Shown here: positions 1 to 64,000 of the stretch, one piece after another
Layout: each line of letters opens with the position of its first letter
How positions within the stretch are numbered: position 1 is the first letter of the stretch
Origin: Aquimarina latercula DSM 2041
GTDB taxonomy: Bacteria > Bacteroidota > Bacteroidia > Flavobacteriales > Flavobacteriaceae
DNA: 64,000 nt
Reading direction: 5' to 3'
NCBI RefSeq assembly: GCF_000430645.1
Contig: NZ_KE387185.1
Coordinates: forward strand, 1-64,000
Notes under the pieces: model-generated
Database searches by the model: none
Told to the model about the DNA's origin: nothing
The model's input: only the letters and a program-made list of their open reading frames with translations
Made by a program: the position numbers and the translations under genes

Positions 1-909
1 TCGGGAGTAATAAATATTGCGGATAGTGATGCTGGTGATTATGTAGTTACCTATACAACTAATGGGACTTGTTCGAATTCATCTAATTTTGACATTACAA
101 TTAATGATTTAGATAATGCATCATTTTTATATCCAGCGTCTTCTTTTTCAACCACTGAATCAAATACAGCTCCTGTAATAACAGGGTTAGCAGGTGGTGT
201 TTTTACATCTTTACCAGCGGGATTGGTTATCGATAATAACACTGGAGAAATAGATCTAACCAATTCAATACCTAACACCTATACCATTACATATACAATA
301 GCCAGAACATGTGTTAACTCATCTAGTGCGAATATATTTATCATAGACAATTCACCTCCAACTGCAAGTATTACTTCTACTGAAAGTAATCCAACAGGTA
401 ATTCTTCATTTGAAATCACTATTACTTTTAGTGAAGAAATCAATGATTTTGATTTAAATGATATTATTGTTCAAAATGGAATTGTAAGTAATCTTTCTGG
501 TGACGGATTATCCTACCAAGCTACGGTCACTGCAACCGAAACAGGAACGGTTACTATTGATATCAATACAAACAGTTTTACAGACCTATATGGCAATGGA
601 AATATTACTACAACTCAATTTAGAATTAATTTTGATAATACTTTAGGTATTAATGACGAAAGTCTATCAAATCGTATTACTATTTATCCAATACCATCCA
701 GAAATACAATCAATATATCAGGTGAAATCAGTTTAAATTTAAAACGTGCTGAATTTTTTGATATTCAAGGTAAACTAATATTTTCCGAAACATTAGATAC
801 CAATAGTATTACTAACAGCATTGACATATCTTCAATTCATTCTGGTTTATATTTAATGAGAATAATTTCTGAAACAGACTCGATAACAAAAAAAATACTC
901 AAAGAATAA
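1..909 (+). CDS. T9SS-secreted Ig-like repeat protein, C-terminal part
   Basis: The reading frame is open from the first base of the window, so this is the 3' end (302 codons) of a longer gene. The visible part is Thr/Ser/Asn-rich beta-sandwich sequence typical of secreted Bacteroidota surface proteins. A bacterial Ig-like module (about residues 120-210) begins with PPTASITS and contains an acidic loop around DFDLNDIIV. The last 80 residues form a type IX sorting domain: YPIPSRNTINI start, a GxL-type core (DIQGKLIF) and a SGLYLMRI...KKILKE end. The protein is therefore exported by Sec and anchored or released by T9SS. An adhesin or matrix role is inference; the catalytic part, if any, is outside the window. 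Confidence 0.85.
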   Translation, partial: SGVINIADSDAGDYVVTYTTNGTCSNSSNFDITINDLDNASFLYPASSFSTTESNTAPVITGLAGGVFTSLPAGLVIDNNTGEIDLTNSIPNTYTITYTIARTCVNSSSANIFIIDNSPPTASITSTESNPTGNSSFEITITFSEEINDFDLNDIIVQNGIVSNLSGDGLSYQATVTATETGTVTIDINTNSFTDLYGNGNITTTQFRINFDNTLGINDESLSNRITIYPIPSRNTINISGEISLNLKRAEFFDIQGKLIFSETLDTNSITNSIDISSIHSGLYLMRIISETDSITKKILKE

Positions 910-927
910 AATTATTCTTTGAGTATT
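894..927. terminator. Bidirectional hairpin terminator
   Basis: A perfect 16-bp inverted repeat (894-909 with 912-927, 2-nt loop) overlaps the stop codon of the T9SS protein. It sits between convergent genes and could end both that gene and the lanthipeptide enzymes transcribed from the other strand. An A-run precedes it on the plus strand and only a short T-run follows it, so it would be stronger for minus-strand transcripts. Confidence 0.7.
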
Positions 928-1013
928 TAGTTGTATTAGAATTACGTTACTTGAATTGAAATATAGTGCATTAAAACTCAAACTTTTCAAATAACACTCT
1001 ATTTTTCTATCTA

Positions 1014-1898
1014 TTATGTTTTATTCTTAAATTTTCTTATCCCCCAAGCTACTTTATAGGTTCTGTATAATAGATCATACAATACCATTTCATGCAGACG
1101 ATTTTTAGACCTAAACAATCGATTCATAAGCATATGAATATAACTACTCATCATGTCATCTAATTGATTTTTATCTACAATCGTCAATATTTCTTTAACC
1201 AAATCTTTACTACTTATACTTTTCTCATCTAAAGCATCAATAATCGGAGCGTAATCTGGATCTGAATCTCTTTTAAAACTTAGGAAATTTTTAATTTTAT
1301 CATGTTCATTTCGGAATTTCTTATCCATTTGCTTCTTAAGCCCCTTATTCATTCCAAACTCAACACCAAATCCAGTCTTTAAACGTTCCAATAAAGCCAA
1401 CTTATCATCTTCACTATAACCAAAATCCTGAAGCAATTGATCTATAGCTCTAACGCCAAATAACCATCTCAATTCTTCTCCTTCGTCCCCGTCAATCATA
1501 TCTAAAAAATCCACTATCATTCTGCTATCCAAAAAAAATAATTCTTCTGAGATACTCATAGTTTCTCCTCCGTATCGCTCTACCTCTCTTTGATATGTAT
1601 CCAATTGTATTTTCCATATAAGATCTTCATCAGAAAACTCTTTTAACGAGCCATATAATGTGTTTATAACCTCAGCAATATTTTCAGGTTTATTATAGTG
1701 AAACCTTACTCTAATATGATGTTTTGGATCGTTATATCTTATAAAAAACCACTTATCGATAATTCCTTTGTCTAAAAGATGCGTAGCAATTGGTTTAATA
1801 ATATCGGTTAGAATCAGGTCAGAGGTTTTAGGTCCAGTGTATATTTTATAATACAACCACTCGCTACCTATAATAAAGGATCTTTGTACATCAACCAT
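1014..1898 (-). CDS. lanB: Lanthipeptide dehydratase, elimination domain protein (split LanB)
   Basis: A stand-alone 294-residue protein of the thiopeptide-type/Lant_dehydr_C family. In full-length LanB this domain removes glutamate from glutamylated Ser/Thr to give dehydroalanine/dehydrobutyrine. Residues 51-66 carry the family motif FFIRYNDPKHHIRVRF with conserved Arg54, Asp57, Arg63 and Arg65. Near the C-terminus (about 253-260) IHMLMNRL matches the conserved H-M-x-x-N-R-L segment. Its ATG overlaps the stop of the upstream glutamylation gene by one base (TAATG), so the two halves are translationally coupled and presumably act as one enzyme. Split LanB enzymes are known in Bacteroidota clusters such as pinensin. 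Last gene of the cluster. Confidence 0.88.
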   Translation of the reverse strand: MVDVQRSFIIGSEWLYYKIYTGPKTSDLILTDIIKPIATHLLDKGIIDKWFFIRYNDPKHHIRVRFHYNKPENIAEVINTLYGSLKEFSDEDLIWKIQLDTYQREVERYGGETMSISEELFFLDSRMIVDFLDMIDGDEGEELRWLFGVRAIDQLLQDFGYSEDDKLALLERLKTGFGVEFGMNKGLKKQMDKKFRNEHDKIKNFLSFKRDSDPDYAPIIDALDEKSISSKDLVKEILTIVDKNQLDDMMSSYIHMLMNRLFRSKNRLHEMVLYDLLYRTYKVAWGIRKFKNKT

Positions 1899-4132
1899 TA
1901 ATTCTGTATATTTTTTAGCTTAGTTTCGTTATAAAAAGACACCACAATTTGATTTGTAAACGCATTTTCTCCTTCTTTTATAGAACTATCTTCGGAATGC
2001 AAAAATTCCTTTAATTTAAATCTTTCTCTCTTCTTTACTGTATTCAGCAACATTTTCATTGATGTTATATTCCTCGTATTAATTAACAATTCATTATCTC
2101 CATCTACGAGTAGTACAAATTGAGGTAGTTTTTTAGCATCAATAATTTTATGTAATTCGATCTTAAATTCATCATCATCCTTTTGAGATTTCAATAAATC
2201 AGCGATATCTAATGATGAAATATTCCAAGTTGCATTAGAGAATATAACATCTTTATACTCAACTCTTGGTAAAAAATCATACTCCTCCGAAAACGGTCCC
2301 CAATCAAAACCAATTCCACTTCTTACATTTTGCGTTTGCATATTTGCTAAAAACTGATAAATCGGTAAAGCATTACTCGAAAAATTATGGGCATTTGTTA
2401 AATGGGGAACTACTTCTTTATTAAATTTTTTGGAACGTAATTTTACTTTACCTCTTGGGCTTGCAGAAATCATTAAATCATCTAACAAAAGTTGATCTTG
2501 GTCAGTAATAATAGATTTTGCTAAATAAGGAATTTCATATTTTCTAAAATTAGGCCGCATCAAAATATTACCAACTCTTGATTCGGGTAAATGCACTATT
2601 TCTGCTAAAATTTTGTCCGGATTTAACTTGGTTTCTAAATCAATTATTTCCTGAGTGTAGGTATTTAAAGACTCATCACCGTGACAAAAACGACCCAATA
2701 AATTGGCTGCGCTCGAGCCTCCACAACTAGACATTACTATTTTTTGTGCACTATCTATTTCTACTAATTCTACCATAGAAGAAATCGTATCTGGCAAATC
2801 CTGCCAGTTTTCTTCTAATCCTTCAAAATCCTTATCTGTAAGTTCTAATAAATGTTTTCCTTCTTTTATAGACGACACTAATTTTTTATGAAGAATTGAT
2901 TGTATCGAAGACCATTTAACCTCTTTTACAGCTACTTTTTCTTGTTTATATGGCAGTAAAAGATCATCAATAATCTGACTCACATCTCCAGAGTCTTTAT
3001 CTTGTAAAAAACCAATTCCTAGTTCTACATCAAGCGCTTTTGATAAAGACACCTCTCTACTCTCATAACGTTCATAAAAAGCTGATTTAAATCTAGAAAT
3101 AAATGTTTCTTTTGGAGGCAAGGTCAATTTGTTAAGTAATGATAACCCTCTTCTTATTTTTCTTATCGTATCATAACTCAGTGTGTTCTTCTCCACCGAT
3201 AAACTCATATCCGTTTGAAACATATATTTTAACTCAAAACCAGTTTCTAACTTCTTAAGAGATTCGCTAAGATCGATATATTCCTGAGCCGAATTCCCGA
3301 TATTTTTATCAATATGTTCTAATGTTTCTCGAACATTTTCTAATTCGGAAACAATATGATCAGTTCCTGATAATTTCTGTAGAACAGGCATTATTTGATC
3401 TAAAAATTCTGGTCCAGAAACAGAAGGTTCTAATTCACTAATTAATAATTGACTTTCTACCAATTGATCGATATATCCAGAAGCTTCGTCATAGGTAATT
3501 TCATCGTCTATTAATACTTCTGCTAAATCACTAAGTAATGCTCCTTTTTTTACTTTAGTTAGTACTTTTTGTAAATATTCTGAGTCCTCCACAGCAACAA
3601 TATGATGCACTCTTTTACTATTTACATAAGAATATTCTACATATCTAAGTTGTTTTCCTGCTTTATATATACTGGTATTAGGGTAAAACAAGAGTTGATT
3701 CCGGATTTTCTTATCCTTTACAATATCCTGTGATAACGCTACCAGATAATTCATATCTAATCGTGTATGCCGATTGTTCTTTGATTTATCAGAAAGTTCT
3801 ATGGATGTGATGTTAGAAAATTCTCCAACCGCAGTACCGGCAAAAAGACCAAATGGCGTACATCTAGAAGACATCCTACTAAGATATTTCAAAACAGAAT
3901 ACATCATATGTTCTGATGCTGCTTTCTCCTTTATTTCTCCTTTTAGCCACTTTTCAAACTCCTGATATAATGAAGGAGATGCTAAAAAAATCGCTTCTTT
4001 AACAATTTTATCCGTACAAACTATTTTTAGTTCTTCTTCACTTAATTCTTCGTTTTTAGTTAACTCTTTATAAAATGAAAAAGAAAAGAGTGGTGTTCTT
4101 AAAACGTACTTAGAAAAGTTTTTATAGCTCAT
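1898..4132 (-). CDS. lanB: Lanthipeptide dehydratase, glutamylation domain protein (split LanB)
   Basis: Lant_dehydr_N family; transfers glutamate from Glu-tRNA to Ser/Thr of the precursor peptide. It opens with SKYVLRTPLFSF, the usual LanB N-terminal strand, and has SSRCTPFGLFAG at residues 88-99, the family signature. SSCGGSSAANLLGRF lies in the second half. It stops after about 744 residues, before the elimination domain, which is the next gene. Start choice: a GTG at 4168 would add 12 residues inside the end of lanC, but the ATG at 4132 places the conserved strand right at the N-terminus, as in other LanB proteins, and leaves a 17-bp gap after lanC. The start is therefore not certain; the identity is. 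Confidence 0.9.
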   Translation of the reverse strand: MSYKNFSKYVLRTPLFSFSFYKELTKNEELSEEELKIVCTDKIVKEAIFLASPSLYQEFEKWLKGEIKEKAASEHMMYSVLKYLSRMSSRCTPFGLFAGTAVGEFSNITSIELSDKSKNNRHTRLDMNYLVALSQDIVKDKKIRNQLLFYPNTSIYKAGKQLRYVEYSYVNSKRVHHIVAVEDSEYLQKVLTKVKKGALLSDLAEVLIDDEITYDEASGYIDQLVESQLLISELEPSVSGPEFLDQIMPVLQKLSGTDHIVSELENVRETLEHIDKNIGNSAQEYIDLSESLKKLETGFELKYMFQTDMSLSVEKNTLSYDTIRKIRRGLSLLNKLTLPPKETFISRFKSAFYERYESREVSLSKALDVELGIGFLQDKDSGDVSQIIDDLLLPYKQEKVAVKEVKWSSIQSILHKKLVSSIKEGKHLLELTDKDFEGLEENWQDLPDTISSMVELVEIDSAQKIVMSSCGGSSAANLLGRFCHGDESLNTYTQEIIDLETKLNPDKILAEIVHLPESRVGNILMRPNFRKYEIPYLAKSIITDQDQLLLDDLMISASPRGKVKLRSKKFNKEVVPHLTNAHNFSSNALPIYQFLANMQTQNVRSGIGFDWGPFSEEYDFLPRVEYKDVIFSNATWNISSLDIADLLKSQKDDDEFKIELHKIIDAKKLPQFVLLVDGDNELLINTRNITSMKMLLNTVKKRERFKLKEFLHSEDSSIKEGENAFTNQIVVSFYNETKLKNIQN

Positions 4133-4149
4133 AGTTTTGCTATTTGGAA

Positions 4150-5373
4150 TTAACTGATTAATAAACACTCATCCCATTTCGTCTCGAATGGTGCCAAATA
4201 AGAAATTATACTCAGTCCAATTCCTGCTACACCTTCTAATAAATTGATTTCTTTTCTCCAACCTTCATCCGTTCCACCAAACCATTGTTTATAACCTACA
4301 TATCCATCTTCATGTATTGCCATTTTAAGCCCTTCTTCCATCCAAAAATCGGCTGTTTCTTTAAATATTGTCTTTTTTGTTTCTTTATACATATAATTAT
4401 AAATCTGTACCATACCAAAGGTACCATGGCATAGGCCGTTATCTTTTACTTTAGCCTCTATAAGATCTCTTCTTTTACAGGAGTTTTCCACTGTGTCAAT
4501 TCCTTTTTGAATAATTGTATCATCTTTTAAAACGTTTCCTACCCGCCATAAGGTTAAGCCAATTCCTAAATCCCCATAACACCATGCCAATCGCTCAACA
4601 CTATTCTTTTCCTTGCCTTGATATACCCAACTTGGAAAAAAAGAAGAACAAGATACATCTTTGTTTTCATTACATAGAATAAACTGTGTAGCTTTCTCTA
4701 TTACAGGCATTACTTCATCATAAAAGTCATCATAAATTGCCAAACGTGATAAAAAGTTTATAATACTAGACATTCCATGGGAGAGACTTAAGTTACATCC
4801 TCTAATTTCTTTATTTTCGTCTAGATAACTCTCCCATTTCATCATACCATCCTCTTTAATAGCAGCTCTTTTAAGAGAAGCCACAATCTCTAAAAGTTTT
4901 ACTTTATAGTATTCTTTTAAATCTACAGATTTTGTCCTCTGATATCTTTTAAAAAAATAAAATCCAATCCCTATTACTCCATGAAGAAAATCATAAAATT
5001 TATCTTTCTCTCCCATTTGTACGATAGCACTGCTTAAATAAGCATCCAAATCCGATAGAAGTTCATCACTATCTATATCAATAAACTCTTCTTCCTCTAA
5101 CAATTCTATCACCCAACCTGCTCCGGCAATTCCAGTACAGAAAGTAGGAAAACTATATCCTTCATTAATTTTTTCAATTACAGAAGATATCATTTCTACT
5201 CCTATATCAGCATGAGATTCTTGATTAGTAAACTTAGAATAATAAAAATTAAACAATGCGATTCCAGAAATACCTGATAAAACACCAACATGTTCATTCG
5301 TCTTATAATTTTCGGAAAGAATGGTACTTATTCTTTCCAGTTTATCTAACAATAGAGGTTTAAGTGTATTCAT
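4150..5373 (-). CDS. lanC: Lanthipeptide cyclase LanC
   Basis: A 407-residue LanC-like alpha/alpha-barrel enzyme that forms (methyl)lanthionine rings by adding Cys thiols to dehydrated residues. All expected zinc and catalytic residues are visible: Cys265 in AWCYGD, Cys315-His316 in GLCHG, and His199 in LSLSHG. The repeated G-x-x-G helical motifs (GVLSGISGIALF, GIAGAGW, GVIGIGF, GDLGIG, GTFG, GVAGIG) are also present. It follows the precursor gene nearest to it by 137 bp, with a hairpin terminator in the gap, and is directly followed by the split dehydratase genes. Length and residues are normal for an active cyclase. Confidence 0.93.
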   Translation of the reverse strand: MNTLKPLLLDKLERISTILSENYKTNEHVGVLSGISGIALFNFYYSKFTNQESHADIGVEMISSVIEKINEGYSFPTFCTGIAGAGWVIELLEEEEFIDIDSDELLSDLDAYLSSAIVQMGEKDKFYDFLHGVIGIGFYFFKRYQRTKSVDLKEYYKVKLLEIVASLKRAAIKEDGMMKWESYLDENKEIRGCNLSLSHGMSSIINFLSRLAIYDDFYDEVMPVIEKATQFILCNENKDVSCSSFFPSWVYQGKEKNSVERLAWCYGDLGIGLTLWRVGNVLKDDTIIQKGIDTVENSCKRRDLIEAKVKDNGLCHGTFGMVQIYNYMYKETKKTIFKETADFWMEEGLKMAIHEDGYVGYKQWFGGTDEGWRKEINLLEGVAGIGLSIISYLAPFETKWDECLLIS

Positions 5374-5399
5374 TTGCTTTTCTTAAATAGTACTATAAA

Positions 5400-5424
5400 A
5401 AAACTGCCCAATTAAGGCAGTTTT
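5400..5424 (-). terminator. Hairpin terminator between precursor 1 and lanC
   Basis: Perfect 9-bp stem (5400-5408 with 5416-5424) and 7-nt loop, followed on the minus strand by seven T (plus-strand A-run 5397-5403). It lies between the precursor gene and the modification genes. This is the usual place for a partial terminator that lets precursor mRNA outnumber enzyme mRNA. Confidence 0.75.
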
Positions 5425-5510
5425 CGCGTTTAAAGTATTAAAAAAACTTGTATTTAGATCTATAGTATGACATCATTTTTAAAAATATGTCAAAGTATGA
5501 CCCATTGGTT

Positions 5511-5663
5511 TTAGAAACAATATCTTCCTGGAGGAGGACAGCTATTAAAAGCATCTAGGGTAGGACAACAATGTGTTGGATCAATACCACCCTTTATTTT
5601 ATTAAGGTTTAAGTCACTAATCGTTTGTTTTTTAAGCTCCAATTTTTTCAATGATTTTTTCAT
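5511..5663 (-). CDS. lanA: Class I lanthipeptide precursor peptide 1
   Basis: A 50-residue peptide. The leader (1-26) begins MKKSLKKLELKKQTISDLNL and ends NKIKGG, the Bacteroidota class I lanthipeptide pattern of K-K-L-x-L-x-K-x-T-I-x-x-L-N followed by a GG cleavage site. The 24-residue core has four Cys (32, 33, 42, 49) and three possible dehydration sites (Thr30, Thr35, Ser41), plus a Pro-Pro-Pro-Gly stretch (43-46). With three Ser/Thr and four Cys, up to three rings and one free Cys, or a disulfide, are possible. It lies directly upstream of lanC and the split LanB on the same strand. Ring pattern and activity cannot be read from sequence. Confidence 0.88.
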   Translation of the reverse strand: MKKSLKKLELKKQTISDLNLNKIKGGIDPTHCCPTLDAFNSCPPPGRYCF

Positions 5664-5687
5664 GATATTGTATAATTTTTAAAATTA

Positions 5688-5781
5688 CCTACTCTGTTTA
5701 TGGTTTTCGGCTTCCCCATACCAAAATTGATTATTCTAAATATTCCATTTTGATTCTACAACCAAATTAACACAGAGTAGG
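5688..5781. repeat. 10-bp inverted repeat flanking the precursor 1 promoter region
   Basis: CCTACTCTGT (5688-5697) and its exact complement ACAGAGTAGG (5772-5781) bracket 74 bp immediately upstream of precursor 1. The span should hold the promoter. It may be a regulator site or a long-range mRNA stem; neither is shown. Confidence 0.5.
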
Positions 5782-5833
5782 AAAGCAAAAAAACATAGTT
5801 TCCTCATTTTGGATAAAATACGGAGCAAAAAAA

Positions 5834-5853
5834 GCCCCGTAATTTTACGGGGC
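5834..5853 (-). terminator. Hairpin terminator of precursor 2
   Basis: GC-rich 9-bp perfect stem (5834-5842 with 5845-5853), 2-nt loop, then seven T on the minus strand (plus-strand A-run 5827-5833). It starts 22 bp after the stop of precursor 2 and separates that gene from precursor 1, so precursor 2 is probably a monocistronic message. Confidence 0.82.
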
Positions 5854-5875
5854 CCTATATTTTATTTCTATTTGA

Positions 5876-6028
5876 CTAAGGTATATGACTATGGTCACAA
5901 CGTACATCAGAATCAGCGTGTTCCGTCGGTAAACAATCACCTCCTTTAATTTGGCGCAACCCAGCATTATTAATTCTAGCAATAGTAAGCCTTTTCAAGG
6001 TTACCTTTTTCTTTAACTGTTTTTTCAT
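5876..6028 (-). CDS. lanA: Class I lanthipeptide precursor peptide 2
   Basis: A second 50-residue precursor. The leader (1-30) starts MKKQLKKKVTLKRLTIARIN and ends LRQIKGG, again the Bacteroidota K/L-rich T-I-A-x-[IL]-N leader with a GG cleavage site. The 20-residue core has only two Cys (32, 44) and three hydroxy residues (Thr35, Ser40, Ser47). It is unusually rich in Asp and His (four Asp, three His). It shares the leader style with precursor 1 but no core similarity, so the locus probably makes two different products with one enzyme set. It has its own upstream repeats and its own terminator. Confidence 0.85.
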   Translation of the reverse strand: MKKQLKKKVTLKRLTIARINNAGLRQIKGGDCLPTEHADSDVRCDHSHIP

Positions 6029-6047
6029 TGTATAATATTTAAACGAT

Positions 6048-6075
6048 CAAAATACCAACTGATATCATTACAAAA
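6048..6075 (-). promoter_or_regulatory. Possible Bacteroidota-type promoter of precursor 2
   Basis: Reading the minus strand, TTTTG (6071-6075) is followed after 16 nt by TATTTTG (6048-6054), about 20 bp before the precursor 2 ATG. This approximates the Bacteroidota -33 TTTG / -7 TAnnTTTG promoter, one base short in the -7 spacing. The -33 box lies inside the proximal copy of the 15-bp direct repeat. Confidence 0.4.
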
Positions 6076-6121
6076 TCGTAAAATTAGATAGATGAAATAT
6101 AATTTTTATCATTACAAAATC
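6063..6121 (-). promoter_or_regulatory. 15-bp direct repeat upstream of precursor 2 (likely regulator sites)
   Basis: GATTTTGTAATGATA (minus strand) occurs twice with no mismatch, at 6063-6077 and 6107-6121. The copies are 44 bp apart, close to four helical turns, so a protein dimer could bind one DNA face. They lie just upstream of the precursor 2 start. The neighbouring AraC-type regulator is the natural candidate, since such proteins often bind direct repeats; this link is inference. Confidence 0.55.
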
Positions 6122-6132
6122 ATAGTTTATAA

Positions 6133-6156
6133 ACCGCATTTTGTTCAAAATGCGGT
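6133..6156 (-). terminator. Hairpin after the AraC/TPR regulator gene
   Basis: Perfect 10-bp stem (6133-6142 with 6147-6156), 4-nt loop, 16 bp after the regulator stop codon. The T-run on either side is weak, so termination may be partial. Confidence 0.55.
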
Positions 6157-6171
6157 GTTTATTTCCTTATA

Positions 6172-7917
6172 TTAAACACTTTGTACTTTAGGGTGAAGTT
6201 TCTCTATATTTTTTATATAATACGACGGATTAAGTCCTGTTTTAGCCTTAAAATGTTTTGTGAAGGAATTATCACTCTTGTATCCTATTTCTGATGCAAT
6301 GGAACTAATAGAAAATGATCTAAATTTTTTATCATTCTTTAATCTTTTAAGAGCGTAATCAATTCTTAGATCATTGATATAATCATTAAAACTCTTCGCT
6401 TTATAGGTATTAATAATTTTAGAAAGATACGTAGCATTTGTTTTTACCTTTTTTGCAATCGACCTTAAATTACAGTCTAAACTCAAAAAATATTCTTGTT
6501 CTTCCATCTTAAGCAATCCTTTGAGAACTTCGTTGATTTTTTCATCATCTATTAAAATCTCTTTTGCTACGTCTTTTCTATCAGTAGATTCTATTTTCTC
6601 TTTAGTTTCTAGATCTGATATTTTTTTTACAAGCTCGTTAAATACAATTTTATTCGATTTTTGTTTTCTAAAATACACTATTAATACCGTAATCATTATC
6701 AAAAAAACCAATGCCAAAATTCCAGAAATATATTCCTTATACTTTTGTTCTTTTACCCGTTTACTTTCTAATTTTTTTATTTGATCGCCCAATTGTTGAG
6801 TGTTTTGATCATATATTTTGTTAACAGTTTTGTCCTTATCTTTTTGGAATTGATCTTGTAATTCTTGGTGTCTAGTAAACCAATGAATAGATGCATCCCC
6901 ATCTCCTATCTCCTTATAACTTTTAGCCAAAAGTACATGTGCATCAATGATTCTATTTTTTCTTAAATCACTTTCTTTTAAAGCATTTATAGTTTCTAGT
7001 AGATAATTAATAGCTTTATCATAAGATTTAATATCGTAAAAATAACTTGCCAAAAAATAATTAACGTTGATCCATTGATTTGATCTTTTACTAACCTTCA
7101 GGTTCTTTAAAATACCTTCTGCTTTATATAAAAAATTCAACGCTTGATTGAAATCTTTACTTTGATAAAAAACAATACCTTTTTTAATATATAAATCAGC
7201 AATAGCTATTTGATAATCCAAAAGTTCACTCATTTTTATACCTATATCAGTATACTTAAGAACAGAGTCAAATTTTTCCAAATCCAAATACACTTCACTA
7301 ATAATAGTGAGTACATTAACATGATTTTTACCATTCTTAAATGATGTTTTATCAATAAAACTTAGTAATTTATTACAATCAACCAATGCGTTATCCAACT
7401 GATTCATGCGCCTTAAAACTATAGCAATATTGGATTTAGCAACAATCTCATTTTTAAGATCCCCTTTTTCTTGCGCCATTTCTAAGACCTGATGATACGC
7501 ATCTATTGCTTCTTGATTTTGCCAATCTTGTAAATAAGAATTCCCCTGACGTTTATATGCCTCACATAGGGTTTTATCGTCATTATTGGCTGAAGCAATT
7601 TTTATAGCTTTATCTAAATAAGATATACTCCTCTCCGACTCTTCTTTCTTATAGAAATAATATCCAATGTCGGAATATACAATGGCAAGATTTGTATTTG
7701 GTTTCCTAGATTTATTTAGAGCGATTTCATAAGCTACACTTTCATTGATCTTAGAAGTCTTGATCAAATCAATTAATTCTGTAAAAGTTTTGTTTTCTAA
7801 ACTATCAACTACTATTGAACCTTTTTCCTGAGCTTGAATTTTTAACGTCAAAACACCGGATACAAACAAACAATAAAGTAGAAACTTTGGGATATATCTA
7901 TTAACAAAAAAAAACAT
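6172..7917 (-). CDS. TPR-containing membrane regulator with C-terminal AraC DNA-binding domain
   Basis: A 581-residue one-protein sensor-regulator of a type common in Bacteroidota. Residues 1-29 are a signal/anchor segment ending in AQ. About 40-350 are TPR-like helical repeats, expected in the periplasm. One transmembrane helix (about 394-414, GILALVFLIMITVLIVYF) follows. About 470-575 form an AraC-type double helix-turn-helix with the signature IASEIGYKSDNSFTKHFKAK. It lies directly upstream of the precursor genes on the same strand and presumably controls them, perhaps through the 15-bp repeats. The signal sensed is unknown. Confidence 0.85.
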   Translation of the reverse strand: MFFFVNRYIPKFLLYCLFVSGVLTLKIQAQEKGSIVVDSLENKTFTELIDLIKTSKINESVAYEIALNKSRKPNTNLAIVYSDIGYYFYKKEESERSISYLDKAIKIASANNDDKTLCEAYKRQGNSYLQDWQNQEAIDAYHQVLEMAQEKGDLKNEIVAKSNIAIVLRRMNQLDNALVDCNKLLSFIDKTSFKNGKNHVNVLTIISEVYLDLEKFDSVLKYTDIGIKMSELLDYQIAIADLYIKKGIVFYQSKDFNQALNFLYKAEGILKNLKVSKRSNQWINVNYFLASYFYDIKSYDKAINYLLETINALKESDLRKNRIIDAHVLLAKSYKEIGDGDASIHWFTRHQELQDQFQKDKDKTVNKIYDQNTQQLGDQIKKLESKRVKEQKYKEYISGILALVFLIMITVLIVYFRKQKSNKIVFNELVKKISDLETKEKIESTDRKDVAKEILIDDEKINEVLKGLLKMEEQEYFLSLDCNLRSIAKKVKTNATYLSKIINTYKAKSFNDYINDLRIDYALKRLKNDKKFRSFSISSIASEIGYKSDNSFTKHFKAKTGLNPSYYIKNIEKLHPKVQSV

Positions 7918-8000
7918 TCAGATTGATATTGTGTGATCATCCAAATGTAATGATTCTTTTTAAGCTGTTTAGAATGTCCTATTCTGAAAAAGGAGCTCCC

Positions 8001-8387
8001 TTATCTAAAATTGATCGTACAACTTTGTGATTGTCCAAACCACTTTACTCTATTACGAGAAGCTAATTTATAAATTCCATCACGTAACATTCTTGGCACA
8101 AACGCTAAAAGAGCGGCTACCCTTTTCCATTTTGGGATTTTAGAAACAATTCTTAAAAAGCCGTCTGAATGTGTATGAGATCCATTTTCATCAATAAGAA
8201 TTACGGTATCTAATTGCTCTGTAGGGTATCCATATTTTTTTAGGTATTCTTGACCTTGAGGTGATTGAAACGGAGTAAAATGGAAAAGATCTTCTGGAGC
8301 AAATTGCATTAACCAACCAACTACACCATTACACAGATTACATTCTCCATCGAATATAATAATACTTTTGTTTAAAGAAGTTTCCAT
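8001..8387 (-). CDS. DCC-family (DUF393) thiol-disulfide oxidoreductase-like protein
   Basis: 128 residues with the family signature FDGECNLCNG (Cys16-x-x-Cys19) right after the first strand, as in the DCC family of putative thiol-disulfide oxidoreductases. No signal peptide is seen, so it is probably cytoplasmic. It sits 27 bp after the ABC ATPase gene and 83 bp before the AraC/TPR regulator, all on one strand. A redox role in keeping precursor Cys residues reduced is conceivable, but the family is widespread and the neighbourhood may be chance. Confidence 0.85.
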   Translation of the reverse strand: METSLNKSIIIFDGECNLCNGVVGWLMQFAPEDLFHFTPFQSPQGQEYLKKYGYPTEQLDTVILIDENGSHTHSDGFLRIVSKIPKWKRVAALLAFVPRMLRDGIYKLASRNRVKWFGQSQSCTINFR

Positions 8388-8414
8388 TTTATTGATTTTT
8401 AAGTTTTTACAACC

Positions 8415-9083
8415 CTATAGTCGTATAAAACCATCAATCATTTCAATACTACGATGAGAATTAAGATAAATCTTAGGATTGTGCGTTGCAATTACTACCG
8501 CTTTATTTCTAGATCCGGTAATTTCCTTTAATAATTCAAATATCATTTCAGAATTTTTCTGATCCAAATTTCCTGTCGGCTCATCAGCTACAACCAAAGA
8601 AGGATCATTGATTAGTGCCCTAGCAATCGCTACTCGCTGTTGTTGTCCTCCAGAAAGTTGATATGATGGACGCTTTGCAAAATCTTTCATACCTACTTCT
8701 TCCAACAAGATAAAAGCATCTTTTTTAATTTCTTCTTTACTCTTTTCTGATAATTTCATCGCTGGAAGCATTACATTCTGCAATACGTCAAACTCAGGAA
8801 GTAAATAATGAAACTGATATACAAAACCAATATGTTGGTTTCTAAAATCGGTAAGTGATGAAGGCGTTAAGTCTTTAACATCCTGATTATGGATATTCAA
8901 ACTCCCTTCAAAATCCATATCTAAGGTGGATAAGATATATAACAAGGTTGATTTTCCGCTTCCGGATTCTCCAAAAACCGAAACCAACTCTCCTTCAGAA
9001 ATTGACACAGAAATGTTCTTTAACACCTGATGCTTTTCTGGATCAAGAAAGTATTTGTTAATATGTTGTGCCTCTAATATCAT
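8415..9083 (-). CDS. ABC transporter ATP-binding protein (LolD/MacB type)
   Basis: 222 residues with all ATPase motifs: Walker [10 protein letters not shown] (38-46), Q-loop around YQFHYLLPE, signature LSGGQQQR and Walker [13 protein letters not shown] with the catalytic Glu. Sequence and size match the LolD/FtsE/MacB group. Its ATG overlaps the permease stop by four bases, so it forms one complex with it. The substrate is unknown: lipoprotein sorting (LolCDE) is the default reading, and export of or immunity to the nearby lanthipeptides is the alternative. Confidence 0.92.
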
Positions 9084-10294
9084 ATTCCTCTAATAATTGT
9101 TACCGGATCCACTTTACTTGCTTTTCTAGAAGGGAAATATCCAGAAACAATAGTGGTCAAAACACCAAACAAAAACCCTAAAATATAGTAAGACATTCTA
9201 AAATTAATAGGATATGTATCTACAATGATGAAATCAGAAGTATCCAATGGTGTTGTCGAAATCATATAACTAATTACATACCCTAAAATTCCGCCAAAAA
9301 ATGCTCCTAAAACTCCAATGATCAATGATTGTATTAAAAAAATAAAAACAATATCATTGCTAGAATATCCAATAGTTTTTAATACTGCAATATCCTTTCT
9401 CTTCTGAATTACTGTAATATTTAGAATATTATAGATCCCAAATCCAGCAACTAAGAGTAAGGCAAAAGAAACAGACCAAGTAAGGATATCACGAACCTTA
9501 TTCCCTATTACAATAGTCTTATTACTATCTTTCCAATCTTCTGTGGTAATTGTATCTATGTTCTTTATGAGATCTTCCTTAAGATTCACATTATTTCTGT
9601 CTTTTAGCTTAATATGAATATTGGTTATACCATTTTCATTTCCTAATAAATTTCGCAAAGTACTTGCAGAAACATATGTTCTAACATTATCAATAGTGGT
9701 TATCCCGAAACTAAAAATACCAGAAACTTTTAACGCTTGATTCTTTCCATTGGGAAGTATCATTTTAATCGTATCACCAACGGATATTTCTAATCTCTTT
9801 GCCAAGCTTATCCCTAAAAGAATTGTATTTTCATTTAACAAACTAGAAAAACCTTCTCCTACTATCAAACGTCTTTCTAGATCAACCACGGTTTGCTCTT
9901 GGTCAGGAAAAACACCATTGATACTTCCTGGAAATTGCTTTGTATCACTAATTAAAATTGCTGGTGAAATTATCTGTTGCGCAAAAGATTGTACATTTTC
10001 ATGATTTGCTAAAAACATATTGATTCTTTCACCGTTTTCTATATAGTTAGACGGTACTAATGAATTGTTTTCTAATTCGGTGTTTGTTTTTTTACTAACA
10101 ATAATATCTGGACTACCATTAAAAACTGCATCATCCAAAAAGTCATTGACACCAGTCATGAAATTAATCATTACAATAAAAGTAGTCACACCCAATAACA
10201 CACCAATAGTAGCTAAAAAGCTTTGCTTTTTTCTTGCAGAAAGATATTGTAATGCAATAAATACATTGGTTTTATTAAAAACTTGATTTGACAT
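9080..10294 (-). CDS. ABC transporter permease, FtsX/MacB family (LolC/E-like)
   Basis: 404 residues with the MacB/LolC topology. One N-terminal transmembrane helix (about 27-50) follows the motif FIALQYLSARKKQSF. A large periplasmic domain (about 50-265) comes next, then three C-terminal helices (about 275-400) forming the FtsX domain. The C-terminus [16 protein letters not shown] is typical of this family. It is the first gene of a minus-strand run that continues through the ATPase, the DCC protein and the lanthipeptide regulator. LolCE and MacB-like exporters cannot be separated by eye. Confidence 0.88.
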   Translation of the reverse strand: MSNQVFNKTNVFIALQYLSARKKQSFLATIGVLLGVTTFIVMINFMTGVNDFLDDAVFNGSPDIIVSKKTNTELENNSLVPSNYIENGERINMFLANHENVQSFAQQIISPAILISDTKQFPGSINGVFPDQEQTVVDLERRLIVGEGFSSLLNENTILLGISLAKRLEISVGDTIKMILPNGKNQALKVSGIFSFGITTIDNVRTYVSASTLRNLLGNENGITNIHIKLKDRNNVNLKEDLIKNIDTITTEDWKDSNKTIVIGNKVRDILTWSVSFALLLVAGFGIYNILNITVIQKRKDIAVLKTIGYSSNDIVFIFLIQSLIIGVLGAFFGGILGYVISYMISTTPLDTSDFIIVDTYPINFRMSYYILGFLFGVLTTIVSGYFPSRKASKVDPVTIIRGI

Positions 10295-10392
10295 ATTTCT
10301 TAGGTCGCTATAGCAAGAATATGATTACACTAATTAATAATAGTATATTTCTGTAATTTCGAACCTTACCAATATTCAAAACCAAAAACTAA

Positions 10393-10755
10393 CTATTTAT
10401 TTCTTTTACTACTTTTTGCAATAGGGTTAAAATCCAGACATAATTGTATCCAATATTCTAGGTCTTTATCTAAATCGAACCCATCTGGAGTAACAAATGC
10501 ATACCCTTTCATAGGTCTACCAGTAAAATCCATAGGGTAACACCCTTCTCTTTTTATAGCATTTTTATATGCTTCCTCTCCAATGCGGGCCATCAGTAAA
10601 TCTGTTTCCTTTTTTTTGTCATAATGAATCCCACAACACATCTTATCATCCACCATAAAGCAAAGGCCCCCCATCATTTTTTTAGTGTAAAAGTTAGCTC
10701 TTTTATCTCTAAAAATCTGGTTGATTCTATCCGCTAAATATTCATTATACGCCAT
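10393..10755 (-). CDS. TfoX/Sxy family N-terminal domain protein
   Basis: 120 residues matching the TfoX N-terminal domain: KMMGGLCFMVDDKMCCGI near residue 26 and a KGYAFV strand in the second half. In gammaproteobacteria TfoX/Sxy activates competence, but stand-alone N-domain proteins in Bacteroidota have no established role. It is coupled to the DUF2461 gene (one-base TAATG overlap), suggesting co-translation. Confidence 0.8.
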   Translation of the reverse strand: MAYNEYLADRINQIFRDKRANFYTKKMMGGLCFMVDDKMCCGIHYDKKKETDLLMARIGEEAYKNAIKREGCYPMDFTGRPMKGYAFVTPDGFDLDKDLEYWIQLCLDFNPIAKSSKRNK

Positions 10756-11420
10756 TAATATATTGCTTTGATTAAATATTCATTTATTGGACGCATTACC
10801 TGCCAATAATCCATAAGCTTATCTATCAGAGATTCACTGGTAATAAGCGCAGGAGATTCTTCGCCGACAAAATAAAATTGCTTATTAGCGATTAAAGGCT
10901 CTCTTTCATAAGCCTCTTTCCACTCTTTAGGGACACGCTTTAGTGCTCGTCCTTTTATACTACCAAATTTTTGAACAAAATCATTGTCATTTAATAATTT
11001 TCTAAATCCTGAAGAATCTTGGCTAATTTTAGTTCGTATACCGTGTAATTGTTCTTTCGAAACACCAAAACACCCTCCCATCACACCTACCATTTCTGGG
11101 GAAAATCGTAAAAACATTCCCGGAACGCTCTTATCCTTGCGACCTCCTCTAGATACAAATGCTGTATAATGGATATTATATGGAGTTTTATCCTTAGAAA
11201 AACGAATATCCTTGTTAATACGAAGTATACAATCCTTTGCCTCTATTTCTAAGGTAGGATCATATTTTTGTATTTCCTGAATCATCCTATCTACAAAAAC
11301 CTCGAAGGGTTTCTTAATACTTAACTCGTATCTTTTCTTGTTAGCATGAAACCATTCTTTATGATTATTTTGTTCAAGTTCTTTAAAAAAGTTTACAAAA
11401 TCTTCAGTAAAATATTGCAT
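10755..11420 (-). CDS. DUF2461 family protein
   Basis: 221 residues of the DUF2461 family (TIGR02453-like). It opens with TEDFVNFFKELEQNNHKEWF and has the conserved R-I-N-K-D-I-R-F-S-K-D-K-T-P-Y-N stretch near residue 70. Function of the family is not known. It overlaps the TfoX-like gene by one base. Confidence 0.85.
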   Translation of the reverse strand: MQYFTEDFVNFFKELEQNNHKEWFHANKKRYELSIKKPFEVFVDRMIQEIQKYDPTLEIEAKDCILRINKDIRFSKDKTPYNIHYTAFVSRGGRKDKSVPGMFLRFSPEMVGVMGGCFGVSKEQLHGIRTKISQDSSGFRKLLNDNDFVQKFGSIKGRALKRVPKEWKEAYEREPLIANKQFYFVGEESPALITSESLIDKLMDYWQVMRPINEYLIKAIY

Positions 11421-11461
11421 AAGTGAAGTTATTAATATTTAAATATAGTCAAACCATAAAT

Positions 11462-11539
11462 TAGAACGAAATCAAAGCGTACGTATAACTTCTATCTGTT
11501 TGTAAACACAAAAATTACAGGCGCTTTGATTTCATTCTA
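11462..11539. repeat. Long imperfect inverted repeat
   Basis: Two 18-bp arms (11462-11479 and 11522-11539) are complementary at 17 of 18 positions and flank a 42-bp loop. They occupy the gap between the DUF2461 and VOC genes. No T-run follows on either strand, so it is not a classical terminator; a dispersed palindromic element or a stem in a read-through mRNA are possible. Confidence 0.6.
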
Positions 11540-11558
11540 ACGGATAGCTCTTTATATG

Positions 11559-11921
11559 TTAAGACATAGAATGAAATGCCACTCGATTACCTTCTGTATC
11601 CAGGAAAACAGCCATAAAGCCATTTTCTCCAATAGAAGTTTTGGGCATTAAAATTTTTCCCCCAGCCCTTTCCACACGAGCTAATGGAATAGCCAAATCA
11701 TCACCTCCGCTAAGATATGCAAAGGTCCCTTCTTGAGAAGGTGTATTGCCATTTCCATGAGTGATACATCCCCCGACACCGCCTTCTTGATATGGAAAGA
11801 AAGCCATTTTAAACTCCATTTCCATCGGTTGTAATTCTGCACCTAACAGCTCATTATAAAATTTCACGGCTCTTTCAAAATTGGTACTTGGTATTTCAAA
11901 CCAACTAATTGCATTCGACAT
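11559..11921 (-). CDS. VOC family protein (glyoxalase/bleomycin-resistance fold)
   Basis: 120 residues with two beta-alpha-beta-beta-beta halves. It begins AISWFEIPSTNFERAVKFYN and ends GNRVAFHSM, a typical VOC metal-site frame with a C-terminal His. Related small proteins are annotated as glyoxalase-like or lactoylglutathione lyase-like. The substrate cannot be told from sequence. Confidence 0.85.
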   Translation of the reverse strand: MSNAISWFEIPSTNFERAVKFYNELLGAELQPMEMEFKMAFFPYQEGGVGGCITHGNGNTPSQEGTFAYLSGGDDLAIPLARVERAGGKILMPKTSIGENGFMAVFLDTEGNRVAFHSMS

Positions 11922-12016
11922 AATAATATATTTTGTATTGATTAAGAATATCTCAAAGGTATATGATAAGGATCGTTTAGAAAAACATTATTTTTGACAA
12001 AACATAGGTTTCTAAA

Positions 12017-13408
12017 ATGAAAAAGAACGAAGAATTATTCTACCTAATTAAATCATTAAGTAAAAGTGAAAAACGTTATTTCAGACTTAGCTCAAAAGGC
12101 GGAGAAGACTCGGAATACCTATTGTTGTTTAATGCGATAGAAGAACAAAAAACATATAACGAGGCTATAATAAAAGAAACATTTGCAAACAAATCTTTTG
12201 TAAACCAATTAACTACTATAAAAAACTATTTAAAACAACGTATTTTACAGTCTTTGCGAAATTATCACGCTAGGATTTCTATACAGGCTGAATTAATAGA
12301 CATCATCCGCAATGTAGAAATTCTGTTTCATAAAGGTCTATATACTATTTGCAACAGTGAACTAAAACGTGCAGAAAAAAAAGCAATTAATTTTCAGCAA
12401 AATATTGTATTGTTTCAAATTAAAGACTGGAAAAGAAAAGTACATCAGGCATTATACCCTCAGGATTTTGATTCTTTAAAAATTATTATTGTTGAACAGA
12501 AAAACTCACTGAATTCTGCTGTTGAATACAGCAATCTTCTATTAGCTAATGTCGACCCCATAAACTCATCTTTTTCTCACAAAAAAACAAATCACTTACA
12601 CAATAAAACACTAAAAACCTTACACCTATACAGAAAACAACTTGCCGCTAAAAAATATGAAAAAGCAAAAAATACCATAGAAAAACTACTAAAAGAATGG
12701 GAACAGCAGCCTGAGTTACTCAAAGAATATTTTACTACCTATTTCTCTGTATACAATAACTATCTAGGATATCTTGTCTTTAAAAAATTACATAAAGAAG
12801 CTTTTGTTAGGATCTTGGTTTTAAAACAGAAAGCACAAGAAATCAACTCAAATTCTGCTTCATTAATTAAAGAAAAACTTCGTCTTTATAACATCGAGCT
12901 TGAAATTCATCGATATCTAAAAGATCTGCACAACACACAAGAGGTAATCGAAAATATCCAAACCTTTATTAGACAAAACAAAAAAGTTATTCCTTATAAT
13001 TACTGGCTATCATTTCGCTTTCAATTTTCTACCATTTATTTTCAGAAAAAAGACTATAAAGAATCACTTCACTGGATTAACAACATCTTAAACAATCAAA
13101 CAAAAAAGGATCGAAAAGATTTGATTACATACACTTATTGGCTTAACCTTTTAGTTCATTATGAACTAGGAAATGGATTGACTTTAAGGTATTTAATTAC
13201 AGCTATTAAGAAGCATATTAAAAAACGAAAAAACATAGCTTCCTATGAGATGCTGATATTAAAATTATTATCCAAAACGGTCGAGTACTCGGAAAAAGAT
13301 AAGGAAATTGCTTTCCAGGAATTATCCTTCCGATTAAAAGAAGATCCTATTCCAAAATTTATAATAGGATATGTCAATTTTAATGAATGGATCGATCAAA
13401 AATATTAA
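12017..13408 (+). CDS. Helical-repeat (TPR-like) hypothetical protein
   Basis: 463 residues, Lys- and Leu-rich, almost entirely predicted helix, with no signal peptide or membrane segment. The opening KNEELFYLIKSLSKSEKRYF is a form I have met in other Bacteroidota proteins of unknown function. Helical pairs such as KDYKESLHWINNILNNQ near residue 345 resemble degenerate TPRs. The gene stands alone on the plus strand between divergent and convergent minus-strand neighbours. A scaffold or regulatory role is possible but unsupported. Confidence 0.8.
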   Translation: MKKNEELFYLIKSLSKSEKRYFRLSSKGGEDSEYLLLFNAIEEQKTYNEAIIKETFANKSFVNQLTTIKNYLKQRILQSLRNYHARISIQAELIDIIRNVEILFHKGLYTICNSELKRAEKKAINFQQNIVLFQIKDWKRKVHQALYPQDFDSLKIIIVEQKNSLNSAVEYSNLLLANVDPINSSFSHKKTNHLHNKTLKTLHLYRKQLAAKKYEKAKNTIEKLLKEWEQQPELLKEYFTTYFSVYNNYLGYLVFKKLHKEAFVRILVLKQKAQEINSNSASLIKEKLRLYNIELEIHRYLKDLHNTQEVIENIQTFIRQNKKVIPYNYWLSFRFQFSTIYFQKKDYKESLHWINNILNNQTKKDRKDLITYTYWLNLLVHYELGNGLTLRYLITAIKKHIKKRKNIASYEMLILKLLSKTVEYSEKDKEIAFQELSFRLKEDPIPKFIIGYVNFNEWIDQKY

Positions 13409-13468
13409 GTGTTCTAAGTTTCCAAAAGAGAAATAAATTAGTTAGATTTTTACCGGTAGTAGATAAAA

Positions 13469-13495
13469 AAGCCCATAGTGCAAAACTACAGGCTT
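13469..13495 (-). terminator. Hairpin terminator after the lipoprotein gene
   Basis: Imperfect 11-bp stem (13469-13479 with 13485-13495, two mismatches), followed on the minus strand by six T. It ends the TetR-SRPBCC-lipoprotein transcription unit. Confidence 0.6.
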
Positions 13496-13518
13496 GTTAA
13501 GTGATTTATACAACTTTA

Positions 13519-14412
13519 TTAATCAGATTCATCAGGTTTAGAGTTTCCATACATTGGTAACCCTTCTATGGGGTACAAAATCTCTTTATTAAAACCATCA
13601 AACTTGTAATTAGATAATGTGAAATAATACACAAAACTATCTTCTTTCTTAGGTGACAGTAGTTGTATACTTATTTTGCTAGGTAAATATGCTCCAGAAT
13701 CTGTTTTTTCACGATCAAATCTAACGGTACCATGTTGTAAACCTTTTGGCATGGTAATAAAAAAATCATTTATCGTGACTTCTGTAAGATCTATAAAACC
13801 AGTTTCTTTATTAATATAAATTAGCCAACGATCATATTGATCATTAGGTTCCTCGGACCCCCAAGTAGCATATACCAAATCATACTGTTTATTTTCGAAC
13901 TCTTTTTCTCCTGCATACCTAATAATCGTTGCATCTAACATTCTAAATGGTGATTCTAATATGTAATGATAGGTTGCCAATCCCCAAATATATCGATCGT
14001 GTTCATGCTTTTTTATTTCGTTAGTTTTATCTTTGATTTTATATCCTTGCCAAGATTGTAATCCCTGTATAGTTCCTTTTTTTCTTCCTTCGAGGTATTG
14101 CAACTGCCCATCAAAAGTGTTAGTAGCGAAACGAAATTGAAGATCATTTTTATTATTCCCTGGAAAAGCGTTCATAGGCATAACTAACCATCCTTTTTTC
14201 CAGTTAAATTGCGCCGTTACTTCATATACATCTGTTTTGGAAAAATTATCGTATCCCATTTTTTCCATAGAAGCCTGTAAAAGTTCTCTTCCTTTTGCTT
14301 CTGTTTGATTAGGATTACTTATTAAGTAGTCACTTCGTAAATCAACAGATGAGCAGGATTGAATGATCAAAATAGCTGTTACAAGAGATATCAATTTGAT
14401 AAATAATTTCAT
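13519..14412 (-). CDS. Lipoprotein of unknown function in the TetR/SRPBCC unit
   Basis: About 297 residues. It starts MKLFIKLISLVTAILI and has the lipobox IIQSC, so it is an envelope lipoprotein. An upstream in-frame start at 14436 would put eight extra residues before the signal peptide and overlap the SRPBCC gene; the ATG at 14412 fits better. The body is beta-rich, with a GRELLQASMEKMG helix near the start. In style it resembles the lipoprotein at 17943-18821 (ligand-binding LolA/DUF6503-like fold suspected). It is the last gene of the unit with an SRPBCC protein and a TetR regulator. Confidence 0.82.
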   Translation of the reverse strand: MKLFIKLISLVTAILIIQSCSSVDLRSDYLISNPNQTEAKGRELLQASMEKMGYDNFSKTDVYEVTAQFNWKKGWLVMPMNAFPGNNKNDLQFRFATNTFDGQLQYLEGRKKGTIQGLQSWQGYKIKDKTNEIKKHEHDRYIWGLATYHYILESPFRMLDATIIRYAGEKEFENKQYDLVYATWGSEEPNDQYDRWLIYINKETGFIDLTEVTINDFFITMPKGLQHGTVRFDREKTDSGAYLPSKISIQLLSPKKEDSFVYYFTLSNYKFDGFNKEILYPIEGLPMYGNSKPDESD

Positions 14413-14428
14413 GATTCTTGGATTTAAA

Positions 14429-14899
14429 TTAAACACTGGTTTTCTTTTGTAAATTTTTTAAAGCTTTCTTCATTACTGATGGTAACATGACATTTTTGGC
14501 CATCCATTTTTTTATAATATTTCCGTTAGGATCATAGTATTGAGTCCATATGATCTCTGTTCCTTCCATTTTTTCAATAAGCTTAAAATAGCCCAAATGA
14601 TTCTTAACAATATGCATATCTGCGATCATATATGCGTACCCATATGGCGGATCCCAATGCACTATTTTTTCTTCTAATAAGTCAGGACCGAATTGACAAT
14701 GCCGCTCACATCCTTCTTTCCATTCACCGCTTTGATTGGCTATAGTAAGATCTACTTCTTTGATCATTGGCATCCAAGATGTCATTCCTTTGTGATCAGA
14801 AACTACATCCCAAACCTTATCGATTGGTGCATTGATAAACCTCCCTATCTCAAGTTGCTTGGGAGCATTGGTAAATTGATTTACATCTAATGTTTTCAT
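14429..14899 (-). CDS. SRPBCC (START-like) family protein
   Basis: 156 residues with the polyketide-cyclase/START-like opening EIGRFINAPIDKVWDVVSDH and a C-terminal amphipathic helix (VMLPSVMKKALKNLQKK). Such proteins have a hydrophobic cavity that binds lipids or aromatic ligands. There is no signal peptide, so it is cytoplasmic. It lies between the TetR gene (51 bp upstream) and the lipoprotein gene (16 bp downstream), with a TetR-like half-site in its leader. Ligand unknown. Confidence 0.85.
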   Translation of the reverse strand: MKTLDVNQFTNAPKQLEIGRFINAPIDKVWDVVSDHKGMTSWMPMIKEVDLTIANQSGEWKEGCERHCQFGPDLLEEKIVHWDPPYGYAYMIADMHIVKNHLGYFKLIEKMEGTEIIWTQYYDPNGNIIKKWMAKNVMLPSVMKKALKNLQKKTSV

Positions 14900-14915
14900 A
14901 ACATATATTTTTAAT

Positions 14916-14928
14916 TAGACCGTTCTAC
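14916..14928. promoter_or_regulatory. Possible TetR 1 half-site before the SRPBCC gene
   Basis: TAGACC (14916-14921) repeats the left half of the palindrome upstream of the TetR gene and lies 17 bp before the SRPBCC start. The right half is not conserved, so support is weak. Confidence 0.3.
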
Positions 14929-14949
14929 TTTTTTAATTTTAAAAAAATA

Positions 14950-15531
14950 TTAAGCTCTTATAAACTTAAAAGTCATTTCTAACCAAGTATCCATATCTTT
15001 TCTAGATCTTTCTACTTTCATCTTGAAAAATGTTCCATAAAATCCTGAATGCAAATAATTAGCTATTTCTTTAGGAGTAAAACTATTTGTTATTTCCTTT
15101 ACTTCCTGACCTTTTCTGGCAACCTCAGCTATTACATCCAGCCATTGATCAAATTGTTCCTTTGTTTCTTCAGCTAATGAATCATATAATCTTCCTGTTT
15201 CAATCCCTAAATTGTTAATCAAACATCCACTACAGAAATTATCTTCTTCGTTATATCCAATTAATAACTTATAAAATGACTTTAAGGTATTAATAGGTGT
15301 TTCCTCTGATTTTTGAAATATATCCTGAAGCCATTTCCTATTTCCTTCTCCATAGTATTGAATTACCTGTCTTGCAAAATCTTCTTTAGATTTAAAAAAG
15401 TTATAAAAAGATCCTTTTGGTATTCCCGCTTCCTTAAGAATTTGGTTGATTCCCACATGATGGTATCCGTTCTTTCGGATTACCTGATATCCGACCTCTA
15501 AAATCTCTTCTTTATTATGCTTATATCCCAT
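14950..15531 (-). CDS. TetR/AcrR family transcriptional regulator 1
   Basis: 193 residues. The N-terminal helix-turn-helix (about 8-55) has the family pattern VGINQILKEAGIPKGSFYNFF. The C-terminal helical domain has a Cys pair (FCSGC) near residue 100 and should bind a small hydrophobic ligand. It is first in a unit with the SRPBCC and lipoprotein genes. A near-perfect palindrome 34 bp before its start suggests autoregulation. Confidence 0.92.
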   Translation of the reverse strand: MGYKHNKEEILEVGYQVIRKNGYHHVGINQILKEAGIPKGSFYNFFKSKEDFARQVIQYYGEGNRKWLQDIFQKSEETPINTLKSFYKLLIGYNEEDNFCSGCLINNLGIETGRLYDSLAEETKEQFDQWLDVIAEVARKGQEVKEITNSFTPKEIANYLHSGFYGTFFKMKVERSRKDMDTWLEMTFKFIRA

Positions 15532-15564
15532 TGCAAAGCAAATATATAAAATGTTTTTATAAAT

Positions 15565-15580
15565 TAGACCAATTGGTTTA
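15565..15580. promoter_or_regulatory. TetR 1 operator palindrome
   Basis: TAGACCAATTGGTTTA is a 16-bp palindrome with one mismatched pair and an ACCAATTGGT core. It lies 34 bp upstream of the TetR 1 start, where it would overlap the promoter. TetR proteins commonly bind such sites at their own promoter. Confidence 0.65.
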
Positions 15581-15600
15581 TTTTAATATATAATTTAACT

Positions 15601-15633
15601 AAAAGGGTTGTCATTAACTATGACAAACCCTTT
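15601..15633 (-). terminator. Hairpin after the SRPBCC gene pair
   Basis: A stem with one bulged base (about 15601-15613 with 15621-15633) lies 22 bp past the stop of the exported SRPBCC gene. The T-run is short, so the terminator is probably moderate. Confidence 0.5.
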
Positions 15634-15655
15634 AGTTATCCTACTAAAATAATTA

Positions 15656-16270
15656 TTACTTAACCACCTTTACTTCTGGATATCTCTTTTTAATTTCCTT
15701 ATACCTTCCATTACTTGCATTTACTTTTTCTCCAGTCTCAACATAATGTTTTAGACCTATCAGCGTTCCTATCAGCGTTTTTTTAAAATTCCCTTTCGCA
15801 ATTGCTCCGATAAATGCCGGTTTCGTTCTAAACTGAAACTCATAAGAGGCCGTAGAAGTTCCATTCCCATTATCTCTAACTCTATAATAGGCCTGCGAAT
15901 TATCTATATCCAACGGAAACTTTTCTGCATCAATTACTATATTGCGCATCACCTTATTCTCATTATCAATCTCCTCAATTCTTTCATGTGTCCAACGTGT
16001 ACCCTTTTCATTAAAACTACATTTACGTTTGGCACCGAGTTCACCCTTTAATGATCCATTAATATAATCAGAGGTGTATATATATGGAGAAAAATTAGAA
16101 ATCTCCCCATAATCCAATACCATAGCTTCCCATACTCTATCTGGTGATGCTTTAATTTCTATTTCTACCTTAATGATTCGATGCTTCTTCGACATGCTCT
16201 GCGAAAAAGCAACCGTACTACATATGAACATAAAGGTTCCCAAAATCCAAGTTTTCATTGTTGCTTTCAT
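15656..16270 (-). CDS. Exported SRPBCC (START-like) protein
   Basis: 204 residues. An N-terminal signal peptide (MKATMKTWILGTFMFICSTVAFSQS) is followed by an SRPBCC domain opening with IEIKASPDRVWEAMVLDYGE. The ATG at residue 5 may be the real start. Export of a START-like domain is uncommon and suggests periplasmic binding of a hydrophobic ligand. It follows the next SRPBCC gene by 21 bp and is transcribed from the same sigma-like promoter. Compare the exported SRPBCC at 18967. Confidence 0.82.
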   Translation of the reverse strand: MKATMKTWILGTFMFICSTVAFSQSMSKKHRIIKVEIEIKASPDRVWEAMVLDYGEISNFSPYIYTSDYINGSLKGELGAKRKCSFNEKGTRWTHERIEEIDNENKVMRNIVIDAEKFPLDIDNSQAYYRVRDNGNGTSTASYEFQFRTKPAFIGAIAKGNFKKTLIGTLIGLKHYVETGEKVNASNGRYKEIKKRYPEVKVVK

Positions 16271-16291
16271 AATTTATAATTTGATCTAATA

Positions 16292-16795
16292 CTAAACAGT
16301 TTTTAAAGGATGCTTTTTAAAATACTTTACATCGGATTTCAGTTTCGCAGCTGTCTGTTTACCTGTTTCTAAATAATACCGAAGATCAACCATAGTCTGT
16401 ATAATATCTTTTTTCAACTTGGGTACTATCATCCAACTCATCAATGCTTTTGGTATCGTTGCAAGTTCTATTTCGAGGTCTATCGAAACTTCCGAGGTAT
16501 TTACACCTCTTTTATGAACTTTCCAGGTATTTCTAGCGCTCTTCATCATAGCTGGTAATCCATCCGCGTAATAAGTGTATGTCATATTATGCTCATCCAC
16601 TTTTTCTATAATTTCACTAATTTCACCCCAAGTAGAATGGCAACTTCGCCCTCCTTCTAATGTATTAGGTACTTCACGTTTTTCGGAATGATTTACAGTA
16701 CTTGCCCAATCGCATACTTGTCCATAGTCTTTCCACAACACTTCCCAAACTTTTGCTGCGGGAGCATCTATACTAATTATTTCTTTAATCTTCAT
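16292..16795 (-). CDS. SRPBCC (START-like) family protein
   Basis: 167 residues. The opening EIISIDAPAAKVWEVLWKDYGQVCDWAS is typical of the polyketide cyclase/START-like fold, with a long amphipathic C-terminal helix. No signal peptide, so cytoplasmic partner of the exported paralogue downstream. Its promoter region carries a TTGTCACAC / TGCATCTAAGTA pair identical in spacing to that of the ECF sigma gene just upstream. Confidence 0.85.
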   Translation of the reverse strand: MKIKEIISIDAPAAKVWEVLWKDYGQVCDWASTVNHSEKREVPNTLEGGRSCHSTWGEISEIIEKVDEHNMTYTYYADGLPAMMKSARNTWKVHKRGVNTSEVSIDLEIELATIPKALMSWMIVPKLKKDIIQTMVDLRYYLETGKQTAAKLKSDVKYFKKHPLKTV

Positions 16796-16809
16796 CTTGT
16801 TTTAGTTTA

Positions 16810-16842
16810 TACTTAGATGCAAATCAGAAAACGGTGTGACAA
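16810..16842 (-). promoter_or_regulatory. Predicted ECF-dependent promoter of the SRPBCC pair
   Basis: On the minus strand TTGTCACAC (16834-16842), 12 nt, then TGCATCTAAGTA (16810-16821), 15 bp before the ATG. The same two boxes with the same 12-nt gap precede the sigma gene and, in weaker form, the SRPBCC gene at 18967. They are read as -35 and -10 of the local ECF sigma factor. Confidence 0.65.
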
Positions 16843-16853
16843 ACAAGCATAAA

Positions 16854-16880
16854 AAAACCCAAACTTTTTGTTTGGGTTTT
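16854..16880 (-). terminator. Terminator of the ECF sigma gene
   Basis: Perfect 11-bp stem (16854-16864 with 16870-16880), 5-nt loop, followed by seven T on the minus strand (plus-strand A-run 16851-16857). It lies 21 bp after the sigma factor stop and separates it from the SRPBCC promoter. Confidence 0.85.
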
Positions 16881-16900
16881 ACATATATACCTAGCAGTTT

Positions 16901-17779
16901 CTAATTGAGATTCATAAGCTTCTTTACATGTTCATCATTCACAATGTCTTCTAAAAATGTTCTTTTATCAAAATTGTTTTTATATGGAAGTTTCTGATAT
17001 AACTGAGCGTACTTATCATCTACATAATCTAACATCGTATCTGCCTGAGGTTTTAATAGATTTCTAAATTCAGAATACTCCTCACGATTGAATAACAAAT
17101 TTTTACTGTCTATAGCCCTGCCTTTTATAGCATACGTAACTTTTTTATGACAACGACAGGGATTGTTTTTATTTACCAATCCACATTTATTATTCATAAA
17201 ACTAAAAATATCTGCTCTAGCTCTTGATAATCGTTTCCTAAAATTACTCTTAGATATTCCCAAAATTTCTGAGCCTATAGTATGATCTGCATTGAACATC
17301 TCTCCAAGTATAAATGTAATTCGCTGTTCTTTAGTTAAACACAGTAACATCCCACTCATGCACATGTAATTCATTTCACGAATTACCTTCTTATTTTCCT
17401 CTTGCTCCAATGCCGTCAATGCAACATCAGGAGTATTACTTAAAGCGCGTTCCATAGTGTCAAAACTATCAAGTACCGTCTCTGCTGGTTTTCGTTTAGA
17501 CATTAAAAAATGATTAGCAACGATTCTATAAAGCCAAGTTCTAAACGAACTTTCTCCTTTAAACTGTGAAAGCTTAGTAATCACTTTAATATTTACTTCT
17601 TGTGTCAAATCTTCTGCATCAGTAGGATTTTTAACCATTTTCCAAGCAATATTGTAGATATATGGTTGATGTTTTAGGACTAAGAACTCCAAAGATTTCT
17701 TATTACCTGATTTAGCTTCATTAACTAATTGAATATCTGTAGTATCACCACTATACTCTTTTAAAAAAGGATTCTCCAT
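16901..17779 (-). CDS. ECF-type RNA polymerase sigma factor with C-terminal extension
   Basis: 292 residues, about 100 longer than a usual ECF sigma factor. Region 2 (about 27-95) includes DAEDLTQEVNIKV and FRTWLYRIVANHF. Region 4 (about 135-190) ends in ISKSNFRKRLSRARADI. An extension follows with a Cys cluster (CGLVNKNNPCRC) and a helical tail of about 80 residues. No anti-sigma gene is adjacent, so the extension may do the regulating. The gene has the same promoter boxes as the SRPBCC pair, which implies autoregulation. Confidence 0.88.
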   Translation of the reverse strand: MENPFLKEYSGDTTDIQLVNEAKSGNKKSLEFLVLKHQPYIYNIAWKMVKNPTDAEDLTQEVNIKVITKLSQFKGESSFRTWLYRIVANHFLMSKRKPAETVLDSFDTMERALSNTPDVALTALEQEENKKVIREMNYMCMSGMLLCLTKEQRITFILGEMFNADHTIGSEILGISKSNFRKRLSRARADIFSFMNNKCGLVNKNNPCRCHKKVTYAIKGRAIDSKNLLFNREEYSEFRNLLKPQADTMLDYVDDKYAQLYQKLPYKNNFDKRTFLEDIVNDEHVKKLMNLN

Positions 17780-17789
17780 GATTATTTTT

Positions 17790-17822
17790 TACTTGGATGC
17801 AACAAAACAATATGTGTGACAA
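17790..17822 (-). promoter_or_regulatory. Predicted autoregulatory promoter of the ECF sigma gene
   Basis: On the minus strand TTGTCACAC (17814-17822), 12 nt, then TGCATCCAAGTA (17790-17801), only 10 bp before the ATG. The message would therefore have a very short leader. Matches the pair at 16810-16842 almost base for base in the two boxes, while the 12-nt spacers differ. Confidence 0.65.
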
Positions 17823-17824
17823 CT

Positions 17825-17912
17825 ATTAAAGATACTAATTTGACACTTCACTTTTACAAAGAGTTTACCATTGGATTAACAGTATATTAGATAGGCTATT
17901 AGTATCTTTAAT
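17825..17912. repeat. 15-bp inverted repeat in the divergent sigma/lipoprotein control region
   Basis: ATTAAAGATACTAAT (17825-17839) and its exact complement (17898-17912) lie 45 bp upstream of the sigma gene and 30 bp upstream of the lipoprotein gene. Each divergent gene thus has ATTAGTATCTTTAAT in the same orientation before it. This looks like a pair of binding sites for one regulator, or a matched promoter element. Confidence 0.6.
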
Positions 17913-17942
17913 TTATAGAACAAACTACTTAAAACCAAAACC

Positions 17943-18821
17943 ATGAAAACCATACAATTCATTAAATTAGGAATACTTTGCACATCGGTAACTTTACTAA
18001 GTTGTAATCAGAAAAAAGAAGAGAATTTAACTACGGAAACTTCAATCGCTAAAACTGTAGAAGAAAAGCAACCTGAGAAAAAGGAAATTACTTATGATGT
18101 CACTAAACCTAAAACTATTATTAATGCAGTTGCCGAAGCTTCTGGAGGTTGGAACAACATTTGGAATCTTAAGGATGTAGAATACACCTATACCTACGAG
18201 CAAGCAGATGGAAAAAAAGACGTTTCTATCGAACGCTATATTTTTGATGGCGAATATTCTTGGGGTAAATACGCCACACATCAAGTAAATGTGCTACCTG
18301 AAGGTGAACAGACCATCGTACAGAATTTTTCTAAAGGAACAGCTTCAGTAAGTATGGACGGTAAACCGATGACTGATGAAAAAATGATTGGAACTTCCGA
18401 TTTCCTACGTCAGGTAAACTATTACTGGTTTATGATGAACTTTAAAATTGGCGATCCCGGAACCATTTATGAATACAAAGGTCAGGAAACCATTAACGGA
18501 AAAGTATATGATAAGGTCTCCGTAGCCTATGATCCACAAAAAACGGGTAAAGAAGCCAATGATGCCTATATTCTTTACGTAAATCCGGAAACCAAACTGA
18601 TAGATCAATTCTATTTCTCTCTACCAGCTTGGGGAATCAATGAGACTGTATTATTAATGAAAGTAACATATACCGAAATTGATGGTATACAAGTATCTAC
18701 ACATCGATATGCATATATCCCCAATGAAAAAGGAGAGTATCCTAAAGAGCCATCTTTATCTGAGATTTCTACCAACATAAAATTTAATAACGGATTTACT
18801 CCGGAAGACCTTAAAATCTAA
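17943..18821 (+). CDS. Lipoprotein of unknown function beside the ECF sigma factor
   Basis: 292 residues with signal peptide and lipobox (SVTLLSC, Cys21), then a Glu/Lys-rich linker. The globular body is beta-rich, with AVAEASGGWNNIWNLKD near residue 60. The layout suggests a LolA/DUF6503-like half-barrel that binds lipids, and it resembles the lipoprotein at 13519-14412. It is divergent from the sigma factor gene. Function unknown; an envelope lipid-handling role is inference. Confidence 0.85.
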   Translation: MKTIQFIKLGILCTSVTLLSCNQKKEENLTTETSIAKTVEEKQPEKKEITYDVTKPKTIINAVAEASGGWNNIWNLKDVEYTYTYEQADGKKDVSIERYIFDGEYSWGKYATHQVNVLPEGEQTIVQNFSKGTASVSMDGKPMTDEKMIGTSDFLRQVNYYWFMMNFKIGDPGTIYEYKGQETINGKVYDKVSVAYDPQKTGKEANDAYILYVNPETKLIDQFYFSLPAWGINETVLLMKVTYTEIDGIQVSTHRYAYIPNEKGEYPKEPSLSEISTNIKFNNGFTPEDLKI

Positions 18822-18842
18822 GCAATTTTAAGAAACTAGTAT

Positions 18843-18872
18843 AAAAAGGGATACCAGGCGGTATCCCTTTTT
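18843..18872 (+). terminator. Terminator after the lipoprotein gene
   Basis: Perfect stem AAAAAGGGATACC (18843-18855) with its complement (18860-18872), 4-nt loop and T-rich end, 21 bp after the stop codon. Confidence 0.85.
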
Positions 18873-18906
18873 ACATATGACACTGATATTGCTAATTCTA
18901 TTAAAG

Positions 18907-18939
18907 CTGTCACACTTTCTTTTTTATAGAATCTAAAAA
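18907..18939 (+). promoter_or_regulatory. Predicted ECF-dependent promoter of the exported SRPBCC gene
   Basis: CTGTCACAC (18907-18915), 12 nt, then AGAATCTAAAAA (18928-18939), 27 bp before the ATG. The upstream box and the 12-nt gap match the other two sites; the downstream box keeps only the ATCTAA core. Confidence 0.5.
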
Positions 18940-18966
18940 GTGTAATAACTTTTAAAATAATACATC

Positions 18967-19476
18967 ATGAAACTTACAAAATTTTTATGCTTATTAGTAA
19001 TAATACTATTAGGATCGAGGAATATTAATGCTCAAAAATCTAATGCCAATATCACCTTAACAAAGGTTGTAGATACTTCTGCCGATAATGTTTGGGATAA
19101 ATTAAGACAGTTAGATGATATTGATAAATATTCGTCTGCTATTTCTAAAGTAAAATGGACTGGTGAAAAAGGAATCGGTGGCCAAAGAGTATGTACATCC
19201 GCAGACGGACAAGGATACTTTAAAGAAAGTATTATCGCGTTTGATGATCAAAATCGCACTTATACATATGCATTAGTAGAAGGTGTTCCCACAAAAGGAA
19301 TGATTAACAACTTTAAGGTAATAGACCTAGGATATCAAAAATCCATGATTGTATGGACCAGTAACTATGATCAGTTTATGAAAAACCCACAAATGACTGA
19401 AAAGCAATTCTTAGGATTTTTAAACCAATCTGCTAGTGAGATGATTGCCAATGTGGCAATTGCCGCAGTAAAATAG
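18967..19476 (+). CDS. Exported SRPBCC (START-like) protein
   Basis: 169 residues. Signal peptide MKLTKFLCLLVIILLGSRNINAQ, then an SRPBCC domain with VVDTSADNVWDKLRQLDDIDKY and a C-terminal helix. It is the second exported START-like protein of the region, and it has the weaker copy of the ECF promoter boxes. Probably part of the same regulon as the sigma factor and the SRPBCC pair on the other strand. Confidence 0.85.
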   Translation: MKLTKFLCLLVIILLGSRNINAQKSNANITLTKVVDTSADNVWDKLRQLDDIDKYSSAISKVKWTGEKGIGGQRVCTSADGQGYFKESIIAFDDQNRTYTYALVEGVPTKGMINNFKVIDLGYQKSMIVWTSNYDQFMKNPQMTEKQFLGFLNQSASEMIANVAIAAVK

Positions 19477-19523
19477 TTTTGATCTGATGCCTTTAAATGA
19501 TGTTTGAAACATAACATCCCCAT

Positions 19524-19595
19524 TGTCACACTGAGCCTGTCGTAGTATAATATAAAAAAATTGTTTTAACCATCTTCGACAAGCTCAGACTGACA
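19524..19595. repeat. REP-like palindromic element (TGAGC-TGTCG type)
   Basis: Two 22-bp arms, 19524-19545 and 19574-19595, are complementary at 18 of 22 positions. They match the intergenic palindrome I know from many Flavobacteria (core CTGAGCTTGTCGAAG). The arms flank a 28-bp AT-rich loop. Such units are dispersed many times in a genome and sit between genes. Confidence 0.75.
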
Positions 19596-19844
19596 TAAAT
19601 ATATCAACTAAATCTTCCATATATAAAATTTATTTTTCTTTCTACTTGAGTTAATAATCCAAAGTTATGTTAAAGTGCTAAAAGCTATGTACACTTCTAA
19701 AAACTATCATATCAAAACAATAAAAACCAACGGAGGAAACGATTTTAAGAAATGGAATGGTTAATTGACATTTATTTTAATCTTCTTATTTTCAGTGTTT
19801 TAAACACAATAAACAAAACTTTAACACAATAAATTTTGAATTAC

Positions 19845-19860
19845 TAGACGAGTGGTCATA
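19845..19860. promoter_or_regulatory. TetR 2 operator-like site (own promoter)
   Basis: TAGACGAGTGGTCATA, 23 bp before the TetR 2 start. It matches two other sites before the RND operon; the shared form is TAGNCGASTGGTCA with an imperfect palindrome (GAC, 5 nt, GTC). Confidence 0.6.
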
Positions 19861-19883
19861 ATTTTGATCTTTCAAAAATCAAA

Positions 19884-20480
19884 ATGTCAAAGACCTTAAA
19901 ACACGAAATCAAAGCGGATTATCTCCTAGAAAAAGGGGTAGAGATCATATGGTCCAAAGGTTATAATGGCACTAGTGTAAACGACATTGTAAAAGCAGCA
20001 GATGTACCAAAAGGTTCCTTTTACTTTTATTTTGATAGTAAAGAAGATTTTGCAATAAAAGCATTGGATAAATACTTTACTATGCAATTTTCTCCTGCCT
20101 TGGATATTCTTCAAAATAGTGATGGGTCTCCTAAAGAACGTCTACTAAACTTTTACCAATTCCGTATAAAAGTTTTAAAAGAACAATTAGAATGCAAAAT
20201 GGGATGTCTTGGATGTAATTTGAGTAATGAAATGTCTGAGCATAACGAAAACATAAGGAATGCTGTATTAGATAGACATAATTTGGTGAAAACTGAAATA
20301 ACCAAGGTTGTTAAAGAAGCCCAACAATCCGGCGAAATAAATTCTTCTATTAATGCAGAGGATCTAGTTGGATTTATTGAAGATGCAGGAAAAGGGGCGA
20401 TGATAACAATGAAAGAAATGAAGGATTCATACCCTGTCGATAATCATCTGAATATGGTAACACACTTATTAATTAAATAA
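19884..20480 (+). CDS. TetR/AcrR family transcriptional regulator 2
   Basis: 198 residues. Helix-turn-helix about 15-60 with TSVNDIVKAADVPKGSFYFYF. The C-terminal ligand-binding domain has the CKMGCLGCN motif near residue 110, as in the TetR group of TetR 1 (FCSGC). It precedes the RND transporter operon on the same strand by 171 bp. Operator-like sites sit before both, so it likely represses itself and the transporter. Confidence 0.92.
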   Translation: MSKTLKHEIKADYLLEKGVEIIWSKGYNGTSVNDIVKAADVPKGSFYFYFDSKEDFAIKALDKYFTMQFSPALDILQNSDGSPKERLLNFYQFRIKVLKEQLECKMGCLGCNLSNEMSEHNENIRNAVLDRHNLVKTEITKVVKEAQQSGEINSSINAEDLVGFIEDAGKGAMITMKEMKDSYPVDNHLNMVTHLLIK

Positions 20481-20498
20481 TTTTTTTTATTCTATTAA

Positions 20499-20514
20499 TA
20501 GACGACTGGTCAAT
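20499..20514. promoter_or_regulatory. TetR 2 operator-like site (distal, RND operon)
   Basis: TAGACGACTGGTCAAT, 18 bp after the TetR 2 stop. With the site at 20623 it brackets the promoter region of the RND operon. Confidence 0.6.
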
Positions 20515-20622
20515 TATTAATTTATTTCAAAAATTTAACCAAAATTTGTCCAAGTAGAATAAATTAAAACGTCAATATATTAAACAATCATAAATCACAC
20601 TAAGTCAACATAACATGACATA

Positions 20623-20638
20623 TAGTCGACTGGTCAAC
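20623..20638. promoter_or_regulatory. TetR 2 operator-like site (proximal, RND operon)
   Basis: TAGTCGACTGGTCAAC, ending 13 bp before the RND start codon. It shares CGACTGGTCAA exactly with the site at 20499. A repressor here would block RNA polymerase or early elongation. Confidence 0.62.
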
Positions 20639-20651
20639 TAAATTTAAAAAA

Positions 20652-23024
20652 ATGAATACAATAAGAAAATTAGGCAATGCTTTTTCAAAAAAATGGGCAG
20701 AATTTGTTATCAAATTCAAATGGCCAGTTTTGATCACAACTTTAATCTTAGCGATGGGGTTAGGTTCGCAAGGAAAAATGGAATTTGATGGAGATTATCA
20801 TGTCTTTTTCAGTAAATCAAATCCAGAACTAGAAGCATTCGATGCTCTACAAGAAAAATATACCAAGGATGACAATGTTGTAATAGTCTTAACACCGTCT
20901 AATGGCGATATTTTCACAAGAGAAAATTTAACTGCAATAGAAGAACTTACTGCCCAAGCATGGAACACCCCTTACTCTTCTCGGGTAGATGCTGTTACAA
21001 ATTTCCAATACACTAGTGCTCAAGGTGATGATCTCTATGTAGACGATCTTTCCTATGAATCTTCTAACAAAACTGAAGCAGAAATTGAAGTAATTAAAGA
21101 AAAAGCATTAAAAGAACCACTTTTGGTAAATCGTATTCTTAATGAAACCGGCACAGTAACAGCAATCAACGTAACAGTACGACTGCCTGGTGAAGATAGT
21201 GCGAAAGAAATACCAGAAGTTACCGCTTTCATCCGCAGTACTATTTCAGATTTTAAAAATAAGTATCCAAACTTTGAAATCCATTCTTCTGGATTAGTTC
21301 CATTAAATACGGCATTCTTCGAATCCTCTATGAATGACCTTATGCTGACCATGATTATGTTAATCATTGTTATTATTACAACCTTCATTCTTACACGAAA
21401 TATCTATAGTACTATTGCAACTTTTGTAGTAGTTATATTTTCAATTATGAGTGCTGTTGGATTTGTTGGATTAGCAGGTATAAAGTTAACTCCTCCATCT
21501 TCTGTATTTCCTACTATGATATTAACATTAGCGGTTGCAGATAGTATTCACATTTTGATCACCATGCTTCAGAAAATGAGAAAAGATGGATTCTCCAAAA
21601 AAGATGCATTGGTAGAATCTATGCGACTTAATTTCATGCCAGTTTTCATTACTAGCTTAACCACAGTCATTGGGTTTTTAACTATGAATTTCGGAGATGT
21701 TCCGCCATTCTGGGATTTAGGAAATATTACCGCTTTCGGTATGACTATGGCGTTCCTATATTCCACTACAGCACTGCCCGCTTTAATGGCAATATTACCA
21801 ATAAAAGTAAAAACTAAGGAAATAGCAACTTCAGAAAAAATAAGTTGGTATACCTCTTTAGGACATACGGTTGCTAAACAACCCGTAAGACTTACAATTA
21901 TCTCAACAATTGTTATTGGTATTTTGACATTTTTAGCCACAAAAAATAGGTTTAACGATGAGTTTATTAACTATTTTGATGAGACTGTTACGTTTAGAAC
22001 CGATACTGATTATATCAGTGAAAACCTAACAGGTATCTATAATGTAGAATTCTCTGTAGGTAGCGGAGAAAGTGGAGGGATTAACAACCCACAATATCTA
22101 AACAAACTAAATGAATTCGAAAATTGGCTCAATGAACAACCAGAAGTTGTACATGTAAACGCTTTTAGTGAAGTTGCTAGAAGAGTAAATCGTTCTATGC
22201 ACGGTGATGATCAAAACTATTATAAGATCCCAAAAAGTCGTGAAGAAGCAGCTCAATACTTATTGCTATATGAATTATCTCTTCCATTCGGATTGGATTT
22301 AAACAATCAAATTAACGTAGATAAATCGGAAACACGTGTAACTGTCACCATCGAAAATATTAAAAGTGCTGATATGATCGCTTTTGCAGATCGTGCAGAA
22401 ACTTGGTTACAAAACAATACACCAAAACCAATGCACGCAATAGGTGTGAGTCCAACATTAATGTTCTCTACACTTGGTTTTAGACAAGCAGACAGTATGT
22501 TTACTGGTAATATTATTGCATTGATTTTAATATCCCTTGTATTAATGTTTGCATTAAGAAATTTCAAATTAGGTATGCTAAGTATTATTCCAAATGTAAC
22601 TCCTGTTTTAGTTGGTTTTGGTTTCTGGGCCCTATATAAAGCCCAAATTAATACAGGAATGGTAATCGTATTCGGAATGACATTAGGGATCATAGTAGAT
22701 GACACTGTTCATTTTATGAGTAAGTTTTTACGAGCTCGAAGAGAATTAGGTTATGATGCTAAAGAAGCTGTGATTTATGCTTTTGAAACAGTAGGTAAAG
22801 CTTTAGTAACTACCACTATTGTCCTACTAGCAGGATTCGCAGTACTTTCTACTTCTTCTTTTGCATTAAACAGCTATATGGCAAGAATTACATTAATCAT
22901 AATCTCATCAGCCTTAATCATCGATTTTATACTGCTTCCTTCACTTCTTATTCTAACTAGTAAAAAGAATGAATCAAAAGATGCTGTAAAAGATTTAAAA
23001 CCACAAATACAACTTGACAAATAA
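20652..23024 (+). CDS. RND/MMPL family transporter
   Basis: 790 residues, about 12 transmembrane helices in two six-helix halves, each preceded by a periplasmic loop. The first loop has the family opening EFDGDYHVFFSKSNPE. Transport-domain motifs include ADSIHILITMLQ in the first half and GIIVDDTVHFMSKFLRARRE in the second (conserved Asp pair for the proton relay). It is shorter than tripartite drug pumps and belongs to the MMPL/hopanoid-exporter-like group. It forms an operon with a LolA-like protein and a beta-barrel protein, so lipid or hydrophobic-molecule transfer is likelier than drug efflux. Confidence 0.92.
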   Translation: MNTIRKLGNAFSKKWAEFVIKFKWPVLITTLILAMGLGSQGKMEFDGDYHVFFSKSNPELEAFDALQEKYTKDDNVVIVLTPSNGDIFTRENLTAIEELTAQAWNTPYSSRVDAVTNFQYTSAQGDDLYVDDLSYESSNKTEAEIEVIKEKALKEPLLVNRILNETGTVTAINVTVRLPGEDSAKEIPEVTAFIRSTISDFKNKYPNFEIHSSGLVPLNTAFFESSMNDLMLTMIMLIIVIITTFILTRNIYSTIATFVVVIFSIMSAVGFVGLAGIKLTPPSSVFPTMILTLAVADSIHILITMLQKMRKDGFSKKDALVESMRLNFMPVFITSLTTVIGFLTMNFGDVPPFWDLGNITAFGMTMAFLYSTTALPALMAILPIKVKTKEIATSEKISWYTSLGHTVAKQPVRLTIISTIVIGILTFLATKNRFNDEFINYFDETVTFRTDTDYISENLTGIYNVEFSVGSGESGGINNPQYLNKLNEFENWLNEQPEVVHVNAFSEVARRVNRSMHGDDQNYYKIPKSREEAAQYLLLYELSLPFGLDLNNQINVDKSETRVTVTIENIKSADMIAFADRAETWLQNNTPKPMHAIGVSPTLMFSTLGFRQADSMFTGNIIALILISLVLMFALRNFKLGMLSIIPNVTPVLVGFGFWALYKAQINTGMVIVFGMTLGIIVDDTVHFMSKFLRARRELGYDAKEAVIYAFETVGKALVTTTIVLLAGFAVLSTSSFALNSYMARITLIIISSALIIDFILLPSLLILTSKKNESKDAVKDLKPQIQLDK

Positions 23025-23041
23025 TTTTAAAAAATAAAATA

Positions 23042-23815
23042 ATGAAAAAATTAATTTTAACAGGAATCGCTTTACTAAGCATTTCCATGACACAAGCACA
23101 AAGTGCAGAAGAACGAGGTTTACAAATTGCCAAAGAAGCCGACAAAGCCGATCAAGGTTTTAATAGTTCGATAGTAAATCTAAAAATGACTTTAAAAAAT
23201 AAAAATGGCCAAACAAGCGAACGTTTATTAATTACTAGAACCTTAGAACAGTCTGATGATGGTGATAAATCCATGATTGTATTTAATAGCCCTAAAGATG
23301 TAAAAGGAACTTCAACACTTACTTTTACACACAAAATAGGGTCAGACGATCAATGGCTTTTTTTACCATCCATAAAAAGAGTGAAAAGAATTTCATCAAA
23401 CAATAAGTCTGGTCCTTTTGTAGGTAGCGAATTTGCCTATGAAGATCTCTCCTCTCAGGAAGTAGAAAAATATAGTTATAAATTTCTGGAAGAAAACGGG
23501 AATTTACTTGTCGTAGAACAAGATCCTGTAGATCCAAAATCCGGATATACAAGGAGAGTAGTTACCTATAACAAAGATAAAGCATATCGTTTAGAAAAAG
23601 TAGAATTCTACGATCGCAAAAACTCTTTACTAAAAACACTTACCTACAGTGATTATAAATTATATAAAGGTAAATTTTGGAGAGCATTAACCTTAGATAT
23701 GGTAAATCACCAAAGCAATAAAGAAACACAATTAAAATTTAGTGATTACAATTTCGAATCCGAATTATCCGAAGATGATTTTACACAAGTAGCTCTTAAA
23801 AGAGCTGGGAAATAA
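23042..23815 (+). CDS. Outer-membrane lipoprotein-sorting (LolA-like) protein
   Basis: 257 residues with a cleavable signal peptide (ISMTQAQSAEERG). The body matches the LolA-like family annotated as outer membrane lipoprotein-sorting protein: KGTSTLTFTHK, DDQWLFLPSIKRVKRI and GSEFAYEDLS are typical. It should be a periplasmic half-barrel that carries a lipophilic cargo. It starts 17 bp after the RND gene and probably hands cargo between the pump and the outer-membrane partner. Confidence 0.88.
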   Translation: MKKLILTGIALLSISMTQAQSAEERGLQIAKEADKADQGFNSSIVNLKMTLKNKNGQTSERLLITRTLEQSDDGDKSMIVFNSPKDVKGTSTLTFTHKIGSDDQWLFLPSIKRVKRISSNNKSGPFVGSEFAYEDLSSQEVEKYSYKFLEENGNLLVVEQDPVDPKSGYTRRVVTYNKDKAYRLEKVEFYDRKNSLLKTLTYSDYKLYKGKFWRALTLDMVNHQSNKETQLKFSDYNFESELSEDDFTQVALKRAGK

Positions 23816-23925
23816 TCTCAAAATCCTAGCACACATAAGACACGTTTTTAGTTCTGATCTTACTCTTTACCAAATGTCCTTCTAGTAATAAAGACGGTCT
23901 ATGTGTGCTTAATAATATTATAAAA

Positions 23926-25128
23926 ATGAAATTTAAACCCTATTTACTTCTTCTTACTCTACTACATACCATACTTATAATTGCACAAGAAGAAGATAAA
24001 AAAGTTACCCAAGATTTTGAATTAGAATTAGAAGGAGAATACCGCTATTTTTATGACAATCCCCTTTTTGAGGGGCAAAAAGATCATTTTCCCTCGTTAG
24101 GTATAACACCAGAATATTCGATAGCATGGAATAAAGGATATGAAAGCATTAATTTTAAAGGGTTTTTCAGACTTGATGTTGATGATGAAAGAACACATTG
24201 GGATATCCGAGAACTCTATTACCAGAAAGCTAATAAGAACTGGGAATTAAGTCTTGGGTTAAAAAAAGTATACTGGGGCGTAACTGAAAGCAATCACTTA
24301 GTCGATATTATTAATCAAACAGATGCCGTAGAAACTTTCGACGGAGAAGAAAAGCTAGGGCAACCCATGGCTCAATTTACTTGGACTACTGAAAAATTTG
24401 GTTCTTTTGATTTTTTCTATCTTCCTTATCATAGGAAACGAACTTTTTCAGGCACCAAAGGAAGACTAAGATTTCCTGTTGTAATTGATAAAAACGATTT
24501 AACTTATGAAAGTAGTGCAGAAGAATGGCGACAAGATATTGCATTTCGCTGGAAACATTACTTCAGTATTTTAGATATAGGAATATCTCACTTTTACGGA
24601 ACAGGTAGAGAACCCTTATTTACATTTGATAACCTAGGAAATATCAATGCATTTTATCCAGTAATTAACCAAACAGGGTTAGATTTACAAATTACGCATG
24701 ATGCTTTTTTATGGAAACTAGAATCTATCTATAGACATGCGGATGTCCAGGATTTCTTTGCTCTGGTTGCTGGCTTAGAATACACATTTTCCAATATTGA
24801 TGGAGATGGTTTAGACATTGGTATCTTAGGTGAATACTTATATGATGAACGTGATACACTTGCATTAAATGCGTTACAAAATGATATTTTCATAGGAAGT
24901 CGTATCGCATTTAATGATACTCAGGATACTTCCATACTAATAGGTGGAATTGCTGATCTAGAATCTAGTAGCAAAATTTTCAGTTTAGAAGCTTCTAGAC
25001 GTTTCGGAAGTACTTGGACAGCAGCGGTCGAAGCTAGAGTATTTAGCAATATAGACCCAAACGAGTTTATATTATCAAACTTTAGAGAAGACAGTTTTCT
25101 TAGAATTTCAATTTCAAAATATTTCTAA
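23926..25128 (+). CDS. Outer-membrane beta-barrel protein (DUF1302-like) of the RND operon
   Basis: About 400 residues. A GTG at 23905 would add seven residues; the ATG at 23926 begins a clean signal peptide (MKFKPYLLLLTLLHTILIIAQ). The rest is alternating beta strands ending in an aromatic-rich SFLRISISKYF, as in outer-membrane barrels. The segment KVYWGVTESNHLVDIINQTD resembles the DUF1302 family, members of which are encoded beside LolA-like and RND proteins in proteobacteria too. Likely the outer-membrane part of the transport route. Confidence 0.78.
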   Translation: MKFKPYLLLLTLLHTILIIAQEEDKKVTQDFELELEGEYRYFYDNPLFEGQKDHFPSLGITPEYSIAWNKGYESINFKGFFRLDVDDERTHWDIRELYYQKANKNWELSLGLKKVYWGVTESNHLVDIINQTDAVETFDGEEKLGQPMAQFTWTTEKFGSFDFFYLPYHRKRTFSGTKGRLRFPVVIDKNDLTYESSAEEWRQDIAFRWKHYFSILDIGISHFYGTGREPLFTFDNLGNINAFYPVINQTGLDLQITHDAFLWKLESIYRHADVQDFFALVAGLEYTFSNIDGDGLDIGILGEYLYDERDTLALNALQNDIFIGSRIAFNDTQDTSILIGGIADLESSSKIFSLEASRRFGSTWTAAVEARVFSNIDPNEFILSNFREDSFLRISISKYF

Positions 25129-25244
25129 ACTAAGTTGAACATTTTAACTATTTTTTTTAATCAAAAGTTAATTTGTTACAAAAAAATAATATTTAATAAT
25201 CATTTGGGTTTAACATATTGTTAATAATTTAAACACAAACTCAA

Positions 25245-26279
25245 ATGAAAATCAACAAATCAATCTTATTGATGAGTGCAGCCTTTGCCGTACTCTCATG
25301 TTCAGAAAATGAACCAATTTCTGAACTAGAAAACCTAGAACCTGACAATCAAATCTTTGATGGCGCCGAAAGAGCAAATTTTGACAAAATTGGAACAACC
25401 GAAGAAGGTTTTTATGCAGGATTACCTATCAACTATGAACTAGTAGACGGAAAAAGAATTTTTGAAGGTGACATTATTCTTCCTAAAGACGAAGTCTATA
25501 CAGAAGACTCTAATTTTGTATTAGAAGACGGACAAGATCCTTCTTTAAGCAGAAGTGTTGGACGTACCTCTGGAAGATGGCCTGATAATAAAGTTTACTA
25601 TACCATAGCAAATGATCTTCCTAATAAAGCTAGAGTTACCAATGCAATTGCTAGCTGGGAAAACAATACGAATCTTACTTTTATTGAAAGAACTAACGAA
25701 TCCAACTACATATACTTTAGACCTGGCAGTGGATGTTCATCAAGTGTAGGAATGGTAGGTGGAAGACAAAACATCAATTTAGCAAGTGGTTGCAGTACTG
25801 GAAACACTATTCACGAAATTGGTCATGCTGTTGGATTATGGCACGAACAAAGTAGAGCCGATAGAGATCAATATGTAACTATTAATTTTCAAAATATTCA
25901 ATCTGGTAGAGATTTCAACTTTAAAACCTATGTAGAACAAGGATATGACGGAGACGAATATACTAGTTCTTTAGATTTTGGATCAATTATGATGTATGGA
26001 GCGTATTCATTCTCTAAGAACGGTCAGCCAACAATTACAAAAAAAGACGGAAGCACATACTCTGTACAGAGAAATGCATTGTCTACTGCTGATTTAGAAG
26101 GAATAGATAAAATGTATCCCGATGGTGGAGACGGCGGTGGTGAACCGACTTATGAAAATGGACAATACTATACAGTTTATGGACTAAGAGTATACCGATA
26201 TAATGATAAATGGTACTACTACAGCTCCAGAGGATGGAGAGAAGTAGTTTATGTTAATGGGGCTTGGTATTATGCATAA
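25245..26279 (+). CDS. Astacin-type (M12A) zinc metalloprotease lipoprotein
   Basis: 344 residues. Lipobox AVLSC (Cys19) gives a lipid-anchored envelope or surface protein. Residues 20-110 look like a propeptide. The catalytic domain has HEIGHAVGLWHEQSR with zinc ligands His190, His194, His200 and Glu191, and the Met-turn SIMMYG (247-252). After the protease domain a short Gly-rich linker leads to a Tyr/Trp-rich tail of about 42 residues (NGQYYTVYGLRVYRYNDKWY), which may be a small binding module. No T9SS sorting domain is seen. Confidence 0.92.
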   Translation: MKINKSILLMSAAFAVLSCSENEPISELENLEPDNQIFDGAERANFDKIGTTEEGFYAGLPINYELVDGKRIFEGDIILPKDEVYTEDSNFVLEDGQDPSLSRSVGRTSGRWPDNKVYYTIANDLPNKARVTNAIASWENNTNLTFIERTNESNYIYFRPGSGCSSSVGMVGGRQNINLASGCSTGNTIHEIGHAVGLWHEQSRADRDQYVTINFQNIQSGRDFNFKTYVEQGYDGDEYTSSLDFGSIMMYGAYSFSKNGQPTITKKDGSTYSVQRNALSTADLEGIDKMYPDGGDGGGEPTYENGQYYTVYGLRVYRYNDKWYYYSSRGWREVVYVNGAWYYA

Positions 26280-26310
26280 TCTATAATATCATATTAATAA
26301 ATTGTTTTAA

Positions 26311-26335
26311 GCCTTAGGTCTATAATACCTAAGGC
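26311..26335 (+). terminator. Terminator after the astacin gene
   Basis: Perfect 9-bp stem GCCTTAGGT (26311-26319) with ACCTAAGGC (26327-26335), followed by a T-rich run. Confidence 0.85.
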
Positions 26336-26391
26336 TTTTAATTTTTAGTTGCAACGATATTCCCTATTTTTGGTCTGTTATTGAAAATCTT

Positions 26392-26973
26392 ATGATGAGA
26401 TCATTTTTATATACAGTAGTTACCGTTACAATCATTTGCGTAAGTTGTAAAAAAGAAAATACTACTATACAAGAAGAAGTTGAAATAGTTAAGCTAGATA
26501 GTTTATCTAAAGAAAAAGTCGAAATAGATGTATTAAAACTATCTCCGCAAGCTTCAAAAGACATTGAAAACTTTGAGGATTTTCAGAATCTTAAAAAGTT
26601 AATAGTATCTATGAGCAAATCAAACCCTTTTTATATCAAAAAATACGCTGATAGTATGAATTTACTTGTTCAGTCCTTTAAAGAAAATGTGTCCGAAGAT
26701 TTAAAGGTAAATAACATCAGTTCTAGAATCGCGGTACTAACAACGGAATCGGGTTTGTTATTACAACTTACTGAAACTACTAGTCAAGATTCTCAGAAAC
26801 TTATGGACGCCAATATTAGATTACTTACAGCTTATAATAGTCTTATTATTCAGCTAAATGAATTATCATTAGCAATTCCAGAAAACATTGAAAAAGAACT
26901 TCTTAGAGAACGTGACATCCTAAGAGATTCCATTTTATCTCCAGAAGAAAAGAATATTGAAATCGAAGAATAA
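26392..26973 (+). CDS. Small lipoprotein of unknown function
   Basis: 193 residues. Signal peptide with lipobox (TIICVSCKKEN). The rest is acidic and mostly helical with several Leu-rich heptads, including a segment NLLVQSFKENVSEDLKV near residue 85. Not recognised. The NTF2-like gene follows 6 bp downstream, so they are probably co-transcribed. Confidence 0.78.
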   Translation: MMRSFLYTVVTVTIICVSCKKENTTIQEEVEIVKLDSLSKEKVEIDVLKLSPQASKDIENFEDFQNLKKLIVSMSKSNPFYIKKYADSMNLLVQSFKENVSEDLKVNNISSRIAVLTTESGLLLQLTETTSQDSQKLMDANIRLLTAYNSLIIQLNELSLAIPENIEKELLRERDILRDSILSPEEKNIEIEE

Positions 26974-26979
26974 AATAGT

Positions 26980-27468
26980 ATGAAGAATTTAGTAGTTTTT
27001 ATATGTTTTGCAATTACCATTACTTTTCAAGCCCAAACAAAAAAAGAAATCAATACCGTATTAGAACAATGGCATAAAGCTGCAGCTGATGCATCATTTG
27101 ATTCCTATTTTGGTTTGATGACCAATGATGCTATATTTATTGGAACTGATGCTACAGAGAATTGGAATTTAGCTTCCTTTAAAGCATTCTCTAAACCTTA
27201 TTTTGATAAAGGAAAAGCATGGAGTTTTAGCACGTTAGAAAGAAATATATTTGCACAAACTGACAGTAAATTAGCTTGGTTTGATGAATTATTAGATACT
27301 CAAATGGGAATCTGCAGAGGTAGCGGTGTGTTAGAGAAAACAACTGAAGGCTGGAAAATAAAACATTACGTCTTATCCATTGCAATACCTAATGAAAATG
27401 TAAAAGAAATTACTACGCTTAAAAAAAGTTTTGACAGTGATTTAATGGAAAAATTAAGAAGTAAGTAG
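26980..27468 (+). CDS. Exported NTF2/SnoaL-like protein
   Basis: 162 residues with a signal peptide (FICFAITITFQAQ). The domain is NTF2-like (DUF4440/SnoaL-like): an N-terminal helix INTVLEQWHKAAADASFDSYFG, then DDAIFIGTDATE-like strands and a C-terminal sheet ending KIKHYVLSIAIP. Such domains act as ligand-binding or isomerase-like scaffolds; no catalytic residues can be assigned. Confidence 0.85.
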   Translation: MKNLVVFICFAITITFQAQTKKEINTVLEQWHKAAADASFDSYFGLMTNDAIFIGTDATENWNLASFKAFSKPYFDKGKAWSFSTLERNIFAQTDSKLAWFDELLDTQMGICRGSGVLEKTTEGWKIKHYVLSIAIPNENVKEITTLKKSFDSDLMEKLRSK

Positions 27469-27478
27469 TACTCGAAAA

Positions 27479-28132
27479 CTAGAATATACTTTTACTGAAT
27501 TCATCTATATTGGAATAACATCTAGTAGCGCCATTCTGTAGTAGTTTCTCCTTATTCTTATCTCCAATACCAACAAAATCTAAAGATAAGTTTTGAGCCG
27601 TTTTTAGATCCCAAAGCCCATCGCCCACCGAGATAATCTTAGTAAACTCCGATATGTTATAAAAGGCTTTTGCTCTTTCCAAAGCATCCATTACAAAGCC
27701 TTCTCGTGATTCGTGTGTCATAGAAGTAGCCAGTAATAACTCGTCGTACCATATACTACATTGCTCTAATTTAAGCATTGCAGGTTTAGGAAGTGCTCCC
27801 GTAGCAAAACAAAACGGAATAGACTTATCTCTAAAAGATTGTATTAAAGATTGAGCTCCTTTAATTTCTTTTACCGGATCGAATTCTAGCATTTGTGTTA
27901 CCAAATTATTCTCAAAGTCCCCTAAAAGATTCTCTGAAAGATCTTGTTTAAAACTTCGCTCATAATTATATCGCAACGCATAACTATCAGTATGATGCTT
28001 ATAATTATTATAGTCTGTATCAATATTATTAATCCCCATACTCATCATAGCTTTGGTTACAGAGATTAAATACATAGGTACACTATCCGTCAATGTCCCA
28101 TCAATGTCAAATATGTATAATGTATCTTTCAG
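27479..28132 (-). CDS. HAD family hydrolase with a non-standard start
   Basis: The HAD nucleophile motif FDIDGTLTDS is in frame but lies upstream of the first TTG (28093), and no ATG or GTG occurs before the in-frame stop at the end of the TonB receptor gene. A CTG at 28132 gives LKDTLYIFDIDGTLTDS, exactly where a HAD protein should begin, about 217 residues long. Motif II/III-like segments (FCATGA, VGDGLWD) follow. It is a phosphatase of the phosphoglycolate/beta-phosphoglucomutase type; substrate unknown. It starts 16 bp after the TonB receptor stop. Confidence 0.8.
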   Translation of the reverse strand: MKDTLYIFDIDGTLTDSVPMYLISVTKAMMSMGINNIDTDYNNYKHHTDSYALRYNYERSFKQDLSENLLGDFENNLVTQMLEFDPVKEIKGAQSLIQSFRDKSIPFCFATGALPKPAMLKLEQCSIWYDELLLATSMTHESREGFVMDALERAKAFYNISEFTKIISVGDGLWDLKTAQNLSLDFVGIGDKNKEKLLQNGATRCYSNIDEFSKSIF

Positions 28133-28148
28133 AAGTGTTGTTTTTATA

Positions 28149-30557
28149 TTATAAAGAATACTTTAAGGATAAAATAAAGTTTCTTCCTGCTCCGGCAATA
28201 CCAGATGAATATGGTCGATAACGTTGATCAGTAATATTCTCAACTGTTAACGTTGCTTGTAAACTTTTAGTAAACTGATATCTTGATCTCACATTAAGTG
28301 TATACCAAGAAGGAGAATATGGATTTCCATTTTCATCTAATGCATATAAAAAGTCATTGTTTTGTTGAGAAGGAGCCAACTCTTCAAAATCAAATTGCCC
28401 ATTATAAATTGCAGAAAAATCAATCATCCATTTATCATTTGTATAATTAAGATTTGTACTACCAAACTGAGGAGCAACATGTCTTGAAGGAGAAACTGAT
28501 CCATCATCCAACTCTTCTTCTCCACCAGTAAATGTATATTTAGAAGAAAGGTTAAAATTCTTTATAAAATCATAACTAAAACCTGCCTCAAAACCATAAA
28601 TCTGAGCATTGGCTGCATTCTGAATCGCTTGTACATTGCTTAGCTCTCCTCCAAAAATAATTTCAGTTTCTCCATTAAGAGAAAAATCTCTTCGAACTAA
28701 AGCATTATCCAATTGCGTATAATAGGTTGCCAAATCAATCTTGAAATTCTTACCAACATTGGCAGTCAACCCAATTTCTCCATTATAAGCATATTCTGGT
28801 TCTAAATCTGGATTTGGCACTACTACTGACCCTGGTTCCGAATCAAAAATTTTACCCACATCATCAATATTAGGTGCTCTAAATGCTGTAGAAAAATTAA
28901 ACTTCCACTGTAAAATATCATTTGGTAACCAGCTAATTCCTGCCGTACCTGTAAAAGCCTCCGTATCAATATTTGCTTCTCTAAAAGGAAAGTCAAAAAA
29001 CGTATCATCAAATTCTGAATACAGAATAATCCTATTGTATCGCAACCCACCTTGAAACCTTAATTTTTCAGTTAACTTACTTTTTAAACTGGCATATGCA
29101 GCAATGGACTGCCATGTAGACCCATCCGGATATCTAGATGGTGCGGCAACAACATCATTGGTAGAAATATTAAGTTCCGAACCCTCTGACGAGACTTGAT
29201 TCAAGATATATTCCAAACCATAATATATCGTTGTTTTATCATCAAATTTCTTTTCAAAATCAAGATTTGCAGAATATGCATCTACATCCTCTTTTGTTCT
29301 TGATAAAATATCATCTCCAAAATCCCGATCATTTCTACTTTCCTGAAAATTCTGATAGGCAGCTGTAAATTTTACTTTATCGTATAATTTATTTTTCCAT
29401 TTATTAGTTAATTGAAGATTTCCCATTAACCATTTTTGAGGTCCATAATACCATTCGGCAGATCTTAAACCCACATCACTACGACGGATCAATCGATCAT
29501 ATCTAGGATAATCAGAAGTTTTTGTATAAATAAATCCTGCATTAATATCCCATCTTTCATTAGGAATAAAATGTACCTTTTGCAAAAAATTAAATTGATT
29601 ATAACCAGTAAAAACCTGACTTTTTGGGTCATCATTTTCAATTAGAGTATCAACACCATCTATTGTTTCTACATACTCATTTCGTAAATAATCATCAGGG
29701 CCATGACTTCCCATTGTAAGATCATCAAAATCTGTATAACTTACACTAGTTAGAAATGCCCACTTCTCTAAGCCTATATTAAAATCGACATGACCTGTTC
29801 TTTCATTACTCGCACTAGCATACCTAGCTATAGCATTTCCACTAAATTTATTCTTTCCTCGTATAGCTATTTTAGGTTGAGCTGTGTAAAAGTTCATCAC
29901 ACCTCCTACAGCATCACTTCCGTAAACTACAGAACCAGGTCCTAATATAACTTCTGTTCTATCTATTGTAAATGGATCTACAGATATCACATTTTGAACA
30001 TTACCACCCCTAAAAATAGCATTATTCATTCGAACTCCATCCACCGTAAGTAATAATCGATTAGTAGAAAATCCTCGAATTATTGGACTACCTCCTCCCA
30101 ATTGACTTTTCTGTATAAACACTTGCCCACTGCTCTGCAAAAGGTCTGCCGAAGTTTGTGGTGTAGAGAAAGAGATTTCATCAGATTTAATACTAACAAT
30201 CTTTTGAGTAACATCTTTTTTATCCTGTTCCCACTTAGAAACAGAAATCACTACCTCTGACAATTGATTTTCATCCACCTCCAAATACACTTTATTTGAT
30301 AAAGCTAGAATTTCAGATTTAGTAGTAGCAAAGCTTATGTGGGATATGTGAATAAAATATAGTATTTCTGTTTCCGAAAAATCGGAAATATCCGCTATAC
30401 CATCAAAATCTGTTATAACAGTTTTTGATTTCGTTTTATTATGAATTGTAACACTAGGAATAGGCTGGTTATTTGACCTGCTTAGCACAGTAATACTTTG
30501 AGCAGTATTTTCCGTTACAAAAAATAAAGTGAATACAACAATTAAAAATAAGCGCAT
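28149..30557 (-). CDS. TonB-dependent outer-membrane receptor
   Basis: 802 residues. Signal peptide ending TAQ, a carboxypeptidase-regulatory-like domain (about 20-100), the plug (about 110-225, with IIRGFSTNRLLLTVDGVRMNNAIFR split over the usual motifs) and a 22-strand barrel ending in an aromatic residue pattern (RNFILSLKYSL). The plug resembles receptors of the heme/hemoglobin-transferrin group (SADLLQSSGQVFIQKSQLGG), so iron or heme is a reasonable guess for the substrate. No SusD partner is present. Confidence 0.92.
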   Translation of the reverse strand: MRLFLIVVFTLFFVTENTAQSITVLSRSNNQPIPSVTIHNKTKSKTVITDFDGIADISDFSETEILYFIHISHISFATTKSEILALSNKVYLEVDENQLSEVVISVSKWEQDKKDVTQKIVSIKSDEISFSTPQTSADLLQSSGQVFIQKSQLGGGSPIIRGFSTNRLLLTVDGVRMNNAIFRGGNVQNVISVDPFTIDRTEVILGPGSVVYGSDAVGGVMNFYTAQPKIAIRGKNKFSGNAIARYASASNERTGHVDFNIGLEKWAFLTSVSYTDFDDLTMGSHGPDDYLRNEYVETIDGVDTLIENDDPKSQVFTGYNQFNFLQKVHFIPNERWDINAGFIYTKTSDYPRYDRLIRRSDVGLRSAEWYYGPQKWLMGNLQLTNKWKNKLYDKVKFTAAYQNFQESRNDRDFGDDILSRTKEDVDAYSANLDFEKKFDDKTTIYYGLEYILNQVSSEGSELNISTNDVVAAPSRYPDGSTWQSIAAYASLKSKLTEKLRFQGGLRYNRIILYSEFDDTFFDFPFREANIDTEAFTGTAGISWLPNDILQWKFNFSTAFRAPNIDDVGKIFDSEPGSVVVPNPDLEPEYAYNGEIGLTANVGKNFKIDLATYYTQLDNALVRRDFSLNGETEIIFGGELSNVQAIQNAANAQIYGFEAGFSYDFIKNFNLSSKYTFTGGEEELDDGSVSPSRHVAPQFGSTNLNYTNDKWMIDFSAIYNGQFDFEELAPSQQNNDFLYALDENGNPYSPSWYTLNVRSRYQFTKSLQATLTVENITDQRYRPYSSGIAGAGRNFILSLKYSL

Positions 30558-30560
30558 TAC

Positions 30561-31280
30561 TTAACTAAAAATTTCATTCAAAATCGAAAGTGACTTTGGT
30601 TTTTTAAAACCGTGCAAATGTAGCTCAAAATATACTAATAACGTATTAAGAATCTCATTTCTTACCATTCTAGACATTTTAATACTCATACTTTCCTCAA
30701 ATGTCGTGCCCAAAAACTTCTTGAGTACCAAAACACTATTTCCTTCGAGACAATAAATGTTAGAAGAATCCTCCTGAAAGCAACCATCTTGCATATTAAA
30801 AACCGATGAAGAAATATTAGATGTATCTGGATAAAACCCTAAATATTGTGTCAACTTTATTAAAAATGAAATATGGAAATTACCAATATTATCATGTGAA
30901 TCTAACCACAAAAATGTTGTTTCTAAATAATGAAAAAGATCCTCATTTATTTCTTGTTCTTGAATTGTATTTTTTAATATTTCTGAAAGAAAAAATACTA
31001 ATGAGCTTTTAACAAAATCAGTATGCAAAGATTGATAAGGTATTAGAATTTTAGCTTCTTTAATTCTTTCTAAAGTACCTTTATCTTTGTGATTTGCTTC
31101 AATTTCTAGTAACGTCAACGGCTGAAACAAAGAAGATCGTATTTTTCCTCTTTTAGATTTTAATATTCCTTTTAGCAAATAGGAACGTAATCCACTAGTT
31201 TTTGTTAATAGGGAAACTATTAAATCACTTTCTCCATAACGCAAAGAATGAATTACTATGGCTGGAGTATTTACAATCAT
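30561..31280 (-). CDS. recO: DNA repair protein RecO
   Basis: 239 residues. The N-terminal OB fold opens with the RecO signature AIVIHSLRYGESDLIVSLLTKTSG, followed by a helical domain. RecO loads RecA on SSB-coated DNA in the RecFOR pathway. It overlaps the porZ start by one base; recO next to porZ is a recurrent order in Flavobacteria. Confidence 0.92.
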   Translation of the reverse strand: MIVNTPAIVIHSLRYGESDLIVSLLTKTSGLRSYLLKGILKSKRGKIRSSLFQPLTLLEIEANHKDKGTLERIKEAKILIPYQSLHTDFVKSSLVFFLSEILKNTIQEQEINEDLFHYLETTFLWLDSHDNIGNFHISFLIKLTQYLGFYPDTSNISSSVFNMQDGCFQEDSSNIYCLEGNSVLVLKKFLGTTFEESMSIKMSRMVRNEILNTLLVYFELHLHGFKKPKSLSILNEIFS

Positions 31281-33559
31281 TACCTAACTATCAAAAGCTT
31301 AGAAACAGTTGTTTCTGCTTGATCTTCTCCTGTAACTAAAATAAGATAAACTCCAGACGCTACCTTATGCCTTCCAAAAGCGGTAGTATCCCACTGAATA
31401 CTTCCACCTTCACTAACTTCTTCATATACCAAGTTACCTTCGATATCAGTGATCTTTACATTTGATCTACTTGTTAAACCTTTTATTGTTACCTGCCCAT
31501 TAAATCCTGGGCGCACCGGATTAGGAAATGCAACTACATTATCTAAATTATCTTCTGGTCCAGTAGCAGTTCCTTTAAACTCTAATAAACCTTTCTCAGT
31601 TGCAAAATAAACAGAACCCGTAGAATCATCTACTGATATATCTAATACATTATTTGTAGGTAACGGAGAATTATCAGCCGTAAAATGAGCTAATGTCTCT
31701 TGCCCATCAGAAGAGAAATAAAACACTCCTGATGATGCAGTAGCTACCCATTTATTATTAGACCCATCTGCTTCTATATCAGTAATTGTCTCATCAAATA
31801 ATAATTCTTGAGGAACACCTTCATCATCTAAAATAATAATCTGACTTGCTTGGGGATTACTTTGCTGAAACACTCCAGAAGTATTAAACAAAACCCTTAT
31901 GCCTCTAAAAGTACCAATCCACAACTGATTATTCCGATCGACCTCTAAAGCAAGTACATAATCACTAGGAAGATTAGAACCCTCAGTCTCACCAGATAAT
32001 TGAATTTGACTTTCTGTATCAGTATTGTAACCAATCACACCCGAATTAAATCCACCAACAAACAAATTTCCGTCTCTATCTATCACCGTATCCGTAAAAC
32101 CTAAATTATTTAAAGCATTAGGTATTGATCTGCTTAAATTAACATTAAGCGTTTGTGTCGCACCAGGAGAAAATCTTTTCAAACCATTGTCAACCCTAGC
32201 GTTATTAACCCACAGATTTCCATCATTGTCAAAAACAGAGCCGTTAAGAAACACAAAAATTGGATCATTTGTTACAAATGACTCAAAACCACTATTAAGG
32301 TTGTTATATAAATTAGTTACTACATTATCATTGATCTCTAATAAACCACTACTTAAACTACTTATAAAAACCTGATCTTCATTATTGGGATTAATAGTAA
32401 TATGAGATAAAGATGTAGCACCCATAACCTCATCTTTAGAAATATTTAACCATCCTTCAGAAGTGAGTTTACTTATCCCTCTTTGTTGTAATGGAAACGG
32501 GTTAAAATTCACATCATATTGACCAAATACTACCCACAGTTTACTATTTGATGCTTCTATCCCAAAAGTAAAATTACTTAATGGTCCTTCTGGAGATATT
32601 GAAGTTTTATTAGTAAGATCATTAAAATCAACTTGTAATAATCCTCTACTATCTGTTCCTAGATATAGTGTGTTATTAAAAGATAACGCGGTATTTAACA
32701 AAAAAGAATCTCCAGTTGTACTAATTGCCGATGTAGTTTCATTAAAGCTTGTATCAAATACCGATGCTCGATCTGTATTAACAACTATTAAATTGTCAGA
32801 ATCGATAGAAACATCTATTACATCACTAGAAGCTGTTACAACTGTAGTTAGAACTGGTCCATCAAGACGACTGATAAGGTTATTATTCTCCCATACCAAA
32901 ATCTCCTCATTAAATAATGTAATTCCTCTATACTGTCCTGGAACTAATGTTATCCATTGGTTAAAATCAACTAAATTAGGGTTGTCAACATTTGCATTTA
33001 AAATTCCATTATTCGAAGTAGTTGCATAAATCACATTGTTTGAAACTACCGTTCCGGTTATATTTATTTGTGATCCAGCTGGACCCACAAAAAACGTATC
33101 ACCAAATTCTATTCTTTCTAAATTAAACTCTACGATCCCAAACTCTGTAGAGACATACAATATATTACCATTTTCAAAAAAGTGATTGATCCTTTTCTGT
33201 GTTGGAGGAATCGTCGGTTTCTCTAAAATATCGATAAAAGTTATTACCTCATCATCAACTATTAGCTCTAACAATCCATTATCATAACCAATAACAGTAA
33301 TATCAAATATTGAACTATGATAAATTGTAGATACTGTTTCTCCAGACAAACCATTTACAGTAGTAAAGGTTTCCGAAGTTCTTGTATCCGTATCGTAGAT
33401 AAAAATTGTATTCTCAGAAGCAACATAAATTTTATTTTCTATTGCATAGGAATCGTTAATTTGAAAATAGGAATAATGCCCTGTCCATTGATTACTAAAA
33501 TCCTGAGAAAATAGAAATACCGGAAAAATTAGAAGTATTAACTGTCTGAAGTATCGCAT
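31280..33559 (-). CDS. porZ: Type IX secretion system protein PorZ
   Basis: 759 residues. Signal peptide (LILLIFPVFLFSQ), two beta-propellers made of two-component-regulator-type blades (for example NQLWIGTFRGI and NKWVATASSGVFYF), and a C-terminal type IX sorting domain starting AFPNPVRPGF. This three-domain layout and the opening SNQWTGHYSYFQIND match PorZ, which helps deliver anionic LPS to T9SS substrates at the cell surface. Co-located with recO. Confidence 0.83.
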   Translation of the reverse strand: MRYFRQLILLIFPVFLFSQDFSNQWTGHYSYFQINDSYAIENKIYVASENTIFIYDTDTRTSETFTTVNGLSGETVSTIYHSSIFDITVIGYDNGLLELIVDDEVITFIDILEKPTIPPTQKRINHFFENGNILYVSTEFGIVEFNLERIEFGDTFFVGPAGSQINITGTVVSNNVIYATTSNNGILNANVDNPNLVDFNQWITLVPGQYRGITLFNEEILVWENNNLISRLDGPVLTTVVTASSDVIDVSIDSDNLIVVNTDRASVFDTSFNETTSAISTTGDSFLLNTALSFNNTLYLGTDSRGLLQVDFNDLTNKTSISPEGPLSNFTFGIEASNSKLWVVFGQYDVNFNPFPLQQRGISKLTSEGWLNISKDEVMGATSLSHITINPNNEDQVFISSLSSGLLEINDNVVTNLYNNLNSGFESFVTNDPIFVFLNGSVFDNDGNLWVNNARVDNGLKRFSPGATQTLNVNLSRSIPNALNNLGFTDTVIDRDGNLFVGGFNSGVIGYNTDTESQIQLSGETEGSNLPSDYVLALEVDRNNQLWIGTFRGIRVLFNTSGVFQQSNPQASQIIILDDEGVPQELLFDETITDIEADGSNNKWVATASSGVFYFSSDGQETLAHFTADNSPLPTNNVLDISVDDSTGSVYFATEKGLLEFKGTATGPEDNLDNVVAFPNPVRPGFNGQVTIKGLTSRSNVKITDIEGNLVYEEVSEGGSIQWDTTAFGRHKVASGVYLILVTGEDQAETTVSKLLIVR

Positions 33560-33630
33560 AATTACGGAGTGATATTAACGCTGCCTTGATAACACGCTAA
33601 AATACTAATTATTGCTTTCAAATAATGAAA

Positions 33631-33660
33631 AAAGCCGTTCTTTATAGTAAGAACGGCTTT
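33631..33660 (-). terminator. Terminator of gdhA
   Basis: Perfect 12-bp stem (33631-33642 with 33649-33660), 6-nt loop, followed by T7 on the minus strand. It lies 22 bp after the gdhA stop. Confidence 0.88.
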
Positions 33661-33682
33661 CACAATAAATACTTATTATTAT

Positions 33683-35029
<1,347 letters not shown>

Positions 35030-35129
35030 TTAATAGGATTAAAAGATTCTTATTTAATGGTTAATTTATTTGGTCAAATATATGATATTATCAAAAAATT
35101 ACATCTAATTTTTTGAATTTAATAACACT

Positions 35130-36269
35130 CTATCCAATAGCTTGCTCTAAATCTGATATTAGGTCGTTTACATCCTCAATTCCTACACTTAATCTAATCA
35201 GAGAATCGACAACACCAGTCTTTTCTCGTTCTTCTTTTGGAATTGACGCATGTGTCATACTTGCTGGATGTCCTGCTAAACTTTCTACTCCACCAAGTGA
35301 TTCTGCTAATGTGAAAATTTTCAAATTTTCAACAATTCTTATCGCTTCTTTGTAATTACTGTTTTTTGTAACAAAAGATATCATGCCACCGAAACCATTC
35401 ATTTGTTCTTTAGCTACACTATAACCTGGATTATCTATAAATCCTGGCCAATATACATTTTCAATTTTAGGATGATTTTTTAGATAATTTGCTATGGTTT
35501 CTCCATTTTCGCAATGACGTTGCATTCTAACATGTAATGTCTTAATTCCTCTAAGAGCTAAAAAACTATCTTGTGGACCACAGACCGCGCCACTTGCATT
35601 TTGAATAAAATATAGGCGATTCGCAATTTCATCATCCTTAACTATCAAAGCACCCATTATCAAATCACTATGCCCTCCAATATATTTAGTAACACTATGC
35701 ATTACGATATCGGCACCAAGATCTAAAGGTTGCTGTAAATAAGGTGTTGCAAATGTATTATCTACGGCTAATAGAAGATTATGTTTGTTAGAAATCTTAC
35801 CAATTGCTTTAATATCAATAATATTCATCATCGGGTTTGTTGGTGTCTCTACCCAAATCAGTTTTGTTTTTTCATTAATATATTTTTCAACGTTACCCGA
35901 ATTTTTCATTCCAATAAAATGAAATTTTATTCCAAAACCTTCAAAAATTTTGGTAAACAATCTATAGGTTCCCCCATAGAGATCATTTGTCGAAATCACT
36001 TCATCGCCAGGTTTTAATAATTTAAGTACCGCATCAATAGCTGCTAATCCTGATCCAAAAGCCAATCCATGTTTTCCGTTTTCAAGACTTGCCAAAGCAT
36101 TTTCTAAAGATTTTCTAGTTGGATTATGTGTTCTACTATACTCAAACCCTTTGTGTCCTCCAGGAGTAGTTTGAGCATAGGTAGAAGTTTGGTATATTGG
36201 AGGCATTACAGATCCGTAAGCAGGATCAAGTATCTGTCCTCCGTGTATTGTTTTGGTATTAAACTTCAC
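35130..36269 (-). CDS. metB: Cystathionine gamma-synthase (trans-sulfuration PLP enzyme)
   Basis: 379 residues. The PLP-binding Lys lies in MHSVTKYIGGHSD (about 196). It opens KFNTKTIHGGQILDPAYGSVMPPIYQTST-like, as the Cys/Met metabolism PLP family does, and has GGVESLAGHPASMTHASIP near the C-terminus. Gamma-synthase and gamma-lyase are hard to tell apart; synthase (methionine biosynthesis) is favoured by overall similarity. Confidence 0.88.
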   Translation of the reverse strand: MKFNTKTIHGGQILDPAYGSVMPPIYQTSTYAQTTPGGHKGFEYSRTHNPTRKSLENALASLENGKHGLAFGSGLAAIDAVLKLLKPGDEVISTNDLYGGTYRLFTKIFEGFGIKFHFIGMKNSGNVEKYINEKTKLIWVETPTNPMMNIIDIKAIGKISNKHNLLLAVDNTFATPYLQQPLDLGADIVMHSVTKYIGGHSDLIMGALIVKDDEIANRLYFIQNASGAVCGPQDSFLALRGIKTLHVRMQRHCENGETIANYLKNHPKIENVYWPGFIDNPGYSVAKEQMNGFGGMISFVTKNSNYKEAIRIVENLKIFTLAESLGGVESLAGHPASMTHASIPKEEREKTGVVDSLIRLSVGIEDVNDLISDLEQAIG

Positions 36270-36434
36270 GATTCCTCGATTTTTATCAGTGTTCTTATTT
36301 TTTATATGTTCTTTCGATCAATTCTTATATTTCAGAACTGAAAAAAACCAACTTGTAATCTATTTTGTTAAAAAACTAAAACAAATTTATAACTTAATTC
36401 GTTCTAATCATATTTCAATGAATATCTTTAGTAG

Positions 36435-37214
36435 ATGATTAACACAAAAACTAACACCAATCTTAAGTCACTTTTTTTAGCAGTAATCTCTATTTGTTTT
36501 TATAGCTGCCAAAAGAGTGAACCTTTAAGTTTTCATAAACGCACTATCGCCATTGATGATTATTTTGACTGCAATAGCTCTGATTGCGCTATTACAGAAA
36601 TTTTTCTTCTCGAATCTATAAATGAAAATGAAATTGCAAAAAAAATCAATATTCAAATAGAAAAGGCTGCCAGTACTAGCTTAAACGTAGAAGATGACAC
36701 CTCTATAGACAACATAGAAGAAGCACTTAAAAATTTTAATAACTCCTATCAAGAAATAAAAAAGGAATTTCCAGAAGAAATTATTCCATATGAAGCAAGT
36801 ATAAACTGTGACATCAGTTATCAGAATAAATTCATTCTTTCTATTCTAATAGATTCTTATATATTTACTGGAGGTGCTCACGGAAGTGGCAATTCAAAAT
36901 ACATAAACATTGATGCAAAAACTGGTGCAATTATACCACAAGAAAAACTGCTAAAGAATGTAAACAACTTTTCAATATATGTCGAAAAAATATTTAGAGA
37001 GAAGTACGCTATTCCTAATGAACAATCTATAAATAGTACTGGCTTCTTCTTTGATAATAACACTTTTAGTTTGCCAAATAACATTGGGTTAACAGAGACC
37101 CATATTATTCTTTTCTATAACCAATATGAAATAAGCTCATACGCTGAAGGACCTATAGAATTAAAACTTAAAAAAGAAGAAGTAGTGGATTATTTTACGA
37201 CTACTATTCTATAA
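36435..37214 (+). CDS. DUF3298/DUF4163 domain lipoprotein
   Basis: 259 residues. Lipobox CFYSC near residue 24, then a DUF4163-like N-domain and a DUF3298 C-domain with the conserved FTGGAHGSGNSKYINID and IILFYNQYEISSYAEGP (RsiV-type). Envelope protein of unknown function; in RsiV the related region binds lysozyme, but that role should not be assumed here. Its 3' end overlaps the convergent DinB gene by 6 bp. Confidence 0.82.
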   Translation: MINTKTNTNLKSLFLAVISICFYSCQKSEPLSFHKRTIAIDDYFDCNSSDCAITEIFLLESINENEIAKKINIQIEKAASTSLNVEDDTSIDNIEEALKNFNNSYQEIKKEFPEEIIPYEASINCDISYQNKFILSILIDSYIFTGGAHGSGNSKYINIDAKTGAIIPQEKLLKNVNNFSIYVEKIFREKYAIPNEQSINSTGFFFDNNTFSLPNNIGLTETHIILFYNQYEISSYAEGPIELKLKKEEVVDYFTTTIL

Positions 37215-37664
37215 TGACTTCTTGAGCGCTAAAATGTATCCGAGATGTATTCCTTCATGAAAATTATTAAAATTGATAGCATCCTCTACAGATTTTAACA
37301 CAAAACCAGTACTAGTAGGATATTCTTGATACCCTTCAAAAATACTACCATCTATGTCTTTTTCAGTTTTATCAATGGTAGTAAAAAGAAGTTCTTTTAC
37401 TTTTTCTACCTCTTCTTTACTTACCAAACCTTCTGTTTTAGTCCCTTTACGATATTTAACAATCATCTCATCACTAATCATCATTGGTAATCCACTTAAT
37501 TTGTAAGTAAGTAATTGTTGCGTAACCACTACATGAGCAATATTCCAAATCAAATTATTATTAAACCCTTGGGGAACTTTGTTTAGATCTTCCAATGAAA
37601 AGTTATCCATAATTTTGGCTAGTAATTTTCTATTGGTTCTTGTGATTTCTAATTGATCTCTCAT
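37209..37664 (-). CDS. DinB family protein
   Basis: 151 residues with the four-helix DinB/YfiT fold. Metal-ligand His residues are recognisable in IWNIAHVVVTQQ and NNFHEGIHLGY. The family includes thiol-dependent transferases using bacillithiol or similar; substrate unknown. Convergent with the DUF3298 gene. Confidence 0.85.
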   Translation of the reverse strand: MRDQLEITRTNRKLLAKIMDNFSLEDLNKVPQGFNNNLIWNIAHVVVTQQLLTYKLSGLPMMISDEMIVKYRKGTKTEGLVSKEEVEKVKELLFTTIDKTEKDIDGSIFEGYQEYPTSTGFVLKSVEDAINFNNFHEGIHLGYILALKKSL

Positions 37665-37764
37665 ATTTAAGTAGTAAACGTTCTTAATTTTTACCCAAAA
37701 ATATGAGTTTTCAAAGAGAAATGAATTTCCTTTGTGTTGATTTTGACATTTTAAATATAAATCT

Positions 37765-38118
37765 GTGAAAAAAATATATTACCTATCAACTTGTGATACT
37801 TGTAAACGCATCATGAACGAACTAAACCTTTCTTCTGATTTCGTTTTGCAAGACATTAAATCAGAAGGCATTAGCTTAGTTCAAATAGAAGAAATGAAAT
37901 CGTTAGCTGGTTCATATGAATCCCTGTTTAGTAAAAGAGCACGGCTTTATAAAGAAAGAGATCTAAAAAATCAAGCACTAGCAGAAGACGATTACAAAAA
38001 TTTAATTCTAGAACATTATACCTTCTTAAAGCGTCCAGTACTATTATTTGATAATCAAATATTTATCGGTAATAGTAAAAAAGTAGTGGAAGCTGCTAAT
38101 ATTGCTATTAATGGATAA
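37765..38118 (+). CDS. ArsC/Spx family protein
   Basis: 117 residues, GTG start. The opening YYLSTCDTCKRIMNEL carries the CxxC of the ArsC/Spx thioredoxin-like fold; the end FLKRPVLLFDNQIFIGNS matches the family. No arsenic genes are nearby, so a role as arsenate reductase is unproven; a redox role is as likely. It overlaps the EamA gene by 8 bp. Confidence 0.85.
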   Translation: MKKIYYLSTCDTCKRIMNELNLSSDFVLQDIKSEGISLVQIEEMKSLAGSYESLFSKRARLYKERDLKNQALAEDDYKNLILEHYTFLKRPVLLFDNQIFIGNSKKVVEAANIAING

Positions 38119-39004
38119 AAGAACGGCAGCATTACTAGCAGCTTTTGGTGCAAGTCTAATTTATGCAATCAATCACACCTTGGCAAAAGGTGTAATGCCC
38201 ACTTACATTAAACCTTTTGGCTTTATTCTTCTTAGAGTAATTGGTGCTGCAGCACTTTTTTGGCTGGCATCAATATGGGCTCCTAAACAAAAAATTGATC
38301 GCGCTGATTGGCTAAGAATATTTGGGTGTGCTATTTTTGGTATGGTCATTAATATGTTGATGTTTTTTAAAGGACTTCAATTATCTACGCCAATAAACAG
38401 CTCAGTTATGATTACCATTTCACCTATTTTGGTATTCGTTTTATCTGCTATTTTTCTAAGTGAAAAAATAACATGGTTACGAACTGTTGGAATTCTACTT
38501 GGTTTTTCTGGAGCATTAGGGTTGATTCTCTTTGGTTCAGAAACTAGGCAAGATGCTCCTAATATTCCACTGGGTAATATTCTTTTTATTGTCAATGCTG
38601 CTTCTTATGCTATATATCTTGTATTAGTAAAACCCCTAACATCAAAATACCATTCTTTTACTTTAATGAAATGGTTTTTCCTTATTGGAGTTATTATTAA
38701 TTTTCCTATTACCATTTCAGAATTTAGCGAAGTACAATGGACATCACTTCCTTATGACGTCATATGGAAAATGGCTTTTGTGGTCATTGGAACTACTTTT
38801 TTTACTTATTTATTAAATGTATTTGCACTTAAAACACTAAAAGCATCTACAATTGGTGCATTTATCTATTTACAACCTTTATTGGCAATAAGTTTCGCCA
38901 TGGCAATGGGAGCTGATTCTCTTAATGCTGTCAAAATAATCTCTGCCCTATTAGTCTTCTTAGGTGTTTATTTGGTAACCAAAAAACCTAAAAAACTAGC
39001 TTAG
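38111..39004 (+). CDS. EamA family (DMT) transporter
   Basis: About 297 residues with ten transmembrane helices in two EamA repeats (AALLAAFGASLIYAINHTLAKG at the start, then VIGTTFFTYLLNVFALKTL in the second). Exports or imports a small metabolite across the inner membrane. The ATG at 38111 is used; a TTG at 38102 would add three residues. Overlaps the ArsC-like gene by 8 bp and the convergent thioesterase by 9 bp. Confidence 0.88.
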   Translation: MDKRTAALLAAFGASLIYAINHTLAKGVMPTYIKPFGFILLRVIGAAALFWLASIWAPKQKIDRADWLRIFGCAIFGMVINMLMFFKGLQLSTPINSSVMITISPILVFVLSAIFLSEKITWLRTVGILLGFSGALGLILFGSETRQDAPNIPLGNILFIVNAASYAIYLVLVKPLTSKYHSFTLMKWFFLIGVIINFPITISEFSEVQWTSLPYDVIWKMAFVVIGTTFFTYLLNVFALKTLKASTIGAFIYLQPLLAISFAMAMGADSLNAVKIISALLVFLGVYLVTKKPKKLA

Positions 39005-39472
39005 GTCTTGTGGTATTTTTGCAAATTTTCTAGTGTCTTCTTTGGTAAGAATTTTAAAATTATCAGGACGCTCCACTTTATCCATAAACTGATTCATTTC
39101 TTCCGGAAGTGGTATTAATTTTCGAGTATTTAGATCTATCCATGCACCCATCATCTCACATCTCGCAAAGTTTCTTCCTTTATAATCATAAAAATTATGT
39201 AAAAATTCAAAGAATTTTCCATCCTCGCTCATTCCTGATAATTCTAAAGAAACTTTTACAGGTCTACCATAAAAAACCTCTTTAAAATAATAGATATGTT
39301 CGTAGAAAACTACTGGCCCAATATTGAATTTTCCCAAAGATCGTTGATCAAAACCCAACTCGGATAAAAAGGTCATTCTGGTATGTGCTGCATATTCTAT
39401 ATATGCTTTGTTAGCTAAATGACGATTTGCGTCAATATCATTCCATCTAATTTCGAATTCCTTTAAATACAT
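38996..39472 (-). CDS. Acyl-CoA thioesterase (hotdog fold)
   Basis: 158 residues of the 4HBT/FatA-like hotdog family: RWNDIDANRHLANKAYIEYAAHTR near residue 9 contains the catalytic Asp/Asn-rich signature. Hydrolyses acyl-CoA or acyl-ACP. Its 3' end overlaps that of the convergent EamA gene by 9 bp. Confidence 0.88.
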   Translation of the reverse strand: MYLKEFEIRWNDIDANRHLANKAYIEYAAHTRMTFLSELGFDQRSLGKFNIGPVVFYEHIYYFKEVFYGRPVKVSLELSGMSEDGKFFEFLHNFYDYKGRNFARCEMMGAWIDLNTRKLIPLPEEMNQFMDKVERPDNFKILTKEDTRKFAKIPQDLS

Positions 39473-39687
39473 AACTATTCATTTTTACGCTGTAAAAATA
39501 CAAAAGACTTATTATGCTTGCATAATAAAAACCTGTTAAAAATTGTATCTCTATTCAACACCTCAAACATTTTTGAGCATAAAAACCTTTAGTAAATCAA
39601 TATTTCTGAAATCTATAACTTCAAAATAAGACTCTTTAGGTTTTGAAAAGCTTTAGGGTCTTCTTATTTTAGGAAAAAAAATAACGA

Positions 39688-40689
39688 ATGTACATCAAAC
39701 GTAATATTGGCTGGGGACTTATTCTTCGCTTTGCATGGAGAAATTTACTTTTTTTCACTGTATATACCGCAGCTATTTTTTCATTATATCATTTTTTAGA
39801 TTTACAATTTATAGACATTCCTTTTCAGCCACTTACCGTTATTGGAATTGCCGTAGCATTTTACATTGGTTTTAAGAATAGCCAAAGTTATGACCGTTTT
39901 TGGGAAGGTCGTAAAATTTGGGGAGGTATTGTTAATTATAGTAGAACGTGGGCAAATCAAGTTTTATGTCTAGTTAATGATAATCCTGAAACAAAAAAAG
40001 TACTTATTTACAGACATATAGCTTGGATTAACGCATTACGTATACAACTTAGACAACCTACTTCATTTTCCATAAAAGAAAATCCTTCTGTAGAGCGCCT
40101 TGTTAAAAAACACGGAGAGAAAAATCCCGCCTGTGATGCCACTAAAAGTTTTATTTCAGACGAAGAGTATTCTGATTTACTACAAAGAAAAAACGCGGCA
40201 ACTCATTTAGTAAAAAACCAAGGATTACATCTAAAAGAATTATTAAACTCTGGAAAAATTACGGAATTCGACAAACAACTTTTGCACGGAATATTAGAAG
40301 AATTATATAATTTACAAGGAAAATGTGAGCGTATCAAAAACACTCCTTTTCCTCGTCAATATGCATATTTCAGCACTGTCTTTACCTGGATTTTTGTGCT
40401 ATTATTGCCTTTTGGACTACTTAATGTTTTTGAAAATGAACTCAGCGATATGGCACACCATATTAAACCTTGGTTTATTTTCTTAATGATTCCGTTATCT
40501 GTATTAGTATCTTGGATATTCACTACAATGGAAAAAGTAGGAAGTAATAGTGAAGATCCTTTTGAAGGAAGAATTAATGACGTTCCGATGACTGCACTTT
40601 GTAGAACAATTGAAATAGATTTAAGAGATATGTTAGATGAGAAAGATCTTCCTGAAAAAGTAAAACCGAAAGACAATATTCTTTACTAA
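39688..40689 (+). CDS. Bestrophin family ion channel
   Basis: 333 residues with the bestrophin pattern: an N-terminal helix block (RNLLFFTVYTAAIFSLYHFL), FKNSQSYDRFWEGRKIWGGIVNYSR (split over the conserved cytosolic loop), and a third helix near 230. Bacterial homologues form pentameric ion channels. Coupled to the hydrolase gene through a TAATG overlap. Confidence 0.9.
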   Translation: MYIKRNIGWGLILRFAWRNLLFFTVYTAAIFSLYHFLDLQFIDIPFQPLTVIGIAVAFYIGFKNSQSYDRFWEGRKIWGGIVNYSRTWANQVLCLVNDNPETKKVLIYRHIAWINALRIQLRQPTSFSIKENPSVERLVKKHGEKNPACDATKSFISDEEYSDLLQRKNAATHLVKNQGLHLKELLNSGKITEFDKQLLHGILEELYNLQGKCERIKNTPFPRQYAYFSTVFTWIFVLLLPFGLLNVFENELSDMAHHIKPWFIFLMIPLSVLVSWIFTTMEKVGSNSEDPFEGRINDVPMTALCRTIEIDLRDMLDEKDLPEKVKPKDNILY

Positions 40690-41648
40690 TGCCTTTAATA
40701 GAATCCACATACACTCCACCATATTTTTTTAAAAATGGTCACTTCTCTACTATATACCCTAATTTACTTAGAAAAGTAAACGATATTCTTCAGACGCGAG
40801 AACGTATAGAATTAGAAGATGGTGACTTTATTGATATCGATTGGAGTTATCCATCTAATGGTGAATCTAATCAAAAAGTTGCTGTCTTAATTCATGGTTT
40901 AGAAGGCAATGCACAACGTCAATATATTGTCGGTTTGGCCAGGCACTTAAATAATAATCATTGGGATGTAGCTGCAGTAAATCTTAGAAATTGTAGTGGA
41001 GTCGTTAATAGACTATATAGATCTTATAATGCAGGTGTAAGCGAAGATTTAAGTTCAATTATCACCCATATCATCGAGAAAGAGTACAATACTATTTCGA
41101 TATGTGGGTTCAGTCTTGGAGGTAACATAACGCTAAAATATTTAGGAGAGAGAGCAACCCCTACTCAAGTTAAATCTGCCGTTGTAGTATCTGTACCATG
41201 TGATCTATATGACTCTTTAAAAGAGATCAATAAACCAAAAAACTTTATTTATCAAAAGCGATTTATTAAAAGCTTAAAAGAAAAACTACACGAAAGGCAA
41301 CAGGTTTTTCCAGAGCAAATCAGTAAATCAGATATCAATGCTTGTAAATCATTAATTGATATTGATAACTTATATACAAGCAAAGCTCATGGCTATACAG
41401 ATGCTATTGATTATTATACAAAATGTAGTAGTAAACAATTTTTAAAAAATATTCAGGTTCCAACACTAATTATTAACGCTAAGAACGATACTTTTCTGGG
41501 AAATGCATGTTACCCAATTAAAGAAGCGCAGGAAAACAATAATTTATTTTTAGAGACACCTAATTTTGGTGGACATGTAGGCTTTTATCTTAGAGGTCTA
41601 ACTTATTATAACGAGCATAAAACCGTACAGTTTCTGAATAAATGGTAA
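40689..41648 (+). CDS. Alpha/beta hydrolase, YheT-like
   Basis: 319 residues. Oxyanion-hole segment VLIHGLEGNAQRQY, nucleophile elbow GFSLGGN, acidic residue near NAKNDTFLG and catalytic His in FGGHVGF. This is the YheT/Eeb1 esterase group. Cytoplasmic, substrate unknown. Starts within the bestrophin stop codon. Confidence 0.9.
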   Translation: MPLIESTYTPPYFFKNGHFSTIYPNLLRKVNDILQTRERIELEDGDFIDIDWSYPSNGESNQKVAVLIHGLEGNAQRQYIVGLARHLNNNHWDVAAVNLRNCSGVVNRLYRSYNAGVSEDLSSIITHIIEKEYNTISICGFSLGGNITLKYLGERATPTQVKSAVVVSVPCDLYDSLKEINKPKNFIYQKRFIKSLKEKLHERQQVFPEQISKSDINACKSLIDIDNLYTSKAHGYTDAIDYYTKCSSKQFLKNIQVPTLIINAKNDTFLGNACYPIKEAQENNNLFLETPNFGGHVGFYLRGLTYYNEHKTVQFLNKW

Positions 41649-41861
41649 GCGAACCAGATGTTTTTACTATAATTTGTAATATTTTACCTACACATTTGAA
41701 TTAATGAAACAAACGTTAAGTCAATGTTAAGGTTTTGTGTAGTAATTTTTTATCCCTTTATCGAAAATCTTTTTTTAATTAGGAATATTTTAAGAGTTTT
41801 GGTCGTTTCCTTATAGAATTATCAGGGAAATCAAATTATCGCTAACTCAAACTCAATAAAA

Positions 41862-44800
41862 ATGAAAAAAAGCTACAAAAACCTTACTGGGGGAAGGTTT
41901 AAAAAACTACACATGTTAGTTTTTTCTATGATGATACTTCTTTCGGCTGGAGCATTCGCTCAGGACAAAGCCCAGAGGTCAAAAATCATGTCAAAAAGTA
42001 ATCTTTCTAAACTTAATCAACTACAAGCTGAGAATGCAGAAAAAGCTGCAATTCAAAAGAAAGAGGCTATACAAGCTGCAAAGCAAAATGGATGGCCTAT
42101 TAAAACCACGCTAAAGGATGGAACTTTTTCTGAGCTGCAAAGACTTGCTCCAGATGGAAGTGCACTTTATTATACTACTTATAACGTAGACGCTGCGGAA
42201 TCCACAAGAACGAATCATCTTAATATTGGAGGATCACTTGGATTAAACCTAGATGGTCAAAATATGACTGCCCATGTATGGGACGGTGGACATGCAAGAG
42301 AATCTCACCAGGAATATGATGGTGCTGGAGGAAACAATCGTGTTACTATTATGGATGCCGCTTCAGAAGGAGGTACTCAATTAAACTTTCACGCTGCTCA
42401 CGTAACTGGAACTATTACAGCTTCTGGTGTTCAAGCTGCTGCAAAAGGAATGGCTCCTCAGTCTAAAGTAAATGGATATATGTGGAACAATGATGTTGCT
42501 GAAGCTACAACTGCTGCTGCAAACGGAATGATCATATCTAATCACTCTTATGGATTTAGAGGAGATCTTGTACCAGATCAATATTTTGGTGCATATATAG
42601 ACACTTCTAGAGATTGGGATGAAGTAATGTTTAATGCACCTTTCTACCTAATGGTAGTAGCTGCTGGTAATGATGGTAACCAAAATGGATATAACGGACA
42701 ACCACTTGATGGAAATTCTTCTTATGATAAATTAACAGGACATTCTACTTCTAAAAACAATTTAGTAGTTGCGAATGCTCAGGATGCTAATATTAATTCA
42801 GATGGGTCTTTAAATAGTGTTTCTATTAACAGTTCTAGTAGTGAAGGCCCAACGGACGATTACCGTATCAAACCAGATATTACTGGAAACGGTACTGGGG
42901 TTTACTCTACATACGAAAGCAGCAATACAGCTTATGCTAGTATTACTGGTACTTCTATGGCATCACCTAATGTTGCAGGATCATTACTATTATTACAGCA
43001 ACATTATAATAATACAAATGGTAGTCTTATGAGAGCTGCAACTCTAAAAGGTTTAGCTCTTCATACAGCAGACGATGCTGGACCTTCTGGTCCTGATGCA
43101 GTTTATGGATGGGGATTATTAAACGCTAAAAAAGCTGCTGAAACTATCACTAACAATGGAAATGAAACCAAAATTGAAGAACTTACGCTGAATAGTGGAC
43201 AAACATATTCAATTACTGTAGATTCTGATGGTGTAAATTCTTTGATGGCTTCTATCTCTTGGACGGATCGTGCTGGAACAGCTGTTTCTGCAACTAATTC
43301 GAATGCAGCTGTGTTAGTAAATGATTTAGATATTAGAGTTACAAAAAACACTACTACATACAATCCTTATAGATTAACCGGTATTACAACAAATGGAACT
43401 GGAGACAATACTGTAGATCCATATGAAAGAGTTGATATAGCTAATGCTACCGGTACATATACTATTACTGTAACCAACAAAGGATCTTTGGTGGGAGGAA
43501 GTCAAAACTTCTCTCTTATCGTAACTGGATTAACAGGAACACCTGTTGTTTGTAATGCTACTGTTCCTGTAGGAGTAGGAGCTTCTAACATTGGTTCTGA
43601 TTCTGCGACAATAAACTGGACTGCGATTCCTGGAGCATCTTTTGATGTAAGATATCGTCAAACAGGAACTTCAACTTGGACTACACAAACAGCAAGTGGT
43701 GTTTCATCTGTAATTTCTGGTTTAGCTGAGACTACTTCATATGAAGTACAAGTAAGAAGTAACTGTTCTGATGGATCTACATCTTCTTACAGTGCATCTA
43801 CTACTTTTACGACTACTGAAATTCAATTAAACTATTGCGCATCTAATGGTAATAGTGTTGCTGACGAATATATTGGTAATGTTCAATTAGGGACAATTAA
43901 TAATGCTTCTGGAGCAGGAAGTGGAGGTTACTCAGATTTTACTTCGATTTCTACCTCAATTTCCAAAGGAAGTGATTATACAATTACTGTAACACCAACC
44001 TGGACAGGAACTACATATAGTGAAGGATATAGTGTATGGATTGACTATAATCAAAATGGAGTTTTTACAGATTCTGGTGAGCAAGTATGGACACAAGCTG
44101 CAACACAAACTACGCCGGTTAGTGGAAGTTTTACAGTACCGTCAAGTGCATTAAACGGAGATACAAGAATGCGTGTTTCTATGAAATATAATGGAGTACC
44201 AACTTCTTGTGAATCTTTTCAATATGGAGAAGTAGAAGACTATACTGTTACAATTGGAGCTTCTACTGGTGATACACAAGCACCAACTGCACCAACAAGT
44301 TTAGCTGCATCTGACATCACTGAAACTACTTTAACTTTATCCTGGAATGCTGCTACAGATAATGTAGGAGTTACTGCTTATGATGTATATCAAGGAAGTA
44401 CTATTTTAGGAGAAGTTACTGGAACAACTGCAAACGTTACTGGATTAACAGCAAGTACTGCATATCAATTTAGTGTAAAAGCAAAAGATGCTGCTGGAAA
44501 TGAATCAGCGTTTAGTAATACAATTGATGTTACTACTGCGGACGCTCCAGATACACAAGCACCAACTGCACCAAGCGGATTATCAGCTTCTAATATCGAG
44601 GAAACAACCTTAACACTATCATGGAATGCTGCTACAGATAATGTAGGAGTTACTGCTTATGATGTATACCAAGGAAGTACTGTATTAGGAGAAGTTACAG
44701 GAACAACAGCAAATGTTACTGGATTAACTGCAGACACTACATATCAGTTTAGTGTTAAAGCAAAAGATGCTGCTGGAAATGAATCAGCATTTAGTAATAC

Positions 44801-45761
44801 TATAAATGTAACTACAACTGGAGGATCTGGTGGAGGTGGTTGTACTTCAGGTATTTCCTCTTTCCCATATGATGAAGGATTTGAAAATACTTTAGGAGCT
44901 TGGACTCAATCAACTGCTGATGATATTAACTGGACTGTTGATGCTAGTGGAACACCTTCTAGTAGTACTGGACCTTCTAGTGCTCCTCAAGGTTCTTACT
45001 ATATTTTTGTTGAGGCTTCAGGAAATGGAACGGGATATCCTAACAAACAAGCTATCTTAAATTCTCCTTGTTTCGACCTTTCTGGTCTTTCAGAAGCAAG
45101 CTTCTCTTTCAGCTATCATATGTATGGTGCTACAGACATGGGAAGTATAGCCGTAGACGCAAGTACTGACGATGGAGCTACTTGGACAAATATTTGGAGT
45201 GAATCTGGAAATAAAGGAAATTCTTGGTTAACAGCTAGTATTGACCTTGCAACTTATGTTGGAGGAGGAGTTCAATTAAGATTTAACAGAATTACAGGAT
45301 CTACCTGGCAAGCTGATATTGCAATTGATAATGTATCATTAACCAATACTTCTGGTGGTGGTGGATCAACAGATATCTGTGAAGGAGTTGCTGAATGGAG
45401 TAGTTCTCAATCCTATCAAACTGGGGATCAGGTTACGTATCAAGGAAACCTATTCGAAAGAACGGCTACAGGATGGACAAACCTTGGAGCATGTGGAACT
45501 ACAACATCTTTTGTTACCACTTCTGATGACCCACAAGGACCTCCAACAGAATTACTATCTGTATATCCTAATCCATTGAAAGGAGCAATTCTTAATGTTC
45601 GTGCAGGAAACTACGGAACTCAAGAATATTCAATTCATAACATGTTGGGGCAAACGGTTCTTAAAGGGACTTTCTCTAACACAATTGATGTTCAAGCATT
45701 GGAAGCTGGAGTATACATGTTAAAAGTAAATATGGGAACGGTTCGTTTCATAAAAGAATAA
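41862..45761 (+). CDS. Subtilisin-like (S8) serine protease with T9SS sorting domain
   Basis: 1299 residues, secreted. After a signal peptide (ending AFAQ) and a propeptide-like segment, the S8 domain carries Asp141 (HVWDGG), His180 (AAHVTG), Asn270 (AAGND) and Ser365 (GTSMASP). Then follow a P-domain-like sandwich, a fibronectin III module (about 565-650), a GEVED domain ending FQYGEVEDYTV, two nearly identical fibronectin III repeats, a MAM-like/choice-of-anchor domain, a short chitin-binding-like module (WSSSQSYQTGDQVTYQG) and a type IX sorting domain (SVYPNPLKG ... MGTVRFIKE). Likely cell-surface or released protease for polymer-bound protein. Confidence 0.93.
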   Translation: MKKSYKNLTGGRFKKLHMLVFSMMILLSAGAFAQDKAQRSKIMSKSNLSKLNQLQAENAEKAAIQKKEAIQAAKQNGWPIKTTLKDGTFSELQRLAPDGSALYYTTYNVDAAESTRTNHLNIGGSLGLNLDGQNMTAHVWDGGHARESHQEYDGAGGNNRVTIMDAASEGGTQLNFHAAHVTGTITASGVQAAAKGMAPQSKVNGYMWNNDVAEATTAAANGMIISNHSYGFRGDLVPDQYFGAYIDTSRDWDEVMFNAPFYLMVVAAGNDGNQNGYNGQPLDGNSSYDKLTGHSTSKNNLVVANAQDANINSDGSLNSVSINSSSSEGPTDDYRIKPDITGNGTGVYSTYESSNTAYASITGTSMASPNVAGSLLLLQQHYNNTNGSLMRAATLKGLALHTADDAGPSGPDAVYGWGLLNAKKAAETITNNGNETKIEELTLNSGQTYSITVDSDGVNSLMASISWTDRAGTAVSATNSNAAVLVNDLDIRVTKNTTTYNPYRLTGITTNGTGDNTVDPYERVDIANATGTYTITVTNKGSLVGGSQNFSLIVTGLTGTPVVCNATVPVGVGASNIGSDSATINWTAIPGASFDVRYRQTGTSTWTTQTASGVSSVISGLAETTSYEVQVRSNCSDGSTSSYSASTTFTTTEIQLNYCASNGNSVADEYIGNVQLGTINNASGAGSGGYSDFTSISTSISKGSDYTITVTPTWTGTTYSEGYSVWIDYNQNGVFTDSGEQVWTQAATQTTPVSGSFTVPSSALNGDTRMRVSMKYNGVPTSCESFQYGEVEDYTVTIGASTGDTQAPTAPTSLAASDITETTLTLSWNAATDNVGVTAYDVYQGSTILGEVTGTTANVTGLTASTAYQFSVKAKDAAGNESAFSNTIDVTTADAPDTQAPTAPSGLSASNIEETTLTLSWNAATDNVGVTAYDVYQGSTVLGEVTGTTANVTGLTADTTYQFSVKAKDAAGNESAFSNTINVTTTGGSGGGGCTSGISSFPYDEGFENTLGAWTQSTADDINWTVDASGTPSSSTGPSSAPQGSYYIFVEASGNGTGYPNKQAILNSPCFDLSGLSEASFSFSYHMYGATDMGSIAVDASTDDGATWTNIWSESGNKGNSWLTASIDLATYVGGGVQLRFNRITGSTWQADIAIDNVSLTNTSGGGGSTDICEGVAEWSSSQSYQTGDQVTYQGNLFERTATGWTNLGACGTTTSFVTTSDDPQGPPTELLSVYPNPLKGAILNVRAGNYGTQEYSIHNMLGQTVLKGTFSNTIDVQALEAGVYMLKVNMGTVRFIKE
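44271..44828 (+). repeat. Tandem 279-bp fibronectin III repeat
   Basis: Two head-to-tail copies (44271-44549 and 44550-44828) encode 93 residues each, starting DTQAPTAP. Long stretches are identical at the DNA level, for example from 44343 and 44622, so the duplication is recent or kept similar by conversion. Copy number may vary between strains. Confidence 0.85.
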
Positions 45762-45792
45762 AAATTTAAGACAGATAACCTTAATTTTTAAT

Positions 45793-45824
45793 AAAGCCCT
45801 GAAACAAAATTGTTTCAGGGCTTT
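45793..45824 (+). terminator. Terminator of the S8 protease gene
   Basis: Perfect 14-bp stem AAAGCCCTGAAACA (45793-45806) with its complement (45811-45824), 4-nt loop, then T-rich. Confidence 0.9.
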
Positions 45825-45865
45825 TTGTATACTTGTAATTCATAACTAGCTGATTTTAATCAATC

Positions 45866-46381
45866 ATGAAATATTACAAAACTGACAGACTTAAATTACG
45901 CGCTGCAACTATAGAAGATGCTGATTTCTACCTAAAACTTCTAAATAGTCCTAAATGGATTCAAAACATCGGAGATCGCAATGTAAAAACCACTAAAGAC
46001 GCAGAAACTTATATTACAGAAAAAATGACCCCTCAATTAGAGAGATTAGGGTATTCAAATTACACCGTAATTAGAAAATCTGATAATATAAAAATTGGTT
46101 GTTGCGGATTATATGACAGAGAAGGTATTGAAGGCGTAGATATCGGTTTTGCTTTTTTACCAGAATTCGAAAAAAAAGGGTATGCCTATGAAAGTTCATT
46201 TAAAATAAAAGAAATTGGAATTAGTAAATTTGGAATTAAGAAAATTAGTGCTATTACAATACCAGAAAACACATCTTCACAAAAATTATTAGAAAAACTA
46301 GACTTTACTTTTATAAAAATGATCAAAATTCCAAACGATGATGAGGATCTTATGTTATATGAATATCAAATAAATTCCTAA
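45866..46381 (+). CDS. GNAT family N-acetyltransferase
   Basis: 171 residues of the RimJ/RimL-like GNAT group: opens TDRLKLRAATIEDADFYLKLL and has the acetyl-CoA region around FLPEFEKKGYAYESS with the R/Q-x-x-G-x-A-like loop. Acceptor substrate unknown. Confidence 0.88.
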   Translation: MKYYKTDRLKLRAATIEDADFYLKLLNSPKWIQNIGDRNVKTTKDAETYITEKMTPQLERLGYSNYTVIRKSDNIKIGCCGLYDREGIEGVDIGFAFLPEFEKKGYAYESSFKIKEIGISKFGIKKISAITIPENTSSQKLLEKLDFTFIKMIKIPNDDEDLMLYEYQINS

Positions 46382-46419
46382 AAATTTTTGGTATAAGAAT
46401 TCTCTAAATTGATACAATT

Positions 46420-47142
46420 ATGAAAAACATCACATTTGTTTTATTTATAGCGCTTAGCGTCGCGCTCACGGGATATATTCCAATTCATAAGTCAAGTATC
46501 CAGAATAAATTTTTAAGTCATGAAATAGACCTAAAACATCAGTGTTTAAAATTTTATTGGAAAGATAAGTATGGAAAAAACTTCAAGAATTTTCAAAACC
46601 TTAAAACTGAATTGCACAAAGATCATAAGGAATTGGTATTTGCCATGAATGGAGGTATGTACAACAAAGATTTATCACCACAAGGATTATACATAGAAAA
46701 CGGAGTGGTAAAATCCAAGATAGACACTCTCAAAAAAGGTTACGGAAACTTCTACCTACAACCAAACGGTATATTTTATATAACCAAGGATAACAAACCT
46801 ATTATTATTCCTACCAATAATATTAAAAAACTTGATCATATCGCTTATGCAACACAGTCTGGCCCAATGTTATTGATTAATGGAAAAATTCATTCTAAAT
46901 TTAATCAAGGCTCTCCTAATGTTCATATTAGAAATGGAGTTGGAATTCTACCAAATGGAAATTTACTTTTTGCAATCTCTAAAGAAAAGGTCAATTTTTA
47001 CGATTTTGCTAGCTATTTTAAAGAGAAAGGATGTAAAAATGCTTTATATCTTGATGGTTTTGTTTCTCGAGCATATTTACCATCTTCCAAATGGGAACAA
47101 TTAGATGGCAACTTTGGTGTAATCATCGCAGAAGTCAAGTAA
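46420..47142 (+). CDS. Phosphodiester glycosidase (NAGPA/DUF2233) family protein
   Basis: 240 residues with an N-terminal hydrophobic export segment. The family motif MNGGMYNKDLSPQGLYIENG lies near residue 75, and LYLDGFVSRAYLPS near the C-terminus. Related to the human uncovering enzyme domain; in bacteria often linked to exopolysaccharide. A periplasmic or surface role is likely, substrate unknown. Confidence 0.85.
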   Translation: MKNITFVLFIALSVALTGYIPIHKSSIQNKFLSHEIDLKHQCLKFYWKDKYGKNFKNFQNLKTELHKDHKELVFAMNGGMYNKDLSPQGLYIENGVVKSKIDTLKKGYGNFYLQPNGIFYITKDNKPIIIPTNNIKKLDHIAYATQSGPMLLINGKIHSKFNQGSPNVHIRNGVGILPNGNLLFAISKEKVNFYDFASYFKEKGCKNALYLDGFVSRAYLPSSKWEQLDGNFGVIIAEVK

Positions 47143-47704
47143 TTAAAAATAAAAAACCTGTTAAACATTATAGGCTAACAGGTCATTCATCGCGACTTGG
47201 GGAGGTTGCGATTAATTAACAACAAAAAATCACATAACAAAAATTATCTTTTTTGTTAAAACAAAAATACTTTCTTTGCTAAATACATACAGTTAGAAAT
47301 CAATTCGATTGTAGGTTTAACTGATTTCTGTAAACGATTTATACGCTTTTTCATAATAGGGCAATGTGTGAGGGTTAAAACTTAATTAAAATTTTAAAAG
47401 AGAACAATAATAAAACTGTACTTCTTTATAGGGAATGCTAATATGCAAATTATTTTTCAAAATAACGTTTAAATGCCATTAAAATCGATAAAAAACACAA
47501 AATTTTAACATTTGTTAAGGATTTAATAGAATTTACAGGTTAAAGCAAAGGTTTAGGTAAGTAAAAACAACAGTCTTAAAGTAGGTTTATTCTTACAAAT
47601 TAACTGTTTTATAACCTTTTTTACACATAACGTATTATTATTTGATTTATTATTCGTTCGTAATTATTTAATAAGCGTTTAGAATTATATAGTATCTGAT
47701 TAAA
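47143..47704. other. Long intergenic region with a possible minus-strand small RNA
   Basis: 562 bp with no supported protein gene. It contains the minus-strand terminator above, and next to it a hairpin (about 47189-47193 with 47208-47212, extended by three more pairs past a mismatch) whose 14-nt loop reads CCTCCCC on the minus strand. A 32-codon minus-strand frame (47256-47354, MKKRINRLQKSVKPTIELIS start) has no clear ribosome site. The region may be the 3' UTR of the CoA-transferase operon or a small RNA. Confidence 0.45.
47151..47183 (-). terminator. Minus-strand hairpin terminator
   Basis: Stem ACCTGTTA (47156-47163) with TAACAGGT (47176-47183), then T6 on the minus strand (plus A-run 47151-47156). 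It has no T-run on the plus strand, so it should end a minus-strand RNA coming from the 47.2-47.7 kb gap. Confidence 0.65.
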
Positions 47705-48361
47705 TCAATCCAAAATCATTTCTGGCACATTTCCTTCAATTATTAGGCTCCCCTCTGTTGCATTTTGTATGTCTTCGACACTAACACCAGGAGCTCGTTC
47801 TAACAATTTAAACCCCTTATCTGTCACTTCTAAAACTGCCATATTGGTCACTATTTTTTTTACACAACTTACTCCTGTTAAAGGCAACGAACATTTTTTA
47901 AGTAACTTAGAAGCTCCTGCCCTATTCGTATGCATCATTGCCACTATAATATTCTCTGCACTAGCCACTAAATCCATTGCTCCACCCATTCCTTTGACCA
48001 TTTTGCCAGGGATTTTCCAATTTGCAATGTCTCCATTCTCAGCAACTTCCATAGCTCCTAAAATAGTTAAATCAACATGCTGTCCCCGTATCATATTGAA
48101 ACTTGTAGCAGAATCAAAAAAAGAAGCTCCTGGCATTGTCGTAATAGTCTGTTTACCAGCATTTATAATATCTGCATCCTCTTCTCCTTCAAATGGGAAT
48201 GGCCCCATTCCCAAAACTCCATTTTCACTCTGAAACTCCACTTCTATACCTTCTGGTATGTAATTAGCTACTAACGTAGGAATTCCAATTCCAAGATTTA
48301 CAAAATACCCATCTTCCAACTCCTTAGCGATACGTTTTGCTATTCCATTTTTATCTAGCAT
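47705..48361 (-). CDS. scoB: 3-oxoacid CoA-transferase subunit B
   Basis: 218 residues of the class I CoA-transferase beta subunit. The catalytic Glu sits in FQSENGVLGMGP, and GGAMDLVASA is the conserved mid segment. With subunit A it moves CoA between succinyl-CoA and a 3-oxoacid such as acetoacetate. It lies 55 bp after subunit A on the same strand. Confidence 0.93.
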   Translation of the reverse strand: MLDKNGIAKRIAKELEDGYFVNLGIGIPTLVANYIPEGIEVEFQSENGVLGMGPFPFEGEEDADIINAGKQTITTMPGASFFDSATSFNMIRGQHVDLTILGAMEVAENGDIANWKIPGKMVKGMGGAMDLVASAENIIVAMMHTNRAGASKLLKKCSLPLTGVSCVKKIVTNMAVLEVTDKGFKLLERAPGVSVEDIQNATEGSLIIEGNVPEMILD

Positions 48362-48416
48362 AATATATTTTATTATAATATTTATTTGAAATGTATATAA
48401 TTTAATAAGGAAAAAC

Positions 48417-49115
48417 TTACCTCTTACGCACTGTACGTTGTTCTATTCTCTTCTCATAATTATCTCCTTGGAATATTTTTTGAACAAAAATTCCTGGTAT
48501 ATGAACCTGATCAGGATCAAGACTTCCTACCGGAACCAATTCCTCCACCTCGGCAACAGTAATTTTCGCAGCACCACACATACAAGGATTAAAATTCCTG
48601 GCAGTTCCCTTAAAAATAAGATTACCTGCTTCATCGCCTTTCCAAGCTTTTACAAAAGCGAAATCTGCTTCAAAAGCTTTTTCAAGTATATACATTTTAC
48701 CATTAAACTCTCTGGTTTCCTTTCCCTCTGCTACTTCTGTTCCATAACCAGCAGGTGTATAGAATGCAGGAAAACCTCCTTGCGCAGCTCTACATCTTTC
48801 TGCTAATGTACCTTGCGGAATAAGTTCTACTTCTAACTCTCCACTTAACATCTGGCGTTCGAATTCTTCATTTTCTCCAACATAAGAAGAAACCATTTTT
48901 CTTATTTGTTTTTGCTGTAACAAAAGTCCTAAACCAAAATCATCAACACCGGCGTTATTAGAAATACAGGTTAATCCTTTAATATTTTTCTTTACCAATT
49001 CTGCAATAGAATTTTCAGGTATTCCACAAAGACCAAAACCTCCTAACATAAAGGTCATATTATCTTTTACTCCTTCTGTAGCTTCAACAACTCCAGCCAC
49101 TGTTTTACGAATCAT
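48417..49115 (-). CDS. scoA: 3-oxoacid CoA-transferase subunit A
   Basis: 232 residues with the alpha-subunit signature [15 protein letters not shown] (about 24-38) and the later [16 protein letters not shown] segment. Forms the heterodimeric or heterotetrameric enzyme with the gene downstream. Ketone-body or branched-chain degradation is the usual context; no other genes of such a pathway are nearby. Confidence 0.93.
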
Positions 49116-49215
49116 AGTGTTTAATTTTTAGCAGATTAAAAGTACCAAAAAAAACAGTACTAAAACGTTTGAATACTTATAGTTTTAGAAATAATTTAAT
49201 TTTTTATAAAGGAAA

Positions 49216-51540
49216 TTAAAATTGGAATTCGTCTTGTACCTTATCCCTAGTTTCATAGATTTCACAATCTAACTGTACAGATAAATTTATAGGCTTTACA
49301 AATTCAGACTTAGACACTTGTAAACTTGTATCCTGATAACATTTTTGCATATACAGTGCCCATATTGGAAGTGCCATAGAGGCGCCACTTCCATAAGTTA
49401 TAGATTCAAAATGTATTGATCTACTATCTCCGCCAACCCATACTCCCGTACAAAGATTAGGAACAATTCCCATAAACCATCCATCACTATTATTTTGAGT
49501 AGTTCCAGTTTTACCAGCTATTGGATTTTCAAACTTATAAGGGTGTCCTGTAATAACATTTTTATAAAGATATTGATTCGAAGCATCCGTTCTTAACGAC
49601 CTACCTGATCCAGTTTCTGTAACACCTTCCATCAAATTAAGTGTTATATACGCTGATTCTTTGCTAATAACATCCTTACGTTCAGGAAAATTATCATACA
49701 ACAAGGTTCCGTTTTTATCTTTGATATGAGAAACTATAAACGGTTTTATATATATTCCTTCATTTGCAAATGCACTATACGCACCAACCATTTCGGAAAG
49801 CTTTATATTTTCTGTCCCCAACGCAATAGAAGCTACCGCATTTATTTCTGATTGAATTCCTAGTTTTCTCGTTAAATTAATCACAGTTTCCGGACCAATT
49901 CTATCCATTAATCTTGCAGAAACTGTATTAATTGATTTTGCCAACCCATTTTTGAGTGTTACTGATCCAATATAATTACCGTCTGTATTTGTTGGCGTCC
50001 AATCCTGACCAGATACTCCATGTTTTCCCACGGGTATAGTAATTTTAGCTCTTGGTACTTTATAGCAAGGAGAATACTTTAATTGATCCACTGCTGTAGC
50101 ATATACAAATGGTTTAAAAGTAGAACCAACTTGTCTTGCGCCCTGATCTACGTGATCATACTTAAAATATTTATTATTAATTCCTCCAACCCAAGCTTTT
50201 ACCTCTCCAGTTTGAGGATTCATCGACATTAATCCTGTGTGTAAAAACCTTTTATAATACAAAATAGAATCTCTTGGCGTCATAATAGTATCAATAACAC
50301 CTTTCCAAGAAAATACTTTCATCTTGGTTTCTATATCGAAAGAAGCAAGAATTTCGTCTTCACTTTTGCCATTATCCTTCATTACTTTTCTTCTAGTCGA
50401 ATTTCTAATAGCTCTATTTACAATGTCATCTTTTTGTTCTTTAGAAATCCCTCTAAAAGGAGTCGTACTATTTGTTATTTCTTGTTTATTAAACTCTTTT
50501 TGGAGATTGGTCATATGTTCTTTAACAGCTTGCTCCGCATATTTTTGCATTCTCGAATTTACAGTTACATAAATTTTAAGACCATCCTGATATATATTAT
50601 GATATTCTAGCTTTCCATCTTCATTCTCGCCAATAGGATTATCTTTTATCCAATCCTCCACAAATTCTTTCACTTCTCTCCTAAAATAAGTTGCAGTACC
50701 TTCTGCATATCCTTCTGGCTTGTAATCAAGTTTTATTGACAACTTCTGTAAACTATCTTTTTGTTTATTTGTCAAATATCCATATTTGGCCATTTGGCTT
50801 AACACTATATTTCTTCTATCAATAGCATTCTCTAATCTTGTTCTTGGATTATATATGGTCGCACTTTTAAGCATACCTATTAATACGGCTGCTTCCTCTA
50901 TTTTAATGTTTTTAAGTTCTTTATTAAAATAAATTCTAGAAGCAGATCCAATACCTATTGCTTGTCTAGCAAAATCATATTTATTTAGATACATTACAAT
51001 AATTTCGTTCTTGGTATACTGTTGCTCTAAACGTGCCGCTATTACCCACTCTCTGATCTTTTGAGTGTACTTATCTATATTTTTTGATCTAAGACCAATG
51101 AAAAGTAACCTTGCTAATTGCTGCGTAATTGTACTTGCTCCTCCCTTACTTCCTAAAGATGCAAAAGCTCTAAATGTCCCTCTTGGATCAACACCAGAAT
51201 GTTCATAAAAACGGACATCTTCTGTAGCAATTAATGCATCAACTAAATGCTTTGGTAAATCATCATACTTTATTGGATTTCTATTTTCGTTGGGCTTAAA
51301 AATAGTTCCTAATTGAACACCATCAGAAGAAATAATCTGAGAAGCAAGATCATTTCTAGGATTCTCTAAATCCTCAAAAGTCGGCATCTCTCCTAAAACA
51401 CCCCAACTAGCCAAAAGAAACAAAAAAGGGACAGTAATAACTGCTACAATAAAGCTAACCCAGAAATATTTAATATACCTCCGTTTATCCGAAAACGATA
51501 TTTTTTTACTTGTAGTTATTTTAGAATAAGATTTCTCCAT
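49216..51540 (-). CDS. Class A penicillin-binding protein (PBP1A family), copy 2
   Basis: 774 residues. One N-terminal transmembrane helix (about 30-50), a GT51 glycosyltransferase domain with catalytic Glu in ATEDVRFYEHSGVD and GGASTITQQLARL, then the transpeptidase with GSTFKPF (SxxK), SIN and KTGTTQ. Polymerises and cross-links peptidoglycan in the periplasm. It is a tandem paralogue of the gene just upstream (24-bp gap); the two align over their whole length. Confidence 0.93.
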   Translation of the reverse strand: MEKSYSKITTSKKISFSDKRRYIKYFWVSFIVAVITVPFLFLLASWGVLGEMPTFEDLENPRNDLASQIISSDGVQLGTIFKPNENRNPIKYDDLPKHLVDALIATEDVRFYEHSGVDPRGTFRAFASLGSKGGASTITQQLARLLFIGLRSKNIDKYTQKIREWVIAARLEQQYTKNEIIVMYLNKYDFARQAIGIGSASRIYFNKELKNIKIEEAAVLIGMLKSATIYNPRTRLENAIDRRNIVLSQMAKYGYLTNKQKDSLQKLSIKLDYKPEGYAEGTATYFRREVKEFVEDWIKDNPIGENEDGKLEYHNIYQDGLKIYVTVNSRMQKYAEQAVKEHMTNLQKEFNKQEITNSTTPFRGISKEQKDDIVNRAIRNSTRRKVMKDNGKSEDEILASFDIETKMKVFSWKGVIDTIMTPRDSILYYKRFLHTGLMSMNPQTGEVKAWVGGINNKYFKYDHVDQGARQVGSTFKPFVYATAVDQLKYSPCYKVPRAKITIPVGKHGVSGQDWTPTNTDGNYIGSVTLKNGLAKSINTVSARLMDRIGPETVINLTRKLGIQSEINAVASIALGTENIKLSEMVGAYSAFANEGIYIKPFIVSHIKDKNGTLLYDNFPERKDVISKESAYITLNLMEGVTETGSGRSLRTDASNQYLYKNVITGHPYKFENPIAGKTGTTQNNSDGWFMGIVPNLCTGVWVGGDSRSIHFESITYGSGASMALPIWALYMQKCYQDTSLQVSKSEFVKPINLSVQLDCEIYETRDKVQDEFQF

Positions 51541-51564
51541 TTTATAACTAATGGATTTATTTAC

Positions 51565-53895
51565 CTAAAGACCAAACTCATCTTCTATTGGATCTTCTAT
51601 TTTAATGTTTTTCTTAAACTCCTTACAATCTACCTCTATTGTTAAATTTTCTGGCTTTTTAAACGCTGCTTTCGATACTTTAAGCGTTTTGTCTTCATAA
51701 CACTTCCTCATATATAAAGCCCAAATTGGCAATGCCATTGTAGCTCCTTGACCATATCTTGTAGAATTAAAATGTGTAGCACGATCATCTGCACCAACCC
51801 AAACACCGGTACATAAATTAGGAACTATACCCATAAACCAACCATCACTTTGATTCTGCGTTGTACCAGTTTTACCTGCAATTGGATTTGTAAATTGATA
51901 AGGATATCCTGTTACCACATTCTTTAAATCATATCTATTGGAAGGTCCTGATCTAAGACGAGCCCCGGATCCTGACTGCGTTACCCCTTCTAATAGATTT
52001 AGTGTTACATAAGCTGCTTCTTTACTAATAACATCTCTCGTTTCTGGCTCAAATTGATATAAAGTGGTTCCATTTTTATCCTCAACACTAGTGATCATAA
52101 CGGGTTTATTATAAATCCCTTCATTAGCAAACGTACCATATGCACCAACCATCTCAGACAATTTAAGATCCACCGAACCTAATGCAATAGAAGCAACTTC
52201 TATAATCTCAGATTCAACACCAGATTTTTTAGCGAGTCTTACGATAGGTTCTGGCCCAATTCGATCCATCAAACGTGCAGAAATTGTATTTACCGATTTT
52301 GCCAAAGCCTCTTTAAGACTAAGATAACCCGTATATTTTGCGTCACTATTTTTTGGTGTCCAATCTTCCATTACACCATGCGATCCTGCAGGAATTGTAA
52401 TCTGTGACATAGGTAATGTATCACAAGGAGATAATTTAAGTTGATCAATTGCCGTAGCATACACAAAAGGTTTAAAAGTAGAACCCACCTGACGTGCTCC
52501 TTGATACACATGATCATACTGGAAGTGTTTTATATCAACACCTCCGACCCAAGCTTTAACCTGCCCAGTTTGAGGTTCCATCGACATCATACCAGATCTT
52601 AGAAAACTCTTATAATACAAAATCGAATCTCTAGGAGTCATAATAGTATCGATATACCCTTTCCAGGAAAATATTTTCATCTCTGTCTTAACATCAAAAG
52701 ATTTTAAAATTTCCTCCTCACTTTTATTCTGGGATAACATTTTCTTTCTCCTAGCCGAACTACGAATAGCTCTTTTTATAATTCCATTTACTTCTTGTTT
52801 AGTAAGATCTCTAAATGGTGCTGTTTTATTCTTAAGTTCTTGCTTATCAAACTCTTTTTGTAAGTTAGACATATGCTCATGAACAGCTTCTTCTGCATAT
52901 TTTTGCATTCTAGAATCAATGGTTACATTAATTCGTAATCCGTCTCTGTAAATATTATAAAATTGCTGGTTTCCTTCTTCATCTTCTCCTTTTGGATTCT
53001 TTTTAACCCAGTTACCCATCCAACTTCTTACATACTCTCTAAAATAAGTAGCAATTCCATCAGAATGCCCTTCTGGAGCATAATCTAAATTTAAAGGTAA
53101 TTGCTGTAAACTATCTTTTTCTTTAGTAGTTATATATTCATATTTTGCCATCTGAGACAAAACAACATCTCTCCTATTTTTCACTAACTCTGGCCTTCTT
53201 AAAGGGTTAAAGAGCGAAGAATTCTTAAGCATACCGACTAATACAGCAGCTTCTTCTTTTTTTAGCTCCTTTGGAGTTTTATTAAAATAAATTCGTGAAG
53301 CAGAACTAACTCCAATTGCTTGATTTAAGAAATCATACTTATTAAGATACATAGCCATGATCTCATCTTTAGTATACTGTCTTTCTAATCTTGCAGCAAT
53401 TACCCATTCCTTAATTTTCTGGGTATACCGTTGCCAACCTTTGGATCTAGTACCTGTAAAAAGCAATTTTGCCAATTGCTGGGTAATTGTACTTGCACCA
53501 CCTTTTTTACCTAGGAAGGCAAAAGCTCGAATGGTTCCTCTAGCATCAATTCCTGAATGATCATAATATCTAACATCCTCAGTCGCCACTAGTGCATCCA
53601 CCAGATTAATGGATAAATCCTCGAAACTTACTGGTGTTCTATTTTCCTTAAAAAAAGTTCCTATTTGTTTTCCATCAGATGAAATAATCTGCGTTGCTAA
53701 ATCATTTTGTGGATTTTCTAAATCATCAAAACCAGGCATCTCTCCAAAATACCCCCAACTTGCAAACAAGAAAATTAGGATTACTAAAAATATTCCTGAA
53801 GCAAAAGTGATCCAAAACCACTTAATATATTTAAGTACACTAATTTCTGGGGTTTTTGACTTTTTCCTAGTCGCTTTGGGTGTTGCTTTAGCCAT
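51565..53895 (-). CDS. Class A penicillin-binding protein (PBP1A family), copy 1
   Basis: About 776 residues. A Lys/Thr-rich cytoplasmic N-terminus (MAKATPKATRKKSKTPEI) precedes one transmembrane helix. GT51 motifs (ATEDVRYYDHSGID, KGGASTITQQL) and transpeptidase motifs (GSTFKPF, SVN, KTGTTQ) are intact. The ATG at 53895, 1 bp after the gldH stop, is chosen over an upstream TTG at 53916. Follows gldH and precedes its paralogue. Confidence 0.93.
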   Translation of the reverse strand: MAKATPKATRKKSKTPEISVLKYIKWFWITFASGIFLVILIFLFASWGYFGEMPGFDDLENPQNDLATQIISSDGKQIGTFFKENRTPVSFEDLSINLVDALVATEDVRYYDHSGIDARGTIRAFAFLGKKGGASTITQQLAKLLFTGTRSKGWQRYTQKIKEWVIAARLERQYTKDEIMAMYLNKYDFLNQAIGVSSASRIYFNKTPKELKKEEAAVLVGMLKNSSLFNPLRRPELVKNRRDVVLSQMAKYEYITTKEKDSLQQLPLNLDYAPEGHSDGIATYFREYVRSWMGNWVKKNPKGEDEEGNQQFYNIYRDGLRINVTIDSRMQKYAEEAVHEHMSNLQKEFDKQELKNKTAPFRDLTKQEVNGIIKRAIRSSARRKKMLSQNKSEEEILKSFDVKTEMKIFSWKGYIDTIMTPRDSILYYKSFLRSGMMSMEPQTGQVKAWVGGVDIKHFQYDHVYQGARQVGSTFKPFVYATAIDQLKLSPCDTLPMSQITIPAGSHGVMEDWTPKNSDAKYTGYLSLKEALAKSVNTISARLMDRIGPEPIVRLAKKSGVESEIIEVASIALGSVDLKLSEMVGAYGTFANEGIYNKPVMITSVEDKNGTTLYQFEPETRDVISKEAAYVTLNLLEGVTQSGSGARLRSGPSNRYDLKNVVTGYPYQFTNPIAGKTGTTQNQSDGWFMGIVPNLCTGVWVGADDRATHFNSTRYGQGATMALPIWALYMRKCYEDKTLKVSKAAFKKPENLTIEVDCKEFKKNIKIEDPIEDEFGL

Positions 53896-53896
53896 T

Positions 53897-54391
53897 TTAT
53901 TTAGGATTTTGTGCAAATTCGATTCTAAAACCTATATCTGTAATTCCTTCAAGAGAACTTATACCATACGTCTCTCCATTTTTTCTCATTGCGTGTTGCA
54001 AAGTAATTTTATAAATTCCTTTTTCATTGAAATTTACATTCTCTTTATACCACAACTTACTTTCTTTTACATCGGAAAAACCAGTTCCAAGCCATTCTCC
54101 ATTAGATGCTGCCATATCATATTCTAAAGTATCTGCAACTATTTTTCCATTAGGAAACTCCATCTCACTAATCAAAAAGATATTACTATATCTATAGTCA
54201 TTTGTATTCCTAAGATTAATAAACAAATCATACGATTGTAATGAATCTAATACCGGTAAATCAAATGTGATTTTTTCATCTTTTTCCCAAGAACTCGATA
54301 CGGTTTTATATTCATCAAAAACACGGGTGTCGTCACAAGAAGACAACACTATAAAAAGAAAAACCAAAGTTAAGAATCTAAGATTTATCAT
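53897..54391 (-). CDS. gldH: Gliding motility lipoprotein GldH
   Basis: About 164 residues. Start taken at the ATG 54391, which opens a signal peptide with lipobox FIVLSSC (Cys19); an upstream in-frame start would precede the signal by 22 residues. Typical GldH features follow: DDTRVFDEY, NTNDYRYSNIFLI and the end GIGFRIEFA-like. GldH is needed for gliding in Flavobacterium. Overlaps the end of ricT by 14 bp, an order usual in Flavobacteria. Confidence 0.88.
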   Translation of the reverse strand: MINLRFLTLVFLFIVLSSCDDTRVFDEYKTVSSSWEKDEKITFDLPVLDSLQSYDLFINLRNTNDYRYSNIFLISEMEFPNGKIVADTLEYDMAASNGEWLGTGFSDVKESKLWYKENVNFNEKGIYKITLQHAMRKNGETYGISSLEGITDIGFRIEFAQNPK

Positions 54392-55679
54392 TATTCTTGC
54401 GTTGCTGTGGTTTACGTTTCCTATTATTACGTTGGTTATTTTTTTTCCTATTCGCATTTTTGCTTTCAGGAGTATTTGTATTAGTTTTTGATTTTGATTT
54501 TGATTTTTGAGAAGTAGATTTATTCTTTTCTACTACAACCTTGTTTTTATTTCTGTTTCGGTTTTTATTTCTCCTTCTACTTCTTTTTGGTTGATCAAAA
54601 CGTGTTAAACTATCTTGTCCTACAACGTTCTCAAAATCCACTTTAGTATCTTCAATTAATTCTGAAGCAAATTCTTCAAGGCTTGCAACCTTCTCTTTCT
54701 TTTTATTAGCGTCAATGATTTCATTTGCGTGATCAGCAGAGATTTTATGCCAATTCATCCATTCTCCTTCATAGGCATACCATAAATAGCCTTTGAATAT
54801 ATCAATTTTCTGACATACTGCAGTACCCTTTTCTGTTTGTAATTTTATCTCTGTTTTAGGAAATTCATTTAAAGCATCTATATAAGCGTCTAATTCATAA
54901 TTAAGACAGCACTTTAATTTACCACATTGACCAGCTAATTTTTGCGGATTTAGGGATAATTGCTGGTAACGCGCAGCACTTGTATTTACAGATCTAAAAT
55001 CAGTAAGCCAAGTAGAACAACATAATTCACGTCCACAAGAACCTATACCACCCAATCGTGCAGCCTCTTGTCTAAAACCTATTTGACGCATCTCGATCCT
55101 AGTACTAAACTCTTGGGCGAATTCTTTAATTAATTGCCTAAAATCCACACGTTCCTCTGCAGTGTAATAAAAAGTACATTTAGAACCATCTCCCTGAAAC
55201 TCAATATCCGAAATCTTCATTTGGAGTTTTAGACGAATTGCAATTTCTCTTGATCTTACTTGTATAGCTTGTTCTCGATCTCTAGCCTTTTGCCATATAT
55301 CGATATCTTTCTGAGATGCTTTTCGATATATTTTTTTAACATCTTCACTATCGATATCTACTTTTTTCTTCTTCATTTGAATACGTACCAACTCTCCAGT
55401 AAGTGTAACAATACCTACATCATGTCCGGGAGAAGCCTCTGTAGCAACAATATCCCCAATACTCAAAGAAAGATTTTCTGTGTTCTTGAAAAAACTTTTT
55501 CTTCCGTTTTTAAAACGAACTTCTACACAATGAAAAGGTGCTACACCACCTGGCAGTGACATATTAGATAACCAATCAAAAACAGTTAACTTATTGCAAC
55601 CATCTGTACCACATGTACCATTATTCTTACATCCTTTTGGTTGTCCGTCTTTCCCGGAGGAACAACTACTACACCCCAT
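54378..55679 (-). CDS. ricT: PSP1/RicT family protein
   Basis: 433 residues. A Cys-rich N-terminus (MGCSSCSSGKDGQ, then CGTDGC) and a PSP1 domain with CGRELCCSTWL and CGKLKCCLNYE, the Fe-S-linked Cys of the Ric complex. The last 100 residues are a Lys/Arg/Asn-rich, low-complexity tail likely to bind nucleic acid. In Bacillus RicT acts in RNA processing and regulation; its role here is unknown. Confidence 0.88.
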   Translation of the reverse strand: MGCSSCSSGKDGQPKGCKNNGTCGTDGCNKLTVFDWLSNMSLPGGVAPFHCVEVRFKNGRKSFFKNTENLSLSIGDIVATEASPGHDVGIVTLTGELVRIQMKKKKVDIDSEDVKKIYRKASQKDIDIWQKARDREQAIQVRSREIAIRLKLQMKISDIEFQGDGSKCTFYYTAEERVDFRQLIKEFAQEFSTRIEMRQIGFRQEAARLGGIGSCGRELCCSTWLTDFRSVNTSAARYQQLSLNPQKLAGQCGKLKCCLNYELDAYIDALNEFPKTEIKLQTEKGTAVCQKIDIFKGYLWYAYEGEWMNWHKISADHANEIIDANKKKEKVASLEEFASELIEDTKVDFENVVGQDSLTRFDQPKRSRRRNKNRNRNKNKVVVEKNKSTSQKSKSKSKTNTNTPESKNANRKKNNQRNNRKRKPQQRKNNDKS

Positions 55680-55825
55680 ATTCTCTTGCTATATTGAAAT
55701 TTGTCTATGACTAGTCATAACAAATATGATTCTTACTCAGATCAGATGCTCAATACATCCGACATCTTAATCGATAAAGATACTATGATTTCTGTTAAAA
55801 CCATAGTATCTAAATCATTTTAGTA

Positions 55826-56857
55826 TTATTGCTTATATTTCAGTACTTCTGAACGCCCTTTTTTAAAGATCTTATTGCTATTGCCTTTACCCTTTCTTAA
55901 AGCTTTCTGTTCTTCATATGGTAAACTATTTATTTCTTGACATTCTGTAGAACAACAACTATCCATTTTGGATGCACATTCCTCACACTGGATGAACAAT
56001 AAATGGCACGCCTCATTTTCACAATTAACGTGGGTATCACAAGGTTTTCCGCACTGATGACAATTAGAAATAACATCCTCAGAAATTCGTTCGGATCTTC
56101 GGTGATCAAACACAAAATTCTTGCCTAGATATTTATTTTCTAATCCTTTTTCTTCTACTTGTCTGGCATACTCTATAATCCCACCTTCTAACTGGAATAC
56201 GTTTTTAAAACCTTTATGCTTATAATATGCACTAGCTTTCTCGCATCTAATCCCGCCAGTACAATACATTACCAATTTTTTATCTTCTTTATGATTTTTT
56301 AAATCTTCTTCAATTATATCTAAAGAATCTCTAAATGTATCTACATCTGGAGTTATTGCTCCTTTAAAATGTCCTATTTCACTTTCATAATGATTACGCA
56401 TATCAACTAAGACCGTATCAGGATCTTCAATCAACTGATTAAACTTGTCTGCATCTACATGAACTCCTTTATTAGTAACATCAAAAGTTTCATCATTTAA
56501 ACCATCTGCCACAATTTTTTTACGAATCTTTACTTTCAATTTTAAGAAAGATTTGATATCCTGCTCTCTTGCAATATTCAATCGAACATTTTCTAAGAAA
56601 GAGATACTATCTAAGTGTTTTTTAAAGGCTTCAAAATTTGGAGCAGGAACGGATAACTGACCATTAATTCCTTCTGTAGCGACATAGATTCTTCCTAAAA
56701 CATCTAGTTCATCCCAATGTATAAAAAGGTGATTTCTGAAAATCTCAGTATTTCCGATATGTGCGTATTTATAAAAAGAGAGTGTAAGACGATCAGTACC
56801 TGCCTCATCAATAAGAGCAGCTCTCTCTTTTGCACTTAATTTGTTGTACAGTTGCAT
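55826..56857 (-). CDS. trhO: tRNA uridine(34) hydroxylase TrhO
   Basis: 343 residues. An N-terminal ferredoxin-like domain, then a rhodanese domain (about 140-235) with the active loop MYCTGGIRCEKAS, then a Cys-rich C-terminal part (CHQCGKPC, CEECASKMDSCC) usual in the YceA/TrhO family. Uses oxygen to hydroxylate U34 of tRNAs. Its upstream region contains the structured element at 56953-57188. Confidence 0.92.
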   Translation of the reverse strand: MQLYNKLSAKERAALIDEAGTDRLTLSFYKYAHIGNTEIFRNHLFIHWDELDVLGRIYVATEGINGQLSVPAPNFEAFKKHLDSISFLENVRLNIAREQDIKSFLKLKVKIRKKIVADGLNDETFDVTNKGVHVDADKFNQLIEDPDTVLVDMRNHYESEIGHFKGAITPDVDTFRDSLDIIEEDLKNHKEDKKLVMYCTGGIRCEKASAYYKHKGFKNVFQLEGGIIEYARQVEEKGLENKYLGKNFVFDHRRSERISEDVISNCHQCGKPCDTHVNCENEACHLLFIQCEECASKMDSCCSTECQEINSLPYEEQKALRKGKGNSNKIFKKGRSEVLKYKQ

Positions 56858-56952
56858 GCTATACTAATTTTTTAAGTTAAAAAGAATTTATTTTAATTTC
56901 TGCAAAAGTACAAATCATGGTTTAATATACAAGGATTGTATCGTATAGGAAT

Positions 56953-56988
56953 AAAAAATGCCTTGAAAACCACTTCAAGGCATTTTTT
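56953..56988. terminator. Strong hairpin terminator upstream of trhO
   Basis: Perfect 14-bp stem (56953-56966 with 56975-56988), 8-nt loop, with A6 and T6 built into the arms, so it can act in both directions. Being upstream of trhO and of recA, it can only serve a separate or leader transcript. Confidence 0.8.
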
Positions 56989-57050
56989 GGGCTAATTCGT
57001 TATTTAATTAATTTACTTAATCTAAAACGACTAAAAATTAAATAACGAAG

Positions 57051-57137
57051 CTAGCCACCTTCTACTATACAATTACTAATAGAAGTAATCGTACACCCAA
57101 CAAGGTTATGTCTTACGACTCTTTTAAGAAATTTCAT
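57051..57137 (-). CDS. Possible 28-residue leader or small peptide
   Basis: ATG frame of 28 codons, MKFLKRVVRHNLVGCTITSI and eight more residues ending in GG. It is preceded by AAGGAGGA (57143-57150) five bases before the ATG, a perfect Shine-Dalgarno, which is rare in this phylum and in this window. The ATG lies in the P1 stem. Basic N-terminus, two Cys. Unrecognised; could be a leader peptide. Confidence 0.4.
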   Translation of the reverse strand: MKFLKRVVRHNLVGCTITSISNCIVEGG

Positions 57138-57357
57138 CTACATCCTCCTTCTTCACTGTTTGTTCTAGTTTTGCTTTCTATGTAGATGCAGAAAAATAAA
57201 AAGGGTTGCGTTGCGAATTAAAAAAATATCAAAATCCCATTTTATTGAATGAATAATCATTGTTAATAAATTAGTTAGATAAGTACAATTTTTAAAATGT
57301 TTATGCAAAAAACTTATAGTATTTTAGCCATTATCAATAACAAAAGAAAGTGAGCGC

Positions 57358-58371
57358 ATGAGTACTGAAAAAGAAAAAGATGCAAAATTAAAAGCGTTAA
57401 AACTAACTTTAGACAAGCTAGACAAAGCATACGGGAAAGGTACCGTAATGAAGATGGGGGACGATGCAGTTCAGGAGGTAGAAGTTATATCGACAGGATC
57501 ACTTGGATTAGATTTAGCTCTAGGAGTTGGGGGTTATCCAAGAGGTAGAGTAATAGAGATATTTGGACCTGAATCTTCTGGTAAAACAACCTTAACATTA
57601 CACGCAATTGCACAGGCTCAAAAAGGAGGTGGAATTGCTGCTTTTATAGATGCAGAACACGCATTTGATCGTTTTTATGCAGAAAAACTAGGTGTAGACA
57701 TAGACAATTTAATTATCTCCCAACCAGATCATGGTGAGCAGGCATTAGAAATTGCTGATAATTTAATACGTTCGGGAGCAATTGATATCATAGTTATTGA
57801 CTCAGTAGCTGCATTAACTCCTAAAAGTGAGATTGAAGGAGAAATGGGAGATTCTAAAATGGGTCTTCATGCAAGATTAATGTCTCAAGCATTAAGAAAA
57901 CTGACAAGTTCTATAAGCAAGACCAACTGTACTGTAATCTTTATCAACCAGCTTCGTGAAAAAATCGGAGTAATGTTTGGTAATCCTGAGACTACTACGG
58001 GTGGTAATGCTCTTAAATTCTATGCTTCAGTTAGATTAGACATACGTAGGTCTACTCAGATTAAAGATAGTAATAGTGCTGTACAAGGAAATAAAACCCG
58101 AGTAAAAGTCGTAAAGAATAAAGTTGCTCCACCATTTAGAACTGCTGAGTTTGATATTATGTATGGTATGGGAATTTCTAAAACTGGTGAAATTATAGAC
58201 ATCGGTGTTGATTATGAAATTGTCAAAAAGAGTGGTTCGTGGTTTAGTTATCAAGACACAAAACTTGGACAAGGTAGAGATGCTGTAAAGAACCTATTAA
58301 ACGATAATCCAGAACTTATGGAAGAACTGGAAGAGAAAATCAAAGAAGCTATCAGCATTGTAAATGAATAA
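57358..58371 (+). CDS. recA: Recombinase RecA
   Basis: 337 residues. Walker [10 protein letters not shown] (about 68-76), Walker [11 protein letters not shown], the loop [22 protein letters not shown] (split over L1) and the L2 region [28 protein letters not shown] strand exchange and SOS co-protease. The N-terminal [19 protein letters not shown] is usual for Bacteroidota. Own terminator follows. Confidence 0.98.
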
Positions 58372-58390
58372 ATTACAATAGTATCCTATA

Positions 58391-58419
58391 AAAAAATCCC
58401 GGACATCCGGGATTTTTTT
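58391..58419 (+). terminator. Terminator of recA
   Basis: Perfect 13-bp stem (58391-58403 with 58406-58418) and T7, 19 bp after the recA stop. Confidence 0.92.
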
Positions 58420-58561
58420 ATACCTTATATCGAAGTTTCATCTAATATCAATCCTTCTAAAAATAGTATTCTCGTTAAAAAACTATCATCTAAACGCAAC
58501 CATATCTATATCTAAACATCTATCTAATAGAATTTGGTATGTAAACCCCAAAATTAGTGGT

Positions 58562-58984
58562 ATGAAAAATATAAAAATAATAGCACTATTCATTTTTACA
58601 ATTTGTTTATCCAGCTGTTTGAATGATGATGATGCAGGAATCAATTTTTCTTATGAATTAGTTCCAATTGAAGAAGTAAGTATTCCCGACCAATTTGTAA
58701 GAGGAGACACCTATGAGATTACAGCATCTTACTTTAGACCTTCGGATTGTCACTCTTTTAGTGGATTTGATTATGATAGAGTTTCTAATGAGCGAACTGT
58801 ATCCGTAGTAAATGTAATAGTTAATGATCGTACTTGTGAAAATCTCGAACAAACTGATTTAGTTGATGTATCCTTCAACTTTTTAGTTGGGTTTGAAGAT
58901 TCATATATATTTAGATTCTGGCAAGGTAGAAATGACCAAGGAGAGAATCAATTTTTAGTTATGGAAATTCCCGTAGTGGAATAA
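58562..58984 (+). CDS. Small lipoprotein of unknown function
   Basis: 140 residues. Signal peptide and lipobox TICLSSC (about Cys19), followed by LNDDDAG. The body is beta-rich with a Cys pair (SDCHSF and DRTCEN) that could form a disulfide. Not recognised. The ECF sigma gene starts 39 bp downstream and may share the message. Confidence 0.8.
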   Translation: MKNIKIIALFIFTICLSSCLNDDDAGINFSYELVPIEEVSIPDQFVRGDTYEITASYFRPSDCHSFSGFDYDRVSNERTVSVVNVIVNDRTCENLEQTDLVDVSFNFLVGFEDSYIFRFWQGRNDQGENQFLVMEIPVVE

Positions 58985-59023
58985 TGATTTCATAAATTCT
59001 GTTAATCAAAACAAAAACTGTTA

Positions 59024-59569
59024 GTGAGTTTAGACCAACTCATAAAAAAGTGTAAAAAACAAGATGCCAAGGCACAAGAACAACTGTATAGATTATACGG
59101 CAGTAAATTATTTTCCATCTGTCTAAAATATTCTAACAGCTACCCTAATGCCGAAGACACCTTGCAGGACGCTTTTATTACAATTTTTGACAAAATAGAG
59201 CAATATCGAGGTAAAGGTTCATTCGAAGGGTGGATAAAAAGAATCACCGTAAATACTGCTTTACAAAAATATCGTAAACAAAAGGTTTTTGAAATTATTG
59301 GAGAAGAACAGATAGAAGAGGTAGAAGTAGAAATCGATGAAGATACGGTTTCATTAGATTATTTATTAGAAATCATCCAACAATTACCAGATAGGTATAG
59401 ACTAGTTTTTAATCTATATGTATTAGATGGATATTCTCATAAAGAGATCGCAGAAATGTTAGATATTTCTACAGGTACTTCTAAATCTAATTTAGCAAGA
59501 GCCAGAAATATTTTAAAAGAAAAAATAGAAACCAATCAAGAACATCACGTTCAATCAATTGAAGGATGA
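59024..59569 (+). CDS. ECF-type RNA polymerase sigma factor
   Basis: 181 residues, GTG start (SLDQLIKKCKKQDAKAQEQLY). Region 2 has YPNAEDTLQDAFITIFDKI and GWIKRITVNTALQKYRK; region 4 has LPDRYRLVFNLYVLDGYSHKEIAEMLDIS. Usual length. Its stop overlaps the start of the next gene by four bases, so that protein is the likely anti-sigma partner. Confidence 0.92.
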   Translation: MSLDQLIKKCKKQDAKAQEQLYRLYGSKLFSICLKYSNSYPNAEDTLQDAFITIFDKIEQYRGKGSFEGWIKRITVNTALQKYRKQKVFEIIGEEQIEEVEVEIDEDTVSLDYLLEIIQQLPDRYRLVFNLYVLDGYSHKEIAEMLDISTGTSKSNLARARNILKEKIETNQEHHVQSIEG

Positions 59570-61272
59570 AGATGAGTGATAAAAAAAATATAGACAGATT
59601 ATTTCAGGAGAAGTTCAAAGATTTTGAAGTTTCTCCTAATGATGAGGTGTGGAAAAAAATTCAAGCTCGAAAAAACAAAGATCGTAAACGAGTAATTTTT
59701 ATACCATTTTGGTATCGTATTGCTGGTGTTGCAGCTATCCTAGCAGTTATTTTATCCGTGGGATCTGTATTTGTTACAGATGACTCAACAAAAGAAACTA
59801 TTGTAAGTACCGAGGAAGAATTGAATGACATAAAGCCTTTGTCTTCTGAGAAGCAAAATTTAGATTCTAAAAACTCTGATGATGCACTTGTTAATACTTC
59901 AGATAATAATGAATTTGACTTCAATGATGAAACTTCAGAAAGTAATAAAACAAACAACCAGGCCATTACTGAAAACTCTTTAACTAATGACAATAAAGAA
60001 GAAGAATCTTCAAAAAAATCAGAAGGTAAAAATACTTTTACCACTAATTCTTTTAAAAACCCTCCAGTAAATAAAAACAATACTGAAGGAATAACAAATA
60101 TCAACGAAACAAAAAAGGAGATTGATAATATTAATGATGATTACCTCAGAAAAGATCAGACTATTTCAAAACAAAAAGTAACTAACACCGGTTCAATAAC
60201 AGATATACAGAAAACAAATACTCCGCAGAAAAATACAGAAGAAAAACTTTCTGAATTTAAGAAAACAAATATTGAGAATACTATTGCAGATAATGCAATA
60301 TCGTCAGGCAATAAAAAACAACAAGTCACTGATAATAAAGACAACACAAACTTTAAAGATTCTGAAGACTTTATAAAAAACACAGAAGAAAGTATTGCAA
60401 ATAATACGGAGATCAATAAAAATAGAGAAACAGAGAAAACAGTTTCAGATGAAGTAATAGATCAAGACCTAGACAATGGCAAAAAATCAATCTTTGACGC
60501 TATAAAAGAAAAAGAAGAAAAAGAAGCAGCTATAGCTAAAGCAGAGTCTAAAACAATCAAAAGATGGAATATAGCTCCTAATATAGCACCTGTTTACTAC
60601 GATTCTTTTGGTGGTTCTTCCATAGACTCCCAATTCTCTGACAATAATAAACAAGGGGAAGTAAATCTTAGTTATGGAATACAAGTTGCATATGCCATAA
60701 ATGAAAAATTAATTTTACGATCAGGTGTTAGCAAGGTTGATGTTGGCTACAATACCGAAGATGTTGGTTTTGGAATTGCCTCATTAGGAAGAGAAAATGG
60801 ATTAAGCAATACCCAAAGTATAGTTGTCTCTGATTATCAAAATGGATCTGTTAGTTTAGCGCCTCCTCCAGGAGACGTTAACAGCGAAATTTTAGTGAAA
60901 TCTCAGAATCCAGGATTACTTAATCATAGTATTGGATACATAGAAGTTCCTTTAGAACTTAAATATGCACTAACCAACTCTAAAGTTGGAATTCATATGA
61001 TTGGTGGAGTTAGTACTCTATTTCTGGAGGATGATGAAGTATCTATTATTGCAGGTAGTTTTAGAAACGAAAATGTGAGCAGAGAGCAAACTGTCAATGA
61101 TATTAGTTTTAGCGGTAATATTGGTATAGGATTTGATTATAAGTTATCTGATAAGTTTAAAATTAATATGGAGCCTATCTTCAAATATCAATTTAATGGT
61201 TTCAAAGACAGTGCAGACAATTTTAAACCATATTATTTTGGTATTTATACAGGAGTAAGTTTTAGGTTTTAA
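59566..61272 (+). CDS. Membrane-anchored protein with C-terminal outer-membrane barrel (sigma partner)
   Basis: 568 residues. A short cytoplasmic segment (1-47, VSPNDEVWKKIQARKNKDRKR) resembles the anti-sigma-like start of such partners. One transmembrane helix follows (about 48-68). Residues 70-325 are a Lys/Asn/Thr/Glu-rich, low-complexity linker that could span the periplasm. About 335-568 are beta strands of a PorT-like outer-membrane barrel ending GIYTGVSFRF. It overlaps the sigma gene by 4 bp. One chain appears able to connect both membranes and may relay envelope signals. Confidence 0.82.
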   Translation: MKMSDKKNIDRLFQEKFKDFEVSPNDEVWKKIQARKNKDRKRVIFIPFWYRIAGVAAILAVILSVGSVFVTDDSTKETIVSTEEELNDIKPLSSEKQNLDSKNSDDALVNTSDNNEFDFNDETSESNKTNNQAITENSLTNDNKEEESSKKSEGKNTFTTNSFKNPPVNKNNTEGITNINETKKEIDNINDDYLRKDQTISKQKVTNTGSITDIQKTNTPQKNTEEKLSEFKKTNIENTIADNAISSGNKKQQVTDNKDNTNFKDSEDFIKNTEESIANNTEINKNRETEKTVSDEVIDQDLDNGKKSIFDAIKEKEEKEAAIAKAESKTIKRWNIAPNIAPVYYDSFGGSSIDSQFSDNNKQGEVNLSYGIQVAYAINEKLILRSGVSKVDVGYNTEDVGFGIASLGRENGLSNTQSIVVSDYQNGSVSLAPPPGDVNSEILVKSQNPGLLNHSIGYIEVPLELKYALTNSKVGIHMIGGVSTLFLEDDEVSIIAGSFRNENVSREQTVNDISFSGNIGIGFDYKLSDKFKINMEPIFKYQFNGFKDSADNFKPYYFGIYTGVSFRF

Positions 61273-61360
61273 AAACAATGAAAAAGAAAATAACTAAAAT
61301 GTGTTTTAGGTTATTTTAGTTGGTTAGGTTGAATTATTGCTCTAGGGAAGCAATGATGAC

Positions 61361-61388
61361 AAAGCTGTTTCTGGGGAGAAGCAGCTTT
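61361..61388 (+). terminator. Terminator after the sigma/barrel operon
   Basis: 12-bp stem (61361-61372 with 61377-61388; one G-U pair), GGGG loop, then a T7 run. It also stands between convergent genes. Confidence 0.85.
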
Positions 61389-61395
61389 TGTTTTT

Positions 61396-62136
61396 TTATA
61401 ATTGATTGGATTTTAACTTATCCAAAATAACATTTCGTGCTATCATATTCAATTCTTTCTTACGTTCTTGAGTAAATCCTTCTGTCAAAATCTCTTTATG
61501 AACATAAGCTCTCATCTTACCAGGACTTCCGCTAAAGAAGGTGTAGGAAAATCTTCTTTTATTATCCAGAAAGGTTAAAGGAAGTATTGGGATTTGGTGA
61601 TCGATCGCTAATCTAAAAGCTCCATCTTTAAACTCATCTAATAAAACCGACTCATCCTCAGGCACACCACCTTCTGGAAAAATACAGATACTTGTTCCAT
61701 CTTTTAGTCTTGCCTGAGCACGATCAAAGACTTCTTTTCTGCTTTTTTGACTACTTCTATCTACAAGAATACAAGTTCTCTTGTAGAAAAAACCGAATAT
61801 TGGAATTTTCGCTAGTTCCTTTTTACCTACAAAAACAAAAGGATTCTTTACACAATATAACATTAACATGATATCTGCCATAGAAGTATGATTAGCAACA
61901 AACATATAGCTTCTTTGCGGATCTATTTTTGTTTCATTTTTTACTCTCGGTATAAACCCACTACCATACAAAACTATTTTAGCCCAAAACCTAGCCACAA
62001 CAAAAAACTGTGCGTACCATTGTTCTCTTGAAGTTAGTATTAAAAGAATAGGAAACAGAATAATGATAGGAATTCCCATCATTATATAAAACCAAATACG
62101 CCAAAGAAGAATTAATATATTCCTAAGGACAACCAT
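61396..62136 (-). CDS. plsC: 1-acyl-sn-glycerol-3-phosphate acyltransferase
   Basis: About 246 residues. N-terminal membrane helix, acyltransferase motif NHTSMADIM (HxxxxD) and FPEGG. Makes phosphatidate in phospholipid synthesis at the inner membrane. The ATG at 62136 is preferred over a TTG at 62154. Confidence 0.92.
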   Translation of the reverse strand: MVVLRNILILLWRIWFYIMMGIPIIILFPILLILTSREQWYAQFFVVARFWAKIVLYGSGFIPRVKNETKIDPQRSYMFVANHTSMADIMLMLYCVKNPFVFVGKKELAKIPIFGFFYKRTCILVDRSSQKSRKEVFDRAQARLKDGTSICIFPEGGVPEDESVLLDEFKDGAFRLAIDHQIPILPLTFLDNKRRFSYTFFSGSPGKMRAYVHKEILTEGFTQERKKELNMIARNVILDKLKSNQL

Positions 62137-62209
62137 AAGCGCAAAAATACACAATTGGTTTGAGGTATCTGAACAAAAAAATTACCTTTGCCGGAAACTA
62201 AAAATTACT

Positions 62210-63178
62210 ATGGCAAGAATTTTAACCGGAGTCCAGAGTACAGGAACACCTCATTTAGGAAACTTATTAGGAGCTATCATTCCTGCAATTCAAATGGCTA
62301 ATCAGCCGGAGAATGATTCTTTCTTATTTATTGCAGATATGCATTCTCTTACTCAGATTAAAGATGCTAAAACACTAAGAGAGAACACCTACTCTACTGC
62401 TGCTACCTGGTTAGCATTTGGTTTAGATATAGAAAAAACGGTGTTTTATCGCCAGAGTGATATACCACAAGTAACAGAACTATCTTGGTACCTAAGTTGT
62501 TTCTTCCCATACCAGAGATTGACCTTAGCTCATTCTTTTAAAGACAAAGCAGATCGATTAGAAGATGTTAACGCAGGTTTGTTTACTTATCCTATGTTAA
62601 TGGCAGCTGATATATTATTATATGATGCAGATATTGTACCTGTTGGAAAAGATCAGGAACAACATATAGAAATGACTCGTAATGTAGCAGAACGCATGCA
62701 CAATCAGGTTGGAGAACTTTTTGTACTACCAAAGGCGCAATTTCAAAAAGAAACTATGTATGTACCAGGAACAGATGGTGCAAAAATGAGTAAATCAAAA
62801 GGTAATACAATCAATTTGTTTTTACCTGATAAAAAATTACGAAAAGATGTCATGTCTATTAAGACCGATAGCACACCTTTAGAAGAACCTAAAGACCCTG
62901 ATACTTGTAATGTATTTGCAATATATCAACTAATAGCCACTAAAGAACAGCTATCAGAAATGCGTGCTAATTATTTAGGTGGTAATTATGGATATGGTCA
63001 TGCGAAACAAGCTTTATATGAACTATTAATTGACAAATTCTCTGAAGAACGTAAACGCTACACATACTATATGGAAAACCTAGCGGAAGTAGATAAAGCT
63101 TTAGCCATTGGTGCTAAAAAAGCTTCAGAAGTTGCCAATAAAGTACTTTCTAGAGTGCGTGAAAAAGTTGGATATTAA
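62210..63178 (+). CDS. trpS: Tryptophan--tRNA ligase
   Basis: 322 residues. Class I signatures: HIGH variant TGTPHLGNLLG near the N-terminus and KMSKSKGN near residue 196. Charges tRNA-Trp. Divergent from plsC (73 bp between starts). Normal length. Confidence 0.97.
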   Translation: MARILTGVQSTGTPHLGNLLGAIIPAIQMANQPENDSFLFIADMHSLTQIKDAKTLRENTYSTAATWLAFGLDIEKTVFYRQSDIPQVTELSWYLSCFFPYQRLTLAHSFKDKADRLEDVNAGLFTYPMLMAADILLYDADIVPVGKDQEQHIEMTRNVAERMHNQVGELFVLPKAQFQKETMYVPGTDGAKMSKSKGNTINLFLPDKKLRKDVMSIKTDSTPLEEPKDPDTCNVFAIYQLIATKEQLSEMRANYLGGNYGYGHAKQALYELLIDKFSEERKRYTYYMENLAEVDKALAIGAKKASEVANKVLSRVREKVGY

Positions 63179-63226
63179 ATATCTTTGATTCATTTTAGAA
63201 TTAATAATTTCTAAAACAAAACTTAA

Positions 63227-63260
63227 AAAATGCAATCTCTTTATAAGTAGATTGCATTTT
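63227..63260 (+). terminator. Terminator of trpS
   Basis: Perfect 12-bp stem AAAATGCAATCT (63227-63238) with its complement (63249-63260), followed by CTTTTT. Confidence 0.85.
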
Positions 63261-63402
63261 CTTTTTATAGTTATTCTTTAGAATCTCTTCTATATATCTT
63301 AATTAAGCTTTCATTTTTTCTTAATACTAGAAAGAATTTGTGTATGATTAGTTACAGGTTAAAGAACTAACTTAGTAAATAATCCTTTGCCAAAACAATT
63401 AG

Positions 63403-64000
63403 CTATCGCAAAATATTAGGCAACTTTTTCCTCGTTTTTTTCGTAAGTTCAAGTTCAGGATATTTATTACCTAACTCCAATAAATCAGAGTGTTCATCTA
63501 ATAAATACAAGTCAAAAAATTGTAATACTATTTTTGTAGTTACCTCATATGTTTTCCTTGGATTTATTGTTCCTGCTTCATTTATAAATTGTAAATTAAT
63601 CATTAACGGAATATCCATAAAACTAGAATGTCCAGAATTCTTGATTTTAGCATTGTAAAAATCAGAAGAACTTCCATTATGATATGCCTGTATGTTTAAA
63701 TTTGGGTGTGAATCATCCCATTCAGACGAAATTAAAGCAAATGGTTTGGTCATTATTGTATCTATCATTTTTCCCCATTGCATACCATCCACGTTAATTC
63801 CTGCTTTTATTCTGTCATTATCAAGTAATGCTTGACCTGCAGCTGCACCTCCTTGAGAATGCCCAAATACGCCAATTTTCGTTGTATCAAGATGGTGTGC
63901 TAAAAAAGAAGATGTGTTCCATTTTTTTAATTCATCTATAACCAAAGAAATATCGTTGCTATATCGCTCAGTTAGTTCAGCGCCGTAATAATTTAAAATA
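63403..64000 (-). CDS. Alpha/beta hydrolase (PAF-acetylhydrolase/chlorophyllase-like), C-terminal part
   Basis: The frame is open to the last base, so the gene continues past the window. About 199 residues are visible. The nucleophile elbow GVFGHSQGG, an acidic segment around SSEWDDSHP and the His in NSGHSSFMD make up the triad region. The family includes platelet-activating-factor acetylhydrolase-like and chlorophyllase-like esterases. Export cannot be judged without the N-terminus. Confidence 0.85.
   Translation of the reverse strand, partial: ILNYYGAELTERYSNDISLVIDELKKWNTSSFLAHHLDTTKIGVFGHSQGGAAAGQALLDNDRIKAGINVDGMQWGKMIDTIMTKPFALISSEWDDSHPNLNIQAYHNGSSSDFYNAKIKNSGHSSFMDIPLMINLQFINEAGTINPRKTYEVTTKIVLQFFDLYLLDEHSDLLELGNKYPELELTKKTRKKLPNILR

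Follow-up and report, generated by a model that had tools for sequence, protein, structure and literature searches.

Lanthipeptide gene clusters are numerous in Bacteroidota, but very few of their products are known. In the nisin system, the modified peptide of the cluster induces that same cluster through NisRK, a case of autoinduction. The available part of a 2020 survey names the pinensins as the sole lanthipeptides isolated from Bacteroidota, and the pinensin-type class I systems it describes have a split LanB, a LanC, and leaders ending in GG (Walker et al. 2020, PMC7268733). Among Bacteroidales RiPP clusters, TPR-domain genes were reported in two of nine, and the available text of that work notes that, in other bacteria, TPR proteins may function downstream of pheromone binding (PMC10352776); the idea of a TPR protein working with a peptide in Bacteroidota RiPP clusters is therefore not new.

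Here, we describe a class I lanthipeptide locus, likewise with a split LanB, a LanC, and GG leaders, located in a window of 64,000 nucleotides (positions 1 to 64,000 of contig NZ_KE387185.1) from the 6.2-Mb genome of a member of the genus Aquimarina. All features described below for this window are on the minus strand.

Organization of the locus and its enzymes

The genes of the locus follow each other in the order REG, peptide 2, peptide 1, lanC, lanB-N, and lanB-C. Hereafter, peptide 1 (5511 to 5663) is termed the type-A precursor, or A, and peptide 2 (5876 to 6028) the type-B precursor, or B, while REG (6172 to 7917) denotes the TPR-AraC regulator 5' of B. As the preliminary description had stated, the two precursors are 50-codon open reading frames (ORFs) with leaders ending in GG, located 5' of lanC and a split lanB. 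The compositions given there also hold: the core of A, IDPTHCCPTLDAFNSCPPPGRYCF, has four Cys and three Ser/Thr residues, and that of B, DCLPTEHADSDVRCDHSHIP, has two Cys and three Ser/Thr residues, in addition to four Asp and three His residues. Each peptide combines a class I leader with a core containing Ser/Thr and Cys, supporting the view that one class I enzyme set is accompanied by two precursor-like genes. Moreover, the order and placement of both ORFs are conserved across the six orthologous clusters closest to the window (L035 to L040), indicating that they are more than chance reading frames. The unit order REG-B-A-LanC-LanB-LanB is identical in the window and these six clusters; other clusters repeat the unit, and one locus (L044) harbors four REG-B units and two lanC genes.

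Both parts of a LanB dehydratase are present. The glutamylation part (LanB-N, 1898 to 4168; PF04738, E 7.9e-145) was aligned to NisB (4wd9), and its SRCTPFG block aligns with NisB and 9g04, while the elimination part (LanB-C, 1014 to 1898; PF14028, E 7.8e-77; TIGR03891, 248 bits) has an ERYGG block that aligns with 9g04 and 5ehk; we take both blocks to have catalytic roles. The LanC cyclase (4150 to 5373; PF05147, E 5.6e-46) matches 8byk and NisC, and its CYG and CHG motifs, which presumably provide zinc ligands, align with 8byk (the alignment was displayed to 8byk and 3t33). Between A and lanC, a hairpin followed by a T run (5402 to 5422) was seen by eye; it is absent from the list of the terminator scan. 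No C39 peptidase-transporter was found within the cluster, and the four Peptidase_C39 matches of the genome are all on other contigs, two of them in open frames of approximately 750 amino acids.

The window's LanC is the one LanC match in this genome. A second split LanB is found on contig C4 (C4:405000-424000), where it accompanies, at positions 8240 to 14323 of that stretch (L004), a regulator resembling REG and a GG peptide with the core ALLNLDENDSEDDTWGS; as this core is devoid of Cys, a LanB without LanC lies there beside a Cys-free peptide. At another locus (L064, 10577 to 11781), a stop-interrupted lanC copy lies beside an intact one, and at a further LanC locus (L061) eight precursor ORFs with a common leader (MKKKKEDSLSLKFDKQQISKL..) and differing Cys-containing cores surround lanC.

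The type-A precursor and its relatives

The leader of A contains the LxLxKx5L motif exactly as given in the available part of the Bacteroidota survey (PMC7268733), while B matches it only approximately. Taken alone, A falls below both leader models (NF038153, 14.2 against a cut-off of 22; TIGR04149, 17 against a cut-off of 25); in relatives, A adjoins lanC. The core type [T/S]xCCPTxxxxN[S/T]CPPxGxxC was found in 24 of the 25 homologues returned by a protein search. In an alignment of the window's peptide with 22 of these 25 matches (n=23; P0014, P0020, and P0025 were excluded), the invariant residues, counted from the position after the start Met, are C31, C32, P33, T34, N39, C41, P42, P43, G45, and C48. 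Type-A loci with a named source belong to Aquimarina, Dokdonia, Lacinutrix, Sinomicrobium, Kordia, and other Flavobacteriaceae, some of them with variant cores. Since the core type is this widespread, the reading of the core of A as a one-off was rejected. A text search of the open-licence literature found no characterised product with this core. Overall, A seems to be a class I lanthipeptide precursor of the ordinary kind.

Pairing of the type-B precursor with the regulator

Across the window and L035 to L040, the A cores are nearly identical, whereas the B cores are strongly divergent. When 66 Aquimarina genomes were searched for REG, 29 of them yielded a total of 72 matches (E up to 1e-100), each of which was covered by a fetched stretch, and an ORF with a B leader lies within 1 kb 3' of REG in 70 of these 72 (median gap, 144 nt; range, 94 to 393). 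The remaining two are L229 and L211, the latter with two B ORFs at a distance of 3 kb. Elsewhere among the 3203 short ORFs of the REG loci, the B-leader model matched only three times, twice in L211 and once on a type-A peptide. LanB or LanC matches were present within 10 kb of REG-B in 34 of the 70 modules and were not found in the fetched stretch of the other 36, the enzymes having been sought by tblastn with the window's proteins in stretches that mostly end 6 to 9 kb either side of REG. Because the pairing extends to loci where no lan enzyme was found in the fetched stretch, B goes with the regulator and is the regulator's own peptide. Behind B, a GG-leader ORF of another type was scored at all 36 of these loci.

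The pairing is also seen beyond the lanthipeptide clusters of the genus. In the genome of the window, an orphan REG-B pair lies on contig C3, and seven REG relatives matched over both the sensor and the helix-turn-helix (HTH) domain (E up to 2.4e-29), and GG peptides whose leaders resemble that of B lie behind five of the seven (C1, C3, C4, C11, and C17; not C2 and C9). A weaker eighth match (C1, 418113-419519) is in two pieces. The B model matched in 13 of 397 genomes of the family, including two from Aquimarina; given the shortness of the model, this is a lower bound. Loci of Dokdonia and Lacinutrix have the order REG-B-A-LanC, and those of Kordia REG-B-A.

Several arrangements around these modules were observed. 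Among L193 to L229, those REG-B modules that have no lan enzyme in the stretch carry behind them Cys-rich GG peptides with other leader types (MLSKILNLKDVQQLNKKQQ.., MLNNILELKGVTTLNKKEQQ..). At L208, from position 7878 onward, one REG is followed by three consecutive B ORFs, and the stretch also contains LanB parts. At L154 (8337 to 10872), a REG paralogue of the window's own genome precedes three B-like GG peptides whose cores are rich in Ser/Thr, and no lan enzyme match was found in that stretch.

The preliminary description had raised the possibility of a two-product system, and A and B might indeed be the halves of a two-component lanthipeptide that act together, as they are neighbors in all seven orthologous clusters and, by eye, DC-type B cores tend to adjoin CCPT-type A cores. 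Nevertheless, the association is not obligate. Other peptides stand behind B at the 36 of 70 loci without a lan enzyme in the fetched stretch, and A lies beside LanC with neither REG nor B found in the stretch at L046 and L114. A and B also recombine: the distal A core is common to L037 and L050, although B is not, and the distal B core is common to L037 and L038, although A is not. The partner of B is therefore REG and not A, and we regard a two-component lanthipeptide as quite improbable. The reading that we prefer, although our confidence in it falls just short of even, is that B is an autoinducer, probably lanthionine-bearing, which is sensed by REG, and that A is the effector, the three forming a regulator-signal-effector cassette.

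Composition of type-B cores

B passes NF038153, the NCBIfam leader model for class I lanthipeptides (26.2 bits; cut-off, 22). Asp and His account for 35% of its core, against a median of 16% in its relatives, and a share of at least 35% is reached by only two of the 70 cores, including that of the window. The Asp/His load noted earlier is thus unusual, but it is no family trait, and the metal binding suggested on its account was rejected because the load is not conserved among relatives. A protein search with B returned one cluster, 98% identical, and the other relatives surfaced only through synteny; that a short-word search misses the relatives of B cautions against claims of uniqueness for a core of this kind.

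All 70 B cores contain Cys, and 69 of them have Ser/Thr at position +1 or +2, or Cys at +2. Among the 41 cores without Cys at +2, Ser/Thr is found at +1/+2 in 40 and exactly one Cys in 38, while every one of the 29 cores with Cys at +2 has further Cys. In the first of these two states, Ser/Thr at +1/+2 is mostly accompanied by a single distal Cys; in the second, Cys at +2 is accompanied by one or two others. They could correspond to a thioether ring and a disulfide, respectively. Moreover, LanC was found in all 29 REG genomes compared with 44 of 58 good genomes (P 7.6e-6), and LanB in all 29 compared with 48 of 58 (P 3.8e-4), relatedness being ignored in both cases. The presence of both enzymes in every REG genome fits modification in trans of B from orphan loci, with shared ancestry as a confounder.

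These cores also bear on whether B could be a leader-competing decoy or an immunity peptide that restrains the enzymes or A. Such a role would agree with the good class I leader of B and with its own intrinsic terminator (5831 to 5856), in which the terminator scan found an 11-pair stem and a T run. However, there are REG-B pairs for which no lan enzyme was found in the fetched stretch, and each of the 36 B cores of those pairs retains Cys, which makes a decoy or immunity peptide highly improbable.

Architecture of the regulator and candidate operators

REG is a predicted transmembrane one-component regulator (Pfam TPR_12 and HTH_18), with an N-terminal hydrophobic segment, a TPR domain, one transmembrane (TM) helix at approximately residues 397 to 415, and an AraC-type HTH. 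The AlphaFold2 model (42 sequences; pLDDT 83.6; pTM 0.56) consists of a TPR superhelix, a long TM-bearing helix, and the AraC HTH. By hydropathy, the internal TM segment between TPR and HTH is present in 65 of 65 long REG proteins, and the N-terminal hydrophobic segment in 50, the other 15 lacking it by the threshold used. In the PDB, the model matched peptide-binding TPR proteins; LGN ranked first, and below it came others as well as Rap proteins, in part with bound pheromone. RapI gave a TM-score of 0.75 (by target) against the TPR part. As TPR folds are common, we treat the match to Rap and LGN as a lead.

Two dyads are candidate operators in the window: CCGCATTTTGAACAAAATGCGG, between REG and B (6134 to 6155), which might possibly be a terminator of REG instead, and CCGTATTTTATCCAAAATGAGG, 5' of A (5802 to 5823). 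They score 16 and 15, just under the cut-off of 17 that was used for ATTTTGTTTAAAAT-like dyads. Dyads passing this score were found 5' of A in 24 of 66 cases (shuffles, 0.0) and 5' of B in 10 of 70 (shuffles, 0.25), those 5' of A sitting a median of 98 nt before the DUF805b box described below. The regions upstream of B and A in the same module have a mean similarity of 13.1, compared with 11.0 for distant and 12.4 for close pairs (permutation p 0.0002); 16 of 66 pairs are singly outstanding, the window's not being among them, and 41% of distant pairs score equally high. There is thus a modest case, drawn from sequence patterns, for the dyads as candidate operators of REG.

Adjacency to REG together with similar dyads 5' of B and of A, or of the effector in its place, is the pattern of target genes. 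It is therefore compatible with the main rival of the signal reading, in which B is merely another secreted product under REG, bacteriocin-like or with some other role, REG senses something else, and A and B belong to a single regulon as separate products. Variable B cores, like those of bacteriocins, would also be accounted for. Against it, B is retained while the effector behind it switches between lanthipeptide A and other GG peptides, and the RNA leader and covariation described next bear on the same question.

The RNA leader of the type-A precursor

The leader of A carries a DUF805b RNA element (RF02914, 5686 to 5720), the sole Rfam match at gathering level in the window (46.5 bits against 35.6). 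The box GGGGAAnCCGAAAACC before A had been considered as an operator of REG; this was rejected in favor of an RNA leader, given the Rfam match, the covariation of the stem, and the presence of the box before unrelated secreted proteins. Exact copies of the strict pattern GGGNNANCCGAAAACC occur twice in the genome, before A and in the C3 orphan, and the reversed pattern has zero occurrences there. Among the modules, the box is present in 64 of 65 scored with an effector ORF behind B and absent from 4 of 5 scored without one. Both exceptions were scoring errors by eye, as the ORFs counted at L208 are extra B copies and a GG-type ORF follows the box at L071. Before B, the box was scored in 3 of 70 modules. 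B thus goes without a leader that is almost universal among the effectors of these modules, which speaks against its being one more product of the regulon.

In the fetched loci, which were chosen for REG, LanC, or A and so form a biased set, nearly all of 107 distinct elements lie 48 to 65 nt before a short precursor-like ORF; two have no ORF, and one precedes a 199-amino-acid lipoprotein. The outermost stem pair is paired in 93 of the 107, the second in all 107 (AT 89, GT 10, TA 4, GC 4), the third in all 107 as GC, and the fourth in 105 (GC 100, CG 4, TA 1). The Rfam model found six elements of at least 35 bits in the window's genome, four before GG-leader peptides and two before secreted proteins. 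At E 1e-6, DUF805b matches occur in 84 of 149 Flavobacteriaceae genomes. At 29 such loci, one from each of 29 genomes (L244 to L272), six elements precede GG-leader-like ORFs and most others precede longer, often signal-peptide, proteins (one was unparsed, and one had no ORF). Since it also precedes secreted proteins in family genomes, DUF805b is a broader leader element that extends beyond the REG modules. The element reportedly originates from work by Weinberg in 2017; a text search of open-licence papers found no literature on it.

Covariation of the B core with the sensor

In the 65 pairs with a long REG, the rank correlation with the B core was 0.63 for the sensor, 0.41 for the HTH, and 0.30 for the linker, while the sensor and the B leader correlated at 0.27. 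The partial correlations with the B core were 0.56 for the sensor given the HTH and 0.22 for the HTH given the sensor, and the sensor-minus-HTH difference ranged from 0.09 to 0.37 by bootstrap; the HTH is better conserved than the sensor, which may depress its correlation. Because the pairs are non-independent and the sensor and HTH evolve at different rates, this covariation is support, not proof. Two results run the other way. In the 25 modules with A (sensor-A, 0.37; sensor-B, 0.56; A-B, 0.38), the HTH correlates as strongly with A (0.49) as with B (0.47), which is counter to a pheromone reading. In addition, the window shares 92% of its sensor with L035 although their B cores are only 0.42 alike, whereas it shares 71% with L040 and the B cores are 0.80 alike, which speaks against a simple lock-and-key relation.

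The closer correlation of the B core with the sensor than with the DNA-binding domain argues against B as another regulated product, yet adjacency and covariation are also compatible with B being a product or target that was passed down together with its regulator. All considered, we find it rather unlikely that B is simply such a product.

Proposed model and comparison with known systems

The signal reading builds on the computed gene content and order, the bond between REG and B, the covariation of the B core with the sensor, and the DUF805b element before A and not B; from these we infer a signal role for B. In this model, LanB would glutamylate and eliminate Ser/Thr residues of A, LanC would form as many as three (methyl)lanthionine rings, and A would be released by a GG-peptidase exporter encoded outside the cluster. 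B would be cut at GG, probably receive one ring from the same LanB and LanC, and be exported, and the TPR domain of REG would bind it outside the inner membrane. B-bound REG would then be activated and drive B and A, perhaps via the dyads 5' of both, and the DUF805b RNA leader, absent from B, may further tune the expression of A.

A wider and more doubtful proposal is that Flavobacteriaceae communicate by peptides through a TM receptor, with a Rap-like TPR domain outside and an AraC HTH inside. This receptor would be served by a dedicated lanthipeptide pheromone, the hypervariable B, with swappable effectors behind it, and an Aquimarina genome would contain as many as five copies of the system. 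To our knowledge, such a peptide-communication system was not known previously. If true, a signal-receptor pair beside each effector would offer a direct means to switch these clusters on, explain the unlike precursors found side by side, and tie the DUF805b RNA motif to precursor genes. Genome mining that counts all GG peptides beside lanC as products would then be counting signals too.

A search of open-licence papers, within the text available from them, found no description of the REG-B-A module, which is weak evidence of absence. The nisin and mersacidin motifs named in the available part of the Bacteroidota survey occur in neither core, and for its clusters that text describes no TPR-AraC regulator with its own peptide (PMC7268733). 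Unlike the REG-B locus, the Bacteroidales RiPP clusters come from genomes without LanB and, in the available text, are given no one-to-one pairing of regulator and peptide (PMC10352776). With regard to the RNA, the element before A is a DUF805b member above gathering whose stem covaries, and the family (RF02914) elsewhere also precedes signal-peptide proteins.

The RRNPP/Rap receptors share the TPR domain with REG, whose model matches RapI and Rap-pheromone structures in fold, and, as in those systems, a small peptide gene directly adjoins that of the TPR receptor. In contrast to a cytoplasmic receptor with a re-imported peptide, REG has a TM segment in 65 of 65 cases, and its sensor is predicted to lie outside the inner membrane, connected by the TM helix to the AraC HTH. 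Compared with nisin and NisRK, a modified peptide of the cluster would likewise induce the cluster, but here the inducer would be a separate peptide, acting through a one-component TM receptor with no histidine kinase.
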